A stretch of DNA of 64,000 nt from the NCBI GenBank assembly GCA_922989275.2, contig OV277864.1, positions 50,839,550 through 50,903,549 on the forward strand, written 5' to 3'. The notes under the pieces were generated by a model that saw only the letters and a program-made list of their open reading frames with translations, had not been told where the DNA came from and made no database searches. Position numbers and translations under genes: made by a program. The stretch is from Gari tellinella (taxonomy: Eukaryota; Mollusca; Bivalvia; Cardiida; Psammobiidae). Positions 1-64,000 of the stretch are shown in pieces. Within the stretch, counting starts at the first letter, position 1, and each line of letters starts with the position of its first letter.

Positions 1-136
1 GAAGAACTCTTTCGAATCTAATGTAGTCACCGCAACGGGTTTGGTGGAGACACAAGGAAGTAAGGATTTTAATAACTCCAGTAAAATCATTTCCTTCATT
101 GCACAAGCGGAAATCACCTACGGTACATGTGTAAGC

Positions 137-329
137 CAGGAAAACTTCTCTTTTACGACCACTAAATCGTGTTAAATACTATATGTTTAAGACAAGTGAC
201 TGCCTAAAGCAATGCGACGATAAAGAAGAAAGCTCCTTTACTGTTTTACTGTCACCTTGCTTTAAGCTGTCACGTGTCTTTTAAACAATTAGCCTTCCTT
301 TCAGTTGTCTTAATAGAGGGTTTTTACTG
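137..329. mobile_element. Family C MITE (degenerate)
   Basis: Family C: ends like CAGTAAAACCTCTC / GAGAGGTTTTACTG next to TA, with a central hairpin built on AAAGCAAGGTGACAGTAAA. This copy keeps 'cttttacgaccactaaat', the AAGCTCC centre and a 'taatagaggg' end. Confidence 0.7.
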
Positions 330-589
330 AATATCGATATGGTTTAAAGACATGTGCTTTAGGCTTTCTCTAATATAGATTGAATCAGGTGGTTGCTTAT
401 AGCATGCTGAAGTATAATGGAGAGCTCCTATGAGAGCTTTCTGCTTTACTTTAAGCCTCCCTTTAAGCTCATATATGGAACTATGAAATGCTTTTTTCAT
501 GATTGATTTCCCATTTTAACTCCTAGCTAAGACTTCGTTTCTCAATGTAGGAATTATTGGAGGCGTATTTATGGACAAATGGGTTAGAG

Positions 590-781
590 CAGAGCTCCAG
601 ATAACGGGAGTATTTCAAAAATTAAAATCTTTATTCCTGCTTTAAACCCTATGGTGTCACTACTCATTAGAATCGTCTCAAAGAGACGATTCTAATGAGT
701 AGTAACACCATAGGAGTTTATGCTAAATAAGTGAGAAAAAAATGAATTTGTGCAGTTTACTCCCACTTATCTGGAGTCCTG
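590..781 (+). mobile_element. Family B MITE
   Basis: Family B: ends CAGGGCTCCAGATAAG / CTTATCTGGAGCCCTG, about 190 bp, with a central hairpin 'CCTATGGTGTCACTACTCAT' and its complement. Flanks ggttagag / ggtcagag may be diverged target copies. Confidence 0.88.
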
Positions 782-1014
782 GGTCAGAGCACGATCCTAT
801 TGGAGCTTTCTACCTTGCTTTCATCTGGCTCTCAGCTGTCAATGTAATCAACTCTGTTTAATATCGCCTGATTTTAAAATAGTTGCAATAGTTGCATGCA
901 CTTATACTTTATTCATGATCAAATTATTCTGTTGATTCTTACCCTCGTCGCTTTATTGTTGTCTGATTCAGTATTGACGTTTTTAAGTGCGTTCGTACTA
1001 TGTAATTTATATTA

Positions 1015-1230
1015 CAATAAAGTCTCTCTCTATATATATTACGTACACTAAAACGAAGGCTAGTTGTGTGTATGAAAGACATGGGACAGCTTAAAGCAAG
1101 GGCACAGTAAAACAGAAATCTCCTAGGAGCTTTCTGTTTTACAATCACCTTGCTTAAAGCATTCACTTGACCTGTCGTAAACATCTAATGATTAACACAA
1201 TTTAGTGGTCGTAATAGAGAGGTTTTACTG
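1015..1230. mobile_element. Family C MITE
   Basis: Hairpin at about 1078-1160 around 'CTCCTAGGAGCTTTCTGTTT' and right end 'gagaggttttactg' followed by TA. The left end is degenerate. Confidence 0.8.
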
Positions 1231-1359
1231 TATAGCAAGATCCTCAAGGCTGTTACCCTCGTGTTCTTTACAACCATGTTTGATTGCTCATGATTCTATA
1301 AAATGACATTGAGATGCTTTTATTAGTATGCATATGATATTCAACAAAAAGTATGTTTG

Positions 1360-1614
1360 CAGGGCTACCATTTCGCCGGATTTTTCCTAAATATTCGGAT
1401 TTTTGCTAGTACACGGTAGCTTAAAGCAGGCTGAAATTAAAGCAGAATGCGCCTCAAGGCGCATTCTGCTAAACTTCCAGTCTGCTTTAAGCAGGTACGT
1501 GTCAACAAAACTAGAAACAGGCGATGGGGTAAAGGTACAATTCGTAAAACCGCACTTGAAAAAATGCAAATTTGGAAATCTTAGGATTTTTCATGTCAAC
1601 TTATGGCAGCCCTG
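1360..1614. mobile_element. Family A2 MITE with 6-bp target copies
   Basis: Ends CAGGGCTACCATTT / TTATGGCAGCCCTG. TGTTTG occurs directly before and after it. The central hairpin (about 1427-1493) is the same AAAGCAGGCTGAAA..GCAGAATGCGCC module as in family A, but the ends are unrelated to A. The small open frames on both strands are hairpin shadows. Confidence 0.85.
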
Positions 1615-1815
1615 TGTTTGACTGTCATTTAATGTGTCGCGGTGCCGTAAAACCTAATTCAATCAATCGATTATTAAATATATTACAGTAGGCTTGCCCT
1701 GCCTGTCTCTCTCACTAGAAAGTGTCGGTGTATTTAAAACAGGTAACATCTTAATGCAGATCTAAAGTAATACTCTTTTTATGGGCTTTCTGCATTATTT
1801 TCATATTGTTTCAAG

Positions 1816-1920
1816 CACAGGGGTCTATACCGCTTTCTTGTTTCTACATACTACTTATATACTAACAAGTGTTAGTATATAAGTAGTATGTAGAAACAAC
1901 AAGCGGTATAGACCCCTGTG
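1816..1920. mobile_element. hAT-type foldback MITE with exact 8-bp target duplication
   Basis: A 105-bp near-perfect inverted repeat, CACAGGGGTCTATACCGC to GCGGTATAGACCCCTGTG, with almost no loop. GTTTCAAG stands at 1808-1815 and again at 1921-1928. The 8-bp copies and CA(C)AGGG ends fit hAT transposons. The intact copies suggest a recent insertion. Confidence 0.92.
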
Positions 1921-2086
1921 GTTTCAAGCAGTTACCTGAAAATAAGGTATTTGGGGTGATTTTGATTATAGGTGAAACATAAAGGTGATTATAATAAGGT
2001 TCAATAGCATTAGGTGAGCGACATCAGGGCCTTCAATGGTCTCTTGTGTTGCATTGCGTTTGCGTTTGCATTTTAATTTTTATTTT

Positions 2087-2603
2087 AACCCATTGCGCCT
2101 AGTGGATTCTTCCATGTTTATAATGTTCAGTTTGTTTTATATTGACATTCCTATCAGCAAACAGTGTAGACTCTGATCAGACGCCGCATTAAGCGGCGTC
2201 AGATCAGAATCTACACCCTTTACATAATTGTGTCCTATATGGTTAACACCTTGGACTACGGTACCAGGGGTCGTGAGTTCGATCCCCCGCCGGACCAGCG
2301 GTCTGACTAGGGGATTTTTCTGAATCCCCGATGATGTACAGGAATGTTCTTGAGCAAGACATGTACCGCGAATTGCTCCTCTCCACCCAGGGGTTAAAAT
2401 GGGTACCTGTGAAGGGTCTGAGTCGGTACTGCGGCTGCATTTGACTGCGCCATATGTTAGCAATGCTCATAGGCAAGATGGCTCGATGATCAGGGGAGTA
2501 TATGTACAGTCGGCTGAGCGGTCATTCGGACTGAAAGTAGACTTTAACTTGGTATATTACTTTTTTATATGTCGTAGAACCGTGGACACAATGGGTTAAA
2601 TGA
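2087..2603. mobile_element. TTAA-ended element interrupted by a SINE
   Basis: Ends TTAACCCATTGCGCC and CACAATGGGTTAA. A 60-bp palindrome (2158-2215) of the CAAACAGTGTAGAC..TGATCAGACGCCG type lies inside, followed by the SINE. A related right end with 'tagaaccgtaaaaatgggttaa' is at 3110-3133. Confidence 0.65.
2225..2560 (+). mobile_element. tRNA-headed SINE
   Basis: The B-box-like GAGTTCGATCC is at 2275-2285, with an A-box-like 'TATGGTTAACACC' about 45 bp upstream. The body contains 'tccacccaggggttaaaatg' followed by 'ggtacctg', wording I associate with conserved cores of several invertebrate SINEs. The exact ends are not visible. Not a functional tRNA: no acceptor stem forms. Confidence 0.7.
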
Positions 2604-2607
2604 CTAG

Positions 2608-2800
2608 CAGGGCTCCAGATAAGGGGAGTATTTCAGTTCCTAAAATCTTTATTTCTGCTTTAAACCCTATGGTGTCACTACTCATTAGAATCGTCTCAAA
2701 GAGACGATTCTAATGAGTAGTACCACCATAGGATTTGTTTCTTAAACGAGTGAGAAAATGTTAACTTTGTTTAGTATACTCCCCCTTATCTGGAGCCCTG
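2608..2800 (+). mobile_element. Family B MITE with 6-bp target copies
   Basis: CAGGGCTCCAGATAAG to CTTATCTGGAGCCCTG with GACTAG at 2602-2607 and 2801-2806. The presumed empty site occurs nearby: 'aaatgactagtgtctg' at about 3130. Confidence 0.92.
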
Positions 2801-2847
2801 GACTAGTGTATATATGTTTCACCATTATGACGTGCTGGATGTTGGTA

Positions 2848-3010
2848 CAAAGCTCCAGATAAGGGGAGTATTTCAAAAACTTAAATCTTTATTTCTGCTT
2901 TAAACCCTATGGTGTCACTACTCATTAGAATCGTCTCGAAGAGACGATTCTAATGAGTAGTAATACCATAGGATTTGGTGCTGAAATAAGAGAGAATATC
3001 TGGAGCCCTG
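2848..3010 (+). mobile_element. Family B MITE, right end shortened
   Basis: Left end 'caaagctccagataagg', right end 'tggagccctg'; about 30 bp missing before the right end. TTGGTA at 2842-2847 and 3011-3016. Confidence 0.9.
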
Positions 3011-3460
3011 TTGGTATATGCAAACAGCTTTATGAACTAATCAATTTTATCATCTTGCGGCGTCTCATCAGAATCTTCACTGTTTGCATTTGTCCTATAC
3101 TGTATGTTATAGAACCGTAAAAATGGGTTAAATGACTAGTGTCTGTTTCACCCATTCTATAACCTACGGTATGACGTGCTGTATGCCGATATGCAAACAG
3201 CTTACCCAATGAACAATCAATTCTATCTTTAACGTTCGACACCCGGCTGGCGAATATATCTGAGAGATATTGCAAACAGTCTAGACCCTGATGAGACACC
3301 GAGTTACTCGGCGTCTCACCTGGACCCAGACTATGTACACGTACTATCTCGCTGGTATTTTCTGAAAGAAAAGGATAATTTTTATGTGTGATGATTGTTC
3401 CAGGTGACACATGTAACCGACACCAGCTATACTTGTGAACATTCAATGCTTACTGAATGT
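3011..3460. repeat. Palindrome fragments of the CAAACAG type
   Basis: Two incomplete hairpins: around 3055-3095 ('tcttcactgtttgcat') and 3269-3335 ('caaacagtctagaccctgat' to 'tcacctggacccagac'). A third TTAA-type right end sits at 3110-3133. No gene seen; the minus-strand open frame crosses these repeats. Confidence 0.5.
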
Positions 3461-3575
3461 TAACATGGGTCACGGCTTGCGTCATTTGTTCAAAGTCAAT
3501 AGGCTATTTTCATTTAGTTCATTGATTCAAGTCAAACCGGGTATGTATATAAGGTAACTTTTTAAGATACAGTAA

Positions 3576-3788
3576 AGCTTCAATCTGTCGGAGACAAAAC
3601 GCACAAATTTGAAGTGAAGCTAACTTATAACGAAGTCTTCGGGACTGTCTGATTTCTTTCGTTATATTCAAATTTCGTTATATCGGGTCAGTTTTACTAT
3701 ACCCTAATTAGAAATGGGGAATAAAATTTGTTGTTATATCCAATAGTTCGTTATATCCAATAGTTCGTTATAAGCGAGCATCAATGTA
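3576..3788. mobile_element. TA-flanked pogo/Tigger-like MITE
   Basis: Left end TACAGTAAAGCTTCAATC; the interior has 'cgttatattcaaatttcgtt' and repeated 'ttatatccaatagttcg'; the right end 'caatgta' follows 'gttataagcgagc'. The wording resembles pogo/Tigger non-autonomous elements. The exact right end is uncertain. Confidence 0.5.
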
Positions 3789-3796
3789 GGCACTAT

Positions 3797-3988
3797 CAGA
3801 GCTCCAGATAAGGGGAGTATTTCAAAACCTAAAACCTTTATTTCTGCTTTAAACCCTATGGTGTCACTACTCATTAGAATCGTCTCGACGAGACGATTCT
3901 AATGAGTAGTAACACCATAGGATTTGTTGCTCTATGAGTGAGAAAATGTTGGATTCGTTCAGGATACTCCCTCTTATCTGGAGCCCTG
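3797..3988 (+). mobile_element. Family B MITE
   Basis: CAGAGCTCCAGATAAGG to CTTATCTGGAGCCCTG; near-perfect central hairpin. Flanks share ACTAT. Confidence 0.9.
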
Positions 3989-4024
3989 ACTATATTCAGG
4001 GGTCGTAATAGAGGGTGTTAACTA

Positions 4025-4229
4025 CAGTAAAGCCTCTCTTTTATGACCGCTTAAAAGAAGGCTTATTGACTGTATTGTATTCAGTTGGCAGCTTCAAGCA
4101 ACGTGAACGTAAAACAGACAGTTCCTAAAGGAACTATCTGTTTTGCTGTCACATTTCTTAAAACAGTTACCTGTCTTAAACACCTAATTATTAACACAAT
4201 TTAGTGGTCGTAATAGAGAGGATTTACTG
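4025..4229. mobile_element. Family C MITE, TA on both sides
   Basis: CAGTAAAGCCTCTCTTTTA to GAGAGGATTTACTG, flanked by TA (4023-4024 and 4230-4231). Central hairpin AGTTCCTAAAGGAACT. Confidence 0.9.
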
Positions 4230-4233
4230 TAAA

Positions 4234-4372
4234 ATACAGGTGACAGCTTTAAGTAAGGTAAATGTTAAACAACTTTCTGTTTTACTGTCAAATTGCTTTA
4301 AGCAGTCACCTTTCTTAAACACCTAATAAATGACACAATTCAGTGGTTGTATAATAGAGAGGTTTGACTGTG
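4234..4372. mobile_element. Family C MITE, left part lost
   Basis: Directly follows the previous copy. It keeps the right arm 'tttaagcagtcacctttctt' and the end 'tagagaggtttgactg'. Confidence 0.75.
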
Positions 4373-4980
4373 ATATTGTTAGTCTGTAACTGGAGACTCG
4401 AGGTCACACAAAGAACACTAGGACGCGCTTTGGAGTCTGCGCAAGTTTTTTCCCTTCATAATGCTTGGCGCTCTAATCGATATCGGAGCAACATAACAGT
4501 GAACAGTTCACTTGGCGATCTCTCCTTGCCCAAGTCCAGTGAAGTCACCCTATTTCCAAAAGTACAGCCATATACCTGTAGATTACTAGTAAGCCACCGC
4601 TAAGTAGCGGGTAGAATAGAAAAAGGCTCGCGCGAGCGCGGGATAAATAATCGAATACTTTAGATTTTTTATCTTAAAAACTTTCGATTAACAACTATTG
4701 CAAAGATCTATGCATGTAACCTATTTTTCTACCAAATTACCAAAGTATGATTAAGCGTTTTTCTCATCAGGACAACTTTAAAAAAGAACAAAAAACATCC
4801 TGTTGAGCAAGAACATAACTCCAGATGCTGGGAATAAGACACCGAGTTAGGTATCTTTTGACCACCTTTGTGTACAGAGTATAGAAATCAATATTCTATG
4901 CAAAAGACGAACCAAACTTGTTATTCTAGGCAATAAAATATAGAAAATGTATAAATCATCTTTTTGAAACTAATGATGTC
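4373..4980. other. Unique-looking stretch without recognised repeat
   Basis: 4374-4630 is richer in GC than its surroundings and has an open frame of 79 codons, but no known domain and no clear splice fit. A short GC palindrome 'ggctcgcgcgagcgcg' is at 4625-4640. 4640-4980 is AT-rich with nothing recognisable. It could hold a 5' non-coding exon or be chance. Confidence 0.3.
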
Positions 4981-5006
4981 TTACAATTTATTTTTGTCTG
5001 AGTCAC

Positions 5007-5076
5007 AAACAGTTTGAAGCCTGATCAGACGCCGGGTTACCCGGCGTCTGATCTGGCTCCAAACTGTTTGCAATGG
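5007..5076. repeat. Family F hairpin
   Basis: Near-perfect palindrome CAAACAGTTTGAAGCCTGAT..CGCCGGGTTACCCGGCG.. to CAAACTGTTTGCA. The following 'aaacgcgtttattgggaaag' is shared with the copy near 29530. Confidence 0.8.
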
Positions 5077-5349
5077 AAATACATGTTTTAACACAAACGC
5101 GTTTATTGGGAAAGAATAACAGCTTGTCCATAATAGAAGCATGCCTGTTAAAATAAACGTTTGCCATGTAAGTGATATTTCTACCATGGAAGCCCTGGTG
5201 TGAATGACCCTATCCAACCCAGCGTTTTACATTTTTGTTCTTGTATAATGCATGATCTGGGGGTCTTTCTAAACAACACACATTATAAACGGTATAGTTT
5301 AACATTAAAACTGTTGCTACCCAATGTTTGATGACTCCATTTGGAGTCA

Positions 5350-5456
5350 CATGGATCCGAAACGATTGATTTTTTAAGGAAAAAACGTCAGAATGTATAT
5401 TATATGTAACTTCTGAAGATTTTTTTCCTCATAAAGCAATCGTGTCGGGGCCCTGC
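5350..5456. mobile_element. Family K MITE
   Basis: Imperfect inverted repeat ending 'caatcgtgtcggggccctg'. The arms share 'gaaaaaacgtcagaatgtat' with a complement at 5395-5445. A further right end is repeated at 5670-5705. The related full copy is at 12809-12923. Confidence 0.65.
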
Positions 5457-5483
5457 GTTTGTAGTACACCACCAATCTATACT

Positions 5484-5665
5484 TCAATTCAATTCAATTC
5501 AATATATTTATTTGGCATAACATATACATGTCTGTTGCCATAACATTGGCGATATATACATAGGATAACGAGAAGAGTATAAACAAACAATACCACATAT
5601 GCAACTTCTAAAGTTATCATTATTAATAAGCTCTTATATATTATTGAATATCTACGGTATGACAT
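5484..5665 (-). mobile_element. Possible non-LTR retroelement 3' fragment
   Basis: (CAATT)n then 'caatatatttatttggcata' and AT-rich sequence. The 'TTTATTT' start after a short tandem repeat looks like the reversed end of a non-LTR element, but no coding sequence supports it. Confidence 0.3.
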
Positions 5666-5728
5666 AGTACATTCTGACGATTTTTTCCTCGTGTAGGGGC
5701 CCTGCGTTTGGAATACACCACCAATCTA

Positions 5729-5756
5729 GGGGGGGGGGGGGGGGGGGGGGGGGGGG
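5729..5756. repeat. Poly-G tract of 28 bases
   Basis: Unbroken run of G between 'caccaatcta' and 'tattcaaaaaatc'. It can form a G-quadruplex on one strand. The length may be uncertain because such runs are hard to sequence. Confidence 0.95.
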
Positions 5757-5783
5757 TATTCAAAAAATCTTTATTTGTGCATT

Positions 5784-6322
5784 AAAGGGACTCGCAACCG
5801 GATGGTGTACTTGTCAAAATAAAATAAAATACTCAAATAAAAGCAAATTTGTGGCATTATTTGGCTTCTGACATTAAAAAAATATGAGCAGTCCAAAAAA
5901 AGTTTCAAGAATCGTCACCGAATCTTAGATTTTTAGATATTTTCCATCGTTTTTCTATACCGACTAGTAGACGGTATAGTTGTTGTTGTTGCTTCTCTAC
6001 ACGGGCTCAGACATAAGCCCGAGCCGAATCACGAAGTTGTATGCACTTTCGAACGCCACACATTGAAATACGTTAAATCGATCCGAGATAAACGGATAGT
6101 GCCGTGGTCCATTGGTCTAAGCGGTTTCCCCTATTTTGCCTTCTGTCCGCCAATGCCGGGCCCCGGGTTCGAATCCCACCAGAGACCAGTATTTTTTTTT
6201 ATTGAAATACATTTTTTAAACAGAATTTCTTATCCTAAACTAATTCTTTACCATTTATATAAGCGTTTGACACATATTTACAAATTACTATTTTTAATGC
6301 ACCATCTGGTTGCGAGTCGCTT
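5784..6322 (+). mobile_element. Family G: TTAA element carrying a tRNA-like module
   Basis: Ends AGGGACTCGCAACCGG and TCTGGTTGCGAGTCGCT, each beside TTAA. The host is a family B copy: 'gcaTTAA' on the left and 'TTAAacc' on the right rebuild the B sequence 'gcattaaaccctatg', so TTAA is the target duplication. Inside lie conserved tracts, e.g. 'cggtatagttgttgttgttg' and 'ctcagacataagcccg', and a tRNA-like segment at about 6099-6188. Confidence 0.88.
6099..6188 (+). other. tRNA-like pol III promoter module inside family G
   Basis: A-box-like 'TGGTCTAAGCGG' and a perfect B-box GGGTTCGAATCCC, spaced as in a class II (long variable arm, Ser/Leu-like) tRNA. The acceptor stem does not pair well, so this is a tRNA-derived relic, not a working tRNA. 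Corresponding modules lie in all five family G copies. Confidence 0.75.
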
Positions 6323-6325
6323 TAA

Positions 6326-6455
6326 ACCATATGATGTCACTACTCATTATAATCGTCTCTTCTCAAAAAATCTTTATTTGTGCATTAAACCCTATGATGT
6401 CACTAGTCATTATAATCGTCTCTTCGAGACGATTTAATGAGTAGTAGATAGATGG
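6326..6455 (+). mobile_element. Family B fragments, partly duplicated
   Basis: Two consecutive partial B copies: 'tatgatgtcactactcatta' to 'atcgtctcttc', then again from 'caaaaaatctttatttg' to 'gacgatttaatgagtag'. A (GATA)-rich stretch follows at 6447-6465. Confidence 0.7.
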
Positions 6456-6689
6456 ATAGATAGATCTTTACGAGGAGAAACAGTTTGGATTCTGATCAGA
6501 CACTTGTTTTGGATCCAAGATGTTTGCAAATACCCTCAGTCTCTGGGAGGCCGTGTGTAACCGCGGTGAAAAGTGGAATCTGATCAGGATTCAATACCTC
6601 AGCACTCGTATCAATACATTGTACAGCTTTTTCTTCATTCAAAACTTTAAAATATTGAATTTGGCATAAACTTGCAGAAGACTAGATCA

Positions 6690-6875
6690 ACTTTAGCAGA
6701 CAGGATTTTTACTTACAGCCTGCTGTTTTAAGCTGCCCATCTGCTAGGATATAGTTAATACACATGCTATTTATTATGGCAAATGCTAATCACTGTATAA
6801 GTTAGAACTATTTTCTTCAGTGGAGGAATAAATTAAATGTGCTAAAAGGTGCTTCTTTTTGGGAAAAGGGTTAAT
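6690..6875 (+). mobile_element. Family A MITE, left half lost
   Basis: Keeps 'tttacttacagcctgctg' and the right half 'cttcagtggaggaataaatt' to 'gggaaaagggttaa'. Confidence 0.75.
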
Positions 6876-6928
6876 TAATGTGAGCGCATATAGAGTATAT
6901 ATATAAGACAGTGTAGGACGTTGAACTC

Positions 6929-7156
6929 TTAACCCCTTGCATGCGAACGGCGGATATATCTGCCACAGTGATTACCTTTGCAAACTGTTTGGATCCAGAT
7001 GAGACGCCGCATAACGCGGCGTCTCATCAGGATCCAAACTGTTTGACATTCTGACCCTGAATTTTAAAGAAATTTTGAAAAAAACTAATTTCAGAACAGT
7101 AGCAGACGACAATTGTTGCAGACGAAAAAAAAATTCCCCAGCTTGCAAAGAGATAA
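6929..7156. mobile_element. Family E MITE
   Basis: Left end TTAACCCCTTGCATGCGAAC, right end 'cagcttgcaaagagataa'. The central near-perfect palindrome 'CAAACTGTTTGGATCCAGAT'..CGCATAACGCGGCG.. spans 6979-7049; 'agcagacgac' precedes the right end. Confidence 0.88.
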
Positions 7157-7159
7157 GAA

Positions 7160-7500
7160 CAGCCTACGTTCAGCTGTTTCAATGATCCGTTCCATTTATT
7201 ACGTCTCGTGTATAGATTTGTGTAAACTTGGAAGTGTATCAGAGGATATATTTGTTAACAGTAAAGTTCAATGCCCAGTGAATGCCCCAGTAAACTGGCC
7301 GGTATCGACTAAAACGGGGTCAATATATGACCAGAGTTATCGGTCCTCCGCGCTCTAAAAAATCAATCCAACTCACCGCACAGAACTACAAGTGCATGTG
7401 AACGCTATATCCAGTGCCAGCTTGGAGGTTAACCAGAACTGTTGGATGTGAAAAACAATTTATTATAATTACAATAATTACGCTGACGTAACAGCATAAT
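7160..7500. other. No recognised feature
   Basis: Non-repetitive by eye. A plus-strand open frame (7113-7358) has no recognisable domain or splice context; I cannot support a gene. Confidence 0.3.
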
Positions 7501-7520
7501 TATGCCTTTGAATACCCTCT

Positions 7521-7774
7521 TTAAACCATTACCCCATAGCCTATTTCTAGTATTGAAGGTAGGTGACCACTTAATGCAGGTTGAAAGTAAAGCAGAATGC
7601 GCCTTAACATGGCGCATTCTGCTTTACTTACACCTGCTTTAAGCTACCATCTTCTACAATATAGGAATTATTTTCTATGATACATATTCATGACTGTTTG
7701 AATAAGAACAATATTCTTCAGTAGAGGAATAAATCAAAAGCGTAAAAAGGAGTATTTATGGCGTAATGGGTTAA
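7521..7774 (+). mobile_element. Family A MITE
   Basis: Family A: TTAACCCATTACCCCATA to TATGGGGTAATGGGTTAA, about 250 bp, with hairpin AAAGCAGGTTGAAAGTAAAG..GAATGYGCCTTAAGGC... This copy runs from TTAAACCATTACCCC to GGCGTAATGGGTTAA; the hairpin is at about 7572-7655. Confidence 0.9.
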
Positions 7775-7802
7775 GCCTATAATGTCTGCTAAAGTGGGTA
7801 TT

Positions 7803-7871
7803 GATAAACAGTGTAGACCCTGATGAGATGCTGCGTTACGCGGCGTCTTATCAGGGTCTGCACTTTTTGCT
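7803..7871. repeat. CAAACAG-type hairpin
   Basis: 'aaacagtgtagaccctgatg' paired with 'atcagggtctgcac' around GCGTTACGCGGCG. No flanking ends identified. Confidence 0.7.
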
Positions 7872-8050
7872 ATTCCAAATGAAATGTTTTTGCTGTATGG
7901 ACAAACACTAGTGTCTTTCGGTCACCCCTTTATATCTACAATGAAATCTCCCATCAAGAATACGGGAAGAGTTCATTGCAATATTCAGCCATAAATAGGT
8001 TAAACAATTGTCGTCTGCTTTTATTTCTCAAATTTAAATGTTTATAGGTA

Positions 8051-8263
8051 CAGTCGAACTTCGATATCTCGAAATCGGTTTTGTCGAACATACCCGTATT
8101 TCAAAGTTAAAACATGGCTAATTTCAAACTTTGGCTAAGCCACGTTTAAGCAGTTTGAAATACGGATATGTTCGACTTAACCGAGCATGAAATATTGCAG
8201 TTCATAATGTCGAACTATCGGATAGTTCGTGTTAAACGAGTTCGAGATATCGAAGTTTGGCTG
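8051..8263. mobile_element. Family H MITE, TA-flanked
   Basis: CAGTCGAACTTCGATATC to GATATCGAAGTTTGGCTG with TA on each side. The interior has a second inverted pair ('cgtatttcaaagttaaaac'). The ends are pogo/Tigger-like. Confidence 0.88.
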
Positions 8264-8416
8264 TATTTTTCTAGGCGTCTCTTTTCGTTTACATAATCTC
8301 ATTAAACTCCGTATCTAGCGGTCATTCATTTCGAAGCATGTACTTACATTTTCAATTAAGCTTCCAGCCACTGAATGACAAATGATCATTAAGCATTTCT
8401 TTTAACCAAGATCTCT

Positions 8417-8562
8417 GGGTTCAAGGTTATATTAGATTGTTCTCCAGCATTTGATCGGTCAGATTTGAGCTTTTGCTGATGTAATAGCTCAAATCTTACC
8501 AATATGACTGAGAACGATCTCAGACTCAACTCCGAGCTTTATAACCTTTGAAACTGAACTCT
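8417..8562. mobile_element. Family I foldback
   Basis: 'ggttcaaggttat' to 'tttataacctttgaa', with arms around 'cagatttgagcttttgct'. A less perfect relative of the copy at 30935-31080. Confidence 0.75.
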
Positions 8563-8811
8563 GAAAGCTGTATTCAACTCTATAAGCACACTAGCGATGA
8601 GACCATGATAATCATTGTCAACAGTTTTTGTCCAAATGAGACATAGCATAATGAGACAGTTGATCACGGAAAAATCTTATAAGTATGTGTGTGACTGAGC
8701 TAGTACGAATGTACTGCTGTCTGTAATCTAGGCCTGAAATATTTGCTCTAATATATATATAAAGTTCAACGATGTGTGCATATGAAAATATGCATATCTT
8801 TGGGTTGCTGC

Positions 8812-9028
8812 TTAACACCTTCACTGCCGTGACGTCATCAATTTTAAACAATTGTCGTCTGCTTTTAATTCTTAAATTTGAATTTTTGTTATTTTAACTA
8901 AAGAAATATTGAAATGAGTGTCAAACAGTTTGAATCCTGATCAGACGTCGCGTAACGCGGCGTCTGATCAGGATTCAAACTGTTTACAAAAAACTGCTGT
9001 GCTCCGGGTAAGGCAGTGAAGGGGTTAA
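8812..9028. mobile_element. Family E3 MITE, TTAA ends
   Basis: TTAACACCTTCACTGCCG to TAAGGCAGTGAAGGGGTTAA; central palindrome CAAACAGTTTGAATCCTGAT..CGTAACGCGGCG... The same hairpin type as family E, but other ends. Confidence 0.85.
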
Positions 9029-9230
9029 CTCTTTACATGCATGCTGGGTAACTGTTTCCTTAGCAACAATTGTAATCTGCTTCTTTTCGACAAACTCATT
9101 ATTCCTCAAAATTTCGTTTCATAAACAGAGCCAGAGTTTCACTTCAAAAAGTGTGGATCCTGTTGAGACGCCACATTACGCGCGGCTTCTCGTCACGGTC
9201 CAAACTGTTTACAATAATGTACAAAAATTA
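9025..9230. mobile_element. Family E-like element sharing TTAA with its neighbour
   Basis: Starts TTAACTCTTTACATGC on the TTAA that ends the previous element. Degenerate palindrome 'gtggatcctgttgagacgcc' to 'ggtccaaactgttt'. The right end is not clear. Confidence 0.6.
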
Positions 9231-9234
9231 CCAT

Positions 9235-9745
9235 GGTTACATGTACATCTTGCTAAAGCGTGTTTCAAGTTAAGCCAGACTTGCCCGCCCCGAGTACACT
9301 GACACTTGAAAACAGTTTAGGTCCTGATCAGACACCGAGTTATTCCATATCTGATCTGCATTCAGACTGTTTGATAATTTAAGTATCATATAATATGGAA
9401 TATTTCTTTAGACACATATTCCCGCCTAAAATACCGTATTAAAGTTGACAAAGGCAGGCGACAATTTTGAAACAGACAATATTATACAATATTGGTTTTC
9501 AAAATGTCAGCTTGACACAGTATCAGAGTATGTGTAACAGCTCTGAGCTATAGAGAGGACTTTATTAGGTATTACTTCTTTTCCCTTTTAGCCCATTTTA
9601 AACCCATTTATGCATGATGGGTATAGTGCAATAAATTCCCCCTGTGTGCTTGTTGGAAGATTTCATTTTAGATAAAACAATCACCAATGGTGATGTGAAT
9701 ACACTGCAGTGTACATTCAACAGAACATCGCATATTATATATTAT
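9235..9745. other. Mostly featureless, one decayed hairpin
   Basis: 'gtttaggtcctgatcagaca' to 'ctgcattcagactgttt' (9313-9372) is a decayed CAAACAG-type palindrome. Otherwise nothing recognised. Confidence 0.4.
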
Positions 9746-9748
9746 ATA

Positions 9749-9941
9749 CAGAGCACCAGATAAGTGTAGTTTTTCAAATACTAAAATCTTTATTTCTGAA
9801 TTAAACCCTATGGTGTCACTACTCATTAGAATCGTCTCTTCGAGACGATTCTAATGAGTAGTAACACCATATGATTTGGTTCTACAAAGAGTGAGAAAAT
9901 GTTGGATTTGTTGAAATAACTACCTCTTATCTGGAGCCCTG
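9749..9941 (+). mobile_element. Family B MITE in a TA-rich site
   Basis: CAGAGCACCAGATAAG to CTTATCTGGAGCCCTG. Flanks 'attatata' and 'tatatata' make the target copies undecidable. Confidence 0.88.
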
Positions 9942-10190
9942 TATATATATACTGTTAGATGGCAGTTTGCGTGACATTCAAATTGTCAACCCGAGAAACA
10001 GAATGTCACCCCATATAGCTGACAGTATTTTTAAGAACAGAGAAAAAGAATATCATAATAGAGTGACGTCACAAAAATAATATTATAAAGAGTGACAGTA
10101 TAATTTTTGGATAGATGCAAAAGACATGCAAACTGCTTAATTTTGGTCTATGTAAATTAACATTGTAACTCAAAGCGATGTGTAATAATA
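9942..10190. other. No recognised feature
   Basis: AT-rich; two short 'gagtgac' words only. Confidence 0.3.
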
Positions 10191-10195
10191 GTAAA

Positions 10196-10264
10196 TAACA
10201 AACAGTTGATACCATGATGAGACGCCGCGCACGCGGCGTCTGATCAGGGTCTCCACTATTTGCC
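10196..10264. repeat. CAAACAG-type hairpin
   Basis: 'aacaaacagttgataccatg' to 'atcagggtctccactatttg' around GCCGCGCACGCGGC. Confidence 0.75.
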
Positions 10265-10479
10265 AATTGTCCTCTTTTAAAATAGATGGGTCGTAATTTT
10301 ACATAATTCATTGATTCATTCTTTTGTAGACTTCAAGCTGAAATGGGATAAAGAAGACAAAATATACGCAACTAAAGTAGTAGACAACATTTTTAATGAT
10401 ACTTGTATGAAAATGTTCACGATATAGATCTATTATCAACCGTCGCAGAGTTGTAGATAAGTAGTATAAAGCAGAGTAT

Positions 10480-10930
10480 CCGAGTACTAACCCAGTTGAA
10501 ATTAGTGAAATACCCAATTATTTCAAAACTAATGGGTGACAATACCCAACAAACAAAAGGAAACCCAATTATTAGAAAGTGATTGGGTAAAAACCAAACG
10601 AATACTCAATTGCTTTTTAATTTCACCGGGTTATCAACTGAACTTTTACTTAAGTCGAACATGTGTAAACAAAAGTTTCATATAGAACTATGTAAGGTAA
10701 ACACTGAAAATCAACTTTAGACAGTTAACAACAATACCCTGAATTCACTGTGGAAAGGACAAGGGTAGGAAATCCAAGTTTATTTTCCTACTGATACCCA
10801 CAGGGTTCTCAATCTGGAATGTGGATACCCAATCGAATTAGAAACCATGGGTTGTGGTCAATGTTTTTTTTTAAAACACCCAATTCATTTAAAATCAATG
10901 GAGTGATACCCAATTCCAAGACAAAGCGTA
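10480..10930. mobile_element. Diverged family L-like repeat
   Basis: Repeated 'acccaatt' words in both directions ('gaaatacccaattatt', 'gtgatacccaattcc'), as in the element at 48843-49099. Ends not resolved. Confidence 0.45.
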
Positions 10931-10967
10931 TCTACAACTCCGCCGCCGTGATTATAATAAATGCGCC

Positions 10968-11208
10968 CGTCTTACGAAACGTTGTACGACAATTATTGCC
11001 GTAAGTCAGATTCTAAAATTCTCAATTATTATTCATTTATCTATCTTATCCTGTAATGCGATATCTCTTTTGGAATCGTCTTTTCAAGACGATTCCAAAA
11101 GAGATGTCACAAGACACGATTACATGGAGAAATCTGATATTAAATCTATCTTAAAGTTTTGATTTACGATCGTTTTTAGTCGTACGACGTATCATAAGAC
11201 GGGCCCCT
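10968..11208. mobile_element. Family J MITE
   Basis: Outer arms 'cgtcttacgaaacg' and 'cgacgtatcataagacg'; central hairpin TCTCTTTTGGAATCGTCTTT with its complement (11068-11107). The related copy at 55786-56031 has the same centre. Confidence 0.75.
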
Positions 11209-11356
11209 GGTGAACAAACTGTTTGGATAGTTAAACCTATTTTATTTCAATTATATACATGTACATGAAATGGAGTTGGACCACAAGTTCTACCAACTTA
11301 GAGACGGCCCAACCCCTACCGTTTAACAAATACAAATTATTTTAGAGGGGCATTAG

Positions 11357-11372
11357 TGAACCAGAGAAAGAG

Positions 11373-11403
<31 letters not shown>

Positions 11404-11408
11404 GAGGG
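11357..11408. repeat. (GA)n microsatellite
   Basis: About 50 bp of GAGA/GAAA repeats ending in 'gagagagagggagag'. Confidence 0.95.
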
Positions 11409-11759
11409 AGAGTTTGGATAAGTCCATTGGGATTCTGTTCAGACATGACTGTCTAGTTAACCATGCAGTGTCTGGTCAGTCAATGATCCTAACGTTTTGC
11501 TTACGACAAAGTGCAATGACTTATAATTACGTGGCTTTAAGCATTGACTGGAGTTAAGCAGTCACTGAAGAACAGACCAATTGGTATTTAAAACATGTTT
11601 TAAGGTCTGTAAACTTAATTAAGAATGTAACCGCATGCTTATAAATGAATGACCGCTAGAAACAAAGTAACTAACTGAAAAGCCAAAGAGTGCTTATTCC
11701 GCTTATAACTCTTTGCGCTTTGGCTGCGAAACCATGATTATAGATAGCTTATTTACGTT

Positions 11760-12012
11760 TTAACCCTTTACCTGATAGCATTGTTTCTAGAATTGAAGAT
11801 ATCTGACTACTTAAAGCAGGTTGAAAGTAAAGCAGAATGCGCCCTAAGGCGCATTCTGCTTTACTTTCAGCCTGCTTTAAGCTATTAACTGCTAGACTAA
11901 GGAAAGTATTAAATATGACACATATTCATTACGGTATAATTTGGAACTATTTTCTTCAGCGGATGGATAAAATGAATGTGCTAAAAGTCGCTTCTATAAG
12001 GGAAAGGGTTAA
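11760..12012 (+). mobile_element. Family A MITE
   Basis: TTAACCCTTTACCTGATAG to 'aagggaaagggttaa'. Near-perfect hairpin around GCGCCCTAAGGCGC (11812-11882). Confidence 0.9.
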
Positions 12013-12060
12013 AACCTTTGCAAATAGTCTAGATTCTGACGAGACATCGCGTTACGAGTG

Positions 12061-12126
12061 ACAAACAGCTTGAATGCAGATCAGACGCCTCGTATAGCGG
12101 CGTCTGATCTGGATTCAAGCTGTTTA
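12061..12126. repeat. CAAACAG-type hairpin
   Basis: CAAACAGCTTGAATGCAGAT to ATCTGGATTCAAGCTGTTT around a cgtatagcggcg centre. Confidence 0.8.
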
Positions 12127-12265
12127 CAATTGTAAGTCAAGTCTTAAATTTCCCTCCCTATACCAACTCCCTCCAAACAACAACACAATTTTTGTCTTCC
12201 GTTTGGGTGTTGTTGTAGAGAGAAACACTGTACGATCGCGCATATTGCTGCGTTGGCGTTTTAAT

Positions 12266-12620
12266 GTTTTATACGTTAAAATCGTCCATTATTCGTTTCG
12301 AAATTAATTTTAGAACTTATGAACATTTTCGAACGTGATCACACCAATAAACTATTTGATTGCAAGAAATCATGAAAGAACCGGAGAACTGCACGTGATT
12401 TATGACAGAGTTTGTTCATTTCGTTTTCCTCATATATATACACCGTGATATAGCAAAATGTTTTATACGTTAAAATCGTCCTTTATTCGTTTCGAAGTTA
12501 CTTTAGAACTTATGAACTTTTTGAACTTGTTCACACCAATAAACTATTTGTTTGCAAGAAATCATGAAAGAACCGGAGAACTGCACGTGATTTATGACAG
12601 AGTTTGTTCATTTCGTTACA
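12266..12620. repeat. Tandem duplication, period about 190 bp
   Basis: 'gttttatacgttaaaatcgt' to 'gtttgttcatttcgtt' occurs at about 12266-12424 and 12459-12620, with small differences. Each copy ends next to 'caccgtgatata'. Confidence 0.9.
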
Positions 12621-12707
12621 CCGTGATATAATTAGCAATTTAATATGTAGTAAGTATACTAAATATGTAGTTCAAACCAATACTTAATATGTAGTTAAAA
12701 CCACAGG

Positions 12708-12808
12708 TACTTGACACATACATCTAGATCTATTACAAAAAAAAAAAAAAACTTTTTTTTTTTTACTTGACTTCTATTATAGATATCTATAGTAGAAGTC
12801 TAGATCCA
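12708..12808. mobile_element. Family M fragment with A-run/T-run palindrome
   Basis: 'ggtacttgacacata' followed by 14-15 A, then C and about 12 T, and a short hairpin around 'agatatct'. The full relative is at 31523-31813. Confidence 0.55.
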
Positions 12809-12923
12809 CAGGGCCGCGACACGATTGCTTTTTGAGAGAAAAAAATCGTCAGAAAGTATATTGGTCTCTATATATACTTTCTGACAATTTTTTCCCCTAA
12901 AAATTAATCGTGTCGGGGCCCTG
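12809..12923. mobile_element. Family K MITE
   Basis: CAGGGCCGCGACACGATTGC to AATCGTGTCGGGGCCCTG; arms share 'cgtcagaaagtata'. No target copies visible. Confidence 0.85.
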
Positions 12924-13140
12924 TGGGCGAGTTTGTAACATTCCAGTCAGTTTTGATCCAGTGACTCGGCGTCTCAGTCTAGGTACAAGCTGTTTCACGC
13001 TGCATATTTTGTTTTTTGAAAGGAAACTGCAGATCAAGGCCGATATGAGAATCGTTACAGACGACACAATTTAGCGGACGAGACATGCGCATTAGCCTTT
13101 AGGTTATGGTGACATACAAGGTGTGAGATCAGCAAAATAA

Positions 13141-13376
13141 CAGGGCTGCCATAAGTTGACAGATCGTGAACATTTTCAAGTGCGATTTTACTAATCGTAC
13201 CTTTACCCCATAGCCTATTTCTTGTTTTGTTGACACGTGGCTACTTAAATCATGCTGTAAAAAGAGCAAAATGCGCCTTAAGGCGCATTCTGCTTTACTT
13301 TCAGCATGCTTTAAGTTACCATGTACTAGAAAAAAAATCGAAGATTTAGGAAAAATCCGGAGAAATGGCAGCCCTG
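13141..13376. mobile_element. Family A2 MITE
   Basis: CAGGGCTGCCATAAGTTG to GAAATGGCAGCCCTG. Hairpin at about 13250-13320 around GCGCCTTAAGGCGC. The flanks are A-rich, so the target copies are unclear. Confidence 0.88.
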
Positions 13377-13780
13377 AAAAAAGATGTCGCATAAACGATT
13401 ATCTGGTTATCATCAATAAATTACTTTTGTTGCAACATGTGAATATATATTTCAAAGAAGATATAATATAAAATGTCATTTGACTTGCAGCAAGTTGTGT
13501 TCGACTTTCATCTGGACAGGAAATAACACATTACTTTTCACCTTTTCACTGGACGCCCTGCCTGGTTTTGTCAGTCTGCGCTGGCGTTTTAACCAGATCA
13601 GACGCCAAATAACTCGGAGTCTGATCTGGAACCAATATATTTGCAACTCATGAATACCAAAGTTTCAATATACTTAAATCATGAATTTGAAAATTAAAGT
13701 CAAACAACAATTTTGATATTGCAGACGAGAGAGAGATACTATCTGACATACGTCGCGTCTTTTATGTATATGAGTCAATA
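13377..13780. other. Mostly featureless, decayed hairpin
   Basis: 'aaccagatcagacgccaaat' to 'gagtctgatctggaacc' (13592-13642) is a decayed CAAACAG-type centre. Nothing else recognised. Confidence 0.4.
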
Positions 13781-15210
13781 TTTTTTTATGTAACAATTCT
13801 GATGTCAAGGATGAGATTATTTTTATATTCTCTCTGAGGTTAATGGCTTACACTATCGCACCATGCATGTCTATACTGTGGAAATATGTTACAGAAGGAG
13901 CTTAAATGTACCCAGGTTGTCGAGGTGTTGTGTATATTTAACACCATTGCAAAACTATTTCCTTGATGTAACAATCCTTTAAACAAGTACAATGTCATTA
14001 AATGAATGAAAACAATTTTATTAGGTGTTTCATCACAATGAGTAGCATCTAATAGATTTTCTTAATAGTAAATTTTGCAAATTATATCAGATGATTTTAT
14101 TTTCCAATCATGTACGGTTTGCGCCTAAAATAACCTTCATAATTGACATTTTGTTTTCACACTGACAAAACATTTAGAACTGATATTCCATGCTGTAGTA
14201 TAATAAATACAATCATTTAGAGCAAAAGTTGCAACAAACTGCCATAACCTGTGAATTGTATTTGCTAAAAAGAAGATGGTTACATCAAGGAATCTGCAGC
14301 TACAGCAATGTTACATAAAGGAAAATACAAAGATATATCAAACGTCAAACGTTTGATAAACATGAACAAACTGTAAATAAAACAATTAAACATTTTAGAA
14401 CTGTTAACATTGATTAGCCATTGCTTACTTAGTATCAAAACTTGGGTTGTTTCAAAGTTATTCCATATTATTAGCGACAGGCTGTTACAGTAAAGAAGTA
14501 AATATGTTACATTAAGGACATAAATGACTCTTCTGATGCATAAAGCTTACAGAAGAGTTTGACTGCCAACTTAGTATACATCTAGTCTCGTCAAGTATGA
14601 ATGCTTTACTATGACATTCATTTCGGGAACTAAAATACCTATAAGAACTATAATTTTACGGCCCCATTACATCACTGAATTTATATTGTTACGGCAAGGA
14701 TTACAATATCAGTGTGTACTTGATTTGCCAATTTCTAAATGAAAACGGATGCATGATATATTCAACAATGAGCAGAATACATGAACCAGGATTTCCTATC
14801 TAGTTTGCACTTATTATTTAGGACTTGGGTCTACTGTAGCTTATAAGAAGAAACAAATAGTATAAATGTGTTACAGAAAATATATAGAGATACTAATTAT
14901 TTGATGTAACACAAATTAGGCTCTGAATTAAAGGTTTATAATACAAAATTTATGCCATATGTTTAGTTTCTTGTCAAAAATAAATGGAAAAGTTTAGGCA
15001 ATTACTACTCCAACATAAAAATGAAAATATTGAACTGTTTTGCAATTTATTTTCCTTTATGTAACAATGTAATTTTCCTTTATGTAACAATATATTTTCC
15101 TTGAGGTAACAGCTAAGGAAAATAGCAAAGTTTTAAGAAGAATTTGTAATGATATTCATAATAATAACTTCAAAAAGTGAATTTTCAAATTCTGTATAAA
15201 GTCTTCCTAT

Positions 15211-16519
15211 TTTTAGCTCACCTGAGCCAAATGCTCAAGGTCAGCTATTGGGATGGCCCTGTGTCCGTCGTGCGTCGTCGTGCGTCGTGCGTCGTCGTTA
15301 ACAATTAATTCAAATGACATCTCCTCCTATACCACTGAACAGAATTCAACCAAACTTTACAGAAATGTTCCTTGGGTCAAGCTCTTCCAAATTTGTTCAA
15401 AGAATTAAAAACAATGCAGAACTCTGGTTGCCATGGCAACCAAAGTGAAAAAATAATGAAATCTTAAAAAATCTTCTTGTCAAAAACTGCAAGGGCCAGA
15501 GCTTAGATATTTGGCACATAGCATCACCTACAGGTCCTTTATCAAGTTTGTTCAAATTATGCCCCTGGGGTCAAAATTGGCCCCGCCCCGGGGTCACAAT
15601 TTTACATAGAATTATATAGTGAAAATTTCAAACGTCTTCTCCACTGAAACTAATATGGCCAGAGCTTTGATATTTGGCATGGTGACACTTCTAAATGTCC
15701 TTTACCTAGTTTGTTCAAATGGTTCTGGTCGGTTAAATATCTAGGTCATAATTCACATTCAAAATATGTATAGCAGACAGCAATTCAGCATTATAAGAGT
15801 TAGACCCTAGCCACATTTCCTACTGCCAGAGTTACATAACTGAATTCAGGTCAGCTGGTCAGCTGAGGTTCACTGAGTCTGTAACAGCAGCATATGGTGT
15901 TGTCTGCTACATTTTTATGCCCTGAAGTTGGGGGCATATTGTTTTTGTCTGTCTGCTTTTTTTTGTCTGTTTGTCCATTTGTTTGTCTGTCAGTCCACAA
16001 CTTTAATCTTAGCCATAACTTTGTTAAAGTTAGAAACTTTATAACTTGGGTCATGTCCTACAAAGGTCAATGTCATTTTTGAGATATTTCCCAGTGTCAT
16101 ATTTTCTTGTCTTTGAGATAACTCCAGTTCTACTGATGTTAACCCATTACCCCATACATATGCCTTTTTACGCCTTTAATTTATTCCTCCTCTAAAGAAA
16201 ATAATTCCACTTTATACAGTCATAAAGATATAAGAAATAGTATCTATATCTTAGTAGATGATAACTTAAAGCAGGCTGAAAGTAAAGCAGAATGTGCAAT
16301 AAATAATCATATGGAAATACATGTAGCTTGATTAGAAGATGTGTCATGGATAAGGGCCATAACTCTGCCAACAATATTTTTTTAAGTTATTCCAATTTGT
16401 CATGGTTTTTTTTGTCTGGAAGATAATTCCATTTACAGCTATATTAAAATGTTGTCTTGCCTATTAAGCTAAGGCACAATGACCTCAGGTGAGCGAATTA
16501 AGGGCCATGGCCCTCTTGT
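15211..16519 (+). mobile_element. CACCTGAG long repeat (family N), copy 1
   Basis: Begins 'ttttagctcacctgagcc' and ends with 'cctcaggtgagcgaatt' and 'gccctcttg', giving short inverted ends (CTCACCTGAG/CTCAGGTGAG). A (GTCGTGC)n-like stretch near the start is followed by partial repeats of a module with 'ttgttcaaattatgcccctg' and 'agagctttgatatttggcat'. No coding capacity seen. A family A fragment is nested at 16139-16294 and a 'gtctgtctg' rich module at 15918-16138. Confidence 0.85.
16139..16294 (-). mobile_element. Family A fragment nested in family N
   Basis: TTAACCCATTACCCCATACA to 'gcagaatgtgcaat', where it stops inside the hairpin; the other half is missing. Confidence 0.85.
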
Positions 16520-17570
16520 ATTAATATCTTACAGATGTTTTCCATAATGTAACGAAATACCTCCTTGATGTAACACACGTTTAACAGGATTTGTCCGGTG
16601 GCTAATACTAGTAAGCAAAAGTAGCTTACGTTTTTTTTCTTCACATGCTACCCATTATAAAAAGTATTCTTTTCAATGTAAAATACCTGTATACTTGAAA
16701 GATTTTTTCTTTTATTGATTTTTGGTCTCTGGTTTCTTTGAAATAACGGTTTCTGGTCATTGATGTAACAATTGCACTGTTACATCAGGGATCGTTACAT
16801 CAAGGATGTATTTCACCTAAATGGCATTCTAACCATATTAATTTGCACTAAATACTGGAACCGCATGACACAATTGTTTATATCTCAAATGTATACATTT
16901 TGTACAAAAAGAGAATAATGATTATTGCAGTCAAAGGCAGAATAATGCATCGTTACATCAAGGTAGTGTTCAAAATGTATGGTACCAGCCTCAGCACTAA
17001 AATGGTCAGTGATTCCTTATTTCAAAGCACGCCTTTAAAACTTCTTTCCGCCATTGTTGCCTCAATATTCACTCTTCAAAATGGAAATGTTTTACTATAA
17101 ATACCTAAGGAAAGCAACTCTGTACTTAACTATAAATGGAAATTGTTACATCACTGAACAGGATTCCAGGTACAGTGATTAACAATGAAAAAAAGTATTG
17201 AAACTGAGGATTTCCCACAATTTTATTGTTTATATGAAGACAGATATACATGTAGTTAAAGTTACCTATATTGGCACACTACTGAAATATTTCAGATATT
17301 TCACAGAAAGTCCATTGATTAAGTCAAAAATAACTATTTTAGGGACACTGCAAAACTGACTTTTCTTCTGTTTTATTGTCAAATAATTAAAAGATTCTGC
17401 ATATCTCTTGCTCTTTTTTTGATAAAATGTGAATATAAACACGTTAGTAAAAATTAACTTTAGATGACAATTATCCCTTTTCCCGAGTATGATCTTTAAA
17501 ATTTTTACAAGGACATGATTTTGTTACATAAAAAATATTGACTCATATAAACATGTATATGTTACATGTA

Positions 17571-17990
17571 GGGATAATGTGTAATCAGGGGTTACGCATA
17601 ATCCCTGAACTTTTTAGGGATTACACATAGTCACTGGGCTTTTTTTTTATATAGAATTGATGAAATGTCCTGTTTTCATCAAAGTAATAGATTTGTTCTA
17701 TCATGACATTTCCATTGGTTTTAAACATCATGCTTTCTTGAAATTAATATGCAGGAGCCCTCTAATCAGGGACTTCACTTTTTGCATTAGACAAGTGTAC
17801 TCTTCACAGGTACACTTTTGTTAGAGAGCGCATAAATGGGTCACTGGGGCTCATTGTGTTAAAGGAATTTCTGAGGAATAGACCTGTACATGTATATGGG
17901 TCAAAACATGCTTCCAGGGGGTGAAAGGGTAAATTAGAAAAAGGAAATTATAGAGTAAAGTAATACTCCCACAACATGACTGCATTAGCT
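17571..17990. repeat. Imperfect palindrome and D-like fragment
   Basis: 'gtgtaatcaggggttacgca' with 'tccctgaac' and 'gggattacacatagtcactg' (17578-17640) form an imperfect hairpin. 17757-17862 resembles part of a family D element ('acaagtgtactcttcacagg'). Confidence 0.5.
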
Positions 17991-17992
17991 AA

Positions 17993-18206
17993 TTAACCCT
18001 TAGCCCGCCAAATAAATTGTCGTCTGCTATATTTCTCGTCTGCTTCAAGTTTCAAAGTGCTTCAAAGTTGCTCAAAATTGCTGAAAATGTTGTCCGGGTG
18101 TCAAACAGCTTAGATCCGGATGAGACGCCGAGTTACTCGGCGTCTCATCCGGATCCAAGCTGTTTGCATATGGAGCTATAGTCGTGAGTGGCAGGCTAAG
18201 GGTTAA
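17993..18206 (-). mobile_element. Family E2 MITE, TTAA ends
   Basis: TTAACCCTTAGCCCGCCA to TGGCAGGCTAAGGGTTAA. Perfect-looking palindrome CAAACAGCTTAGATCCGGAT.. GAGTTACTCGGCG.. at 18106-18171. Confidence 0.92.
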
Positions 18207-18223
18207 TGAGATATTGCTATGGA

Positions 18224-18440
18224 CAGTAAACCCCTCTAATACAACCACTGAAATGTAGGCTTATTGATAGCATTTAAGACAGGTGGCAACTTAAAGCAAT
18301 ATGACAGTGAAGCGTAAAGCTCCTTTAATCTTTCTGCTTTACTGTCATCTTGTTTTATGCAGCTACCTGCCTAAAACTTGGACAATTGTGATATCTCATG
18401 TAGGGGTCAAAAGTTCTCGTAATAAAGAGGTTTTACAGTG
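18224..18440. mobile_element. Family C MITE
   Basis: CAGTAAACCCCTCTAATACAAC to 'aaagaggttttacagtg'; centre AAGCTCC..AATCTTTCTGC is partly decayed. Confidence 0.8.
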
Positions 18441-18527
18441 TAGCAGTTGTCGACTATATACTGCTCAAAGCAGAGTAAAGGCTTAATCCCTTGACTTGTA
18501 GTGCTGAACCAAATACATGTACCCCAT

Positions 18528-18592
18528 TATATGCAAACAGTGGAGACCCAGATCAGAGGGCTCCTGATCTTGGTCTCCACAGTTTGCCACTA
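18528..18592. repeat. Family D-type hairpin
   Basis: 'caaacagtggagacccagat' to 'atcttggtctccacagtttg' around 'cagagggctcctg'. Confidence 0.7.
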
Positions 18593-18731
18593 AATCCTAT
18601 GGTGTTACTATTCATTAGAATCGTCTCGCAGAGACGATTCTAATGAGTAGTGACACCATAGGGTTTAAATTAAGGCACATATAAAGATTTTAGTTTTCGA
18701 AATACTCCCGGGCTCACTTATCTGGAGCCCT
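18590..18731 (-). mobile_element. Family B MITE, one end lost
   Basis: Starts within the hairpin ('taaatcctatggtgttacta') and ends 'cacttatctggagccctg'. Confidence 0.85.
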
Positions 18732-18831
18732 GGCAAATTCAGCTGAATAAGGGTAAATATGATAAAAGTGCTGTGTTCAAGGCCATTGGTTGTAAAGTTC
18801 ACTTTGACTTTAAACCAGATATTGAATGGAG

Positions 18832-19037
18832 CAGAGCTCCAGATCAGGGGAGTAGATCTATAGATAAAAAATAAAATATTTACCTCTGCATTAAACCCTA
18901 TGGTGTGACAACTCATTAGAATTGTCTCGAAGAGACAATTCTAATGAGTAGTAACACCATAGGGTTTGGGGCTGAAATGAGAGAGAAAATGTTGGATTTA
19001 CATGTATTTAGTTTACTCCGTCTTATCTTGAGCCATG
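18832..19037 (+). mobile_element. Family B MITE
   Basis: CAGAGCTCCAGATCAGGGG to CTTATCTTGAGCCATG; hairpin intact apart from a few changes. Confidence 0.88.
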
Positions 19038-19209
19038 TCAGAGCATGACAGACTGACAGTAGTTGGTACAATATTGTTTTAATAATAAATGGTAGTCAGT
19101 AACTCAAGGTCGCACATTTTACAAAGTTGGACTCTTCCATCATCTGATAGATGACCAGTTTACACAAGATCTTGAGGGGATGTCCACAAAGTATTTAAAA
19201 GTATAAAAA

Positions 19210-19280
19210 GCCGTTGCAGATCCTAGTCAGAAGGCTCCGCTAGGAGCTCTCTGATTTGGGTCTACACTATTTGCAAAGGA
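19210..19280. repeat. Family D-type hairpin
   Basis: 'gccgttgcagatcctagtca' to 'tgatttgggtctacac' around 'ggctccgctaggagct'; decayed. Confidence 0.65.
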
Positions 19281-19385
19281 TGTTAATATGCTTGGTGCTG
19301 AAACGATAAGAAATGAGAAATGTTTTGATCAATTATTGCAGAATGTGATTGGAAACGTGGCACAGATATAGAACCTTGGTATGTC

Positions 19386-19568
19386 CAGGGCTCCAGATAA
19401 TGGGGAGTACACTGAACAAATCTAACCTATTTTCAATCATTTCAGCACCAAATCCTATGGTGTTACTACTCATTAGAATCGTCTCTTCGAGACGGTTCTA
19501 ATGAGAAGTGACACCATAGGGTTTAATGCAGAGGTAAAGATACATGTACTCCCCAGATCTGGAGCCCT
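19386..19568 (-). mobile_element. Family B MITE with 6-bp target copies
   Basis: CAGGGCTCCAGATAATGG to 'agatctggagccct'. TATGTC at 19380-19385 and 19569-19574 (the last G of the end is lost). Confidence 0.9.
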
Positions 19569-20017
19569 TATGTCGATTAGGAGTGTCGCAGTGCCGTAAA
19601 ACCTGACTTATCATATACGTATCACCCAAAGGAGTAGATATTACTGATCAGCGTAGATGAGATGCTGCATTTGTTTCATTTATCTCATAAGGGCACTGTT
19701 TGCTATTTCATATGAAATGATCTGCTGCAGATTGCAGATTTGTAACATGTATTCAGCTCAGAGACCAACTGTATACCCCAGCAGTCACCTGGACATCCAG
19801 GTACTATAACCGTCCAAGTCCATTTCCATCACATCTCCACCTCCTGCCCCTCCCCCCTCCAGTTCATTTTCCCCCTCTTGTTTATTTTATGGTGATGTCA
19901 TCTTCATATCCCACCACTGCCACCAAATTTAGAATGTTAATATCATGTACCCTATGAGATAAATGAGACAAATTGCAGCATCAGGATTAATGAACACATC
20001 ATGTCTTATACTTTCAG
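19569..20017. other. Intron 5' of exon 1, no repeat recognised
   Basis: Includes a C-rich segment (19800-19880). An ATG at 19747 opens a short frame that reaches CAG|gtacta, but its phase does not fit exon 1 and it lacks Walker A residues. The upstream ABCG exon is not here. Confidence 0.4.
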
Positions 20018-20187
20018 GCTCTGGAAAGACCACTCTTCTCAATGTGATTTCGGGCCGCCAGAAGCATGACTCAGGTACTATCACATGCAATGGTTCCCCT
20101 TTCACTAAGCGCCTGCGCCGGAGGTTAGCATTTGTGCAACAGCAAGATTTGTTCTTCTCCCAATTGACACTGAGAGAGACTTTACAG
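20018..20187 (+). CDS. ABCG exon 1 in window: Walker A and Q-loop
   Basis: The exon follows the acceptor 'ctttcag' and ends at CAG|gtacag. It enters in phase 1 and leaves in phase 0. It encodes GSGKTTLLNVISGRQ, the last part of Walker A (the GPS of GPSGSGKTT must come from the previous exon), then a beta-rich stretch, and the Q-loop region AFVQQQDLFFSQLTLRETLQ. The K and T of GKT bind ATP phosphates; the Q of VQQQD contacts the TM domain in this family. All key residues are present. About 450 bp upstream are free of recognised MITEs, unlike the other exons. I could not find the upstream exon ending in an ILGPS-like sequence, so the start codon is not in view. Confidence 0.96.
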
Positions 20188-20292
20188 GTACAGTATTCTC
20201 CTGGTCAGAATTTTGTATAATTATGTACAGTGTCTTGTAATAATTGAAAGCACACATATGTACAGTCATTCTTGAATAAAGTGGACATCAAT

Positions 20293-20547
20293 TTAACCCA
20301 TAACCCCATAGCTCGTTTGAATAAGTTTTAAAGAAAGATAATCCCTTAAAGCAGTTTGAAATTAAAGCAGAAAGCGCCATAAGGCGCATTCTGCTTAACT
20401 TTCAACCTGGTTTAAGCTATTATCTGTTGGGATATAGAAACTATTTCTTATGATACATAATCATGACTGTATAAAACGGAACTATTTTGTTCAGTGGAGG
20501 AATGAATTAAAGGCTTATAAAGGCATATTTATGTGGTAATGGGTTAA
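20293..20547 (+). mobile_element. Family A MITE
   Basis: TTAACCCATAACCCCATAG to 'atgtggtaatgggttaa'; hairpin around GCGCCATAAGGCGC. Confidence 0.9.
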
Positions 20548-20669
20548 GTATTGTAGTGATGTGCTTTCTAAAGACATGTGACTGTCAATGTAGGATAGAA
20601 AAAATGAAGAAAGGTACTATACAAGCTTTCTGCATTTTTTTTGTATCCTGCATTAAGGAACAACCTGTT

Positions 20670-20920
20670 TTAACTCTTTGAACCCTAGTCCCGCATATAG
20701 GCGTGCTTTTCAAACAGTGTACATGTGAATAGTACACATGTCCTATACAAACAGTGAAGACCCAGATCAGAGGGCTCCGAAAGGAGCCCTCTGATCAGGG
20801 TCTTCACTGTTTGTCACAATGCCAAACATTGACAAAAACAACCCTTTAAAGTCAGAAATGGACTAGACTTAGATGGAAACTGGAATTGTCCATTTAAAGT
20901 TTCAGGGAGGAAAGAGTTAA
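20670..20920 (-). mobile_element. Family D MITE, TTAA ends
   Basis: Family D: ends TTAACYCTTTCCTCCCTGAA and TAGGGTTCAAAGRGTTAA, about 250 bp. The central palindrome CAAACAGTGAAGACCCAGAT..GGGCTCCGAAAGGAGCCC.. lies here at 20748-20814. Confidence 0.92.
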
Positions 20921-21112
20921 AGACTGATTCCATGAATATTCTATTCAAACAATACTGACTGCAACTTTGTACTGGCAAACAATGTGAGATTCTACTTGGG
21001 AATAAAATGAAGTGCTTTAAATAGTGTTTTACTTTCAAGCTTTTAAATATACGAAAAAGAAAATTAATGCAATTAAAAGAAATACGGGCAGTCTTCATTG
21101 CAGATGACTGCT

Positions 21113-21356
21113 TAACCCAATTACTATTACCAATTACTATAAATACAGTTTATATGTCTTTCATTAATGAATTGCTCCATTGAAGCAAATTGTTCCACTT
21201 TATAAAATCAGAAATATGCTCTATATGAAATATTTTCGGAAAATAAATAAATGACTTAAATATTATCTATATCCTAGCAAATGGCAACTTACAGCAGGCT
21301 GAAAATAAAGCAGAATGTGCTTTAAGGCACATTCTGCTTTACTTTCAATCTGCCTT
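21113..21356 (-). mobile_element. Family A MITE, right end replaced
   Basis: Starts TTAACCCAATTACTATTA, hairpin at 21291-21355, then joins directly to a family D element. Confidence 0.8.
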
Positions 21357-21590
21357 AATCCTTTCCTTCCTAAAACTTCAAATGTACAATTCAAGTGTCC
21401 AGTATATTCTAGTCCATCTTTGACTATTTAGGGTTATTTTTTGTCAATGTATTGAAATTACAAACTATGCAGACCCTGATCAGAGGGGTCCTCAAGGGAC
21501 CCTTTGATCAGGGGCATCACTGTTTGCATAAGACAAGCTTACTCCTCCCAGACATTCTGCTTGCAAAGAAGGTGTATATGTGTGACTTAA
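21357..21590 (+). mobile_element. Family D MITE
   Basis: TTAATCCTTTCCTTCCTAAA; centre 'gggtcctcaagggacccttt' (21484-21510); the right end runs to the TTAA that begins the next D. Confidence 0.85.
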
Positions 21591-21837
21591 CTCTTTCCTC
21601 CCTAAAACATTAAATGAACAATTCCTATTTCCATTTTGGTATAGTCCATTTCTGACTTTTAAGGGTTGTTTTTGTCAATGTTTGGCATTGTGACAAACAG
21701 TGAAGAACCTGATCAGAGGGCTCCTTTCGGAGCCCTCTGATCAGGGTCTTCACTGTTTGCATAGGACAAGTGCACTATTCACATGTACACTGTTGGAAAA
21801 GCACGCCTATATGCGGGACTAGGGTTCAAAGAGTTAA
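21587..21837 (+). mobile_element. Family D MITE sharing TTAA with the previous copy
   Basis: TTAACTCTTTCCTCCCTAAA to TAGGGTTCAAAGAGTTAA; palindrome 21700-21760 near perfect. Same orientation as its neighbour. Confidence 0.92.
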
Positions 21838-21849
21838 GGGCTCAAACAA

Positions 21850-22078
21850 TTAACTCATTATCCCATAGACTGTTTCTAGTTTTCAAGACAGGTGATAACT
21901 TAAAGCAGGTTGAAAGTAAAGCAGAATACTTTCAGCCTGCTTAAAGCTACCATTTGCTAGAAGAAATAAAATAATTATTGTGGTATATATTCATAACTGT
22001 ATAAAATAGATCTATTTTCTTCAGTGTGAAAGTAAATTATAGAGGTATAATAGGTGTATTTATGGGGTAGTGGGTTAA
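21850..22078 (+). mobile_element. Family A MITE, central hairpin deleted
   Basis: TTAACTCATTATCCCATAG to TATGGGGTAGTGGGTTAA. 'gtaaagcagaat|actttcagcc' shows loss of the hairpin tip. Confidence 0.88.
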
Positions 22079-22127
22079 ATGGTTACCTATCTTGAAAACT
22101 AGAAATAAGCTACGGGGTAAAGGATTA
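22079..22127 (-). mobile_element. Family A end fragment
   Basis: 'ttacctatcttgaaaactag' to 'acggggtaaaggattaa'. Confidence 0.75.
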
Positions 22128-22199
22128 ATGCTTGATAAAAAATACAACAGGAGCATTCTACATTATTATCTACATGTATTACAGTATATGCATTTACTA

Positions 22200-22446
22200 T
22201 TAATCCTGTAGCCTGTTTCTAGTTTTGAAGACAGGGGAGCACTTAAAGCAAGTTGAAAGTAAAGCAGAATGTGCCTTAAGGAACATTCTGCTTTACTTTC
22301 AGCCTCCGTTAAGCTGTCATCTGCTAGGATATAACAAACATTTCATTGTGTACATGTTTATGACTGTATAAATTGGAACTATTTTCTTCTGTGGAGGAAT
22401 AAATTTAAGTCTGTTAGAAGGAGCTTCTATTGGGAGAAAGGGTTAA
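22200..22446 (+). mobile_element. Family A MITE
   Basis: TTAATCCTGTAGCCTGTTTC to 'gggagaaagggttaa'; hairpin at 22250-22315. Confidence 0.88.
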
Positions 22447-22496
22447 AAAACAACAACAAAAAAACCTCGGTCTTTACAATGCACTTCTTGCAATTT

Positions 22497-22721
22497 AATA
22501 ACTCTTTGCACGCTAGCGGTGGATATATCTGCCACAGTGATTGTCTTTGCAAACAGTTTGGATCCAGATGAGACGCCGCATAATGCGGCGTCTCATCAGG
22601 ATCCAAACTGTTTGACACTCTGACCATGTTTTGAAAAGAAATTTAGAAAAATCTATTTTAGAACAATAGCAGACGACAAATGTTGCAGACGAAAAAAATT
22701 ACCAAGCATGCAAAGAGTTAA
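22497..22721 (+). mobile_element. Family E MITE
   Basis: 'aataactctttgcacgctag' to AGCATGCAAAGAGTTAA; perfect palindrome CAAACAGTTTGGATCCAGAT..CGCATAATGCGGCG.. at 22551-22613. Confidence 0.92.
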
Positions 22722-22847
22722 GAGACCATAACTCTGTATTACAGTTTGTTTATGTTATCAAGATTTACTAATCAAGTTATAGATATTTCCCAAAAGACTT
22801 GTAATGCAATATCAAATGTTAACATTTCATTGTTATTTGTGTTTTAG

Positions 22848-22953
22848 TTTACTGCGTATCTTCGGATGCCTGAGAACTTCAATGTACAGGAGAAGGAAGA
22901 CGCTGTGGACACAATCATAGAGGCTCTCGGTCTTCAGAAATGTATGAATACTG
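22848..22953 (+). CDS. ABCG exon 2: NBD helical region; its end is amplified in tandem
   Basis: Acceptor 'gttttag', first codons TTT ACT GCG TAT (FTAYLRMPENF), joining in frame after RETLQ of exon 1. It encodes the alpha-helical part of the NBD: EKEDAVDTIIEALGLQKC, the usual ABCG helix before the signature motif. It ends AAT ACT G|gtaag in phase 1, and the next exon supplies TG ATA GGA, giving NTVIGD. The last 43 bp of the exon and the first 14 bp of the intron form the first unit of a 57-bp minisatellite, so 12 further in-frame donors follow. I chose the first donor because it gives normal ABCG spacing to ISGGE; use of later donors would insert 19 residues per unit. Confidence 0.92.
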
Positions 22954-23798
22954 GTAAGATTACTCACTCAATCATAGAGGCTCTCGGTCTTCAGAAATGT
23001 ATAAATACTGGTAAGATTACTCACACAATCATTGAGGCTCTTGGTCTTCAGAAATGTATAAATACTGGTAAGATTACTTACACAATCATAGAGGCTCTCG
23101 GTCTTCAGAAATGTATAAATACTGGTAAGACTTCTCACACAATCATAGAGGCTCTTGGTCTTCAGAAATGTATAAATACTGGTAAGATTACTCACACAAT
23201 CATACAGGCTCTTGGTCTTCAGAAATGTATAAATACTGGTAAGATTACTCACACAATCATAGAGGCTCTTGGTCTTCAGAAATGTATAAATACTGGTAAG
23301 ATTACTCACACAATCATAGAGGCTCTTGGTCTTCAGAAATGTATAAATACTGGTAAGATTACTCACACAATCATAGAGGCTCTTGGTCTTCAGAAATGTA
23401 TAAATACTGGTAAGATTACTCACACAATCATAGAGGCTCTTGGTCTTCAGAAATGTATAAATACTGGTAAGATTACTCACACAATCATAGAGGCTCTCGG
23501 TCTTCAGAAATGTATAAATACTGGTAAGACTTCTCACACAATCATAGAGGCTCTTGGTCTTCAGAAATGTATAAATACTGGTAAGATTACTCACACAATC
23601 ATAGAGGCTCTTGGTCTTCAGAAATGTATAAATACTGGTAAGATTACTCACACATTCATAGAGGCTCTCGGTCTTTAGAAATGTATAAATACTTGTAAGA
23701 TTTCTCACACAATCATAGAGGCACTTGGTCTTTAGAAATATATTAATTCTGGTAAGATTACTCACCAAATCATAGAAGCTCTTGGTCTTCAGAATAGA
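22911..23798 (+). repeat. 57-bp minisatellite made of exon end plus splice donor (about 15.6 units)
   Basis: Tandem units of exactly 57 bp, each holding the last 43 bp of exon 2 and 14 bp of intron with a GTAAG donor. Donors recur at 22954 + 57k for k = 0 to 14; a partial 16th unit ends near 23798. Because 57 is a multiple of 3 and no unit has a stop until a CTT TAG at 23673-23678, the first 13 donors (k = 0-12) lie in one open frame that adds GKITHTIIEALGLQKCINT per unit. The CTCGG / cttctcac variant pair at k = 2-3 recurs at k = 9-10, which suggests a 7-unit (399-bp) block duplication. The last two and a half units have diverged and carry stops. The long open frames on both strands here are a by-product of the period, not separate genes. 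Confidence 0.97.
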
Positions 23799-23889
23799 GG
23801 ATTCTGTTCAGTTTGCTTAGCTGTATTTCACATTTTCTTTCAAAATTGTTTACATTGATTAAGATAGGTGATTGCTTATGGTCAATTTG

Positions 23890-24123
23890 TAGTTTCAAAG
23901 ACTAATGACCACTTAAAGCAGGTTAAAAGTAAAGCAGAATGCACCTTAAGGTGTGTTCTGCTTTACTTTAAACCTGCTTTCAGCTACTATCTGTTAGAAT
24001 AAAGTGAATATTTGTCATGATACATACATGTATTCATGACTGTCTAAATTGGAACTATATTAAACAAAGTATGAATAAATTAAATGCATAAATATGTGTA
24101 TCAATAGAGCAATGGGGTAATAA
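23890..24123 (+). mobile_element. Family A MITE, left end decayed
   Basis: Hairpin around GCACCTTAAGGTGTG (23912-23985); right end 'caatggggtaataa'. Confidence 0.8.
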
Positions 24124-24314
24124 CAGGGCTCCAGATAAGGGGTGTATTTAAAACATTAAAATCCTTATTTCTGCATTAAACCCTATGGTGTCACTACTCA
24201 TTAGAATCGTCCCGAAGAGACGATTCTAATTAGTAGTAACACTATAGAATTTGGTGCTGATAAAAGTGAGAAAATGGGATTTGTTCAGTTTACTCTCTCT
24301 TATTTGGACCCCAG
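24124..24314 (+). mobile_element. Family B MITE 28 bp before exon 3
   Basis: CAGGGCTCCAGATAAGGGG to CTTATTTGGACCCCAG. TAATAA / TAATTA flank it (diverged 6-bp copies). Confidence 0.88.
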
Positions 24315-24342
24315 TAATTACACGTGTATTTGTTTATTACAG

Positions 24343-24443
24343 TGATAGGAGATATATTTGTGAAAGGAATATCGGGTGGTGAGAAGAAGCGTGCCAGCAT
24401 AGCCTGTGAGCTGCTGGTTGATCCAGATATACTACTCTTAGAT
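24343..24443 (+). CDS. ABCG exon 3: signature motif and Walker B
   Basis: Acceptor 'tgtttattacag'; enters in phase 1 and leaves in phase 0 at CTC TTA GAT|gtgagt. It encodes [20 protein letters not shown], then [21 protein letters not shown] is the ABC signature (LSGGQ-like, with the ABCG-type E-K-K-R tail) and ILLLD is the Walker B strand, with the following E supplied by exon 4. A family B MITE ends 28 bp upstream and a family C MITE begins 29 bp downstream, so the splice signals are hemmed in by elements. Confidence 0.97.
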
Positions 24444-24472
24444 GTGAGTCAACAACAGCTGCCCGTCCAGTA

Positions 24473-24643
24473 CAGTAAAACCTCTCAATTACCACCATCA
24501 AATTGTAATAATTATATGGAGGATAATCAATTTCTTTGGATTGATATGAAAAATATATCACAGCTTTAAGCTGTCACCTGTCTTTTATACAGCCAATTAG
24601 TCTTTGTTTTAGTGGTGGTAAGATATATAGAGAGGTTTTACTG
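24473..24643. mobile_element. Family C MITE 29 bp after exon 3, hairpin shortened
   Basis: CAGTAAAACCTCTCAATTAC to TATAGAGAGGTTTTACTG. The middle of the usual centre is missing. Confidence 0.88.
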
Positions 24644-24710
24644 TTGCTTTTACACTGGAGAACACTATTATTTCCCAATAGACTTATAAACGCTAAAATT
24701 CCTATATCCA

Positions 24711-24944
24711 TTAACTCATTGAGCCCTAGTGACGCATATATGCGTCTTTTACGAAATGTGTCTCATACAAATCTTGAAGTCCCTGATCAGAGGGCTCCTG
24801 CAGGAGCCCTCTGATCAGGGTCTTCACTGTTTGTCATTTTGTAAAATATAATAAGAAAAAACCCTTAATTTATAGTCGAAAATGGACCAGCCTTTATTGC
24901 AAACTGGAGTTGTCCATTGGAAGTTTAAGGGGATAATGAGTTAA
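24711..24944 (-). mobile_element. Family D MITE
   Basis: TTAACTCATTGAGCCCTAG to 'ggggataatgagttaa'; hairpin GGGCTCCTGCAGGAGCCC. Confidence 0.9.
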
Positions 24945-25009
24945 ATGGCAAACAAAATAATGTAAGATGTAAGTCAACAGCAACAGCTGTTGCATAATAC
25001 CTATTAGCC

Positions 25010-25205
25010 TAGGGCTCCAGATAACAGGGAGTTATCTGAACAAATCTTAACTTTTTCTCGCTCATATCAGCACCAAATCCTGTGGTGTTACTACTCATTA
25101 GAATCGTTTCCATGAGACGATTCTAATGAGTAGTGACACCATAGGGTTTAATGTAGAAATGGAGATTTAAGTGTTTGAAATATACTCCCCTTATTTGAAG
25201 CTCAG
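25010..25205 (-). mobile_element. Family B MITE
   Basis: 'tagggctccagataacaggg' to 'ttatttgaagctcag'; hairpin intact. Confidence 0.85.
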
Positions 25206-25640
25206 ATCTAGTACAGTGGAGCACATGTTATTCTTTTCTGAATACAGTCAGGACTCGATACAACGTCACAGTTCGTTCGCAACAAAAATGTTATACAGTA
25301 CATTTGTATATGTATATTGAATCTCATATATAGATCTATATAGCTTTGTTCAGGTTCGTTCCAATGGAATTCGTGTTGGTAAGTGAGAATTCCGATGTCG
25401 TCGTATCCTGTCCTGAGACTCCTGGCTGTAAACAAATGTGTGCTAAAATGCCTATGTCCATTTCAAACAGTTAAAATTGTACCCAGATCAGACATCACAT
25501 GACCCACTTTTTAAACCCAGTGTCTGCATTGGCTCAAAACTGTTAACTAGCCAGATTAAAATGATTATTGTCAATATTTCAAAAAGCAGTTATTTTCTAC
25601 ATTTGATAGCATTGTTAAGTTTCATTACCCCATAAATACA
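25206..25640. other. Mostly featureless
   Basis: 'cagtcaggactcgata' near 25248 hints at a decayed TA element; 25465-25545 is a decayed CAAACAG-type hairpin. Nothing else. Confidence 0.35.
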
Positions 25641-25644
25641 CCTT

Positions 25645-25895
25645 TTAACCCTTTCCCACATAGACCTTTTCTAGTATTGAATAAAGGTGTCTACTTAAAG
25701 CGAGTTGAAAGTAAAGCAGAATGCGCCTTAAGCGCATTCTGCTTTACTTTCAGCCTGCTTTAAGCTACCATCTGCTAGAATATAGAAAATATTTTGTATG
25801 ATACATATTTATGACTGTATAAATTGGAACTATTTTCTTCAGTGAAGGAATAAACTTAATGCGCTAAAAGGCGCTTCTATTGGGGAGAGGGTTAA
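25645..25895 (+). mobile_element. Family A MITE
   Basis: TTAACCCTTTCCCACATAG to 'tggggagagggttaa'; hairpin around GCGCCTTAAGCGC. Confidence 0.9.
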
Positions 25896-26114
25896 GCCTT
25901 AGATAATTCCTCCACTAAAGAAGATGATTCCACTTTATACATTCATGATTACGTACAGTGAGAAATATTTTCTTCAATCATCAAGATGGTAGCTTAAAGC
26001 AAGCTGAAAGCAAAGCAAAATGCGCCTTAAGGCGCATTCTGCTTTAATGTCAACCTGCTTTCAAGTAGTCTCATACTTTCAATACTAGAAACAGACTATG
26101 GAGTAAAGGGTTAA
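25892..26114 (-). mobile_element. Family A MITE sharing TTAA with the previous copy
   Basis: Starts on the TTAA of its neighbour, 5' part shortened; hairpin 25990-26060; ends 'actatggagtaaagggttaa'. Confidence 0.85.
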
Positions 26115-26154
26115 AATTGGAAAGAATAGCTTCCTCTGTCCTTTATCAGGTCAT

Positions 26155-27650
26155 GTAACCCTTAGCATGCTAGCATTGAAACCATGGTAACCATTGCAAA
26201 CAGTTTTGATCCTGATGAGACGCCGCGTGACGCCGCGTCTCATCAGGATAAAAACTTTTTGACGCCCTGACCCTGTTTTGAAAACAATATTTTTAGCTCA
26301 CCTGAGCCGAAGGCTCAGGATGAGCTATTGTGATACCATTCCGTCCGTCGTCCATCGTCCGGTGTCTGGCGTCCGTCGTCCGGTGTCCGTCGTCCGTCGT
26401 CCGTAGTACGTTCACATTTTCAAACAACATCTCCTCAGAAACCACTGACCCAATTGCAACCAAACTTTGTCAGAAGCATCAGTGGCAAGGGGGAACGAAA
26501 TCTTGTTCAAAGTTTTTGGCTAGAGTTATTCCCCTTGCTGTGGGACCAGATTTTCTAACATGACCCTATAGACAACTTTTAATGCATAAGAAAATCTTAA
26601 AAAATCTTCTTCTCAAAAACCCAAAGGCCCAGACCTTTGATATTTGGTATGTATCATAACCTAATGATCTTCTACCAAGATTGTTCAAAGTTTGACCCTG
26701 GGGCCAAAAATGGCCCCGCCCTGGGGCTTATCAGTTTTTCTTAGGAAAACCTTTAAAAATCTTCTCCTCAGAAACTGTATGGCCTAGATCATTCATATTT
26801 GACATGTAGCTTTTCCATATGGTCCTCTACCAAGATTTTTTCAAATTATGACCCCTGGGTCAAAATTGGCCGTGCCCCAGGGCTTATCAGTTTTACATAG
26901 ACTTATATAGGAAAACCTTTTAAAATCTTTTTCTCTCAAACTGTATGGCCTAGATCTTTAATATTTGACATACAGCTTTGCCTTGTGGTCCTCTACCAAG
27001 ATTGTTCAAATTATGACCCCCGGGTCAGAAATTGCCACGCCCTCGGGCCTATTAGTTTTTCATAGGAAAACCTTTAAAAATCTTCTTCTCTGAAACCGTA
27101 AGGCCAAGATCATTTATATTTGACATGTAGCTTTGCCCTATGGTACTCTACCAAGATTGTTCAAATTATGACCCCTTGATCAAATTTGGCCCCGCCCCGG
27201 GGCTTATCAGTTTTACATAGACTTATATAGGAAAACCTTTAAAAATCTTCTACTCTGAAACTGTAAGGCCCAGATTCTTAATATTTGACATATAGCTTTG
27301 CTTTGTGGTTCTCTACCAAGATTGTTCCAATTATGACCCCCGGGGCAAAAATTGGACCCACCCAGTTTTTATAGGAAAACCTTTAAAAATCTTCTTCTCT
27401 TAAACCGTAAGGCCCAGATCATTAATATCTGACATGTAGCTTCGCATTGTGGTCCTCTACCAAGATCAAATTATGGGACCTGGGTCATAGCTATATCAAA
27501 ATGTTGTCTTGCCCAGTCAGATTCTATGGTACAGTGTCCTCAGGTGAGCGAAATGTGACCCTCTGGGTCTCTTGTTAAATTCTATTTTTAGAACAGCAGC
27601 AGACGACAAATGTTGCAGACAAAAAAAAATACCCAGCATGCAAAGAGTTA
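26155..27650 (+). mobile_element. Family E MITE split by a long family N insertion
   Basis: Left part to 26290 with palindrome CAAACAGTTTTGATCCTGAT..GCGTGACGCCGCG..; right part from 27577 'attctatttttagaacagca' to 'agcatgcaaagagtta'. The two parts join into a normal E element. Confidence 0.88.
26291..27576 (+). mobile_element. CACCTGAG long repeat (family N), copy 2
   Basis: 'ttttagctcacctgagccga' to 'cctcaggtgagcgaaatg' and 'gggtctcttgtt'. A GTCCGTCGTCCG-type stretch near the start, then about five tandem modules of roughly 150-170 bp, each with 'accaagattgttcaaattat' and 'aggaaaacctttaaaaatct'. No transposase seen; nothing explains how it moves. Confidence 0.85.
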
Positions 27651-27755
27651 GTTGTTACAATATCTACAGTAAAGCACTGATAATACATATTTTACAATCA
27701 TAAATATATTTTATTTCATCTGCGTTTTATCTGCGTTATCTTGCAGTATCCTGTA

Positions 27756-28844
27756 CGAGGTGTGTCCATAAAGTTCATGGACAGTACTTGAAAGAGTCAC
27801 AAAGTTGAAACATTAGCCATACAAAACTTATACTACTGTAAAGAGGGGATGTTTTTCATTTGTCATGTGAAAAAAAGTAGCGCTACTACTATTAATAGTC
27901 TTTTATTTCTCTGTTTTTTCCCACAGACACTTATATATACCTGAGACAGATGAAACGTCATTTTGACTTCCCAACGTCGTTACAGAGTCAGACGTTAGAC
28001 CCGTCAAGTGCTGACCATAGATTATGATTTCAATTGTCAAATTTGAATAAAGTTGATCACAACTTTTCAAAATATTGCTCTTTCGCTTCGACACTTTTTT
28101 AGTGTCTTTTAACCCGATTGTCAAACACACTGATGTCTGTCAAAGGACCTAACAACCCCCTGAACATGTATTTCAAACTCTTCACGGTTCTCATGAGTTA
28201 TTGATTCAATTGCGGAAATATTTAGAAGTCCATAGGGGCAAGATCAGGGGAATAAGGACTGTGCTGTAATCTCTCAAAACCTATCAGGTCGACATCGAGC
28301 AGTGTAGACCCCGCTTGATGGAGAGGCCCATTGTCCTGGTGGAAGATAATGCGGTCAAGGTCAGCTTGGGTCAATTCTGTCTCAGTGCTCGAGCAAGAGC
28401 CTTCCTTGAACTTTGCCCGTCGCTAAACCTGTTATGCCACTTATAAACTAAAGAACAGCAAACCAATGATATGCTTCAGAATTAGTGCGCGTAAAATTTG
28501 AAAGGTTTTGAAGTTAAAGTCTAAACTTTCGGGATATGAGGTTGACGTCATCGGTATTCACGGAATGTGTTTTAGATAGAATCTGTTTGGTTTGCATCTA
28601 GTTATGAACTACAGACAGCACGTTGAAAAAATCAAATAAATTGGGTTTTTTGGCGTGCACGGGGTCCCCCTTTCCTTGTTAGAAGAATAATTTATATTTT
28701 TCTTAATTTTTACGCAAAACGGTCGTATTTTCTTTAAATAATGCTTAAAAACATGACTTCATATAATAGACATAACAAAACTTCCAACAGTGCGTTACTT
28801 TAATAAAGATCGACAATGTCTACGATGTTAACGGACACACCTCG
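27756..28844 (-). mobile_element. Degenerate mariner transposon
   Basis: Inverted ends CGAGGTGTGTCC on both sides, flanked by TA (27754-27755 and 28845-28846). The minus strand contains a broken transposase with the mariner D34D signature. Length 1089 bp, against about 1.3 kb for intact mariners, so it has an internal deletion. Confidence 0.93.
28222..28448 (-). pseudogene. Mariner transposase remnant
   Basis: Minus-strand frames encode YKWHNRFSDGQSS (end of the DNA-binding part) and, in another frame, IIFHQDNGPLHQAG followed by HSPYSPDLAPMDF. The D of HQDN and the D of APMDF are separated by 34 residues, the mariner D34D spacing. The region with the first catalytic D is deleted, a frameshift separates the parts, and a TAA follows MDF. 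Not functional. Confidence 0.92.
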
Positions 28845-28903
28845 TACATATGAGTTTTATTTGGATTCCAAGAACAAGTATTATTGTGTTGTTGTTTTTG
28901 TAC

Positions 28904-29045
28904 TTAACCCTTTCCATGGACCATAGAAGCACCTTTTAGCACATTCCAATTTATACAGTCATGAATATAATCATAAGGAATATTTTCTTTATTCTATCAG
29001 GTGATAGCTTAATGCAGGCTGAAAGTAAAGCAGAATGTGCCTTAA
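28904..29045 (-). mobile_element. Family A MITE, cut in the hairpin
   Basis: TTAACCCTTTCCATGG to 'gcagaatgtgccttaag', then unrelated sequence. Confidence 0.8.
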
Positions 29046-29065
29046 GATCAGATAGATCTACTAAG

Positions 29066-29264
29066 AGTAAGGCTCCAGATAAGGGGAGTATTTCAAAAAC
29101 TAAAATCTTTTTATTTCTGTATTAATCCCTATGGTGTCAGTCTACTCATTAGAATCGTCTCGAAGAGAAGATTCTAATGAATAGTAACACCATAGGATTT
29201 GCTGTTGAAATAAGGGAAAAAATGATGGATTTGTGCAGTTAACTCCCTCTTATCTGGAGCCCTG
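29066..29264 (+). mobile_element. Family B MITE with 6-bp target copies
   Basis: 'taaggctccagataagggg' to CTTATCTGGAGCCCTG. ACTAAG at 29060-29065 and 29265-29270. Confidence 0.88.
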
Positions 29265-29440
29265 ACTAAGTGATTGTTTTTTCTCTTATCCACATGAAGA
29301 GGATTGCTAAACTTGGTTTACAGCGGAAAAAACTTTATTTTTTCCCGTTTATCGGCAAACGAAACACAAACACATCGCAATAAAACGCAGAAAAAGACAA
29401 CATGTCGACATTTCTGACTACTCATGTTAATATGAGTGGC

Positions 29441-29560
29441 AAACAGTTTGGAGCCTGATCAGACGCCGGGTTATCCGGCTTCTAATCTGGCTCCAAACTG
29501 TTTGCATTGGAAATAATAGTTTTAGTGTAAACGCGTTTATTGGGAAAGAATAACGTTTTC
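29441..29560. repeat. Family F hairpin and flank
   Basis: CAAACAGTTTGGAGCCTGAT to CCAAACTGTTTGCA around CGCCGGGTTATCCGGC; then 'aaacgcgtttattgggaaag' as at 5097. Confidence 0.8.
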
Positions 29561-29659
29561 TCCACTGTACCAATGTAATAAACAGGTTTTCTCAAGGCAT
29601 AGATCATACATATTTTTCAGAGAATGGAGTAAAAAACTAAATTTTGAAAAGCAAAATCA

Positions 29660-29912
29660 TTAACCCTTTACCCAATAACCTATTTATAATATTAAAGACA
29701 GGTGATCACTTAAAGCAGGTTGAAAGTAAAGCAGAATGTGCCTTAAGGCACATTCTGCTTTACTTTCAGCCTGCTTTAAACTACCATCTTTTAGGCTATT
29801 TAAAAATATTTGTTATGGTTATTGTTCATGGGGGTATAAGCTGGAACTATTTTCTTCAGCGGAGGAATAAATTAGATGCGCTAAAAGTCGCTTCTATGGG
29901 GTAAAGGGTTAA
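29660..29912 (+). mobile_element. Family A MITE
   Basis: TTAACCCTTTACCCAATAAC to 'tatggggtaaagggttaa'; perfect hairpin around GTGCCTTAAGGCAC. Confidence 0.92.
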
Positions 29913-29935
29913 TAAAAGACTACATATAGGACTGA

Positions 29936-30511
29936 ACCCTTTCTTATATAGCTTGTTTTCAGTCTTGAAGACAGTTCAACTTGGTTGCTTAAAGTAGGCT
30001 GAAAATAAATATGCTTAAAATAAAGCAGAATTATCCGCAAGGATAGATAGATAGATACTTTTATTTCCTCCTTTTAGGAGAGCACAAAAACTTACAAATA
30101 CAAATAAACATAGACATACATTATTATACAAAGACAATACAATACATTACATTATGATATCCCACTATAATGAAATTTCTATCGTTAGAAGTTCAATAAT
30201 AGAAGGCTATACTTAACTAAGAAATGAGAAACAAATTTGACATGTTTAGTAATGAAAAACCATAACACAAAAGGGTTTCTTTCAAACCATTTCTTAATAT
30301 AGAATTTCATTTCCAAACCATACATAATCATGCTTTGTTGTCAAAGAGTTGGTTTAAAGCAAACTCTGCCCCTGCTTTAAAATACCATCTGCTAGAATAC
30401 AGGACATTTTTCTTATGGTGACTGAACAATGTGGAACTATTTTCTTTGGTTCAAGAATAAATTAATAAAGGTGTAAAAAGGTGTATAATTTTATATTGGG
30501 TAATAGGTTAA
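29936..30511 (+). mobile_element. Family A MITE split by another insertion
   Basis: Left arm to about 30042 and right arm from about 30345 ('ttggtttaaagcaaac') to 'gggtaataggttaa'. Between them is a 300-bp AT-rich insert. Confidence 0.75.
30043..30344 (-). mobile_element. Probable retroelement end inside family A
   Basis: (GATA)n then 'cttttatttcctccttttag' and AT-rich sequence with 'acaaatacaaataaacatag', comparable to 5484-5665. Reads as the reversed 3' end of a non-LTR element; no coding part. Confidence 0.4.
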
Positions 30512-30512
30512 A

Positions 30513-30739
30513 TTAACTCTTTGCACGCTAGCGGCGGATATACCTGCCAGAGTGATTACCTCTGCAAACAGATTGGATCCAGATGAGACGCCGCGTAATG
30601 CGGCGTCTCATCAGGATCCAATCTGTTTGCTATTCTGACACTTAATTTAAAGAAAAATTTGAAAAATTCATATTTTAGAGGGATAGCAGACGACAAATTG
30701 TTGCAGACGAAAAGAATTACCCAGCATGCAAAGAGTTAA
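30513..30739 (+). mobile_element. Family E MITE ending 19 bp before exon 4
   Basis: TTAACTCTTTGCACGCTAGC to AGCATGCAAAGAGTTAA; perfect palindrome CAAACAGATTGGATCCAGAT..CGCGTAATGCGGCG... Confidence 0.93.
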
Positions 30740-30758
30740 GTGTAGTTTGATATTTCAG

Positions 30759-30920
30759 GAACCCACCTCAGGTCTAGATTCCAGCACTGCGTATGACATC
30801 ATGGTGTCTCTGCAGAAATACTGTAGCGTGTTTAACAAAACCATCGTCATCACAATACACCAGCCCTCCAGTAGGATCTACCACATGTTTGATAAACTCC
30901 TTGTGTTAGTAGAAGGCAAG
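30759..30920 (+). CDS. ABCG exon 4: catalytic E, D-loop and H-loop
   Basis: Acceptor 'gatatttcag', donor GGC AAG|gtaagt, phase 0 at both ends, 54 codons. It starts EPTSGLDSSTAYDIM: the catalytic glutamate after Walker B and the D-loop SGLD. It continues to KTIVITIHQPSSRIYHMF, with the H-loop histidine, and ends KLLVLVEGK. All NBD catalytic residues are therefore intact across exons 1-4. A family E MITE ends only 19 bp upstream, so the branch point must lie in or at the edge of that element. The final 46 bp of the exon plus 14 bp of intron are repeated downstream at 31262-31321. Confidence 0.97.
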
Positions 30921-30934
30921 GTAAGTCTAGTCAG

Positions 30935-31080
30935 GGTCCAAGGTTATAAAGCTTTTCAGTTGAGTCTAAAGTCGTTCTCAAGCATTTGATTTGTCAGATT
31001 TGAGCCTAGGCTCAAATCTGACCAATCAAATGCTTGAGAACACACTCAGACTCAGCTCAAACACTTTATAACCTTGGACC
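30935..31080. mobile_element. Family I foldback, 14 bp after exon 4
   Basis: GGTCCAAGGTTATAAAGC to CTTTATAACCTTGGACC, arms meeting at GAGCCTAGGCTC: nearly the whole 146 bp folds on itself. It sits inside the left end of a family B remnant. Confidence 0.9.
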
Positions 31081-31261
31081 CAGATAAGAGGAGTAAACTG
31101 AACAAATAAAAAAAAATCTGCAATCATTTTTTAGCACCAAACCCTATGATGTTACTTCTCATTTGAATCGTCTCTAAGAGACTATTCTTATGAGTAGTGA
31201 CACCATAGGGTTTAATCCAGAAATGAAGATTTTAGTTTTTGAAATACTTTCCACATTTTGA
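31081..31261 (-). mobile_element. Family B MITE remnant
   Basis: 'cagataagaggagtaaactg' to 'ctttccacattttgagatc'; its left tip (CAGGGTCC at 30932) is separated by the foldback. Confidence 0.8.
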
Positions 31262-31321
31262 GATCTACCACATGTTTGATAAACTCCTTGTGTTAGTAGA
31301 AGGTAAGGTAAGTCTAGTCAG
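31262..31321 (+). pseudogene. Duplicated end of ABCG exon 4 with intact donor
   Basis: A 60-bp copy of 30875-30934 (last 46 bp of exon 4 plus GTAAGT and 8 more intron bases) with one visible difference (GGC to GGT, synonymous). It has no acceptor of its own directly upstream. The following family B remnant is duplicated too, so the event looks like a tandem duplication of 'exon tail + donor + MITE', with a foldback element later inserted in the first copy. It is a decoy donor inside the intron. Confidence 0.9.
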
Positions 31322-31518
31322 AGCTAGCGCCAGATAAGAGCGAGTAAACTGAACAAATCCCAAACTTTTCTCACTCATTTTTTGCACCAAATCCTGTGGT
31401 GCTACTACTCATTAGAATCATCTTGAAGAGACGATTATTATGAGTAGTGACACTATAGGGTTTAATCCAGCAATTAAGATTCTAGTTTTTGAAATACATG
31501 TACTCCCCAAATCTCAAA
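31320..31518 (-). mobile_element. Family B MITE remnant, duplicated with exon 4 tail
   Basis: 'cagagctagcgccagataag' to 'ctccccaaatctcaaacc'; hairpin partly decayed. Confidence 0.82.
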
Positions 31519-31522
31519 CCAC

Positions 31523-31813
31523 TGGTACTTGACACATATTTAAAAAAAAAATTTTTTTTTACTCTATCTAAGATAATATAAAGAAAAGCTATACAATTTT
31601 GACATTATTAGACGGAATGTGATCAATTAAAAGTAAATATTGATAAATGAATCATTTCCCCAGGCACCACAAGAGAATATCGGTAATCTGGTTGATTTTA
31701 GCAGCAGTTTAAGTTGACAGTTTAGACTACCTGTTCGATTCCTGTTGTAAGTACCTTGTCTCTATATATTATACGATACTAGAGGTCTAAAAATTCAATA
31801 TATGTCAAGTACC
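31523..31813. mobile_element. Family M MITE
   Basis: GGTACTTGACACATATTT to ATATATGTCAAGTACC; an A-run followed by a T-run near the left end. Inside is unique-looking AT-rich DNA. Confidence 0.75.
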
Positions 31814-31848
31814 TGTGTCTAGAACTGGTCTGATGGAAAGCATTCACG

Positions 31849-32112
31849 TTAACCCATTACCCCATAGCTTATTTCTAGTTTTGAAGATATGTCACCACTT
31901 AAAACAGGTTGAAAGTAAAGCAGAATGTGCCTTAAGGCACATTCTGCTTTACTTTCAGCCTGTTTTAAGCTACCATCTTATAGAATATAGAAAATATTTC
32001 TTATGATACATATTAATGATTGTATTAATGATTGTATAGACTAGAACTACTTCCTTTAGTGGAGGAGTAAATCAAAGGCGTAAAAAGGCGTATTTATGGG
32101 GTAAAGGGTTAA
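31849..32112 (+). mobile_element. Family A MITE (unit 1)
   Basis: TTAACCCATTACCCCATAGC to 'tatggggtaaagggttaa'; perfect hairpin. A short internal duplication 'gattgtattaat'. Confidence 0.93.
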
Positions 32113-32142
32113 TGCTCCCTGTAGGAAGGTGAGGAAGGAAAT

Positions 32143-32346
32143 AAAGTAAAACCCGTCTTTTATGACCGTTAAAGTTTGTGAATTATATGGTGTTCAGCTT
32201 GGTGTCTGCTTAAAGCAAGGTGAGAGTAAAACAGAAAGCTCCCTAAGGAGCTTTCTGTTTTACTGTCACCTTGTTTAAAGCAGTCACCTGTTTTAAATTT
32301 CTGATAATTTACACAATTTAGTGGTCATAATAGAGAGGTTTTACTG
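32143..32346. mobile_element. Family C MITE (unit 1)
   Basis: 'aagtaaaacccgtcttttat' to TAGAGAGGTTTTACTG; complete hairpin AAAGCTCCCTAAGGAGCTTT. Confidence 0.9.
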
Positions 32347-32364
32347 TAGTATGTGTCAATTACA

Positions 32365-32580
32365 AACAGTGTACCTAGAAAGAGTACACTTGTCTTATGC
32401 AAACAGTGTAGAATCAGATCAGACAACGTTGACTCTGATCAAAGCAAAAGGAGCTCACTGATCAGGGCATGCACTGTTTGTTATTTTGCAATACATGTAT
32501 ATTGTAAAAGTCAACCCTAGAATAAAGTAAATAATTTAATTAGAAGCTAAAATTTTCCATTTGATGTTTCAGGAAATAAT
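32365..32580 (-). mobile_element. Family D-like remnant (unit 1)
   Basis: 'aacagtgtacctagaaagag' to 'gatgtttcaggaaataat'; one hairpin arm altered. This is the empty version of the site filled at 33431. Confidence 0.7.
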
Positions 32581-32856
32581 AAGTATACAAGAAATAGGAT
32601 TCAGACTTCTTCCAATTATGGAAATTTACAAACCATAGCCTCAAGGTCCAAGTCATTTATGGACATACAGTGCTCCCTCTCTTCAATGACACCCAATGGG
32701 AGACACAGATTGTGTGCTTTGTTTGGAGGGTTTCGTTATAGGGAGGGAAATTTGCTAATATTTGCAAACAGCTTGCGTCACGCGGCTTCTGATCTGAATG
32801 CAAGCTGTTTGCCATCCTTCATAATGTTTGTTTTATCAAACAGTCTAATATGTAAC

Positions 32857-33108
32857 TTAACCCATTACCCCATAGCTTATTTCTAGTTTTGAAGATATGT
32901 CACCACTTAAAACAGGTTGAAAGTAAAGCAGAATGTGCCTTATGGCACATTCTGCTTTACTTTCAGCCTGTTTTAAGCTACCATCTGCTAGAATATAGAA
33001 AATATTTCTTATGATACATATTAATGATTGTATAAACTAGAACTACTTTCTTTAGTGGAGGAGTAAATCAAAGGCGTAAAAAGGCGTATTTATGGGGTAA
33101 TGGGTTAA
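32857..33108 (+). mobile_element. Family A MITE (unit 2)
   Basis: Same as unit 1, with ends TTAACCCATTACCCCATAGC and TATGGGGTAATGGGTTAA. Confidence 0.93.
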
Positions 33109-33139
33109 TGCTCCCTGTAGGAAGGTGAGGAAGGAAATA

Positions 33140-33329
33140 CAGTAAAACCCGTCTTTTATGACCGTTAAAGTTTGTGAATTATAAGGTGTTCAGGTTGGTG
33201 TCTGCTTAAAGCAAGGTGACAGTAAAACAGAAAGCTCCTTTACTGTCACCTTGTTTAAAGCAGTCACCTGTTTTAAATTTCTGATAATTTACACAATTTA
33301 GTGGTCATAATAGAGAGGTTTTACTGTAG
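33140..33329. mobile_element. Family C MITE (unit 2), hairpin tip lost
   Basis: 'acagaaagctcctttactgt' shows loss of the distal hairpin relative to unit 1. Confidence 0.9.
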
Positions 33330-33430
33330 TTTGTGTCAATTACAAACAGTGTACCTAGAAAGAGTACACTTGTCGTATGCAAACAGTGTAGAATCAGATC
33401 AGACAGCGTTAACTCTGATCAAAGCAAAAG

Positions 33431-33689
33431 TCAGGCCCATAGGAAGCAAAATTGGATTGGGGGGGCACACTCTATATTAGTCACTCAACATTGGGGGGGC
33501 ACCACCGATTTTTTGTCTTTTGACAACGTTTTTTTTTTTTTTTGGTTGTGCGTTAAATTTTAGGTAAAAACAAGCGTTTATAGGCCTTTTTTAGTACAAA
33601 TATATAAAAATTTGCTTGCTTACTATAATTGGCAAAATTATTGAGGGGGCACGGCTCCCCCCTTGCCCCCCCTGTTCCTAGGGGCCTGA
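33431..33689. mobile_element. 259-bp insertion with TCAGGCCC ends and 3-bp target copy
   Basis: TCAGGCCCATAGGAAG to CCTAGGGGCCTGA; G-rich 'ggattgggggggcacac' and C-rich 'gcacggctcccccc' sections. AAG on both sides; unit 1 gives the empty site 'gcaaaaggagctc'. 8-bp inverted ends plus a 3-bp copy suggest a DNA transposon (CACTA/EnSpm- or PIF-like), though the type is not clear. Confidence 0.88.
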
Positions 33690-34096
33690 AAGGAGCCCAC
33701 TGATCAGGGCCTGCACTGTTTGTTATTTTGCAATATATTGTAAAAGTCAACCCAAGAATGAAGTAAATAATTTAATTAGAAGCTAAAATTTTCCATTTGA
33801 TGTTTCAGGAAATAATAAGTATACAAGAAATAGGATTCAGACTTCTTCCAATTATGGAAATTTACAAACCATAGCCTCAAGGTCCAAGTCATTTATGGAC
33901 ATACAGTGCTCCCTCTCTTTAATGACACCCATTGGGAGACACAGATTGTGTGCATTGTTTGGAGGGTTTCGTTATAGGGAGGGAAATTTGCTAATATTTG
34001 CATACAGCTTGCTTCATGCGGCTTCTGATCTGAATTCAAGCTGTTTGCCATCCTTCATAATGTTTGTTTTATCAAAAAGTCCAATATGTAACTTTA

Positions 34097-34480
34097 TAAC
34101 ATAACAGACGGTGTGAGCGTTGAATAACACCCGTTGTTTAAATGTCATATATAACTAGTTAAATAACTATGCAAATGAGTTACGCTACGACGTCGTTACT
34201 TGTGATGTCATTAAAATGCGTTCTATGCGTTCAATTTCCAACGTCTTCTTTCCATCATGTAGATTCAATTCATATATTTAGGTGTAATTAATCAATATTA
34301 GATCTACATGAAAGTGCTTATTAATACATATAATAACATAAACATTATGCTAGTGAACGGGGTTAATTTGGAACAACTTTTTTCCTGTATAGATCTACTT
34401 ATATCGGGCTTAGCATTCACTTGACCTCAAAGGCTGCTATAAATAACTTTTCTAGGTTATGTTATAAAAAGAATATAACA
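34097..34480. other. No recognised feature
   Basis: Non-repetitive by eye; 'gctacgacgtcgttacttgt' near 34191 resembles CRE-like words but proves nothing. Confidence 0.3.
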
Positions 34481-34481
34481 T

Positions 34482-34606
34482 TCGTGTTAATAATTTATTG
34501 GATTTATCAAACTCGTCGTTTTAGAAAACGATAAAAACTCGGCAAAGCCTCGTTTTTATCGTTTTCTAAAAGACTCATTTAATAAATCCAATAAATTATG
34601 AACACT
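34482..34606. mobile_element. Foldback element
   Basis: 'taataatttattggatttat' pairs with 'aaatccaataaattatgaac'; the inner arms 'gttttagaaaacgataaaaa' meet at 'ctcggcaaagcctcg'. Almost the whole 125 bp is palindromic. Confidence 0.85.
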
Positions 34607-34676
34607 CATGTAATATCCAATATTTGCGGAAAAACAGCAGACGACAATATTTCAGCAGTGAAAGAGTTAGACATAT

Positions 34677-34880
34677 AGTAAAACCTCTCTATTACGACCA
34701 CTAAAGCGAATTATAATTCATTGTATAAAAGACAGGTGATAGCTTAAATCAAGTTGACACTGAAACAGAAAGCTCCTAAAGGAGCTTTCTGTTTCACTGT
34801 CACCTTGCTTTAAGCAGTCACCTGTCTTAAACATGCACTAATCAACAAAAATGTGTGGCCTTTATAGAGAGGTTCTACTG
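34677..34880. mobile_element. Family C MITE
   Basis: 'agtaaaacctctctattacg' to 'tagagaggttctactg'; hairpin AAAGCTCCTAAAGGAGCTTT complete. Confidence 0.92.
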
Positions 34881-34884
34881 TAAT

Positions 34885-34972
34885 TTGTCTATATGGGGAA
34901 CAACGGCAAACTTTGTTGTAAAGATGGAGTCGATTGTAAGGAGGTCGGTTGTAGGGAGGGAGCACTGTATTA
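34885..34972. mobile_element. Family P right end (TA-type)
   Basis: 'gtaaggaggtcggttgtagg' and GAGGGAGCACTGTA. Family P ends CAGTGCTCCCTC; relatives at 32667, 48692 and 60184. Confidence 0.6.
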
Positions 34973-35171
34973 TTAATGGCTTGGTTATATGCTTTTGATG
35001 ATGTCTCAGTTTCATACTGTAATCCATATATAACCTTACATAGACTATTATCATAATCTTTTGAAGCTCCTCAAAGTTCACATAAAGGCCAGTGTCATTT
35101 AAAGACGTTGGTTGAATGTTCAGTTGGTCCTTCCCCGCAAAGATGAAAGTGCAAATCACCAATATTCAACC

Positions 35172-35545
35172 CTGTAGCGTGTTCAATTACCATTGTTTGC
35201 TGTTAAGGTTAGCAGTTTGTGCCCCGTGTGCAGCTTGCAGTGTACAGTAGAGAAAACATTTTCTTTCCAAATAACCGTGTTAACGCTTAAACTATTATTT
35301 TCATTGCAAACAGTTTGGAGCCAGATCAGACGCCGGGTTACCCGGCATCTGATCAGGCTCCAAACAGTTTGTCACTCAGAATAAAACTGCTAGTCAGAAT
35401 TGTAAAAAAGTTGTCATTTTCTACATTTCATTGCAATGCGTTTCCATTTGAAGGGAAGAATAACGTTTTCTCCACCGTATGTCAGACGGGTAGCCAACTC
35501 GCAATCGATGGCCATCGATTTCTTTACTGAACTCATCACTGTTCA
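35172..35545 (+). mobile_element. Family F element
   Basis: Left 'ctgtagcgtgttcaattacc', then 'gtacagtagagaaaacattt', a perfect-looking hairpin CAAACAGTTTGGAGCCAGAT..CGGGTTACCCGG.. (35307-35371), then 'gcaatgcgtttccatttgaa' and 'gtagccaactcgcaatcgat'. The longer reversed copy is at 52255-53011. Confidence 0.75.
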
Positions 35546-35624
35546 GCACTGTAATCAGCATAAAGAAGATGTAAATAAAGCAGATAGCTCTTATAGGAGC
35601 TTTCTGCTTTACTTTCATAATGCT

Positions 35625-36092
35625 TTAACCCTTTACTACATAGCCTGTTTTCTAAGTTTTAAAGACAGGCGACCACTTAAAGCAGGTTGAAAGTAAAGAG
35701 GAATGTGCTTTATACAGCACACTTTCAACCTGCTTTAAGCTAAGTTATAATTCATCTGCAAGAATATATAAAATATTTCTTATGGTGCATATTCCTGACT
35801 TTATAAACTGGGGCTTATAATTTCTGGATTGGAGGAATAGATTAACCCTTAGCCTGCCACTCACGACTATAGCTCCATATGCAAACAGCTTGGATCCAGA
35901 TGAGAAGCCGAGTAACTCGGCGTCTCATCCGGATCCAAGCTGTTTGACACTCGGACAACATTTTCAGCAATATTGAGCAACTTTGAAGCACTTTGAAACT
36001 TGAAGCAGACGAGAAATATAGCAGACAACAATTTAGTTGGCGGGCTAAGGGTTAAAGGCGTTAAAATGTATATCTATGGAGAAAAATGTTAA
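35625..36092 (+). mobile_element. Family A MITE with a nested E2
   Basis: TTAACCCTTTACTACATAG to 'ggagaaaaatgttaa'. Its 'aatagattaaaggcg' is interrupted exactly at TTAA by the E2 element. Confidence 0.92.
35843..36055 (+). mobile_element. Family E2 MITE nested at a TTAA of family A
   Basis: TTAACCCTTAGCCTGCCACT to TGGCGGGCTAAGGGTTAA; palindrome CAAACAGCTTGGATCCAGAT..GAGTAACTCGGCG... Both flanking TTAA belong to the host site. Confidence 0.95.
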
Positions 36093-36107
36093 GCTGTTGC
36101 CAACTAG

Positions 36108-36288
36108 TATTTAAAGACATCTCCTGACCTACTTTCCGTGATAATCCCTATACCCGCAGCTCCCTGGTGAAAAGCATGACTTTCATGCTTACCTGTATTA
36201 CTGTGAGTCAATGAAGTGCCTCATGTGAGGCCCAAACCTTATATTCGATAGTTTGGTTAGTAAACCACACTGAGGAAATGTCTTTAAA
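36108..36288. mobile_element. Family Q repeat
   Basis: 'atttaaagacatctcctgac' to 'tgaggaaatgtctttaaaac' with inner 'tgatagtttggttag'-like text; relative at 62427-62730. Confidence 0.6.
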
Positions 36289-36389
36289 ACCATCTATAAG
36301 AGGTGATTAAAAGGCCATGGAACTGTTTTCTTCCATGTAGGAATAAAATCAAGCTGTAAAAAAGGCATATTTATTGAACAATGGGCTAA

Positions 36390-36585
36390 AAACACTATTT
36401 TATGGTGTCGCCTGCTGTTACAAGGCAGAGGTGACACTTAGGGATCACTTTTCCTGCGTTTGTCTGTCTATCCGTCACGCATGTCTGTCACGCTTTTTTG
36501 TGTCACACCTCATAACTCCTGTTCTACTGAAGCTTTTAAGATGAAACTTAATTTATGGAAAGAGCTTGACAAATCCTTTACTTTC
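36390..36585 (+). mobile_element. GGTGACAC-type repeat fragment
   Basis: 'acaaggcagaggtgacactt', a 'gtctgtctatccg' tract and 'cataactcctgttctactga'; a module of this kind is also inside family N copy 1 (15918-16138). Confidence 0.55.
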
Positions 36586-36780
36586 AACCTGCTTTAAGTG
36601 GTCACTTATCTTCAAAACTAGAAACAGGCTATGGGGTAAAGGGTTAAAGCAAGTCGAAACATCCTGCTTTACTTTCTTCTATTACCATCTGCTAGGATAT
36701 AGAAAGTATTTCTTATGGTACATATTTATGGCTGGATGAATAAATTAAAGGCGTAAAAAGGTGTATCTATGATGAAGAGG
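36580..36780. mobile_element. Rearranged family A pieces
   Basis: 'tttcaacctgctttaagtgg' to 'tatggggtaaagggttaa' (minus-type end), then pieces of the right half ('ggcgtaaaaaggtgtatcta'). Confidence 0.7.
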
Positions 36781-36805
36781 ATAACTGTTAACAGAATTAG
36801 CGGTG

Positions 36806-36991
36806 AGTTAGCTTGCATTCGTAAACATTCGCAAACACTGAATAAATCCACTCATTTAGCAACAAACCCTATGGTGTTACTACTCATTAGAATCGTCTCT
36901 TAGAGACGATTCTAATGAGTAGTGACACCATAGGGTTTAAAGCAGAAATAAAGATTTAGTTTTTGAAATACTCCTCTTATCTGGAGCCCTG
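36806..36991 (-). mobile_element. Family B MITE, left tip lost
   Basis: Hairpin 'accctatggtgttactactc' complete; right end CTTATCTGGAGCCCTG. Confidence 0.88.
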
Positions 36992-37070
36992 CATGTAATG
37001 TGATATAGAAACTGATAATAGATTGACACTCATGCTCTTTAGGTTTCTTCAATTTAATGATGCAGAAATC

Positions 37071-37309
37071 TTAACCCATTACCCCATACAACTTTAATTT
37101 ATTCCTCCACTAAAGAAAAAAATTCTACATTATATAGGTCAAGGAAATGATTTATAAGAAACATTATCTATATTCTGGCAGATGACAGCTTAAAGCAGGC
37201 TGAAAGTAATGCAGAATGTGCCTTAAGGCAAATTCTGATTTACTTTCAGCCTGCTTTATGTAGACACTTGTTTTCAAAACTAGAAACAGGCTATGGGGTA
37301 ATGGGTTAA
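37071..37309 (-). mobile_element. Family A MITE
   Basis: TTAACCCATTACCCCATACA to TATGGGGTAATGGGTTAA; slightly decayed hairpin. Confidence 0.92.
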
Positions 37310-37379
37310 TACATGTATATAACAACGACAATTTCAAAGCAGACGATACATATGTATATTCATAACGAAAGTATAAGAT

Positions 37380-37602
37380 TTAACCCTTTACCTGATAGCC
37401 TGTTTCTAGTATTGAAGATATGTGACTACTTAAAGCAGGTTGAAAGTAAAGCAGAATGTGCCTGCTTTAAGCTATAATATGCTAGAATATAGAAAATATT
37501 CCCTATAATATATATTCATGACTGATTAAATTGGAACTATTTTCTTCAGCGGAAGAATAAATCATATTCGCTAAAAGGCGCTTCTATGGGGGAAAGGGTT
37601 AA
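37380..37602 (+). mobile_element. Family A MITE, hairpin arm deleted
   Basis: TTAACCCTTTACCTGATAG to 'gggggaaagggttaa'; 'gcagaatgtg|cctgctttaagc' marks the deletion. Confidence 0.9.
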
Positions 37603-37965
37603 AATGTTTTGTGATCACTTGGCTTAGTTCATACGATATGGGGTAATTTGTTGCGGCAGACAGTCAACCTACCATTGAATAAGTCCATGTGCACTTAGTT
37701 AAATTATTGTCTGTTGCTGTTACAAAACTAGAATTTTCTACAATTTCTTTTCAAAAAGTGATTAGTGTTAAACATTTTTGATCCTGATGAGACGCTGAGT
37801 TACTCTGCGTTTGATCACATGCTATAAATATACGGGTACCTTTTTTTGAGTGGTCACGTAGTACAAGTTTGGGTGACTGTCCTCGGGTGTATAAGGTGAG
37901 TGACCTTGTTCAAAATGCTGTCACATAAAATCAATATATCACCGGTAGTCCATTTATTCCTGGAT
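37603..37965. other. No intact feature
   Basis: One decayed CAAACAG-type piece ('tttttgatcctgatgagacg', 37773-37815). Otherwise nothing. Confidence 0.3.
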
Positions 37966-37969
37966 AATA

Positions 37970-38164
37970 CAGTGCACCAGATAAGGGTAGTTTTTCATAA
38001 ACTAAAATCTTTATTTCTGAATTAAACCCTATGGTGTCACTACTCATTAGAATCGTCTCGAAGAGACGATTCTAATGAGTAGTAACACCATAGGATTTGG
38101 TGCTTAAAAGAGTGAGAAAATGTTGAATTTGTTGAAATAACTACCTCTTATATCTGGAGCCCTG
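37970..38164 (+). mobile_element. Family B MITE with 6-bp target copies
   Basis: CAGTGCACCAGATAAG to 'atatctggagccctg'; perfect hairpin. ATAATA at 37964-37969 and 38165-38170. Confidence 0.92.
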
Positions 38165-38261
38165 ATAATAGATATTTTCTCCAGTGGAGTAATAATTTGA
38201 GGATGCAAAAGATGTATCTATAATACTGCATAATGACTCTTTTTACAGCTTTACCCCTTTT

Positions 38262-38640
38262 CACAACTATACATAATGCTGATAGAAAGCGGACATAACT
38301 GCCACAGTACAGTGATTACCCAGGGCTGCAGATAAGAGGGAGTTTTCCGAACAAATCCAACATTTTCTCACTCATTTCAGCACCAAATCCTATGGTGTTA
38401 CTACTCATTAGAATCCTCTCAAAGAGAGGATTCTAATGAGTAGTGACAACATAGGGTTTAAAGCAGAAATAAAGGTTTTAGTTTTTGAAAAACTCCCCTT
38501 ATCTGGAGCCCTGTAATACATTTGCAAACAATTTGCTGTGTCTCATCAGGATCAAAAGTGTTTGACACTCTGACCCTGTTTTTGAAAATTGTATTTTAAG
38601 AAAGTAGCAGAAAACAAATTACCCAGCATGCAAAGAGTTC
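38262..38640 (+). mobile_element. Family E MITE split by a family B insertion
   Basis: 'atgctgatagaaagcggaca' to 'gtgattacc', then B, then 'tttgcaaacaatttg' to 'agcatgcaaagagttc'. Most of its hairpin is lost. Confidence 0.82.
38331..38513 (-). mobile_element. Family B MITE nested in family E
   Basis: CAGGGCTGCAGATAAGAGG to CTTATCTGGAGCCCTG; flanks ATTACC and AATACA could be decayed 6-bp copies. Confidence 0.9.
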
Positions 38641-38785
38641 AAACATTCAGCTATTGCACAGCGATGAGTTCAGTAAGGAAATCGATGTCATTTGATAGCA
38701 ATCGATTGCGAGTTGGCTACCGGTCTGAAATACAGTGGAGAAAAACAATCGTTCAAAGGCAAACGCATTGCAATTTTTAACAATT
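38640..38785 (-). mobile_element. Family F fragment
   Basis: 'gcgatgagttcagtaaggaa', 'gcgagttggctaccggtctg' and 'ggcaaacgcattgcaat', matching 52300-52420. Confidence 0.75.
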
Positions 38786-38942
38786 TTGACTACCAATTTT
38801 ACTGGTATGTTCAACTTAATCGAGTTCTAGATATCAGAGTTTGACTGTAGTACTTTCCACAACAAAAGCACCATAAATATTATATTGTCCTCAAGAGAAC
38901 CACCATTGAAATTCATTGATGATGTTGAAAATATGTGATGGC

Positions 38943-39193
38943 TTAACTCTTTCCTCCCTGAAACTTTAAATGGACAATTCCAGTTTCCATTTTAGTCTAG
39001 TCCATTTCTGACTTTTAAGGGTTGTTTTTGTGAATGTTTGGCATTGTGACAAACAGTGAAGACCCTGATCAGAGGGCTCCTTTCGGAGCCCTCTGATCAG
39101 GGTCTTCACTGTTTGCATAGGACAAGTGTACTATTCACATGTACACTGTTTGAAAAGCACGCCTATATGCGGGACTAGGGTTCAAAGAGTTAA
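38943..39193 (+). mobile_element. Family D MITE, near-consensus
   Basis: TTAACTCTTTCCTCCCTGAA to TAGGGTTCAAAGAGTTAA; perfect hairpin GGGCTCCTTTCGGAGCCC. Confidence 0.95.
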
Positions 39194-39249
39194 AGCAAAA
39201 TGAAAGTAAATAGAACGCTCAAAGATGAGCTTTCTGCTTTGTTTTCATC

Positions 39250-39455
39250 TTCTTGTAACATATTACACAATGGCCTGTTTCTAGTTTTGAAGACAGGTGA
39301 GCATTTAAAGGAGGTTCACTTTCAGCCTGCTTTAAGTGATATAGAAAATACTTCTTATGGTACATATTTGTGTCTATATAAAGTAAAAAACAATTTTCTT
39401 CAGTGGAGGAATAAATAAGAGGTGTAAAAAGGCATTGTTATAAAGTAATGTGTTA
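39250..39455 (+). mobile_element. Family A MITE, strongly decayed
   Basis: 'aatggcctgtttctagtttt' to 'ataaagtaatgtgtta'; hairpin missing. Confidence 0.7.
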
Positions 39456-39470
39456 TACATCCAGCTGCCT

Positions 39471-39992
39471 TTAAAGTGACTTGCAATCAGATGGTGTATT
39501 TGCAAAAATATAAGAAAATACTCAAATAAAACCAAATGTGTAGCATTATTGTGCATTTGGCATTAGAAAAATATGATCAGTCTTAAAACACATTCTAGAA
39601 AAGTCTTCAAATCTTAGTTTTTTAGATATTTTACATCATTTTATACGTGGGCATCGAAAGACTTTATAGAAATTGATAATGGGCTCAGGCATAAACACTA
39701 GCAGAATTATGTACTCTTCATCGATACACACTGAAGTATGTTAAATCGATACCAAAGATAGGAATAGGCCGGTGGTCGAGTGGGCTTAGTGGTTGACTTA
39801 TTTTGCTACTCTATCCCCACATACGGGTCCCTGGTTCGAATCCCACCAGAGCTCAATATTTTTTTTTATTGAAATACATTTTTTAAACAGATTTTTTTAT
39901 CCTAAACTAATTCTTACCCGTTTATATAAGCGTTTGACATATATTTACAAATTACTATTTTTAATGCTAAATCTGGTTGGGAGTCGCTTTAA
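39471..39992 (+). mobile_element. Family G copy 2 with tRNA-like module
   Basis: TTAAAGTGACTTGCAATC to 'ggttgggagtcgctttaa'. The tRNA-like part at about 39765-39850 has B-box TGGTTCGAATCCC and A-box-like 'gtcgagtgggcttagtgg'. Confidence 0.88.
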
Positions 39993-40008
39993 CACACAGG
40001 AATATAGG

Positions 40009-40221
40009 TTAACCCTTAGCCCGCCACTCACGACTATAGCTCCATATGCAAACAGCTTGGATCCGGATGAGACGCCCAGTAACTTGGCGTCTCATCCGGA
40101 TCCAAGCTGTTTGACACTCGGACAACATTTTCAGCAATTTTGAGCAACTTTGAAGCACTTTGAAACTTGAAGCAGACAAGAAATATAGCAGACGACATTT
40201 ATTTGGCGGGCTAAGGGTTAA
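40009..40221 (+). mobile_element. Family E2 MITE
   Basis: TTAACCCTTAGCCCGCCA to TGGCGGGCTAAGGGTTAA; nearly identical to the copy at 35843. Confidence 0.95.
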
Positions 40222-40360
40222 TTACATGCATGTTTGCTATTGAGGGGAACAATAATGTTTGTTCCTTTCAGTGTAAACAGTTGATTAAAACACATACAAT
40301 ACTATTAGTAGTGTATGTACAAGTATTATAGCAGTGATCCCTTAAGGCTAGACTATTGAT

Positions 40361-41627
40361 TTTTAGCTCACCTGAGCCAAAGGCTCAAGGTGAGCTATTG
40401 GGATGGCCCTGTGTCCGGCGTCGTCCGTCGTGCGTTGTGCGTCGTCCGTCGTCGTTAACAATTGCTTCAAATGACATCTCCTCCTATACCGCTTGACAGA
40501 ATTCGACCAAACTTTACAGAAATGTTCCTTGGGTCAAGCTCTTTCAAATTTGTTCAAAGAATTAAAAACAATGCAGAACTCTGGTTACCATGGCAACCAA
40601 AGTGAAAAAATAAGCAAATCTTAAAAAATCTTCTTGTCAAAAACTGCAAGGGCCAGAGCTTAGATATTTGGCACATAGCATCATCTACAGGTCCTCTATC
40701 AAGTTTATCTAAATTATGCCCCTGGGGTCAAAATTGGCCCCGCCCCGGCCCGGGGTCACAGTTTTACATAGAGTTATATAGTGAAATTTTCAAACGTCTT
40801 CTTCTCTGAAACCAATGTGGCCAGAGCTTTGATATTTGGCATGGTAACACTTCTAGATGTCCTTTACCAAAATTGTTCAAATGGTTGTGGTCGGTTGCAT
40901 ACCTAGGTCACAGGAGATAAAAATAGATTTTTTCAATGAAAACTTAAAAAATCTTCTTGTCTGAAACTACAAGGGCCAGAGCTTAGATATTTGGCACATA
41001 GAATCGCCTACAGGTCATCTATCAAGTTTGTTCAAATTATGCCCCTGGGGTCAAAATTGGCCCCCGCCCCGGGGGTCACGGTTTTACATAGAGTTCTATA
41101 GTGAAATTTTCATACGTCTTCTTTTCTAAAACTAATATGGCCAGTGCTTTGATATTTGGCATAGTGACACTTCTAGATATCTTATACCAAAATTGTACAA
41201 ATGGTTTTGGTCCGTTGCATAACTAGGTCACAGGAGCTAAAAATAGATTTTTTACAATGAAAACTTAAAAAAGCTTCTTGTCTAAAACTACAAGGGCCAG
41301 AGCTTAGATATATGACACATATCATCGCCTACAGGTCCTCTATTAAGTTTCTTCAAATTATGCCCCTAGGGTCAAAATTGGCCCCGCCCCGGGGGTCACT
41401 GTTTTACATAGAGTTATATAAAGAAAATTTCAAACATCTTCTTCTCTGACTCTAATAAGGCCAGAGCTTTTATATTCTGTATGGTGACACTTTTAAATAT
41501 ACTTTACATATTTTATTCAAATTGTTCCGGTCTGTTGCATATCTAGGTCAGTCCTGGACATAAATCAATATCTCCATTTTTCCAATTATTCTCAGGTGAG
41601 CGAATATGCCCCATGGGGCTCTTGTTT
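40361..41627 (+). mobile_element. CACCTGAG long repeat (family N), copy 3
   Basis: 'ttttagctcacctgagccaa' to 'tctcaggtgagcgaatatgc' and 'ggggctcttgttt'. Three modules of about 300 bp with 'acaagggccagagcttagat' and 'agagctttgatatttggcat'. Closest to copy 4 at 45582. Confidence 0.88.
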
Positions 41628-41649
41628 CATTAGTAATTTAGTATTCTAT

Positions 41650-42144
41650 AGGTGTTCATAAACACCATAGTAATTTGTAAATATATGTCAAATGTTTATA
41701 TAAATTGGTAAGATTAAGTTTAGGATAAGAAATTCTGTTAAAAAATGCATTTAAAAAAAAAAGAGAAGAAGGTCTGGTGGGATTCGAACCCATGACCCTC
41801 TATTGCGGAGACAAACACAAACATGAAACCCCTCAGACCACTCGACTACGGGCTCTATATTGCAATGGTACTGAATAAACGTACTTCAGTGTGTAGCGCG
41901 CGATGGATAGTATTCATACTATACCATTCGGCTCAGGTTTATGTCTGAGCCCATGTTCAATTTCTGTAGAGAAGCAACAACAACAACAATACCGTCGAAA
42001 GGCGCTATAGAAAAAGGATGGAAAAGTTCTTAAAAACTAAGATTCGATAACGGTTCTTGATACTTTTTTGGACTGATCATATTTTTTTAATGTCAGAAGC
42101 CCAATAACGCCACACATTTGCTTTTCGGTTGCGAGTCCCTTTAA
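41650..42144 (-). mobile_element. Family G copy 3 with tRNA-like module
   Basis: Reversed copy: B-box complement GGGATTCGAACCC at 41780-41792; ends 'cggttgcgagtccctttaa'. The left end is decayed near 41650. Confidence 0.82.
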
Positions 42145-42685
42145 AGCGACTCGCAACCAGATGGTGCATTAAAAATAGTAATTTGTAAATATGTGTCAAA
42201 CGCTTATATAAATGGTAAAGAATTAGTTTAGGATAAGAAATTCTGTTTAAAAAAAATGTATTTCAATAAAAAAAAATATTGGTCTCTGGTGGGATTCGAA
42301 CCCGGGGCCCGGCATTGGCGGACAGAAGGCAAAATAGGGGAAACCGCTTAGACCAATGGACCACGGAACTATCCGTTTATCTCAGATCGATTTAACGTAT
42401 TTCAATGTGTAGCGATCGAAAGTGCTTACAACTTCGTAATTCGGCTCGTGTTTATGTCTGAGCCCGTGTAGAGAAGCAACAACAACAACTATACCGTCTA
42501 CTAGTCGGTATAGAAAAACGATGGAAAATATATAAAAATCTAAGATTCGGTGACGATTCTTGAGACTTTTTTTGGACTGATCATATTTTTTTAATGTCAG
42601 AAGCCAAATAATGCCACAAATTTGCTTTTATTTGAGTATTTTATTTTATTTTGACAAGTACACCATCCGGTTGCGAGTCCCTTTA
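42141..42685 (-). mobile_element. Family G copy 4, sharing TTAA with copy 3
   Basis: TTAAAGCGACTCGCAACC to GGTTGCGAGTCCCTTTAA. tRNA-like part at about 42280-42370 with GGGATTCGAACCC, nearly the same as copy 1. Confidence 0.92.
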
Positions 42686-42807
42686 AGGGAGTAAACAGTT
42701 AGTGATTTTATAGATAAAAATATATTTTATGATGTTGATTGGCAATTTATACCTGCTGTTAGCATATCCTAAGATTTCCAAATTTTCAATTATTCAATCA
42801 CGATTAC

Positions 42808-42943
42808 TTTCAGCAGGTTGAAAGTAAAGCAGAATGTGCCTTATTAAGGCACATTCTGCTTTACTTTCAGCCTGCTTTAAGCTACCATCTGCTAGGATAA
42901 AAATACAAAGATTTCGGAAAACTACAGAGAAATGGCAGCCCTG
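42808..42943. mobile_element. Chimera of family A hairpin and A2 right end
   Basis: Hairpin 'agcaggttgaaagtaaagca' with complement around GTGCCTTATTAAGGCAC, then 'gaaatggcagccctg', the A2 end. No left A2 end seen. Confidence 0.7.
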
Positions 42944-43440
42944 GATCCTCACAAATGCCTTTTGCATGAGTGTGACTGACTGTTTTTGTGAAGAACTTAA
43001 AGAGCTGAATACAACACCCTATAACCAACTACCTACTGGTACTGTGTTTATGATATGCCTTTAATATACATCACCAACAACTAAACAAAATGTTTGAATC
43101 ATTTTATGCCCTATTATTTTAACCCCTCCATCTTTACTCCGTTACTTCCTTATTTTCTTACTTCCTTATCTTTTATCTGTTCGTATTTCCATTAATAGGC
43201 ATTAGGTGCAGCAACTACTCGAAATTACCCGCAAGGATGTGTATTAGATAAAATGAGACAGAGATAGATTGATAGATAGAGAACCAGAAAATTTGATATT
43301 TGATTGCAAATGAAGAATTCTTTAATGTCACATAGATAACGCTTAACTTGTACATGTATACATGACATAACAGTGCATGACGCTTATTGAAAATGAGGAT
43401 TGATATAGTGCAAACGATGTGATACAAGTTTGATACACTC
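42944..43440. other. No supported gene
   Basis: Contains 'attacccgcaaggatgtgta' and a (GATA)-rich bit near 43260, like the retroelement piece at 30040. Nothing else recognised. Confidence 0.35.
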
Positions 43441-43445
43441 TTGTA

Positions 43446-43696
43446 TAACCCTAAACCCCATAAGTAGGCCTTTTTACGCCTTTTATTTATTCTTCAACTG
43501 AAGAAAATAGTTCCTATTTAAACAGTCAAGACTATGTATCATAAGAAATATTTTCTTTATCCTAGCATGTATTAGCTTAAAGCAGGCTAAAAGAAAAGCA
43601 GAATGTGCCTTGAGACACATTCTGCTTTCCTTTCAACCTGCTTTAAATTGTCACCTATCTTCAATGCTAGAATCGGGCTATGGGGAAATGGGTTAA
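43446..43696 (-). mobile_element. Family A MITE
   Basis: 'aaccctaaaccccataagta' to 'tatggggaaatgggttaa'; hairpin around GTGCCTTGAGACAC. Confidence 0.9.
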
Positions 43697-43768
43697 CATC
43701 GTACCAAATATCTGGTACCACAGGAAGGAATATAGAAAATTGATGACTAGCAAAAAGGTTTTAATTCA

Positions 43769-43889
43769 CAGGGCTCCAGATTAGGGGAGTATTTCAAAAA
43801 CTAAAATCTTTATTTCTGCATTAAATGTGCTAAAATGAGTGAGAAAATGTAAGATTTGTTCTGTTTACTCCGTCTTATCTGGAGCCCTG
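43769..43889 (+). mobile_element. Family B MITE without its hairpin
   Basis: CAGGGCTCCAGATTAGGGG to CTTATCTGGAGCCCTG, only 121 bp: 'ctgcattaaa|tgtgctaaaatg' shows that the whole central palindrome is gone. ATTCA is shared by the flanks. Confidence 0.92.
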
Positions 43890-43979
43890 ATTCAGATGAG
43901 ATGCAGAGTTACTTGACATTTCATCCAGGTCCAGACTACGGACAACCAAATTGTACTTCAGTTTCCGTTTGGTTTGTTA

Positions 43980-44208
43980 AATAACCCATTACCCCATAAA
44001 TATGCCTTTTTCTGCCTTTTATTTATTCCTCCACTGAAGATAATTTTATTTTATACTGTCATGAAAAAATACATTAAGAAAGATTTTCTATATCCTAGCA
44101 GATGATAGCTTAAAGCATGCAGAAAGTGAAGCAGAATTTGCCTTTCAACCTGCTTTAAGCTGTCACCTTTCTTCAGTGCTAGAAACAGGCTATCAGGTAG
44201 TGGGTTAA
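43980..44208 (-). mobile_element. Family A MITE, hairpin tip lost
   Basis: 'aataacccattaccccataa' to 'caggtagtgggttaa'; 'gcagaatttgcctttcaacc' marks the loss. Confidence 0.88.
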
Positions 44209-44345
44209 AGAACACACTTTTCCTTTGCAAACAGTGTAGACACAAATAGGCAAATGAAATATCAAGTGGTCACATCATAATGTATGGTTCAGACATTAGA
44301 ATGTAAGAACTCACCTTATCTAGAGCTGTATAAGGCTTGAATGGC

Positions 44346-44624
44346 TTAACTCTTTGAACCCTAGTCACGCATGTATATGCATCATTTGAAAACAGCATAC
44401 CTGTGAGGAGTACACTTGTCCTATGCAAACAGTGTAGACCCTGATCTGAGGGCTCGTTAAGGAGCCCACTGATCAATATATACACTGTTTGTCATTTTGT
44501 CACACTGTTTGTCATTTTTGACATACATGTATTTCGTAAAATCAACCAAAAAAAGTCAAAAATGGACTAGACTTGATTGTAAACTAGAATCGTCCATTTG
44601 AGATTTCAGGGAGGATAGGGTTAG
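44346..44624 (-). mobile_element. Family D MITE ahead of exon 5
   Basis: TTAACTCTTTGAACCCTAG to 'agggaggatagggtta'; includes a small duplication 'cactgtttgtcatttt'. Confidence 0.88.
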
Positions 44625-44653
44625 TATTTATTTGTTGTTGTTGTTTTTTTCAG

Positions 44654-44747
44654 ACTGGCTATTATGGGACAATCAGCAGGGTGTTGCCTTACTTTCAAAC
44701 TCTAGATCTCCATTGTGAAGAGCATTACAACCCAGCAGATTTCTTGT
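44654..44747 (+). CDS. ABCG exon 5: end of NBD
   Basis: Acceptor after a T-rich run ('gttttttt' then cag), donor TTC TTG T|gtaagt. Enters in phase 0 and leaves in phase 1. Encodes TGYYGTISRVLPYFQTLDLH then CEEHYNPADFL. The pattern 'Y-G ... YF ... NPADF' is the standard ABCG sequence that closes the NBD. The intron before it (30921-44653) is 13.7 kb, the longest in the window, and consists almost wholly of repeats. A family D element ends about 30 bp upstream and a foldback begins 13 bp after the donor. Confidence 0.95.
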
Positions 44748-44760
44748 GTAAGTATCACTG

Positions 44761-44969
44761 GTATACATCGTACACCGAATGTTGCTCCAAATTGATATGG
44801 AATTAACATTAAATTAATGTAAACAATGTCGGTACGACAAAAGGTTTGATATTTATGAGTTGCAATAACAGTGTAATATACATATTTCTAACCTGGTGTG
44901 ACATTGTTTACATAAATTTAATGTTGATCCCAAATTAATTTGGAGCAACATCCGGTGTACGATGTATAC
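44761..44969. mobile_element. Inverted-repeat MITE 13 bp after exon 5
   Basis: GTATACATCGTACACCGAAT to CCGGTGTACGATGTATAC; arms of about 60 bp ('tgttgctccaaattgatat'), then a unique centre. Confidence 0.9.
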
Positions 44970-45002
44970 AAATGAATATGAGTGATTGACAGACATGAGT
45001 TT

Positions 45003-45260
45003 TAAAACCTCTACCCCATAGCCTGTTTCTAGTATTGCATATACAGTAACATGACCACTTAAAGCAGGTTGAAAGTAAAGGAGAATGTGCCTTAAGGCAC
45101 ATTCTCCTTTACTTTCAGCCTGCTTTAAGCTACAATCTACTAGGATTTTGAAAATATTTCTTACAGTACATTTTCATGACTGTATAAATTGGAACTATTT
45201 TCTGCAGTGGAGGAAAAAATTAAATGGGCTAAAAAGGGCTTCCATAGGGGAAAGGGTTAA
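45003..45260 (+). mobile_element. Family A MITE
   Basis: 'taaaacctctaccccatagc' to 'taggggaaagggttaa'; perfect hairpin with GAGAATG instead of CAGAATG in both arms (a compensated change). Confidence 0.92.
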
Positions 45261-45267
45261 AAACATT

Positions 45268-45490
45268 GGATCCTAGCGATTAATAAATACTCATCATTTA
45301 AAAACAGTGGACATGTGAAGAGTACATTTGTCCTTAGAGACTAATATGCAAACAGTGAAGACCATGATCAGTCCTCAGATCAGGGTCATTTTGCAATATA
45401 TTGTTGAACTCAACCCTAAAAATGAAAAAATGGAATAGTCTTCTTTTGAAATCGGAATTGCCCATTTCAAGTCTCAGGGGTGAATGAGTT
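45268..45490 (-). mobile_element. Family D MITE, decayed
   Basis: 'gtggacatgtgaagagtaca' to 'caggggtgaatgagtta'; part of the hairpin missing. Confidence 0.75.
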
Positions 45491-45503
45491 ATTGTTCCAT
45501 ATA

Positions 45504-46880
45504 CAATAAAAACTAGATAATTCAAACTTGCTTTGGTTCGAACATACACATATCTCAAAGGTTAAAACCTGGCATAGCCACTTTTTAGCTCACCTGAGCC
45601 AAAGGCTCAAGGTGAGCTATTGGGATGGCCCTGTGTCCGGCGTCCGGCGTCGTGCGTTGTGCGTCGTCCGGCGTCGTTAACAATTGCTTCAAATGACATC
45701 TCCTCCTATACCCCTTGACAGAATTCAACCAAACTTTACAGAAATGTTCCTTGGGTCAAGCTCTTTCAAATTTGTTCAAAGAATTAAAAACAATGCAGAA
45801 CTCTGGTTGCCATGGCAACCATTTTGTGAAAAAATAAGGAAATCTTAAAAAATCTTCTTGTCAAAAACTGCAAGGGCCAGAGCTTAGATATTTGGTACAT
45901 AGCATCATCTACAGGTCCTCTATCAAATTTGTTCAAATTATGCCCCTGGGGTCAAAATTGGCCCCGCCCCGGGGGTCACAGTTTTACATAGAGTTATAAA
46001 GTGAAATTTTCAAACGTCTTCTTCTCTGAAACCAATGTGGCCAGAGCTTTGATATTTGGCATGGTGACACTTCTAGATGTCCTTTACCAAAATTGTTCAA
46101 ATGGTTGTGGTCGGTTGCATAACTAGGTCACAGGAGCTAAAAATAGATTTTTTCAATGAAAACTTAAAAAATCTTCTTGTCTGAAACTACAAGGACCAGA
46201 GCTTAGATATTTGGCACATAGAATTGCCTACAGGTTCTCTATCAAGTTTGTTCAAATTATGCCCCTGGGGTCAAAATTGGCCCGCCCCGGGGATCACGGT
46301 TTTACAAAGATTTATATAGAGAATTTTTCATACGTCTTCTTCTCTGAAACTAATATGGCCAGAGCTTTGATATTTGGCATAGTGACACTTCTAGATGTCC
46401 TTTACCAAAATTGTACAAATGGTTCTGGTCCGTTGCATAACTAGGTCACAGGAGCTAAAAATAGATTTTGTACAATGAAAACTTAAAAAATCTTCTTGTC
46501 TAAAACTACAAGGGCCAGAGCTTAGATATATGGCACATATCATCGCCTACAGGTCCTCTCTTAAGTTTGTTCAAATTATGCCCCTAGGGTAAAAATTGGC
46601 CCACCCCGGGGGTCACTGTATTATATAGAGTTATATAGAGAAAATTTCAAACGTCTTCTTCTCTGACTCTAATATGGCCAGAGCTTTTATATTCTGTATG
46701 GTGACACTTTTAAATATACTTTACATATTTTGTTCAAATTGTTCTGGTCTGTTGCATATCTAGGTCAGTCCTGGACATAAATCAATATCTCCATTTTTCC
46801 AATTATTCTCAGGTGAGCGAATATGCCCCATGGGGCTCTTGTTTACTTTGAAATATGAGTATGTTCGATTTAAGCGGGAT
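45504..46880. mobile_element. Family H MITE split by family N
   Basis: Left part 'gataattcaaacttgctttg' to 'aaaacctggcatagccac'; right part from 46845 'actttgaaatatgagtatgt' to 'gatttaagcgggatt'. The insertion hit the centre of H. Confidence 0.75.
45582..46844 (+). mobile_element. CACCTGAG long repeat (family N), copy 4
   Basis: 'tttttagctcacctgagcc' to 'ttctcaggtgagcgaatatg' and 'ggctcttgttt'. Same module order as copy 3, so the two belong to one subfamily. Confidence 0.88.
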
Positions 46881-46899
46881 TAAGAAACCAAAATTCAAC

Positions 46900-46968
46900 T
46901 TGTAAAATACTGGTCAGGCCAGTTGTAAAATACTGGTCAGGCCAGTTGTAAAATACTGGTCAGGCCAG
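46900..46968. repeat. 23-bp tandem repeat, three copies
   Basis: Unit 'ttgtaaaatactggtcaggc' plus 'cag', exact three times. Confidence 0.95.
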
Positions 46969-46973
46969 TTTTA

Positions 46974-47152
46974 TAATCCATTACCAAAAAAATACCCCTT
47001 TTTACGCCTGTTATTTATTCCTCTTCGGGTGAAGATACCGGTAGTTCCACTTTATACAGTCATGAATATGTACCATAAGAATATGAAACTTCCTTCCTGT
47101 AATGCCCAGGTAGCCTTGAGAGTTGCTTTCTGCTCTACTTCCAACCTGCTTT
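46974..47152 (-). mobile_element. Family A MITE, shortened
   Basis: 'aatccattaccaaaaaaata' to 'ccaacctgctttaac'; joins the next A. Confidence 0.75.
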
Positions 47153-47503
47153 AACCCATCACCCCATAGCCTGATTCTAGTTTTGAAAACAAGTGACCAT
47201 TTAAGGATGTCCGCCTGTCTTAGTGCGCATGACAATATTGTCGAAAAACGTTAAGAAGGCGTAAAATTTAATGGTTCATATTGATGACTATAAAGTAGAA
47301 GTGTTTTCTACATGACAATATTGTTGAAAAATGTTAAGAAGGTGTAAAATTTAATGGTTCATATTGATGACTATAAAGTAGAAGTGTTTTCTACGGTTGT
47401 GGAAAAAAATCAAAAGGCGTAAAAAGGTGTATTTATGGGGTAATATGTTAAGTGGTTACTTGTCTTCAAAACTAGAAACAGGCTATGGGAAAAAGGGTTA
47501 AGC
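47152..47503 (+). mobile_element. Family A MITE pieces with an internal duplication
   Basis: 'taacccatcaccccatagcc' to 'tatggggtaatatgttaa', followed by a minus-type end at 47453-47503. Hairpin absent. Confidence 0.7.
47228..47393. repeat. 83-bp tandem duplication
   Basis: 'catgacaatattgtcgaaaa' to 'gtagaagtgttttcta' twice in a row (47228-47310, 47311-47393) with three differences. Confidence 0.95.
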
Positions 47504-47543
47504 TAGTTTGAGGTATAGAGTTTCAACTAAGTGTTTTGACAAG

Positions 47544-47803
47544 TTAATCCATTTCCCCATAGCCTGTTTCTAGTTTTGAAGATAGGTGACCACTAAAAGC
47601 AGGTTGAAATGAAAGCAGAATGCGCCTTAAGGCGCATTCTTCTTTACTTTCAGCCTGCTTTAAGCTTCTGTCTGCTAGAATATAGAAAATATTTCTTAAG
47701 GTACATGTTATTGACAGTATGACTGCATAAATTGGAACTGTTTTATTCAATTGAGGAAGAAGTAAAAGGTGTAAAAAGGCATATTTATTGGGGAATGGGT
47801 TAA
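47544..47803 (+). mobile_element. Family A MITE
   Basis: TTAATCCATTTCCCCATAGC to 'ttggggaatgggttaa'. The flanks share 'gagtttcaacta' and 'gtgttttgacaag'. Confidence 0.9.
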
Positions 47804-47974
47804 GCGAGTTTGAAGTATAGAGTTTCAACTACATGTAAGTGTTTTGACAAGTAAAGTACAAAGTAGGTGAGGTATGTTGCACTGTAACAGCTGTGGTTGC
47901 ATCAGGACAGACTATTATATATGCAAATGCATCGATGGCCTTGAGCGATATGTAGATCATAAAAAATAATTAGT

Positions 47975-48222
47975 TTAACCCGTTACCCCATAAATACGCC
48001 CTTTAATTTATTCCTCTACTGAGGAAAATAGTTCTAATTGATACTGTTTCAATGAGATTCATAAAATATATTTTCTATATAATTATTCTAGCAGATAATA
48101 GCTTAAAGCAGGCTGAAAGTAAAGCAGAATGCGCCTTAATGCGCATTCTGCTTTACTTTCAACCTGCTTTAAGTGGTCAACTAACTTCAAAACTAGAAGC
48201 AGGCTACAGGGTAATGGGTTAA
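47975..48222 (-). mobile_element. Family A MITE
   Basis: TTAACCCGTTACCCCATA to 'tacagggtaatgggttaa'; perfect hairpin around GCGCCTTAATGCGC. Confidence 0.93.
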
Positions 48223-48669
48223 CTCTTTGAACCCTAGTTACACATATAAGCATCATTTGCAAACAGCGTACCTGTGAGAAGTACTCTTGTCCTATGCAAA
48301 CAGTGTAGACCTTGGTCAGAGGGCTCCTTAAGGAGCCCTCTGATCAAGGTCTACACTGTTTGTCAATTGGACATATATTGTGAAAATCAACCCTAAAAGT
48401 CAAAAATGGAATAGATTAAATTAAAAAAACTAGACTTGTCTATTTTAGGTTTCAGTGAGGAAAGCAGGGCTCCAGATAAATAGTGTTTTTCAAAAATTTA
48501 AATCTTTATTTCTGCATTAAACCCTATGGTGTCACTACTCATTAGAACCGTCTCTTCAAGACGATTCTAATGAGTAGTAACACCATAGGATTTTGTGCTG
48601 AAATGAGCAAGAAAATGTTGGATTTGTTTGGAAAACTCCCTCTTATCTGGAGCCCTGGTAAAGAGTTAA
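48219..48669 (-). mobile_element. Family D MITE sharing TTAA with A and split by B
   Basis: TTAACTCTTTGAACCCTAG; perfect palindrome GGGCTCCTTAAGGAGCCC; its end 'tttcagtgaggaaag' is cut by B and resumes as 'gtaaagagttaa'. Confidence 0.93.
48465..48657 (+). mobile_element. Family B MITE nested in family D
   Basis: CAGGGCTCCAGATAAATAG to CTTATCTGGAGCCCTG. GGAAAG and GTAAAG flank it; the D consensus 'gaggaaagagttaa' is the empty site. Confidence 0.93.
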
Positions 48670-48691
48670 ACATATTTATGTCAGACATGGT

Positions 48692-48780
48692 GTATCATAC
48701 AGTGCTCCCTCTCTACAAAAACACCTATAGGAGACAAATGTTATGTGTGTTTTTGGAGGGAGTTGTTATAGGGAGGGGAG
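48692..48780. mobile_element. Family P short MITE
   Basis: TACAGTGCTCCCTCTCTACA to 'gttatagggaggggag'; arms also share 'aaaacac'. Confidence 0.7.
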
Positions 48781-48842
48781 ATTAATACACTTAGAGCACA
48801 TTTGTAAACAGTTTGAATATATTTATTTCAAAATTTGTATGG

Positions 48843-49099
48843 CAGGGTTACAGATAAGGGGAGTATTTGGGTATTTACCCTGTTAAAATTGTGGAAAAAG
48901 CAATTGTTTTTCACAACAAGGAGTAACAAAAAGCAAAGAAATTTAGCAAAAAGCAAAGAATTTTTGGAAACCTAATCAGAATATGAATAACACCCAATTA
49001 CGAAAACTCCCAATACCGAATAAAATTTTCAAAAATCCAATTCTGTAATATATCAAGGAGTAAATACTCAATTGCATCAAAACCTTATCTGTAACCCTG
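48843..49099. mobile_element. Family L MITE with 7-8 bp target copies
   Basis: CAGGGTTACAGATAAGGGG to CCTTATCTGTAACCCTG; the inside has many 'cccaatt' words. TTGTATGG precedes it and follows one base after it: hAT-like. Confidence 0.88.
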
Positions 49100-49255
49100 C
49101 TTGTATGGAATCATCATCATCAGTGTTTAGATTAACATGCAGGTGCAGGAGCATCATCTACATCAGACATAATGCATACGTAACAGATACAATAGATATA
49201 TACATCAAAGGATTAAAAGGAAACATAAAGTTCATTAAAACCTAAAAGTACAGCC

Positions 49256-49801
49256 TTAACCCATTACCCCATTCTCTATTCCAGTCATCCGGGTATTTAA
49301 TGTCATACGCATACTCTCGGTCCTTCATTCGGATGGCGACGGTCTTATTCGGAGAAAAAATTAATTCTAATTTTCAGTAAAATCACGCTTTTGCAACTTA
49401 TGTAAGACCTTCGTAGTATTCATAGGACCTATTCAGATGATAATGAGTAAAAAAAGAATGAGATTAAACTCCCTGCTGCTCAAACTTATGTAGATATCGG
49501 GTTTGTTGTCCCCGAGTGCGCGTGCTCGCTAAGTGTAAATAAAGGGGGTATGACGTCACACTGGAAAAGAGAATAGCCTGTTTCTAGCTTTCAAGACAGA
49601 TGCTCACTTAAAGTAGGCTGAAAGTAAAGCAGAATGTGCCTTAGGCACATTCTGCTTTACTTTCAGCCTGCTTTAAGCTATTATCTTCTAGGATATAGAA
49701 AATATTTCTTATATTCATGACTGTATAAAAGGGAACTTTTTTCTTCAGTGAAGGAATAGATTATAGGCGTAAAAAGGCATAATTATGGGGTAATGGGTTA
49801 A
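49256..49801 (+). mobile_element. Family A MITE with a 300-bp insertion
   Basis: TTAACCCATTACCCC..(insert)..ATAGCCTGTTTCTAG, hairpin around GTGCCTTAGGCAC, end TATGGGGTAATGGGTTAA. Confidence 0.92.
49273..49572. mobile_element. Family R: 300-bp TIR element with 2-bp target copy
   Basis: TCTCTATTCCAGT to ACTGGAAAAGAGA, inserted in 'ccccatagcc' with AT on both sides. More CpG than the surroundings ('tcattcggatggcgacggtc'). No similar copy seen elsewhere here. Confidence 0.85.
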
Positions 49802-49932
49802 GCTACCATCTGATAAGATGTATAAAATAGTTTGTATGGTACATATTCATGACTGTATTACATAGAACCATTTTCTTCTATAGGGGGAATAATTCAAAAG
49901 TGTAATAAGGCGCATTTATGGGGTAATGGGTT
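49801..49932 (+). mobile_element. Family A right half
   Basis: 'agctaccatctgataagatg' to TATGGGGTAATGGGTTA. Confidence 0.8.
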
Positions 49933-50160
49933 AGAGCAAGATGACTGTAAAACAGAAATTTCCTACAGGAGCTTTCTGAGTTCAAGGTTATAAAGCATTT
50001 GAGCTGAGTCTGAGTGTGCTTGAGAACAACTTTAAACTCAACTGAAAAGCTTTATAACCTTTGACCCTGTTTTACGTTAACCTTGCTTTAAATTGTCACC
50101 TATTTGTTATGCAATCAACAGACAGACTTTTCAGTGGTCATAACAGAGAGGTTTTACTAT
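49933..50160. mobile_element. Family C MITE split by foldback I
   Basis: 'gagcaagatgactgtaaaac' to 'cagagaggttttactata'. The hairpin tip 'ggagctttctg|..|ctgttttacg' contains the nested element. Confidence 0.8.
49979..50075. mobile_element. Family I foldback nested in family C
   Basis: 'agttcaaggttataaagc' to 'gctttataacctttgacc', shortened centre. Confidence 0.82.
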
Positions 50161-50185
50161 ATTTGACATTCTCTCTTTCTTGCAG

Positions 50186-50249
50186 TGGAAATTATGAAGA
50201 GTGACGATGACACTATAAAGCGAATAGTGGAGAAGGCTGCATCCCTCAG
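50186..50249 (+). CDS. ABCG exon 6: short linker exon
   Basis: Acceptor 'tctttcttgcag'; 64 bp. The T of exon 5 plus TG gives Leu, then EIMKSDDDTIKRIVEKAASL, leaving in phase 2 (AG|gtacta). FLLEIMKSD follows NPAD as expected for ABCG proteins. It is small and would be doubtful alone; the phase match on both sides (T|TG and AG|A) and the family-typical wording make it convincing. A family C element ends 25 bp upstream and a family A element starts 22 bp downstream. Confidence 0.88.
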
Positions 50250-50271
50250 GTACTAGCTGCTGCATCTATCT

Positions 50272-50793
50272 TTAACCCTTCAGGGCTGCCATTTCTTCGG
50301 ATTTTTCCTAAATCTTTGGATTTTTCCTAAATCTTCGGATTTTTTCCAGTTTATAGTAGCTTAAAGCAGGCTGAAAGTAAAGCTAAAGGCCCATTCTGCT
50401 TTACTTACAGCCTGTTTTAAGTAGTTGCATGTAAGCAAAACTAGAAACAGGCTATGGGGTAAAGGTAGGATTCGTAAAATTTCACTTAAAAAATGCAAAT
50501 TTGGAAATCTTAGGATTTTTCAAGTCAACTTATGGCAGCCCTGACCCTTTCCTCCATAGAAGCACCTTTTAGCACATGTAATTTATTCCTACACCAAAGT
50601 AAATAGTGCAAATTTATACTGTCATAAACATGTACCATAAGAAATATTTTCTATATCCTAGAAAGTGGTAGCTTAAAGCAGGTTGAAAGTAAAGCAGAAT
50701 GCGCCTTAAGGCGCATTCTGCTTTACTTTCAGCCTGCTTTAAGAAGTCCCCTATCTTCAATACTGGAAACTAGGCTGTGGAGTAAAGGGTTAA
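50272..50793 (-). mobile_element. Family A MITE with nested A2
   Basis: TTAACCCTT..(A2)..ACCCTTTCCTCCATAGAAG to 'tgtggagtaaagggttaa'; perfect hairpin at 50672-50744. Confidence 0.92.
50281..50543. mobile_element. Family A2 MITE with exact 6-bp target copies
   Basis: CAGGGCTGCCATTTCTTC to CTTATGGCAGCCCTG; ACCCTT at 50275-50280 and 50544-50549 inside the end of the host A element. Confidence 0.95.
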
Positions 50794-51042
50794 CTCAATC
50801 ACCCCTGGAACTTTTAATGGACAATTCCATTATAGTTCAATTAGGTCTAGTCCAGTTTTGACTATTTAGGGTTAATTTTAACAAATCTTGCAAAATGACA
50901 AACAGTGCAGACCATGATCAGAGGGCTCCTGCAGGAGCCCTCTGATCAGGGTCTTCACTGTTTGCATAGGACAAGTGTACTCTTTACATGTGCACTGTTT
51001 GTTTATCACAAGTATGCTTGTCACTAGGGTTGAATGTTTTAA
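50790..51042 (+). mobile_element. Family D MITE sharing TTAA with family A
   Basis: TTAACTCAATCACCCCTGGA to 'tagggttgaatgttttaa'; hairpin GGGCTCCTGCAGGAGCCC. Confidence 0.9.
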
Positions 51043-51052
51043 CAGTGATAAC

Positions 51053-51524
51053 TTAACCCATTGAACCTTAGTGATCCACCTATACAAACAGTGTACATAC
51101 GAAGAGTACACTTGTCCTATGCAACACATTTTACCCAGACCAGAGGTTTCCTACAGGATCGCTCTGATCAGGTTTGGCACTGTTTGTCATTTTGCAATGT
51201 ACAAACAGTAAGACTGCTATATTACATTTACAACAACTAAATTGGGCTAATTGTTAGGTGTTTATGACAGGGGACTGTTTAAAGCAAGGTGGCAGTCAAA
51301 CAAAACTCCTTTAGGAGCTTTGTGTTTTACGGTCACTAATCTTTAAGCTGTCACCTGTCTTTTTTACAGCCAATTAGCCCTTGTTTTAGTGGTCGTAATA
51401 GAGAAGTTTTACTGTACATTATTTTTAAAAAAAAACCAACTAAATATTTGAATATGATATAGACCTAATTCAAAATTTGAATTGTTAATTTGAAGTTTAA
51501 AGGATCAATGACAACAATGAGTTA
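51053..51524 (-). mobile_element. Family D MITE split by family C
   Basis: TTAACCCATTGAACCTTAG; ends 'gacaacaatgagttaa'. C inserted after 'attttgcaatgta'. Confidence 0.82.
51203..51414. mobile_element. Family C MITE nested in family D
   Basis: 'cagtaagactgctatattac' to TAGAGAAGTTTTACTG beside TA; hairpin AAACTCCTTTAGGAGCTTT. Confidence 0.85.
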
Positions 51525-51589
51525 ATGTAGAATAAAAGTGATTTATTAAGCTTCAGGCCGTTCTGCATTTAACTATTGCCTTGCAGTAT

Positions 51590-51783
51590 CAGAGCTCCAG
51601 ATAAGGGGGGTATTTCAAAAATTTAAATCTTTATTTCTTCTTTAAACCCTATGATGTCACTACTCATTAGAATCGTCTCTTTGAGACGATTCTAATGAGT
51701 AGTAACACCATAGGATTTGGTGCCGAAATAAGTGAGAAAATGATGGATTTGTCCCCTTTTACTCCCTCTTATCTGGAGCCTTG
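51590..51783 (+). mobile_element. Family B MITE with exact target copies
   Basis: CAGAGCTCCAGATAAGGGG to CTTATCTGGAGCCTTG; CAGTAT at 51584-51589 and 51784-51789. Confidence 0.94.
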
Positions 51784-51864
51784 CAGTATGCAGTATCCTA
51801 CCTTGTTGTATACTTACTATAAATAATAACATATTTACTTTGATGACAATGCAATACACCCTTG

Positions 51865-51932
51865 CTGAGAGGGCCAATAACTGGATACGGTCCAATAACT
51901 GGTTATTAGACTGCATCCGGTTATTGGCCCGG
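51865..51932. repeat. Inverted repeat
   Basis: 'gagagggccaataactggat' pairs with 'atccggttattggcccgggg'. No element ends identified. Confidence 0.75.
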
Positions 51933-52082
51933 GGACAACAGATCTTATGCACATGAAAACATTAGCAACATAACATTCAAAATGGTCAATGTTCGATGAA
52001 GATGATGTCATTTGGTTTCTATGACCGCCGCGCTTATGTAATCATTTAAACAATCTACATATTCGTTGATTTTCATTAAACA

Positions 52083-52182
52083 GCCATGATGGGCTGTCGT
52101 TGCTTATTGGCACTCGCCAAGGCCCTGGTGCCAATATGGCTAACTTGTGCCAATAAGCAATGACGGCCCGTCCTGGCCATTA
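52083..52182. mobile_element. Foldback
   Basis: 'gccatgatgggctgtcgttg' pairs with 'caatgacggcccgtcctggc'; inner arms 'cttattggcactcgcc' / 'gtgccaataag'. Confidence 0.8.
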
Positions 52183-52199
52183 AATAACAATTAATTAGA

Positions 52200-52255
52200 T
52201 CATCAGCAGACGACAATTGTTTCAGTCCAAAAAATTACCCAGCATGCAGAGTTAA
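52200..52255 (+). mobile_element. Family E right-end fragment
   Basis: 'agcagacgacaattgtttca' to 'cagcatgcagagttaa'. Confidence 0.75.
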
Positions 52256-53011
52256 ATCTCAATATCTGCTTGTAGCAGGAGAAGGGTTGAGTGTAACCAT
52301 TGATGAGTTCAGTAAAGAAATTGATGGCCGTCGATGGCCATCAGTTGCAAGTTGGCTACCGGTCTGAAATACAGTGGAGAAAAAGTAATTCTTTTGTTCA
52401 AACGCAAACGCATTGCAATGAAATACAGAAAATGACAACCTTTTGACAATTCCGACTACCAGTTTAAATTTAAGTGGCAAACAGTTTGGAGCCTGATCAG
52501 ACGCCGGGTTACCCGGCGTCTGATCTGGCTACAAACTGTTTGCACCGAAACTAATAGTTTAAGCCTAACCGGTGTTATTTTGAAAGAAATATAGGATCTG
52601 TCATGAGTCGATGTTTAAGACTAGCTGATCTCAAACGCGTCTAGAATTGAAATGTTATTAAGCGAGCCTTGGCGAGCTTAATAATTTTTCTATTCTAGAC
52701 GAGTTTGAGATCAACTTGTCTTAAACGTCGACGAGTGACAGATTCTTTTCTCACATTACAAACAATTTAAGCTATTTTTTAAGCAATATGCATTTTTTGG
52801 AACCCCGGTGACATCAAAACGCGGTTATAAATAGTGACGTTATAGTGACGTCATCAAAGTGATCTTACACGTGTTGGAGATAAGGATATTCGTCATCGTT
52901 GTTCGCTAAAGAAAACAGGGGTAGTTATGTGAGAAAATGTTTTCTCTACTGTACACTGGGCACAGCCTGCTAACCTAAACAGCGAATAATGGTAATTGAA
53001 CACGCTACAGT
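52255..53011 (-). mobile_element. Family F element, long copy ending 23 bp before exon 7
   Basis: From 'tgcttgtagcaggagaaggg' to 'gaacacgctacagtg'. Includes hairpin CAAACAGTTTGGAGCCTGAT..CGGGTTACCCGG.. (52477-52544) and a second foldback (52611-52735). Several segments match 35172-35545 in reverse. About 760 bp; no coding potential seen. Confidence 0.75.
52611..52735. mobile_element. Foldback inside family F
   Basis: 'gatgtttaagactagctgat' pairs with 'tgatctcaaactcgtctag'-like arms and 'cttgtcttaaacgtcgac'; loop 'gcgagccttggcgagc'. The outer 'gtcgatgtttaag' and 'cttaaacgtcgac' mark the ends. Confidence 0.8.
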
Positions 53012-53034
53012 GTTGTTGTTTGTTTTATGACCAG

Positions 53035-53177
53035 AGTGAGCAAGTCTGACATGCCAGACAATGAAGACTTCAACCGACCTGACTCGGAGCATCGCTGTGG
53101 CGACAGGGACAGTCTGTTGGATGACTTGGGGGATCAGACCCAGAACAAGCTGTTAGGAAATGGAACTTCCACAAAAG
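53035..53177 (+). CDS. ABCG exon 7: charged linker between NBD and TM domain
   Basis: Acceptor 'gttttatgaccag', donor ACA AAA G|gtaccg. Enters in phase 2 (AG|A gives Arg) and leaves in phase 1. Encodes VSKSDMPDNEDFNRPDSEH, a hydrophilic, Asp-rich stretch, then GDRDSLLDDLGDQTQNKLLG. This part varies strongly among ABCG proteins and I recognise no domain in it; support comes from the open frame, the phase fit and the placement. A family F element ends about 23 bp upstream and a family B element (53193-53384) starts 16 bp after the exon, with 6-bp target copies on each side. Confidence 0.85.
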
Positions 53178-53192
53178 GTACCGATAACATCT

Positions 53193-53384
53193 CCGGGCTC
53201 CAGATAAGAGGGAATAGATTGAACAAATCCAACAATTTCTCACTTATTTTAACACCAAAACCTATGGTATGACTACTCATTAGAATCGTCTCGAAGAGAC
53301 GATTCTAATGAGTAGTGACACCAATGGGTTTGATTCAGAAATAAAGATTTTAGTTTTTGAAATACTCACTTATCTGGAGCACTG
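53193..53384 (-). mobile_element. Family B MITE 16 bp after exon 7, 6-bp target copies
   Basis: CCGGGCTCCAGATAAGAGG to CTTATCTGGAGCACTG; ACATCT at 53187-53192 and 53385-53390. Confidence 0.94.
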
Positions 53385-53450
53385 ACATCTTACTTCAGTT
53401 AATAAGATGGCATGATAAATGACAGTAACAGTGGTGTAGACATTATTCTT

Positions 53451-54270
53451 TTTAGCTCACCTGAGCACATTGTGCTCAAGTGCTGTTTCTGGCGTCAATG
53501 TGCCTTGTGCACCCATAAACAGTTTGCTTGTGAACACACTAGGGGTCACACTTTTGGTCCAATCTTTATCAGACTTGCTCAGAATGACCACCTGGACAAA
53601 AATTTGGCCCAGTGTGAATATGGGTTACATTATAGCCAAAAAGTAGGTCAGTAGGTCAAATCTTAGAAAAATCTTGCAAACACTCTAGAAGTCACAATTT
53701 TAGCCCAATATTCATCAAACATACATACAATGATCACCTGGACAAAATATTTGGCCAGTTTGAATATGGGTCACAAGGGATCAAAAATTAGGTCACTAGG
53801 TCAAATCTTTATTAATGCTTGTAAATGCTCTAGAGGTCACAATTATGGCACAATATTCATCAAACTTGCTCAGAATTATCAAATTGTCAAAAATTAGCTT
53901 TTCAGTTGAGTCTAAAGTCATTCTCAAGCATTTGATTGGTCAGATTTGAGCCTAGGCTCAAATCTGACCAATCAAATGCTTGAGAAAACACACTCAGACT
54001 CAGCTCAAATGCTTTCTAACCTTGGAGCCAGGTCAAAACTTAAGAATACATGTAGCAATTTAATAAACACTCTATATAGATAAAGGCTAGAAATGTGATC
54101 AATCTTCATCAAACTTTGTCAGTATGATCACCTTGACATTGACCTTTCTGAGATCATTATCTCGCCAAAACATATGGCATACTGCAGTGATGATCTTGAA
54201 CAGTAAATAATTATATTTGATATTATCAAAGTTGAACAAAGCATTCTGCACTTTCATGTAGTTTAACAGT
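53451..54270 (+). mobile_element. CACCTGAG-type repeat, diverged copy 5
   Basis: 'tttttagctcacctgagcac', then modules with 'ggtcactaggtcaaatctt' and 'cacctggacaaaa' at about 180-bp spacing. No 3' end seen. A foldback I is nested at 53897. Confidence 0.75.
53897..54027. mobile_element. Family I foldback nested in family N
   Basis: 'gcttttcagttgagtctaaa' to 'gactcagctcaaatgctttc', arms meeting at GAGCCTAGGCTC; near-perfect. Confidence 0.88.
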
Positions 54271-54282
54271 ACCACCTACTAT

Positions 54283-54512
54283 TTAACCCTTTCAACCCTA
54301 AATATCTCTTGTTGATATCTATAACCCTTTTGGACTCTTCTAGTACATACATTTTGAACCAGTCTACATTTGTATTTCTGTTTTGGCATCAAATACCAAT
54401 GAAAGCGTCAAACAGTGCAGACCCTGATCCGAGGGCTCCTATATCATAGTCTGCACTGTTTGCAAATGTAATCAGTAATCTCTATAGAGGGCTGTAGGGT
54501 TGAAAGGGTTAA
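54283..54512. mobile_element. Family D variant, TTAA ends
   Basis: TTAACCCTTTCAACCCTAAA to GTAGGGTTGAAAGGGTTAA; hairpin 'caaacagtgcagaccctgat' / 'atagtctgcactgtttgca'. Confidence 0.9.
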
Positions 54513-54595
54513 CCATTATTTGAGAGTTAATATCAGGACAAGGTATAGACACGGGGGGAATATGTAGACATAGGGGTCAAAACATCCTATGGGGC

Positions 54596-54840
54596 TAAAC
54601 TCTTTCCTCCCTGAAACTTTAAATGGACAATTCCAGTTTCCATTATGTCTAGTCCAATTATGACTTTTAAGGGTTGTTTTTGTCGATGTTTGACATTATG
54701 ACAAACAGTGAAGACCCTGATCAGAGGGCTCCTAGGAGCCCTCTGATCTGGGTATTCACTGTTTGCATAGGACAAGTGTACTATTCACATGTACACTTTT
54801 TGAAAAGGACGTCTATAGGCGGGACTAGGGTTCAAAGGGT
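54596..54840 (+). mobile_element. Family D MITE
   Basis: 'taaactctttcctccctgaa' to TAGGGTTCAAAGGGT; hairpin GGGCTCCTAGGAGCCC. Confidence 0.92.
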
Positions 54841-55090
54841 CCCATTCCCCCATTAAAACACCTTTTAACACCTTTTGTGTACCGGTATTCATCAACTGAA
54901 AAAAAAATACTTGGGATTTATACAGTCATGAATATGCACCATTAGAAATATTTTCTTTATCCTAACAGATGGTATTTTAAAACAGGCTGAAAGTAAAGCA
55001 GAATGCACCTCTATTCTGCTTTACTCTCAACCTGTTTTAAGTTGTCATCTGTCTTCGCAACTGGAAACAGACTATGGGATAATGGGTTAA
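54841..55090 (-). mobile_element. Family A MITE
   Basis: 'cccattcccccattaaaaca' to 'tatgggataatgggttaa'; hairpin tip shortened. Confidence 0.88.
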
Positions 55091-55103
55091 GTGGAGGAAA
55101 TGA

Positions 55104-55363
55104 TTAATCCTTTACCCCATAGATCCACCTTTTTACACCTTAAAATTTATGTTTCCACTGAAGGAAACAGTTCCACTTTATTCTGTTGTAAATATGCATG
55201 TTAAAAGATTAAGTTCTACATGTACATCCTAGCAGATGGAAGCTTAAAGCAGGCTGAAATTAAAGCAGAATGTGTCTTAAGGCACATTCTGCTTTACTTT
55301 CAATCTGCTTTCAGCAACCATGTGTCTTCAATACTGAAAACATGCTATGGGGTAATGGGCTAA
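55104..55363 (-). mobile_element. Family A MITE 25 bp before exon 8
   Basis: TTAATCCTTTACCCCATAG to TATGGGGTAATGGGCTAA; hairpin 55245-55313. Confidence 0.9.
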
Positions 55364-55388
55364 TATAAGCATCTGTTTTGTTTTGCAG

Positions 55389-55621
55389 TTGATATGCTGC
55401 CACTTGGAACAGATGAGGATTTGAGTGAGAATGTAGGAAAATGGCCGACTTCTTGGTGCACACAGTATCGGGTTCTGGCGTGGCGAAGTTTTAAACAGAC
55501 TATAGGTGTACTGAAGCAGGGCTATTCCCTCGCCCAGATCATAATTGTGTCTTGTCTAACGTGTAGTCTGTACTTCCAAACAGAACTCACACTCACAACT
55601 GCCCGTGATGTGTATGGTTTG
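55389..55621 (+). CDS. ABCG exon 8: elbow helix and first TM segment
   Basis: Acceptor 'gttttgttttgcag', donor GGT TTG|gtaagc. Enters in phase 1, leaves in phase 0. After an acidic start (VDMLPLGTDEDLSENVG) it has WPTSWCTQYRVLAWRSFKQT, the amphipathic 'connecting helix' typical of ABCG proteins (W-x-x-Q-x-x-x-L-x-x-R-x-x). Then LAQIIIVSCLTCSLYF is TM1. A family A MITE ends 25 bp before the exon. Confidence 0.95.
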
Positions 55622-55785
55622 GTAAGCAAACATAGCAAATACTTTTATCCCATTAAGCCATACTGACTCATATTGAGGCATTGCGCAATATTCGTTTTGA
55701 TACACTTTAATCAACTAGCTTGTATTGAGATAAGAATTGATAATTGCTTTTCGCTTATGAGTTAATGGGATAACCCTTATAACAT

Positions 55786-56031
55786 CAGGGGTAAGTTTCA
55801 TAAAGATTCGTACGACAAAAACTGTCATAAGTCAAAACTTTAAAATACACTTAATTTCTGATTTCTCTATCTAAACCTGTTTTGTGAAATCTCTTGGGAA
55901 TCGTCTTTTCAAGACGATTCCAAGCAGATGTGACAAGACAGGATTAGGTGGAGAATCAAATAATAATTGTGACATTAATAATCTGACTTACGACAACATT
56001 TGTCGTACAAAGTTAAAGAAACAGGCCCCTG
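55786..56031. mobile_element. Family J MITE
   Basis: CAGGGGTAAGTTTCATAAAG to 'aagaaacaggcccctg'; inner arms 'gtacgacaaa' / 'tttgtcgtac'; central hairpin 'tgggaatcgtcttttcaaga'. Confidence 0.82.
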
Positions 56032-56135
56032 ACCTCAGAAAGATAAAGAGTTTAAGTTGAATCTCAAATCTTTCTCAAGGATTTGAATGGTTAGATTTGA
56101 GCTTTTGCTAGCTTAATAATTAAGTTTTTTAAGGT
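56031..56135. mobile_element. Family I fragment
   Basis: 'ttaagttgaatctcaaatct' to 'gatttgagcttttgctagc'; second arm missing. Confidence 0.65.
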
Positions 56136-56374
56136 TTAACCCATTACCCCATAGCCTGTTTCTAGTTTTGAAAATAGGTGATCACTTAAAGCAGGTTGAA
56201 AGTTGAAAGTGCCTTAGGCACATTCTGCTTTACTATCAGCCTGCTTTAAGCTTCTATCTGATAGGATATAGAAATTTTTTATGATGGTACCTTTCCATGG
56301 CTGTATAAAAATTTCCTTCAGTGGAGAAATAATTTGACGGCGTAAAAAGGTGTATTAATGGGATAATGGGTTAA
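56136..56374 (+). mobile_element. Family A MITE, hairpin shortened
   Basis: TTAACCCATTACCCCATAGC to 'atgggataatgggttaa'. Confidence 0.92.
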
Positions 56375-56452
56375 TGTCCCTCCAGGTTATTATGGTTGTG
56401 ACATCCTGCTAATTACAGGTGGATGAAGACCCCAGAAGACCCTTATGCACTG

Positions 56453-56650
56453 TTTAACCCTTTCTCCTACAGAAGCACCTTTTAGCCCATTGAGTTTATT
56501 CATCCACTGAAGAAAATATTCCCAACTTTTACTGTCATGAAAATGAATAATAAGAAATATTTTGTAAATCCTAGGTGATGATAGCTTAAAGCAGGCTGAA
56601 AGTAGTCAACTATCTTCAAAACTAGAACAGTCTATGGGGTGAAGGGTTAA
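56453..56650 (-). mobile_element. Family A MITE, hairpin deleted
   Basis: TTAACCCTTTCTCCTACAG to 'tatggggtgaagggttaa'; 'aggctgaaagta|gtcaactatc' marks the loss. Confidence 0.9.
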
Positions 56651-57000
56651 GGCACAAATCGACAACTGGGTAGAACCACTTATCTTCCGCAAGCCAGCTG
56701 GAAGGCTTCCCCACATTTAGGTTTAAAGTATATGTGCCCAGGTATCTGAGAACTAGGACTCTGGTGTGTGTTGGTGTTAGATCTGTTACTTTCATAATTG
56801 GGTGCCTCTCTTCCCCAGTGTAGAATTTCTGATATAAGCTTATAAGTTTAACAACAGGTAGCGTGTGTAGCGACCTTGGTAAAATGGTAAACATACAGAT
56901 TAATATGTAAATATGTTTTGTTTTTTCTTTGTGTAAAAAATGTATGTTAAAGTGTTATATGATGATGTACTGATGTAGAAATCTGTTCTGTTTACGAAAA
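56651..57000. other. No recognised feature
   Basis: Unique-looking intron sequence; the minus-strand open frame here has no domain or splice support. Confidence 0.3.
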
Positions 57001-57004
57001 GCCT

Positions 57005-57075
57005 GAAATACCAAGACCGGGATTCGAACTCACAGGCCACAGAGGTCCCTACTTTCATAACACCAGGCCGCAAGT
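57005..57075 (-). other. tRNA-like fragment
   Basis: B-box complement 'GGGATTCGAACTC' at 57020-57032 and 'aacaccaggccgcaag' at the far end. A tRNA-derived piece or pseudogene; the stems are poor. Confidence 0.45.
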
Positions 57076-57079
57076 TTTA

Positions 57080-57205
57080 AAGAGTTAAAGTTGAGTCTGT
57101 GATCATTCTAAAGCATTTGATTATGCTAGCAAAAGCTCAAATCTGACCAATCAAAATTTAATGCTTGAGAACTACATCAGACTCAACTCAAAAGCTTTAT
57201 AAACT
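57080..57205. mobile_element. Family I foldback
   Basis: 'gttaaagttgagtctgtgat' to 'gactcaactcaaaagcttta'; centre 'tgctagcaaaagctc'. Confidence 0.78.
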
Positions 57206-57410
57206 TTATAAGCTTTATAAGAGTATTTATGGTGTAATAAGTAATAACATGGGCATCAGCTGTGGTGTAGACAGTATCATCGGGCATTTGGATTAGCTCC
57301 AACATTGTTTTTTACACTATTTTATTGCAAAACTTCACCAAGTCCGGCTTCGTTTCTTTGTTTCAACATGATAACTGCACAGATTTTTTGTTAGACATAA
57401 AAATGATATA

Positions 57411-57850
57411 CAGTCAAACTTCGATATCTCGAACTCGATTAAATCGAACGTACCCATATTTCAAAGTTAAAACGTGGCTTAGCCAAGCTTTAACTTTGAA
57501 ATATGGGTACGTTCTCCTTAACCCTTTCCTCCCTGAAACGTTAAATGGACAATTCCAGGTTCCATTTTAGTCTAGTCCATTTCTGACTTTTAAGGGTTGT
57601 TTTTGTCAATGTTTGGCATTATGACAAACAGTGAAGACCCTGATCAGAGGGCTCCTTTCGGAGCCCTCTGATCTGGGTCATCACTGTTTGCACAGGACAA
57701 GTGTACTATTCACATGTACACTGTTTGAAAATGACGCCTATATGCGGGACTAGGGTTCAAAGGGTTAACCGAGCATGAAATAATGGGGTTCATGTGTCGA
57801 ACTATCGGATAGTTCGAGTTAAGCTAGTTAGAGATATCAATGTTTGACTG
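57411..57850. mobile_element. Family H MITE with nested D, TA-flanked
   Basis: CAGTCAAACTTCGATATCTC to 'gagatatcaatgtttgactg'; TA on both sides. The H sequence 'gacttaaccgagcatg' (as at 8178) is interrupted at its TTAA. Confidence 0.94.
57518..57768 (+). mobile_element. Family D MITE nested at a TTAA of family H
   Basis: TTAACCCTTTCCTCCCTGAA to TAGGGTTCAAAGGGTTAA. The intact H copy at 8051-8263 shows the empty site with a single TTAA. Confidence 0.96.
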
Positions 57851-57886
57851 TACATGTAGTAACTGTTTCTTTTCTATTTATTTCAG

Positions 57887-57944
57887 ATATTCTTTCTCAC
57901 TGGCTATTGGACTTTTAACCCTATTTTTGTAACCCTCACATCAT
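57887..57944 (+). CDS. ABCG exon 9: second TM segment
   Basis: Acceptor 'tctatttatttcag', donor ACA TCA T|gtaagt; 58 bp, phase 0 to phase 1. Encodes IFFLTGYWTFNPIFVTLTS, a hydrophobic segment that aligns in order with TM2 of ABCG proteins. The T plus AT of exon 10 gives Tyr, producing YPTER, the equivalent of the conserved F-P-x-E-R loop. A family H element containing a nested D ends 36 bp upstream. Confidence 0.9.
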
Positions 57945-58000
57945 GTAAGTTCTTGTTACTTGCTGCCGTACTCATCTTAGGTACTGGGACAGACAAGCCT

Positions 58001-58068
58001 GAGCAAACAGTGTACACCCTGATAAGACTGCTCCATCAGGAGCAGTCTACTCAGGGTCTACACTGTTT
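58001..58068. repeat. CAAACAG-type hairpin
   Basis: CAAACAGTGTACACCCTGAT to AGGGTCTACACTGTTTG around GACTGCTCC..GGAGCAGTC. Confidence 0.85.
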
Positions 58069-58229
58069 GACATTCAGTTTGCACAATTAGGACAAATTAC
58101 CGTAGTGAATGATAAAAGTAAATACATGTTCTTGTAAATTTATGATAGTTACAGTAGTTACACGGGATGTCCTCAATTTTTAGGAATTTTACGGTATATC
58201 AGTATAATTTTTATTTAAGAAATAATAAA

Positions 58230-58380
58230 TTCATACCAGTGTTTTATCATGCAATAGAACACTGGTAGGAGTTGTGATGCGTAGTAATTTAATCACAAGG
58301 CCTTTAAGCCGAATGGTTTAATTACAAGCATCTCAACGACTACCTGTGTTAGATTGCAAGATAAAACACTAGTATTAAAT
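58230..58380. mobile_element. Imperfect foldback
   Basis: 'accagtgttttatcatgcaa' pairs loosely with 'ttgcaagataaaacactagt'; inner 'gagttgtgatgcg' / 'catctcaac'. Confidence 0.6.
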
Positions 58381-58712
58381 TACTTTTTTGATTCTAACAC
58401 ATAAATTAACCTTAATTTGCACTGAAGCAATGCCACTACTTTTCTTGGCGTATGCATTTTCAAAGCCATATGATGTCACGTTTAAAGACTCTACAGCGCG
58501 TTAGTGTTTTATTGAGAATTCAAACATATATATATTTTTATAGGGGCGTGCGCGAAGTGTGTTCGAATTTTGTTATAAATCTGTTATTGGAAAAGGGCAT
58601 ATGAACACTGTAGGAAATGTATGAGATCAGCAAACCTTTTTGATCAGGGTCTTTATTGTTTTCAATTCCTGAGAGCCCCATTCCTATGATATTATGGTAA
58701 ATTACATGTACA

Positions 58713-58956
58713 GTTCAACCCTATACCAAATAGACCGATTCTGGTATTGAAGATAGGTGGCCACTTAAGGCTGGTTGAAAGTAAAGAAGCATGTGCTTTA
58801 AGGCACATTCGGCTTTACTTTCAACCTGCTTTAGGCTGCCATCTGCTAGGATATAGAAACTTTTTCTTATGATAAATATTGATGACTGTATAAATTTCTT
58901 GAGCGGCGGAACATAGTATAGGTGTAAAAAAGGTATATTTATGGGGTCTTGTATGA
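58713..58956 (+). mobile_element. Family A MITE, ends decayed
   Basis: 'ttcaaccctataccaaatag' to 'atttatggggtcttg'; hairpin at 58765-58838. Confidence 0.82.
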
Positions 58957-59004
58957 AGTGGTTACTATATACCCAGATTGACTGCTAATGTGCACATGAC
59001 ATCA

Positions 59005-59207
59005 CGGTAAAACCGTCTTTTACGACCACTTAATTTTGTTAATTATTACGGATCAAGAGCAGATGATTGCTTAAAGCAAGGTGACAGTAAAACAGAAAGC
59101 TCCTGTAGGAGCTTTCTGTTTTACTTTCACTTTGCTTTAAGCTGTCACTTGTCTTTAACACAAACAATTAGCCTTATATTTAGTGAGGTTTAGAGAGGTT
59201 TTTACTG
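59005..59207. mobile_element. Family C MITE before exon 10
   Basis: 'cggtaaaaccgtcttttacg' to TTAGAGAGGTTTTTACTG; hairpin AAAGCTCCTGTAGGAGCTTT. Confidence 0.9.
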
Positions 59208-59241
59208 TATATTTATGTCTGTATATGATTTCTTTTGATAG

Positions 59242-59547
59242 ATCCTACAGAGCGTGCCATCATCAATAAGGAGAGAGCGTCCGGTGCCTATCGACTGTCC
59301 ACCTATTATTTTGCCAAAATGACCAGTGATCTACCGGATGTTTTTATTCAGCCAATAATCATGTTCACTATATTTTTCTGGGTCGGAGGTTTGGGCGGAG
59401 CAGAACACTTCTTCCCGACCCTATTTATGATGTTTGTGCAGTCGTTTACGTGTTATGGAGTTGGGCTGTTTGTGTCTGCAATTTGCTTGGACATTCGGAT
59501 GGCCATAACCTCTACTTTTTCGTTTCTTATATCTATGTATTTATTAG
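59242..59547 (+). CDS. ABCG exon 10: TM3 to TM5
   Basis: Acceptor 'tttcttttgatag', donor TTA TTA G|gtaagt; 306 bp, phase 1 in and out. Starts (Y)PTERAIINKERASGAYRLS, the ABCG hallmark after TM2 (E-R-A-S-G-x-Y-R-L-S). Then SDLPDVFIQPIIMFTIFFWV (TM3), FFPTLFMMFVQSFTCYGVGL (TM4, continuing into FVSAICLDI) and AITSTFSFLISMYLLG (TM5). This is the best-conserved TM-domain exon here. A family C element lies 34 bp upstream. Confidence 0.97.
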
Positions 59548-59587
59548 GTAAGTCTTACTATTAGAAGTATCAAATAAGATAACTTTC

Positions 59588-59672
59588 GGTCCCTTTTCCC
59601 ACGACTTGTTTGCAGTATTCAAGACAGACGGTTGCTCAGAACAGGCTGAAAGTAGACTAGAATAGAATGCTC
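59588..59672 (+). mobile_element. Family A fragment
   Basis: 'gtcccttttcccacgacttg' to 'agaatagaatgctcc'. Confidence 0.65.
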
Positions 59673-59925
59673 CTTAACCCATTATCTCATAAATACGCCT
59701 TTTTACGACTTTTGTTTATTCCTCCGCTGAATAAAATAGTTCCAATTTATACAGCCAAGAATAAGTACCATAAGAAATATTCCCATATTCTTGCAGATGG
59801 TAGCTTAAAGCAGGCTGAAAGTAAAGCAGAATGTGCTTTATAGGCGCATTCTGCTTTACTTTCAACCTGCTTTAAGTGTTCAAGTATCTTCAATACTAGG
59901 AACAGGCTATTGGGTAAAGGGTTAA
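59673..59925 (-). mobile_element. Family A MITE
   Basis: TTAACCCATTATCTCATAAA to 'tattgggtaaagggttaa'; hairpin around 'gtgctttataggcgc'. Confidence 0.92.
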
Positions 59926-60183
59926 GGAGCTAAGATATAGGACATCTTTTATTCATATAGATAACAATTCATGCATATTTATGACTGTATAAAATTGACA
60001 TACTTATTTTCTTCAGTGGAGCAGTAAATTAAAGGCATATCTATTAGATAATAAGTTGAATGATTTTATGTGTACCTATGTGACCACCAAAAGCACCTCA
60101 TTCCATTCAGCCTGCTTCATGTAGACAATTCCTATGAAACTTTATCAAGAAAAGGGAAAAACTTCAAAAGGCATTCCTTATAC

Positions 60184-60345
60184 AGCTCTCCTTCTCTTCA
60201 ACAACACCCAATGGGACACAGAAAATGTGTGTGTTGTTCAGAGGGAGTCGTTATAGGGAGGGAGTTTTGTTTACATTTGCAAACAGTTTGAATCCAGATA
60301 AGACGCCACGTTACAGCGTTTTATCTGGATTCAAGCTGTTTTTCA
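60184..60345. mobile_element. Family P pieces with hairpin
   Basis: 'acagctctccttctcttcaa' and 'cgttatagggagggag', then hairpin CAAACAGTTTGAATCCAGAT / ATCTGGATTCAAGCTGTTT (60278-60341). Confidence 0.65.
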
Positions 60346-60549
60346 GTCGTTTTTATCTTTTTTCTATCAAAATGTCCAATATGTACATTTGAGAAAACCA
60401 GCAAACGACAATTTTAAGCAGATGATATTGCAGCTGTGAAAGCTTTAGACATAATTGTCTTGTTTAGGGAAAAGGGGCAAGAGTCCTTGTGAGGAGGGAG
60501 TCGTTGTTGGGAGGGCCGTTGTAACACTGTAGTAAATTAGTAATAAATA

Positions 60550-60742
60550 CAGTAAACCTCTCTACCGTATTACGACCACTAAATTGCATTGATTATTAGC
60601 TGTTCACGACATCAAGCTGAAATCAAGGTGACAGTAAAACAGAAAGCTCCAGTCCTTAAGGAGCTGGAGCTTTCTGTTTAACTGTCACCTTGGTTTAAAC
60701 TGTCACCTGCCATTTATACAATCAATTGGCCTTTGTTTTACT
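60550..60742. mobile_element. Family C MITE, right end decayed
   Basis: CAGTAAACCTCTCTACCG; hairpin AAAGCTCCAG..CTGGAGCTTT. Confidence 0.85.
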
Positions 60743-60759
60743 ATACCCCGGCGTAGTCG

Positions 60760-61215
60760 TTAATGTCGTTAAGAAAATGTCTATAAAACAGACTATAACT
60801 TCTATGTCCTGTGAGGTATTACTTTCATATTTTGTTTGCTTGTGTATATGGGCCAGACCTTTACATACATGCGTCTGATCAGGTTCCAAACTGTTTGACT
60901 GTCATATCAATATGTTTAAAGCGTACTACATTGAATCTTACTTTGAAAAGATCTTGCAAACAACAAAATTGAAGCAGACGCCATTGAAAGGGTGAAAGGG
61001 TAAAAATCTCATGATTAATTTGGCAGCGAAAGGGTGTAAAGATATACACGATAAGGTTTAAGTGTACAAAGTTGAGAATGTCTGGTAAAGGTTTAAAAGA
61101 TATACATGATATACATGTACCTTAGTGCTCATAGTGGAGAATGTCTTAAGTTACCTACTTATTGTGAACTACATAATTTATTTCAGTAAACGCACCATTG
61201 AATTTTCTTTTCATA
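60760..61215. other. Mostly featureless
   Basis: 'gcgtctgatcaggttccaaa' (60870-60895) is one arm of a CAAACAG-type hairpin. Nothing else. Confidence 0.35.
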
Positions 61216-61218
61216 CAC

Positions 61219-61424
61219 AGTATAACCCTCTATAATGATCATTGACAACAAGACTGATCCATGGCATTAAAGACAGATAGTAGTTTAAAACAGGATGATA
61301 GTAGAGCAGAAAGCGCCAACTGGAGCTTTCTGCTTTACTGTCATCTTATTTTAAGCAGCCACCTGCCTTAAACACCAAAAACTAAATTTCAAACAGTGGT
61401 CGTAATAAAGGTTATTTTTTCTGT
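61219..61424. mobile_element. Family C MITE
   Basis: CAGTATAACCCTCTATAATG to 'ggtcgtaataaaggtt'; hairpin 'aaagcgccaactggagcttt'. Confidence 0.82.
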
Positions 61425-61570
61425 AAAATGTTTATTGAAAATGTCAAATGGTGTAGTTTTGTGTCATCTGAATATCTCAATTTTACTGAATTTTTTTACA
61501 AGAAATTCATTGAAAGTATTAAATTACAATTCAGTAAAATAATGCAGAAAGCTCTCTTTGGTTAGAGACC

Positions 61571-61821
61571 TTAACCCGTTACCTAATAGCCTGTTTTTAG
61601 TTTTGAAAACAGGTGACTACTTAAAGCAGGTTGAAAGTAAAGCAGAATGTGCCTTAAGGCACATTCTGCTTTACTTTCAGCCTGCTTTAAGCTACCATCT
61701 GCTAGAATACAGAAAATATTTCCTAAGAAACATATTCATGACAATATAAACTGGAACTATTTACTTGAGTTGAATAATAAATTAAAGCGTGAAAAGGCGT
61801 ATTTATGGGGTAATGGGTTAA
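61571..61821 (+). mobile_element. Family A MITE
   Basis: TTAACCCGTTACCTAATAGC to TATGGGGTAATGGGTTAA; perfect hairpin. The open frames on both strands here are hairpin shadows. Confidence 0.95.
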
Positions 61822-61872
61822 GGCAATTTAGATTTAAAAACATGTATCTCTGTGTGTAAGACATGTGGCTGC

Positions 61873-62122
61873 TTAACCCATTACTGAATAAATACGCCTT
61901 TTTACGCTTTTAATTTATTCCTTCATTGAAGAAAATAGTTCCACTTTATACAGTCATGAATACGTTTCATAAGAAATATTTTCTATATCCTATCAGATAG
62001 AAGCTTAAAGTAGGCTGAAAGTAAAGCAGGCTGTGCCTTACGGCACAGTTTGCTTTACTTTCAACCTGCTTTAAGTGGTCAGTCTTCTTCAAGACTAAAC
62101 AGGCTATTGGGTTATGAGTTAA
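61873..62122 (-). mobile_element. Family A MITE
   Basis: TTAACCCATTACTGAATAAA to 'tattgggttatgagttaa'; hairpin with CAGGCTGTG/CACAGTTTG variant arms. Confidence 0.92.
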
Positions 62123-62179
62123 AGCAAGACAAGCAATTAAGTTAGAGCTTTCTGCTTTACTTTCATCTAACTTTACTCC

Positions 62180-62420
62180 TTAACTCTGTAGCCTCTTTCT
62201 AGTATTGAAGATAGGTGACCAATTAAAGCAGATTGAAAGAAAAGCTGAATGGACCTTAAGACACATTCTGCTTTACTTGGAGCCTGCTTTAGTTAAATAT
62301 GATTAATATTAAGCTTCTAATTTGGCAGGATAAAGAAAATATATTTTATGATACATATTCATGACTGAATAAAACAGAACTATTTTCTACAGCGGCAGAA
62401 AATATTAAAGGTGTTAAAGG
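62180..62420 (+). mobile_element. Family A MITE, decayed
   Basis: TTAACTCTGTAGCCTCTTTC to 'attaaaggtgttaaagg'; right end lost. Confidence 0.82.
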
Positions 62421-62426
62421 TACTGG

Positions 62427-62730
62427 TTTAAAGACATCTCCTGACAACCTTTTGGTCATAACGCCTTGCCAGATTATCTACTGTCAATTTCCTTGCAAAA
62501 AGCATGGGTCTTGTGCATATTGAACCATTGAATCGTCTTATGTGAGACTTGACCTTTATATTTGATAGTTTGGTTAGAAATAACCATTGAAAATCACTAG
62601 AGCATGAGTATAATCTGGACCTCACCAGGTAAACTGAGATTGTGTTGCACATGCTTTACAGTTACATTGACACCTCCAGAACAATGGGCTGGTGGTCCCT
62701 CAATGGACTGAGGAAAAGTCTTTAAGCATT
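62427..62730. mobile_element. Family Q repeat
   Basis: 'tttaaagacatctcctgaca' to 'gactgaggaaaagtctttaa'; shares inner text with 36108-36288. Confidence 0.65.
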
Positions 62731-62775
62731 CTGCTGAGGATACGGACTGATGATCAGAGGATAGACTGTATGGTA

Positions 62776-62890
62776 CTGTTGAACTTCAATATCTCAAACT
62801 CCCTGAAGTCAAACATATACGTATTTTAAAGTTAAAACATGGTGAAGTAACGTTTTAACTTTGAAGTATGGATATGTTGGGGAAAAAACT
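62776..62890. mobile_element. Family H fragment
   Basis: 'gttgaacttcaatatctcaa' to 'ctttgaagtatggatatgtt'; right third missing. Confidence 0.75.
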
Positions 62891-62907
62891 AGTATAAAAT
62901 ATTGAAA

Positions 62908-63149
62908 TTAACCCATTCCTTCATAGAAACGCCTTTTAGCTCATTCAGTTTTATTCCTCCACTGAAGAAAATAGTTCCAATCTATACAGTATGAGAAATA
63001 TTTTCTATATTATCCTAACAGAAGGTAGCTTAAAGCAGGCTGAAAGTAAAGCAGAATGTGCCTTAAGGCACATTCTGCTTTACTTTCAGCCTGCTTTAAG
63101 TGGTCACCTGTCTTCAAAACTAGAAACAGGCTATGGAGTAAAGGGTTAA
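62908..63149 (-). mobile_element. Family A MITE
   Basis: TTAACCCATTCCTTCATAGA to 'tatggagtaaagggttaa'; perfect hairpin at 63030-63100. Confidence 0.94.
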
Positions 63150-63244
63150 ACTGTTGAAATACTGATAAGTCCAACTTTAAGTGAGTTTGAGATAACAAGG
63201 TTTTACTGTAGTAAATGCTAATGTTCATGTCTTGCATTTTTCAG

Positions 63245-63362
63245 GAGGATTTTTTTCTCAGCATGTCCCAGTATGGGTGTCATGGGTGAAGTTTATTTCT
63301 CCATTTTATTACCCATACTCTGTAGCATTGTCCATCATAATGTCACAGATGGGGGATACTCC
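63245..63362 (+). CDS. ABCG exon 11: re-entry region before the last TM segment
   Basis: Acceptor 'cttgcatttttcag', donor ACT CC|gtaagt; phase 1 in, phase 2 out. Encodes GGFFSQHVPVWVSWVKFISP then FYYPYSVALSIIMSQMGDTP. 'GGFF ... P-x-W-x-x-W-x-x-x-x-S-P-F-x-Y' is the standard ABCG motif before the extracellular loop and TM6. The remaining exon(s) with TM6 and the stop must lie beyond 64000. Confidence 0.95.
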
Positions 63363-63567
63363 GTAAGTATTGCTGTATATTTAATATCATAATACAGTGA
63401 AGATTGCATATAATGTTCCTTGTTCGTACGTTTCCTTTATTAGAATGTTTGATTTTTTTGGTCCCGGCCAATTACCTTCTTTCTCTATGTTGATAAAAGT
63501 TTGTTATAACGTTTCCTTCTTTTAATGTTTGGATTGCTTTTGAAGTTTGACGTTTTTATGATTAGAT

Positions 63568-64000
63568 TTAAAGAGGCTCGCAACCGGATTTAGCATTAAA
63601 AATAGTAATTTGTAAATATATGTCAAATGCTTATATAAATGGGTAAGATTTAGTTTAGGATGATAAATTCTGTTAAAAAATGCATTTAAAAAAAAAAAAA
63701 GAAGAAGCTCTGGTGGGATTCGAACCCGTGACCCTCCATGCGGAGACAAACATGAAAAATGAGGAAGCACCTTTACCACCTCGGCTACCAGTGCTCACTA
63801 TATATAAGGTAGCGAATTAACGTACTTTACTGGTAGCGATCGATAATACTTTATTCGGCTCGGGTTTATGTCTGAGCCCGTGTAGAGAAGCAACAACAAC
63901 AACTATACCGTCAGCTAGCTGACGCTGTAGAAAAACGATGGACAATATCTAAAAAAAACTAAGATTCGGTGACGATTCTTGAGATTTGTTTGGACTGATC
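63568..64000 (-). mobile_element. Family G copy 5, cut by the window edge
   Basis: TTAAAGAGGCTCGCAACC; tRNA-like part at about 63708-63797 with GGGATTCGAACCC. Reversed, its acceptor stem AGCACTG / CAGAGCT pairs at six of seven positions, the best of the five copies. Confidence 0.88.

Follow-up and report, generated by a model that had tools for sequence, protein, structure and literature searches.

A minisatellite that repeats the end of an exon together with its 5' splice donor lies in the nucleotide-binding domain (NBD) region of an ABCG transporter gene of the bivalve Gari tellinella. It occupies positions 22911..23798 on the forward strand of the window, the 64,000-nucleotide stretch of DNA analyzed here, and comprises 15 full 57-bp units and, after them, a partial one of about 33 bp. 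As read from the assembled sequence, the unit structure is regular, the donors are near-identical, 13 of them stand in frame, and the units have been homogenized recently. The array is probably a young minisatellite seeded at the exon-intron border, in which the first donor dominates and the later ones play a minor part. The normal protein is probably left intact, and small amounts of longer versions might be made.

Host gene

Homology and translation identify the host as a bivalve-like ABCG half-transporter gene on the forward strand. Most of the gene lies inside the window, and its 3' end runs off it. Four exons with consensus splice sites were placed between 20018 and 30920 with the help of tblastn. 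The first (20018..20187; splice sites, translation) enters in phase 1 and spans Walker A (GSGKTT) to the Q-loop region, with 78% tblastn identity to the Mercenaria protein P0001. The array exon (22848..22953; translation, homologues) ends in ...LGLQKCMNT in phase 1, and its last 43 bp serve as the exonic portion of unit 1. The next exon (24343..24443; splice sites, homologues) carries the signature motif (...LLLD), and that at 30759..30920 (splice sites, homologues) holds the D-loop and H-loop (EPTSGLDSST...IHQPSS).

The product of these exons matches Pfam PF00005 (9.4e-27), and its Walker A, signature, and H-loop follow one another as in ABCG proteins. Among PDB entries, CDR1-type pleiotropic pumps and ABCG25 (1e-49) rank highest, with ABCG8 and ABCG2 (6.6e-40) next. 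The top-scoring protein among the matches listed is from Mercenaria mercenaria, with 60% identity over about half of the query, and Mactra and Mya come next among the named rows. Further exons were located by tblastn near 44.65k, 55.4k, 57.9k, 59.2k, and 63.2k. The last four match C-terminal parts of PF01061-bearing ABCG homologues, which places one transmembrane domain after the NBD, as in ABCG half-transporters.

The array exon had been labeled exon 2, which is too low a number. The exon at 20018..20187 begins in phase 1 inside Walker A, so at least one coding exon must lie upstream. Together with the 43 residues that precede the matching part in two of the three homologues shown (P0002 and P0012), this makes the array exon at least the third coding exon.

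Structure of the array

Tandem Repeats Finder (TRF) reports a period of 57, 15.5 copies between 22909 and 23794, 95% matches, 0% indels, and a score of 1590. Alignment unit by unit gives 15 full units spanning 22911-23765, and a 16th whose similarity is lost beyond about 33 bp. Each unit joins 43 bp of exon end to 14 bp of intron start, the period is exactly 57 bp, and GTAAG is retained in all 15; both readings thus confirm the originally claimed structure. If translated, the peptide that spans a unit border would be INTGKITHTIIEALGLQK. Such regularity is not attributable to chance. The 43-bp exon part has no copy beyond the 15 units on either strand of the window, with up to 12 substitutions allowed.

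Seven of the 15 units match the consensus exactly. Units 4 and 11 do not differ from one another and have three variants in common, which suggests copying of a block containing both. Units 14 and 15 (23652..23765) have diverged, and each contains an in-frame TAG (at 23676 and 23733, respectively). Seven identical units, the likeness of units 4 and 11, and the divergence of units 14-16 form the usual picture of a young array with old edges. Because the units are homogenized, copy-number variation between individuals is likely, as judged from one assembly. It is highly improbable that the array is an assembly artefact or a local mis-expansion of a shorter one. Perfect repeats are easily mis-assembled and the array is read from a single assembly, but private variants are scattered through the units, the ends have diverged, and long reads easily exceed 890 bp; uncertainty extends at most to the exact count of identical middle units.

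RNA folding of 22880-23140 gave no structure signal (z=0.77), and an Rfam search of 20000-26000 returned zero matches. Palindromic, MITE-like fold-backs lie near the array at 22242-22313, 22550-22614, 23912-23983, and 24164-24266; they make up four of the six inverted pairs listed, with arms of 32-48 bp that are 79-97% complementary. Elsewhere in the window, two 1.3-kb segments (40360-41644 and 45582-46862) are 95% identical, each with a tandem array of about 320 bp, and a related array lies at 26586-27466. A direct duplication of about 600 bp (31849-32450 and 32857-33430, 93% identical) and a run of 28 G (5729-5756) were also observed.

Donors and reading frame

The donor GT dinucleotides lie at 22954+57k, for k=0-14. 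Donor 1 (22954..22955) reads CTG/GTAAGA, donors 2-13 (k=1-12; 23011..23639) have the same 9-mer and are in frame, and the array as a whole has this 9-mer in 14 of 15 units, with CTT/GTAAGA in unit 14. Predicted U1 pairing is -8.0 kcal/mol for the 14 and -4.3 for the weaker donor 14, against -9.4, -5.5, and -10.6 for three other donors of the gene. Scored with an approximate weight matrix, the 14 donors reach the 98.9th percentile of forward-strand GT sites in the window and exceed two of three further donors scored for comparison.

The exon frame is open from 22848 to the TAG at 23676 in unit 14, and the next stop is the TAG at 23733 in unit 15. Hence, 13 donors precede the first stop, and each later one would add 19 residues. 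When carried on into the exons that follow, translation from donors 1, 2, and 13 stays in frame. The original prediction of 13 donors in one frame, with 19 residues gained per unit and no frameshift, was borne out by this translation, and the competing donors that it proposed proved to be nearly identical.

The open frame itself is weak evidence of coding. No stop arises in the exon frame, since 57 is divisible by 3 and the 14-bp intron part is stop-free by chance; in a simulation, the chance of no stop in the junction codons was about 0.81 for a 57-bp unit starting in coding sequence. The minus-strand frame through the array is likewise open (279 aa), for the same reason of a stop-free unit whose length is a multiple of three. 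The open frame alone is thus no sign of coding. Taken as proof of coding, it was rejected in view of this chance, the neutral-like variants, and the stops in units 14-15.

Donor giving the normal protein

When donor 1 is spliced to 24343, the product aligns with plant ABCG25 (1e-49) without gaps. Over a 17-residue span across the junction, 119 of 120 homologues have equal length (best 120 of 6640). With 13 more homologues from the search with the donor-13 product, the count is 131 of 133 top-listed proteins. The exceptions, P0094 (+2) and P0130 (+1), have their extra residues after a conserved IG, downstream of the junction, and none of the 133 carries an insertion at the junction itself. From the ABCG25 alignment and these lengths, together with its score, donor 1 is the one that gives a normal-length ABCG protein, and no insertion at this site is seen in the relatives examined.

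In an AlphaFold2 model of a Mercenaria relative, the junction lies in a loop between helix 74-87, which is followed by a short turn, and the signature helix 108-120. Later donors would therefore add 19n residues to a loop just before the signature motif. We take this loop to be near the contact with the membrane domains in ABC transporters; long insertions are hence likely to be harmful.

Dominance of donor 1 is probable, and some points speak against it. The donors are strong, as their 98.9th percentile with the approximate matrix indicates for 14 of 15. In test constructs with identical competing donors, the intron-proximal one often wins, and this preference would predict the opposite of donor-1 dominance.

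Unit variation and protein-level evidence

Selection on the encoded peptide should appear as an excess of synonymous variants. Without selection, 24.6% synonymous, 72.8% non-synonymous, and 2.6% stop variants are expected. Units 1-13 hold eight distinct variants, two synonymous and six non-synonymous, and thus show no such excess, on few variants. All 15 units together hold 15 variants (four synonymous, ten non-synonymous, and one stop). By position, units 1-13 have five variants in 43 exonic columns and three in 14 intronic ones, and all 15 units have 12 and three. The exon part of units 1-13 is therefore less variable per column than the intron part, again with few variants. Unit variation fits neutrality, and weak constraint is compatible with so few variants. 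Two features count against the favored explanation of a tolerated array: its neutrality rests on few variants, and exon columns vary less in units 1-13, in a sample too small to judge by.

A protein search with the array open reading frame (ORF) gave 0 of 7998 candidates at E<=0.001. Searches with the donor-1 and donor-13 products, each scoring about 8000 candidates of 0.55-1.75 times the query length, found no array-bearing protein among the matches listed (best 120 of 6640 and of 5242, respectively). Best identities were about 60%, with one row at 62% over 20% of the query.

Single-sequence AlphaFold2 models of the array ORF show two short helices per unit. The best of five has pLDDT 80.7 and pTM 0.73, and pLDDT falls to 48.8 in the poorest. 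Foldseek found nothing in the PDB at E<=0.001; the best result was a weak likeness to armadillo-type solenoids (E 3.1e-3, TM about 0.3). Such structure predictions are known to perform poorly on perfect repeats. A perfect repeat modeled without an alignment is a poor test, and the model is thus given little weight.

These results bear on the possibility of substantial splicing from several donors. The gene would then make a protein ladder in which 1-12 added 19-residue units stand just before the signature motif, perhaps as a small helical solenoid. The shared 9-mer of donors 1-13, the frame that stays open through all of them, and the two helices per unit in the best model are consistent with such a ladder, as is IFI6, where two downstream units act as donors beside the first according to the accessible part of the literature. 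On the other side stand the absence of a junction insertion in the 133 top-listed homologues, the lack of an array-bearing protein among the matches listed in three protein searches, the absence of detectable purifying selection on the few unit variants, the models of low pLDDT, and the Foldseek result. Such use of several donors is quite unlikely. Still more doubtful is its fuller form, in which 13 equal donors would yield 0 to 12 helical units of 19 residues before the signature motif and copy number would add length variation between individuals. The view that extended, length-variable proteins matter is thus not supported: donor 1 gives the normal length, the few variants show no sign of protein-level selection, and the insertion would fall in a loop.

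Acceptor-like sites and gene output

Every unit also contains an acceptor-like CTYGGTCTTYAG (22926..23792), with TCTTYAG behind a partly pyrimidine-rich stretch and the AG before 22938+57k. With an approximate weight matrix, the sites score 0.54 to 2.32 in units 1-13 and -1.36, -3.28, and 0.01 in units 14, 15, and 16; four tested acceptors of the gene score -0.36, -0.29, -0.03, and 3.8. By frame arithmetic, such a site joined to the donor of its own or a later unit would include 16+57n nt, always a frameshift, with putative micro-exons of 16 nt as the smallest case.

The array might accordingly lower the output of the gene. Use of donors 14-15, of the unit acceptors, or skipping of a neighboring exon would produce decayed or damaged messages, and copy number would tune expression. 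In-frame TAGs ahead of donors 14 and 15 are consistent with this, as are acceptor-like sites in units 1-13 that score within the range of the gene's own. However, the matrices are approximate, and the sites of units 14, 15, and 16 score low. The shortest internal GT-AG span is 41 nt, shorter than most animal introns. Human ABCA7 bears on both sides: in the accessible text, expression is lower and skipping of the following exon, exon 19, is more frequent where the array is longer, but array length has no effect on nonsense-mediated decay (NMD) (PMC5954066). We regard lowered output as an unlikely role of the array.

A second copy in the same gene

A further exon end has been copied with its donor in this gene. 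The segment 31262..31321 on the forward strand (46 bp of exon and 14 bp of intron) derives from 30875-30934 with 59 of 60 positions identical, and sits 387 bp downstream of its source, the end of exon 30759-30920. The copied donor, AAG/GTAAGT at 31308, equals the original, and read-through to it meets stops. The gene thus seems to tolerate a downstream donor that goes unused, if the gene is functional; as an argument for the favored explanation, this presupposes a functional gene.

Nine exons, each with flanks of 30 bp upstream and 40 bp downstream, were compared by BLAST (E<=1e-3). Two of the nine, namely 30759-30920 and the array exon, have their end and donor copied downstream; acceptor ends had no copy among them, and the remaining matches involve intronic flank only. 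The equal 14-bp intron parts of the two duplications may be a coincidence (n=2, noticed post hoc). The segment 31262-31321 is flanked on either side by a copy of a repeat that is frequent in the window, and these two copies are 84% alike. The repeat at 31090-31261 gives 41 BLAST alignments in the window, with itself and its own inverted arms counted, and one copy, at 24144-24295, lies in the array's own intron.

Proposed origin

The explanation that we favor begins with tandem duplication of a 57-bp piece across the exon-intron border of the bivalve-like ABCG gene. Slippage or unequal exchange would then have expanded it into a young minisatellite where the intron begins. The spliceosome would mainly use donor 1 and thereby give a normal NBD. 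Later donors would be used at a low level to yield forms with 19n added residues, probably poor transporters, and transcripts spliced from donors 14-15 would contain early stops. Individuals probably differ in copy number. The array would be tolerated, not selected.

Comparison with known systems

The kind of structure is rare but already known, as far as the accessible parts of the sources go, from IFI6, ABCA7, and border repeats of human paralogues (PMC2812944). The original statement that ABC transporters offer no standard example is contradicted by intron 18 of human ABCA7 (PMC5954066); IFI6 is an older case outside the family. As in those two genes, a 5' splice site recurs in every unit and the authentic donor is included, with GTAAG in 15 of 15 units here.

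IFI6 (6-16, G1P3) has a minisatellite with multiple splice donors (Turri et al. 1995). In the accessible part of a citing paper, the 130-aa form predominates and two downstream units are also used. The likeness to Gari is a minisatellite that supplies several donors at an exon end. An IFI6 unit is 12 bp and adds four residues. Unlike the Gari unit, it resembles a donor without a long exon segment, as far as the available account goes, and the gene is not an ABC transporter. In human segmental-duplication genes, variable internal tandem repeats at exon-intron boundaries change splicing (PMC2812944, in its accessible part). These repeats share the border position with the Gari array, but, as described there, concern how novel introns formed among recent human paralogues and not a run of identical donors.

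Among ABCG relatives, the structures of ABCG25, ABCG2, ABCG1, and ABCG5/8 and the bivalve ABCG22/14-like proteins match the Walker A, signature, and H-loop exons of the Gari gene. They differ from it at the junction, where the 133 top-listed homologues carry no insertion.

What is new here is the long in-frame unit, the acceptor-like site in each unit, and the second copy of exon end plus donor at 31262-31321. The accessible literature that was searched shows no other long unit with 43 bp of exon that keeps the frame across 13 near-identical donors. With 15 near-identical donors spaced 57 nt apart in a single natural transcript, 13 in frame, the array constitutes a ready-made experiment on 5' splice site choice, in which donor position is nearly the sole variable, a few unit variants aside. 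The second case within this gene is a hint that duplications of this kind may occur more often than is assumed.

ABCA7 offers the nearest natural test. In the accessible text, its VNTR includes the exon-18 donor as the first GT and ranges from about 12 to about 427 units (PMC5954066). As in Gari, a tandem array at an intron start in the NBD region of an ABC transporter includes the exon's own GT donor, in ABCA7 as its first two bases, and many donor copies. Its unit is 25 bp, starts at the GT, contains no exon sequence, and shifts the frame when retained, unlike the Gari unit of 57 bp with 43 bp of exon, in frame for 13 donors. The first ABCA7 donor is canonical; the donor one unit downstream is also used, retaining one unit at about 2 +/- 1%, as the order of the sentence is read, and unchanged with array length (PMC5954066, accessible text). 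Retention transcripts are subject to NMD there, so the 2% may understate donor use. Taken together, the Gari array, ABCA7, and IFI6 suggest that exon-intron borders can seed minisatellites in very different animals.
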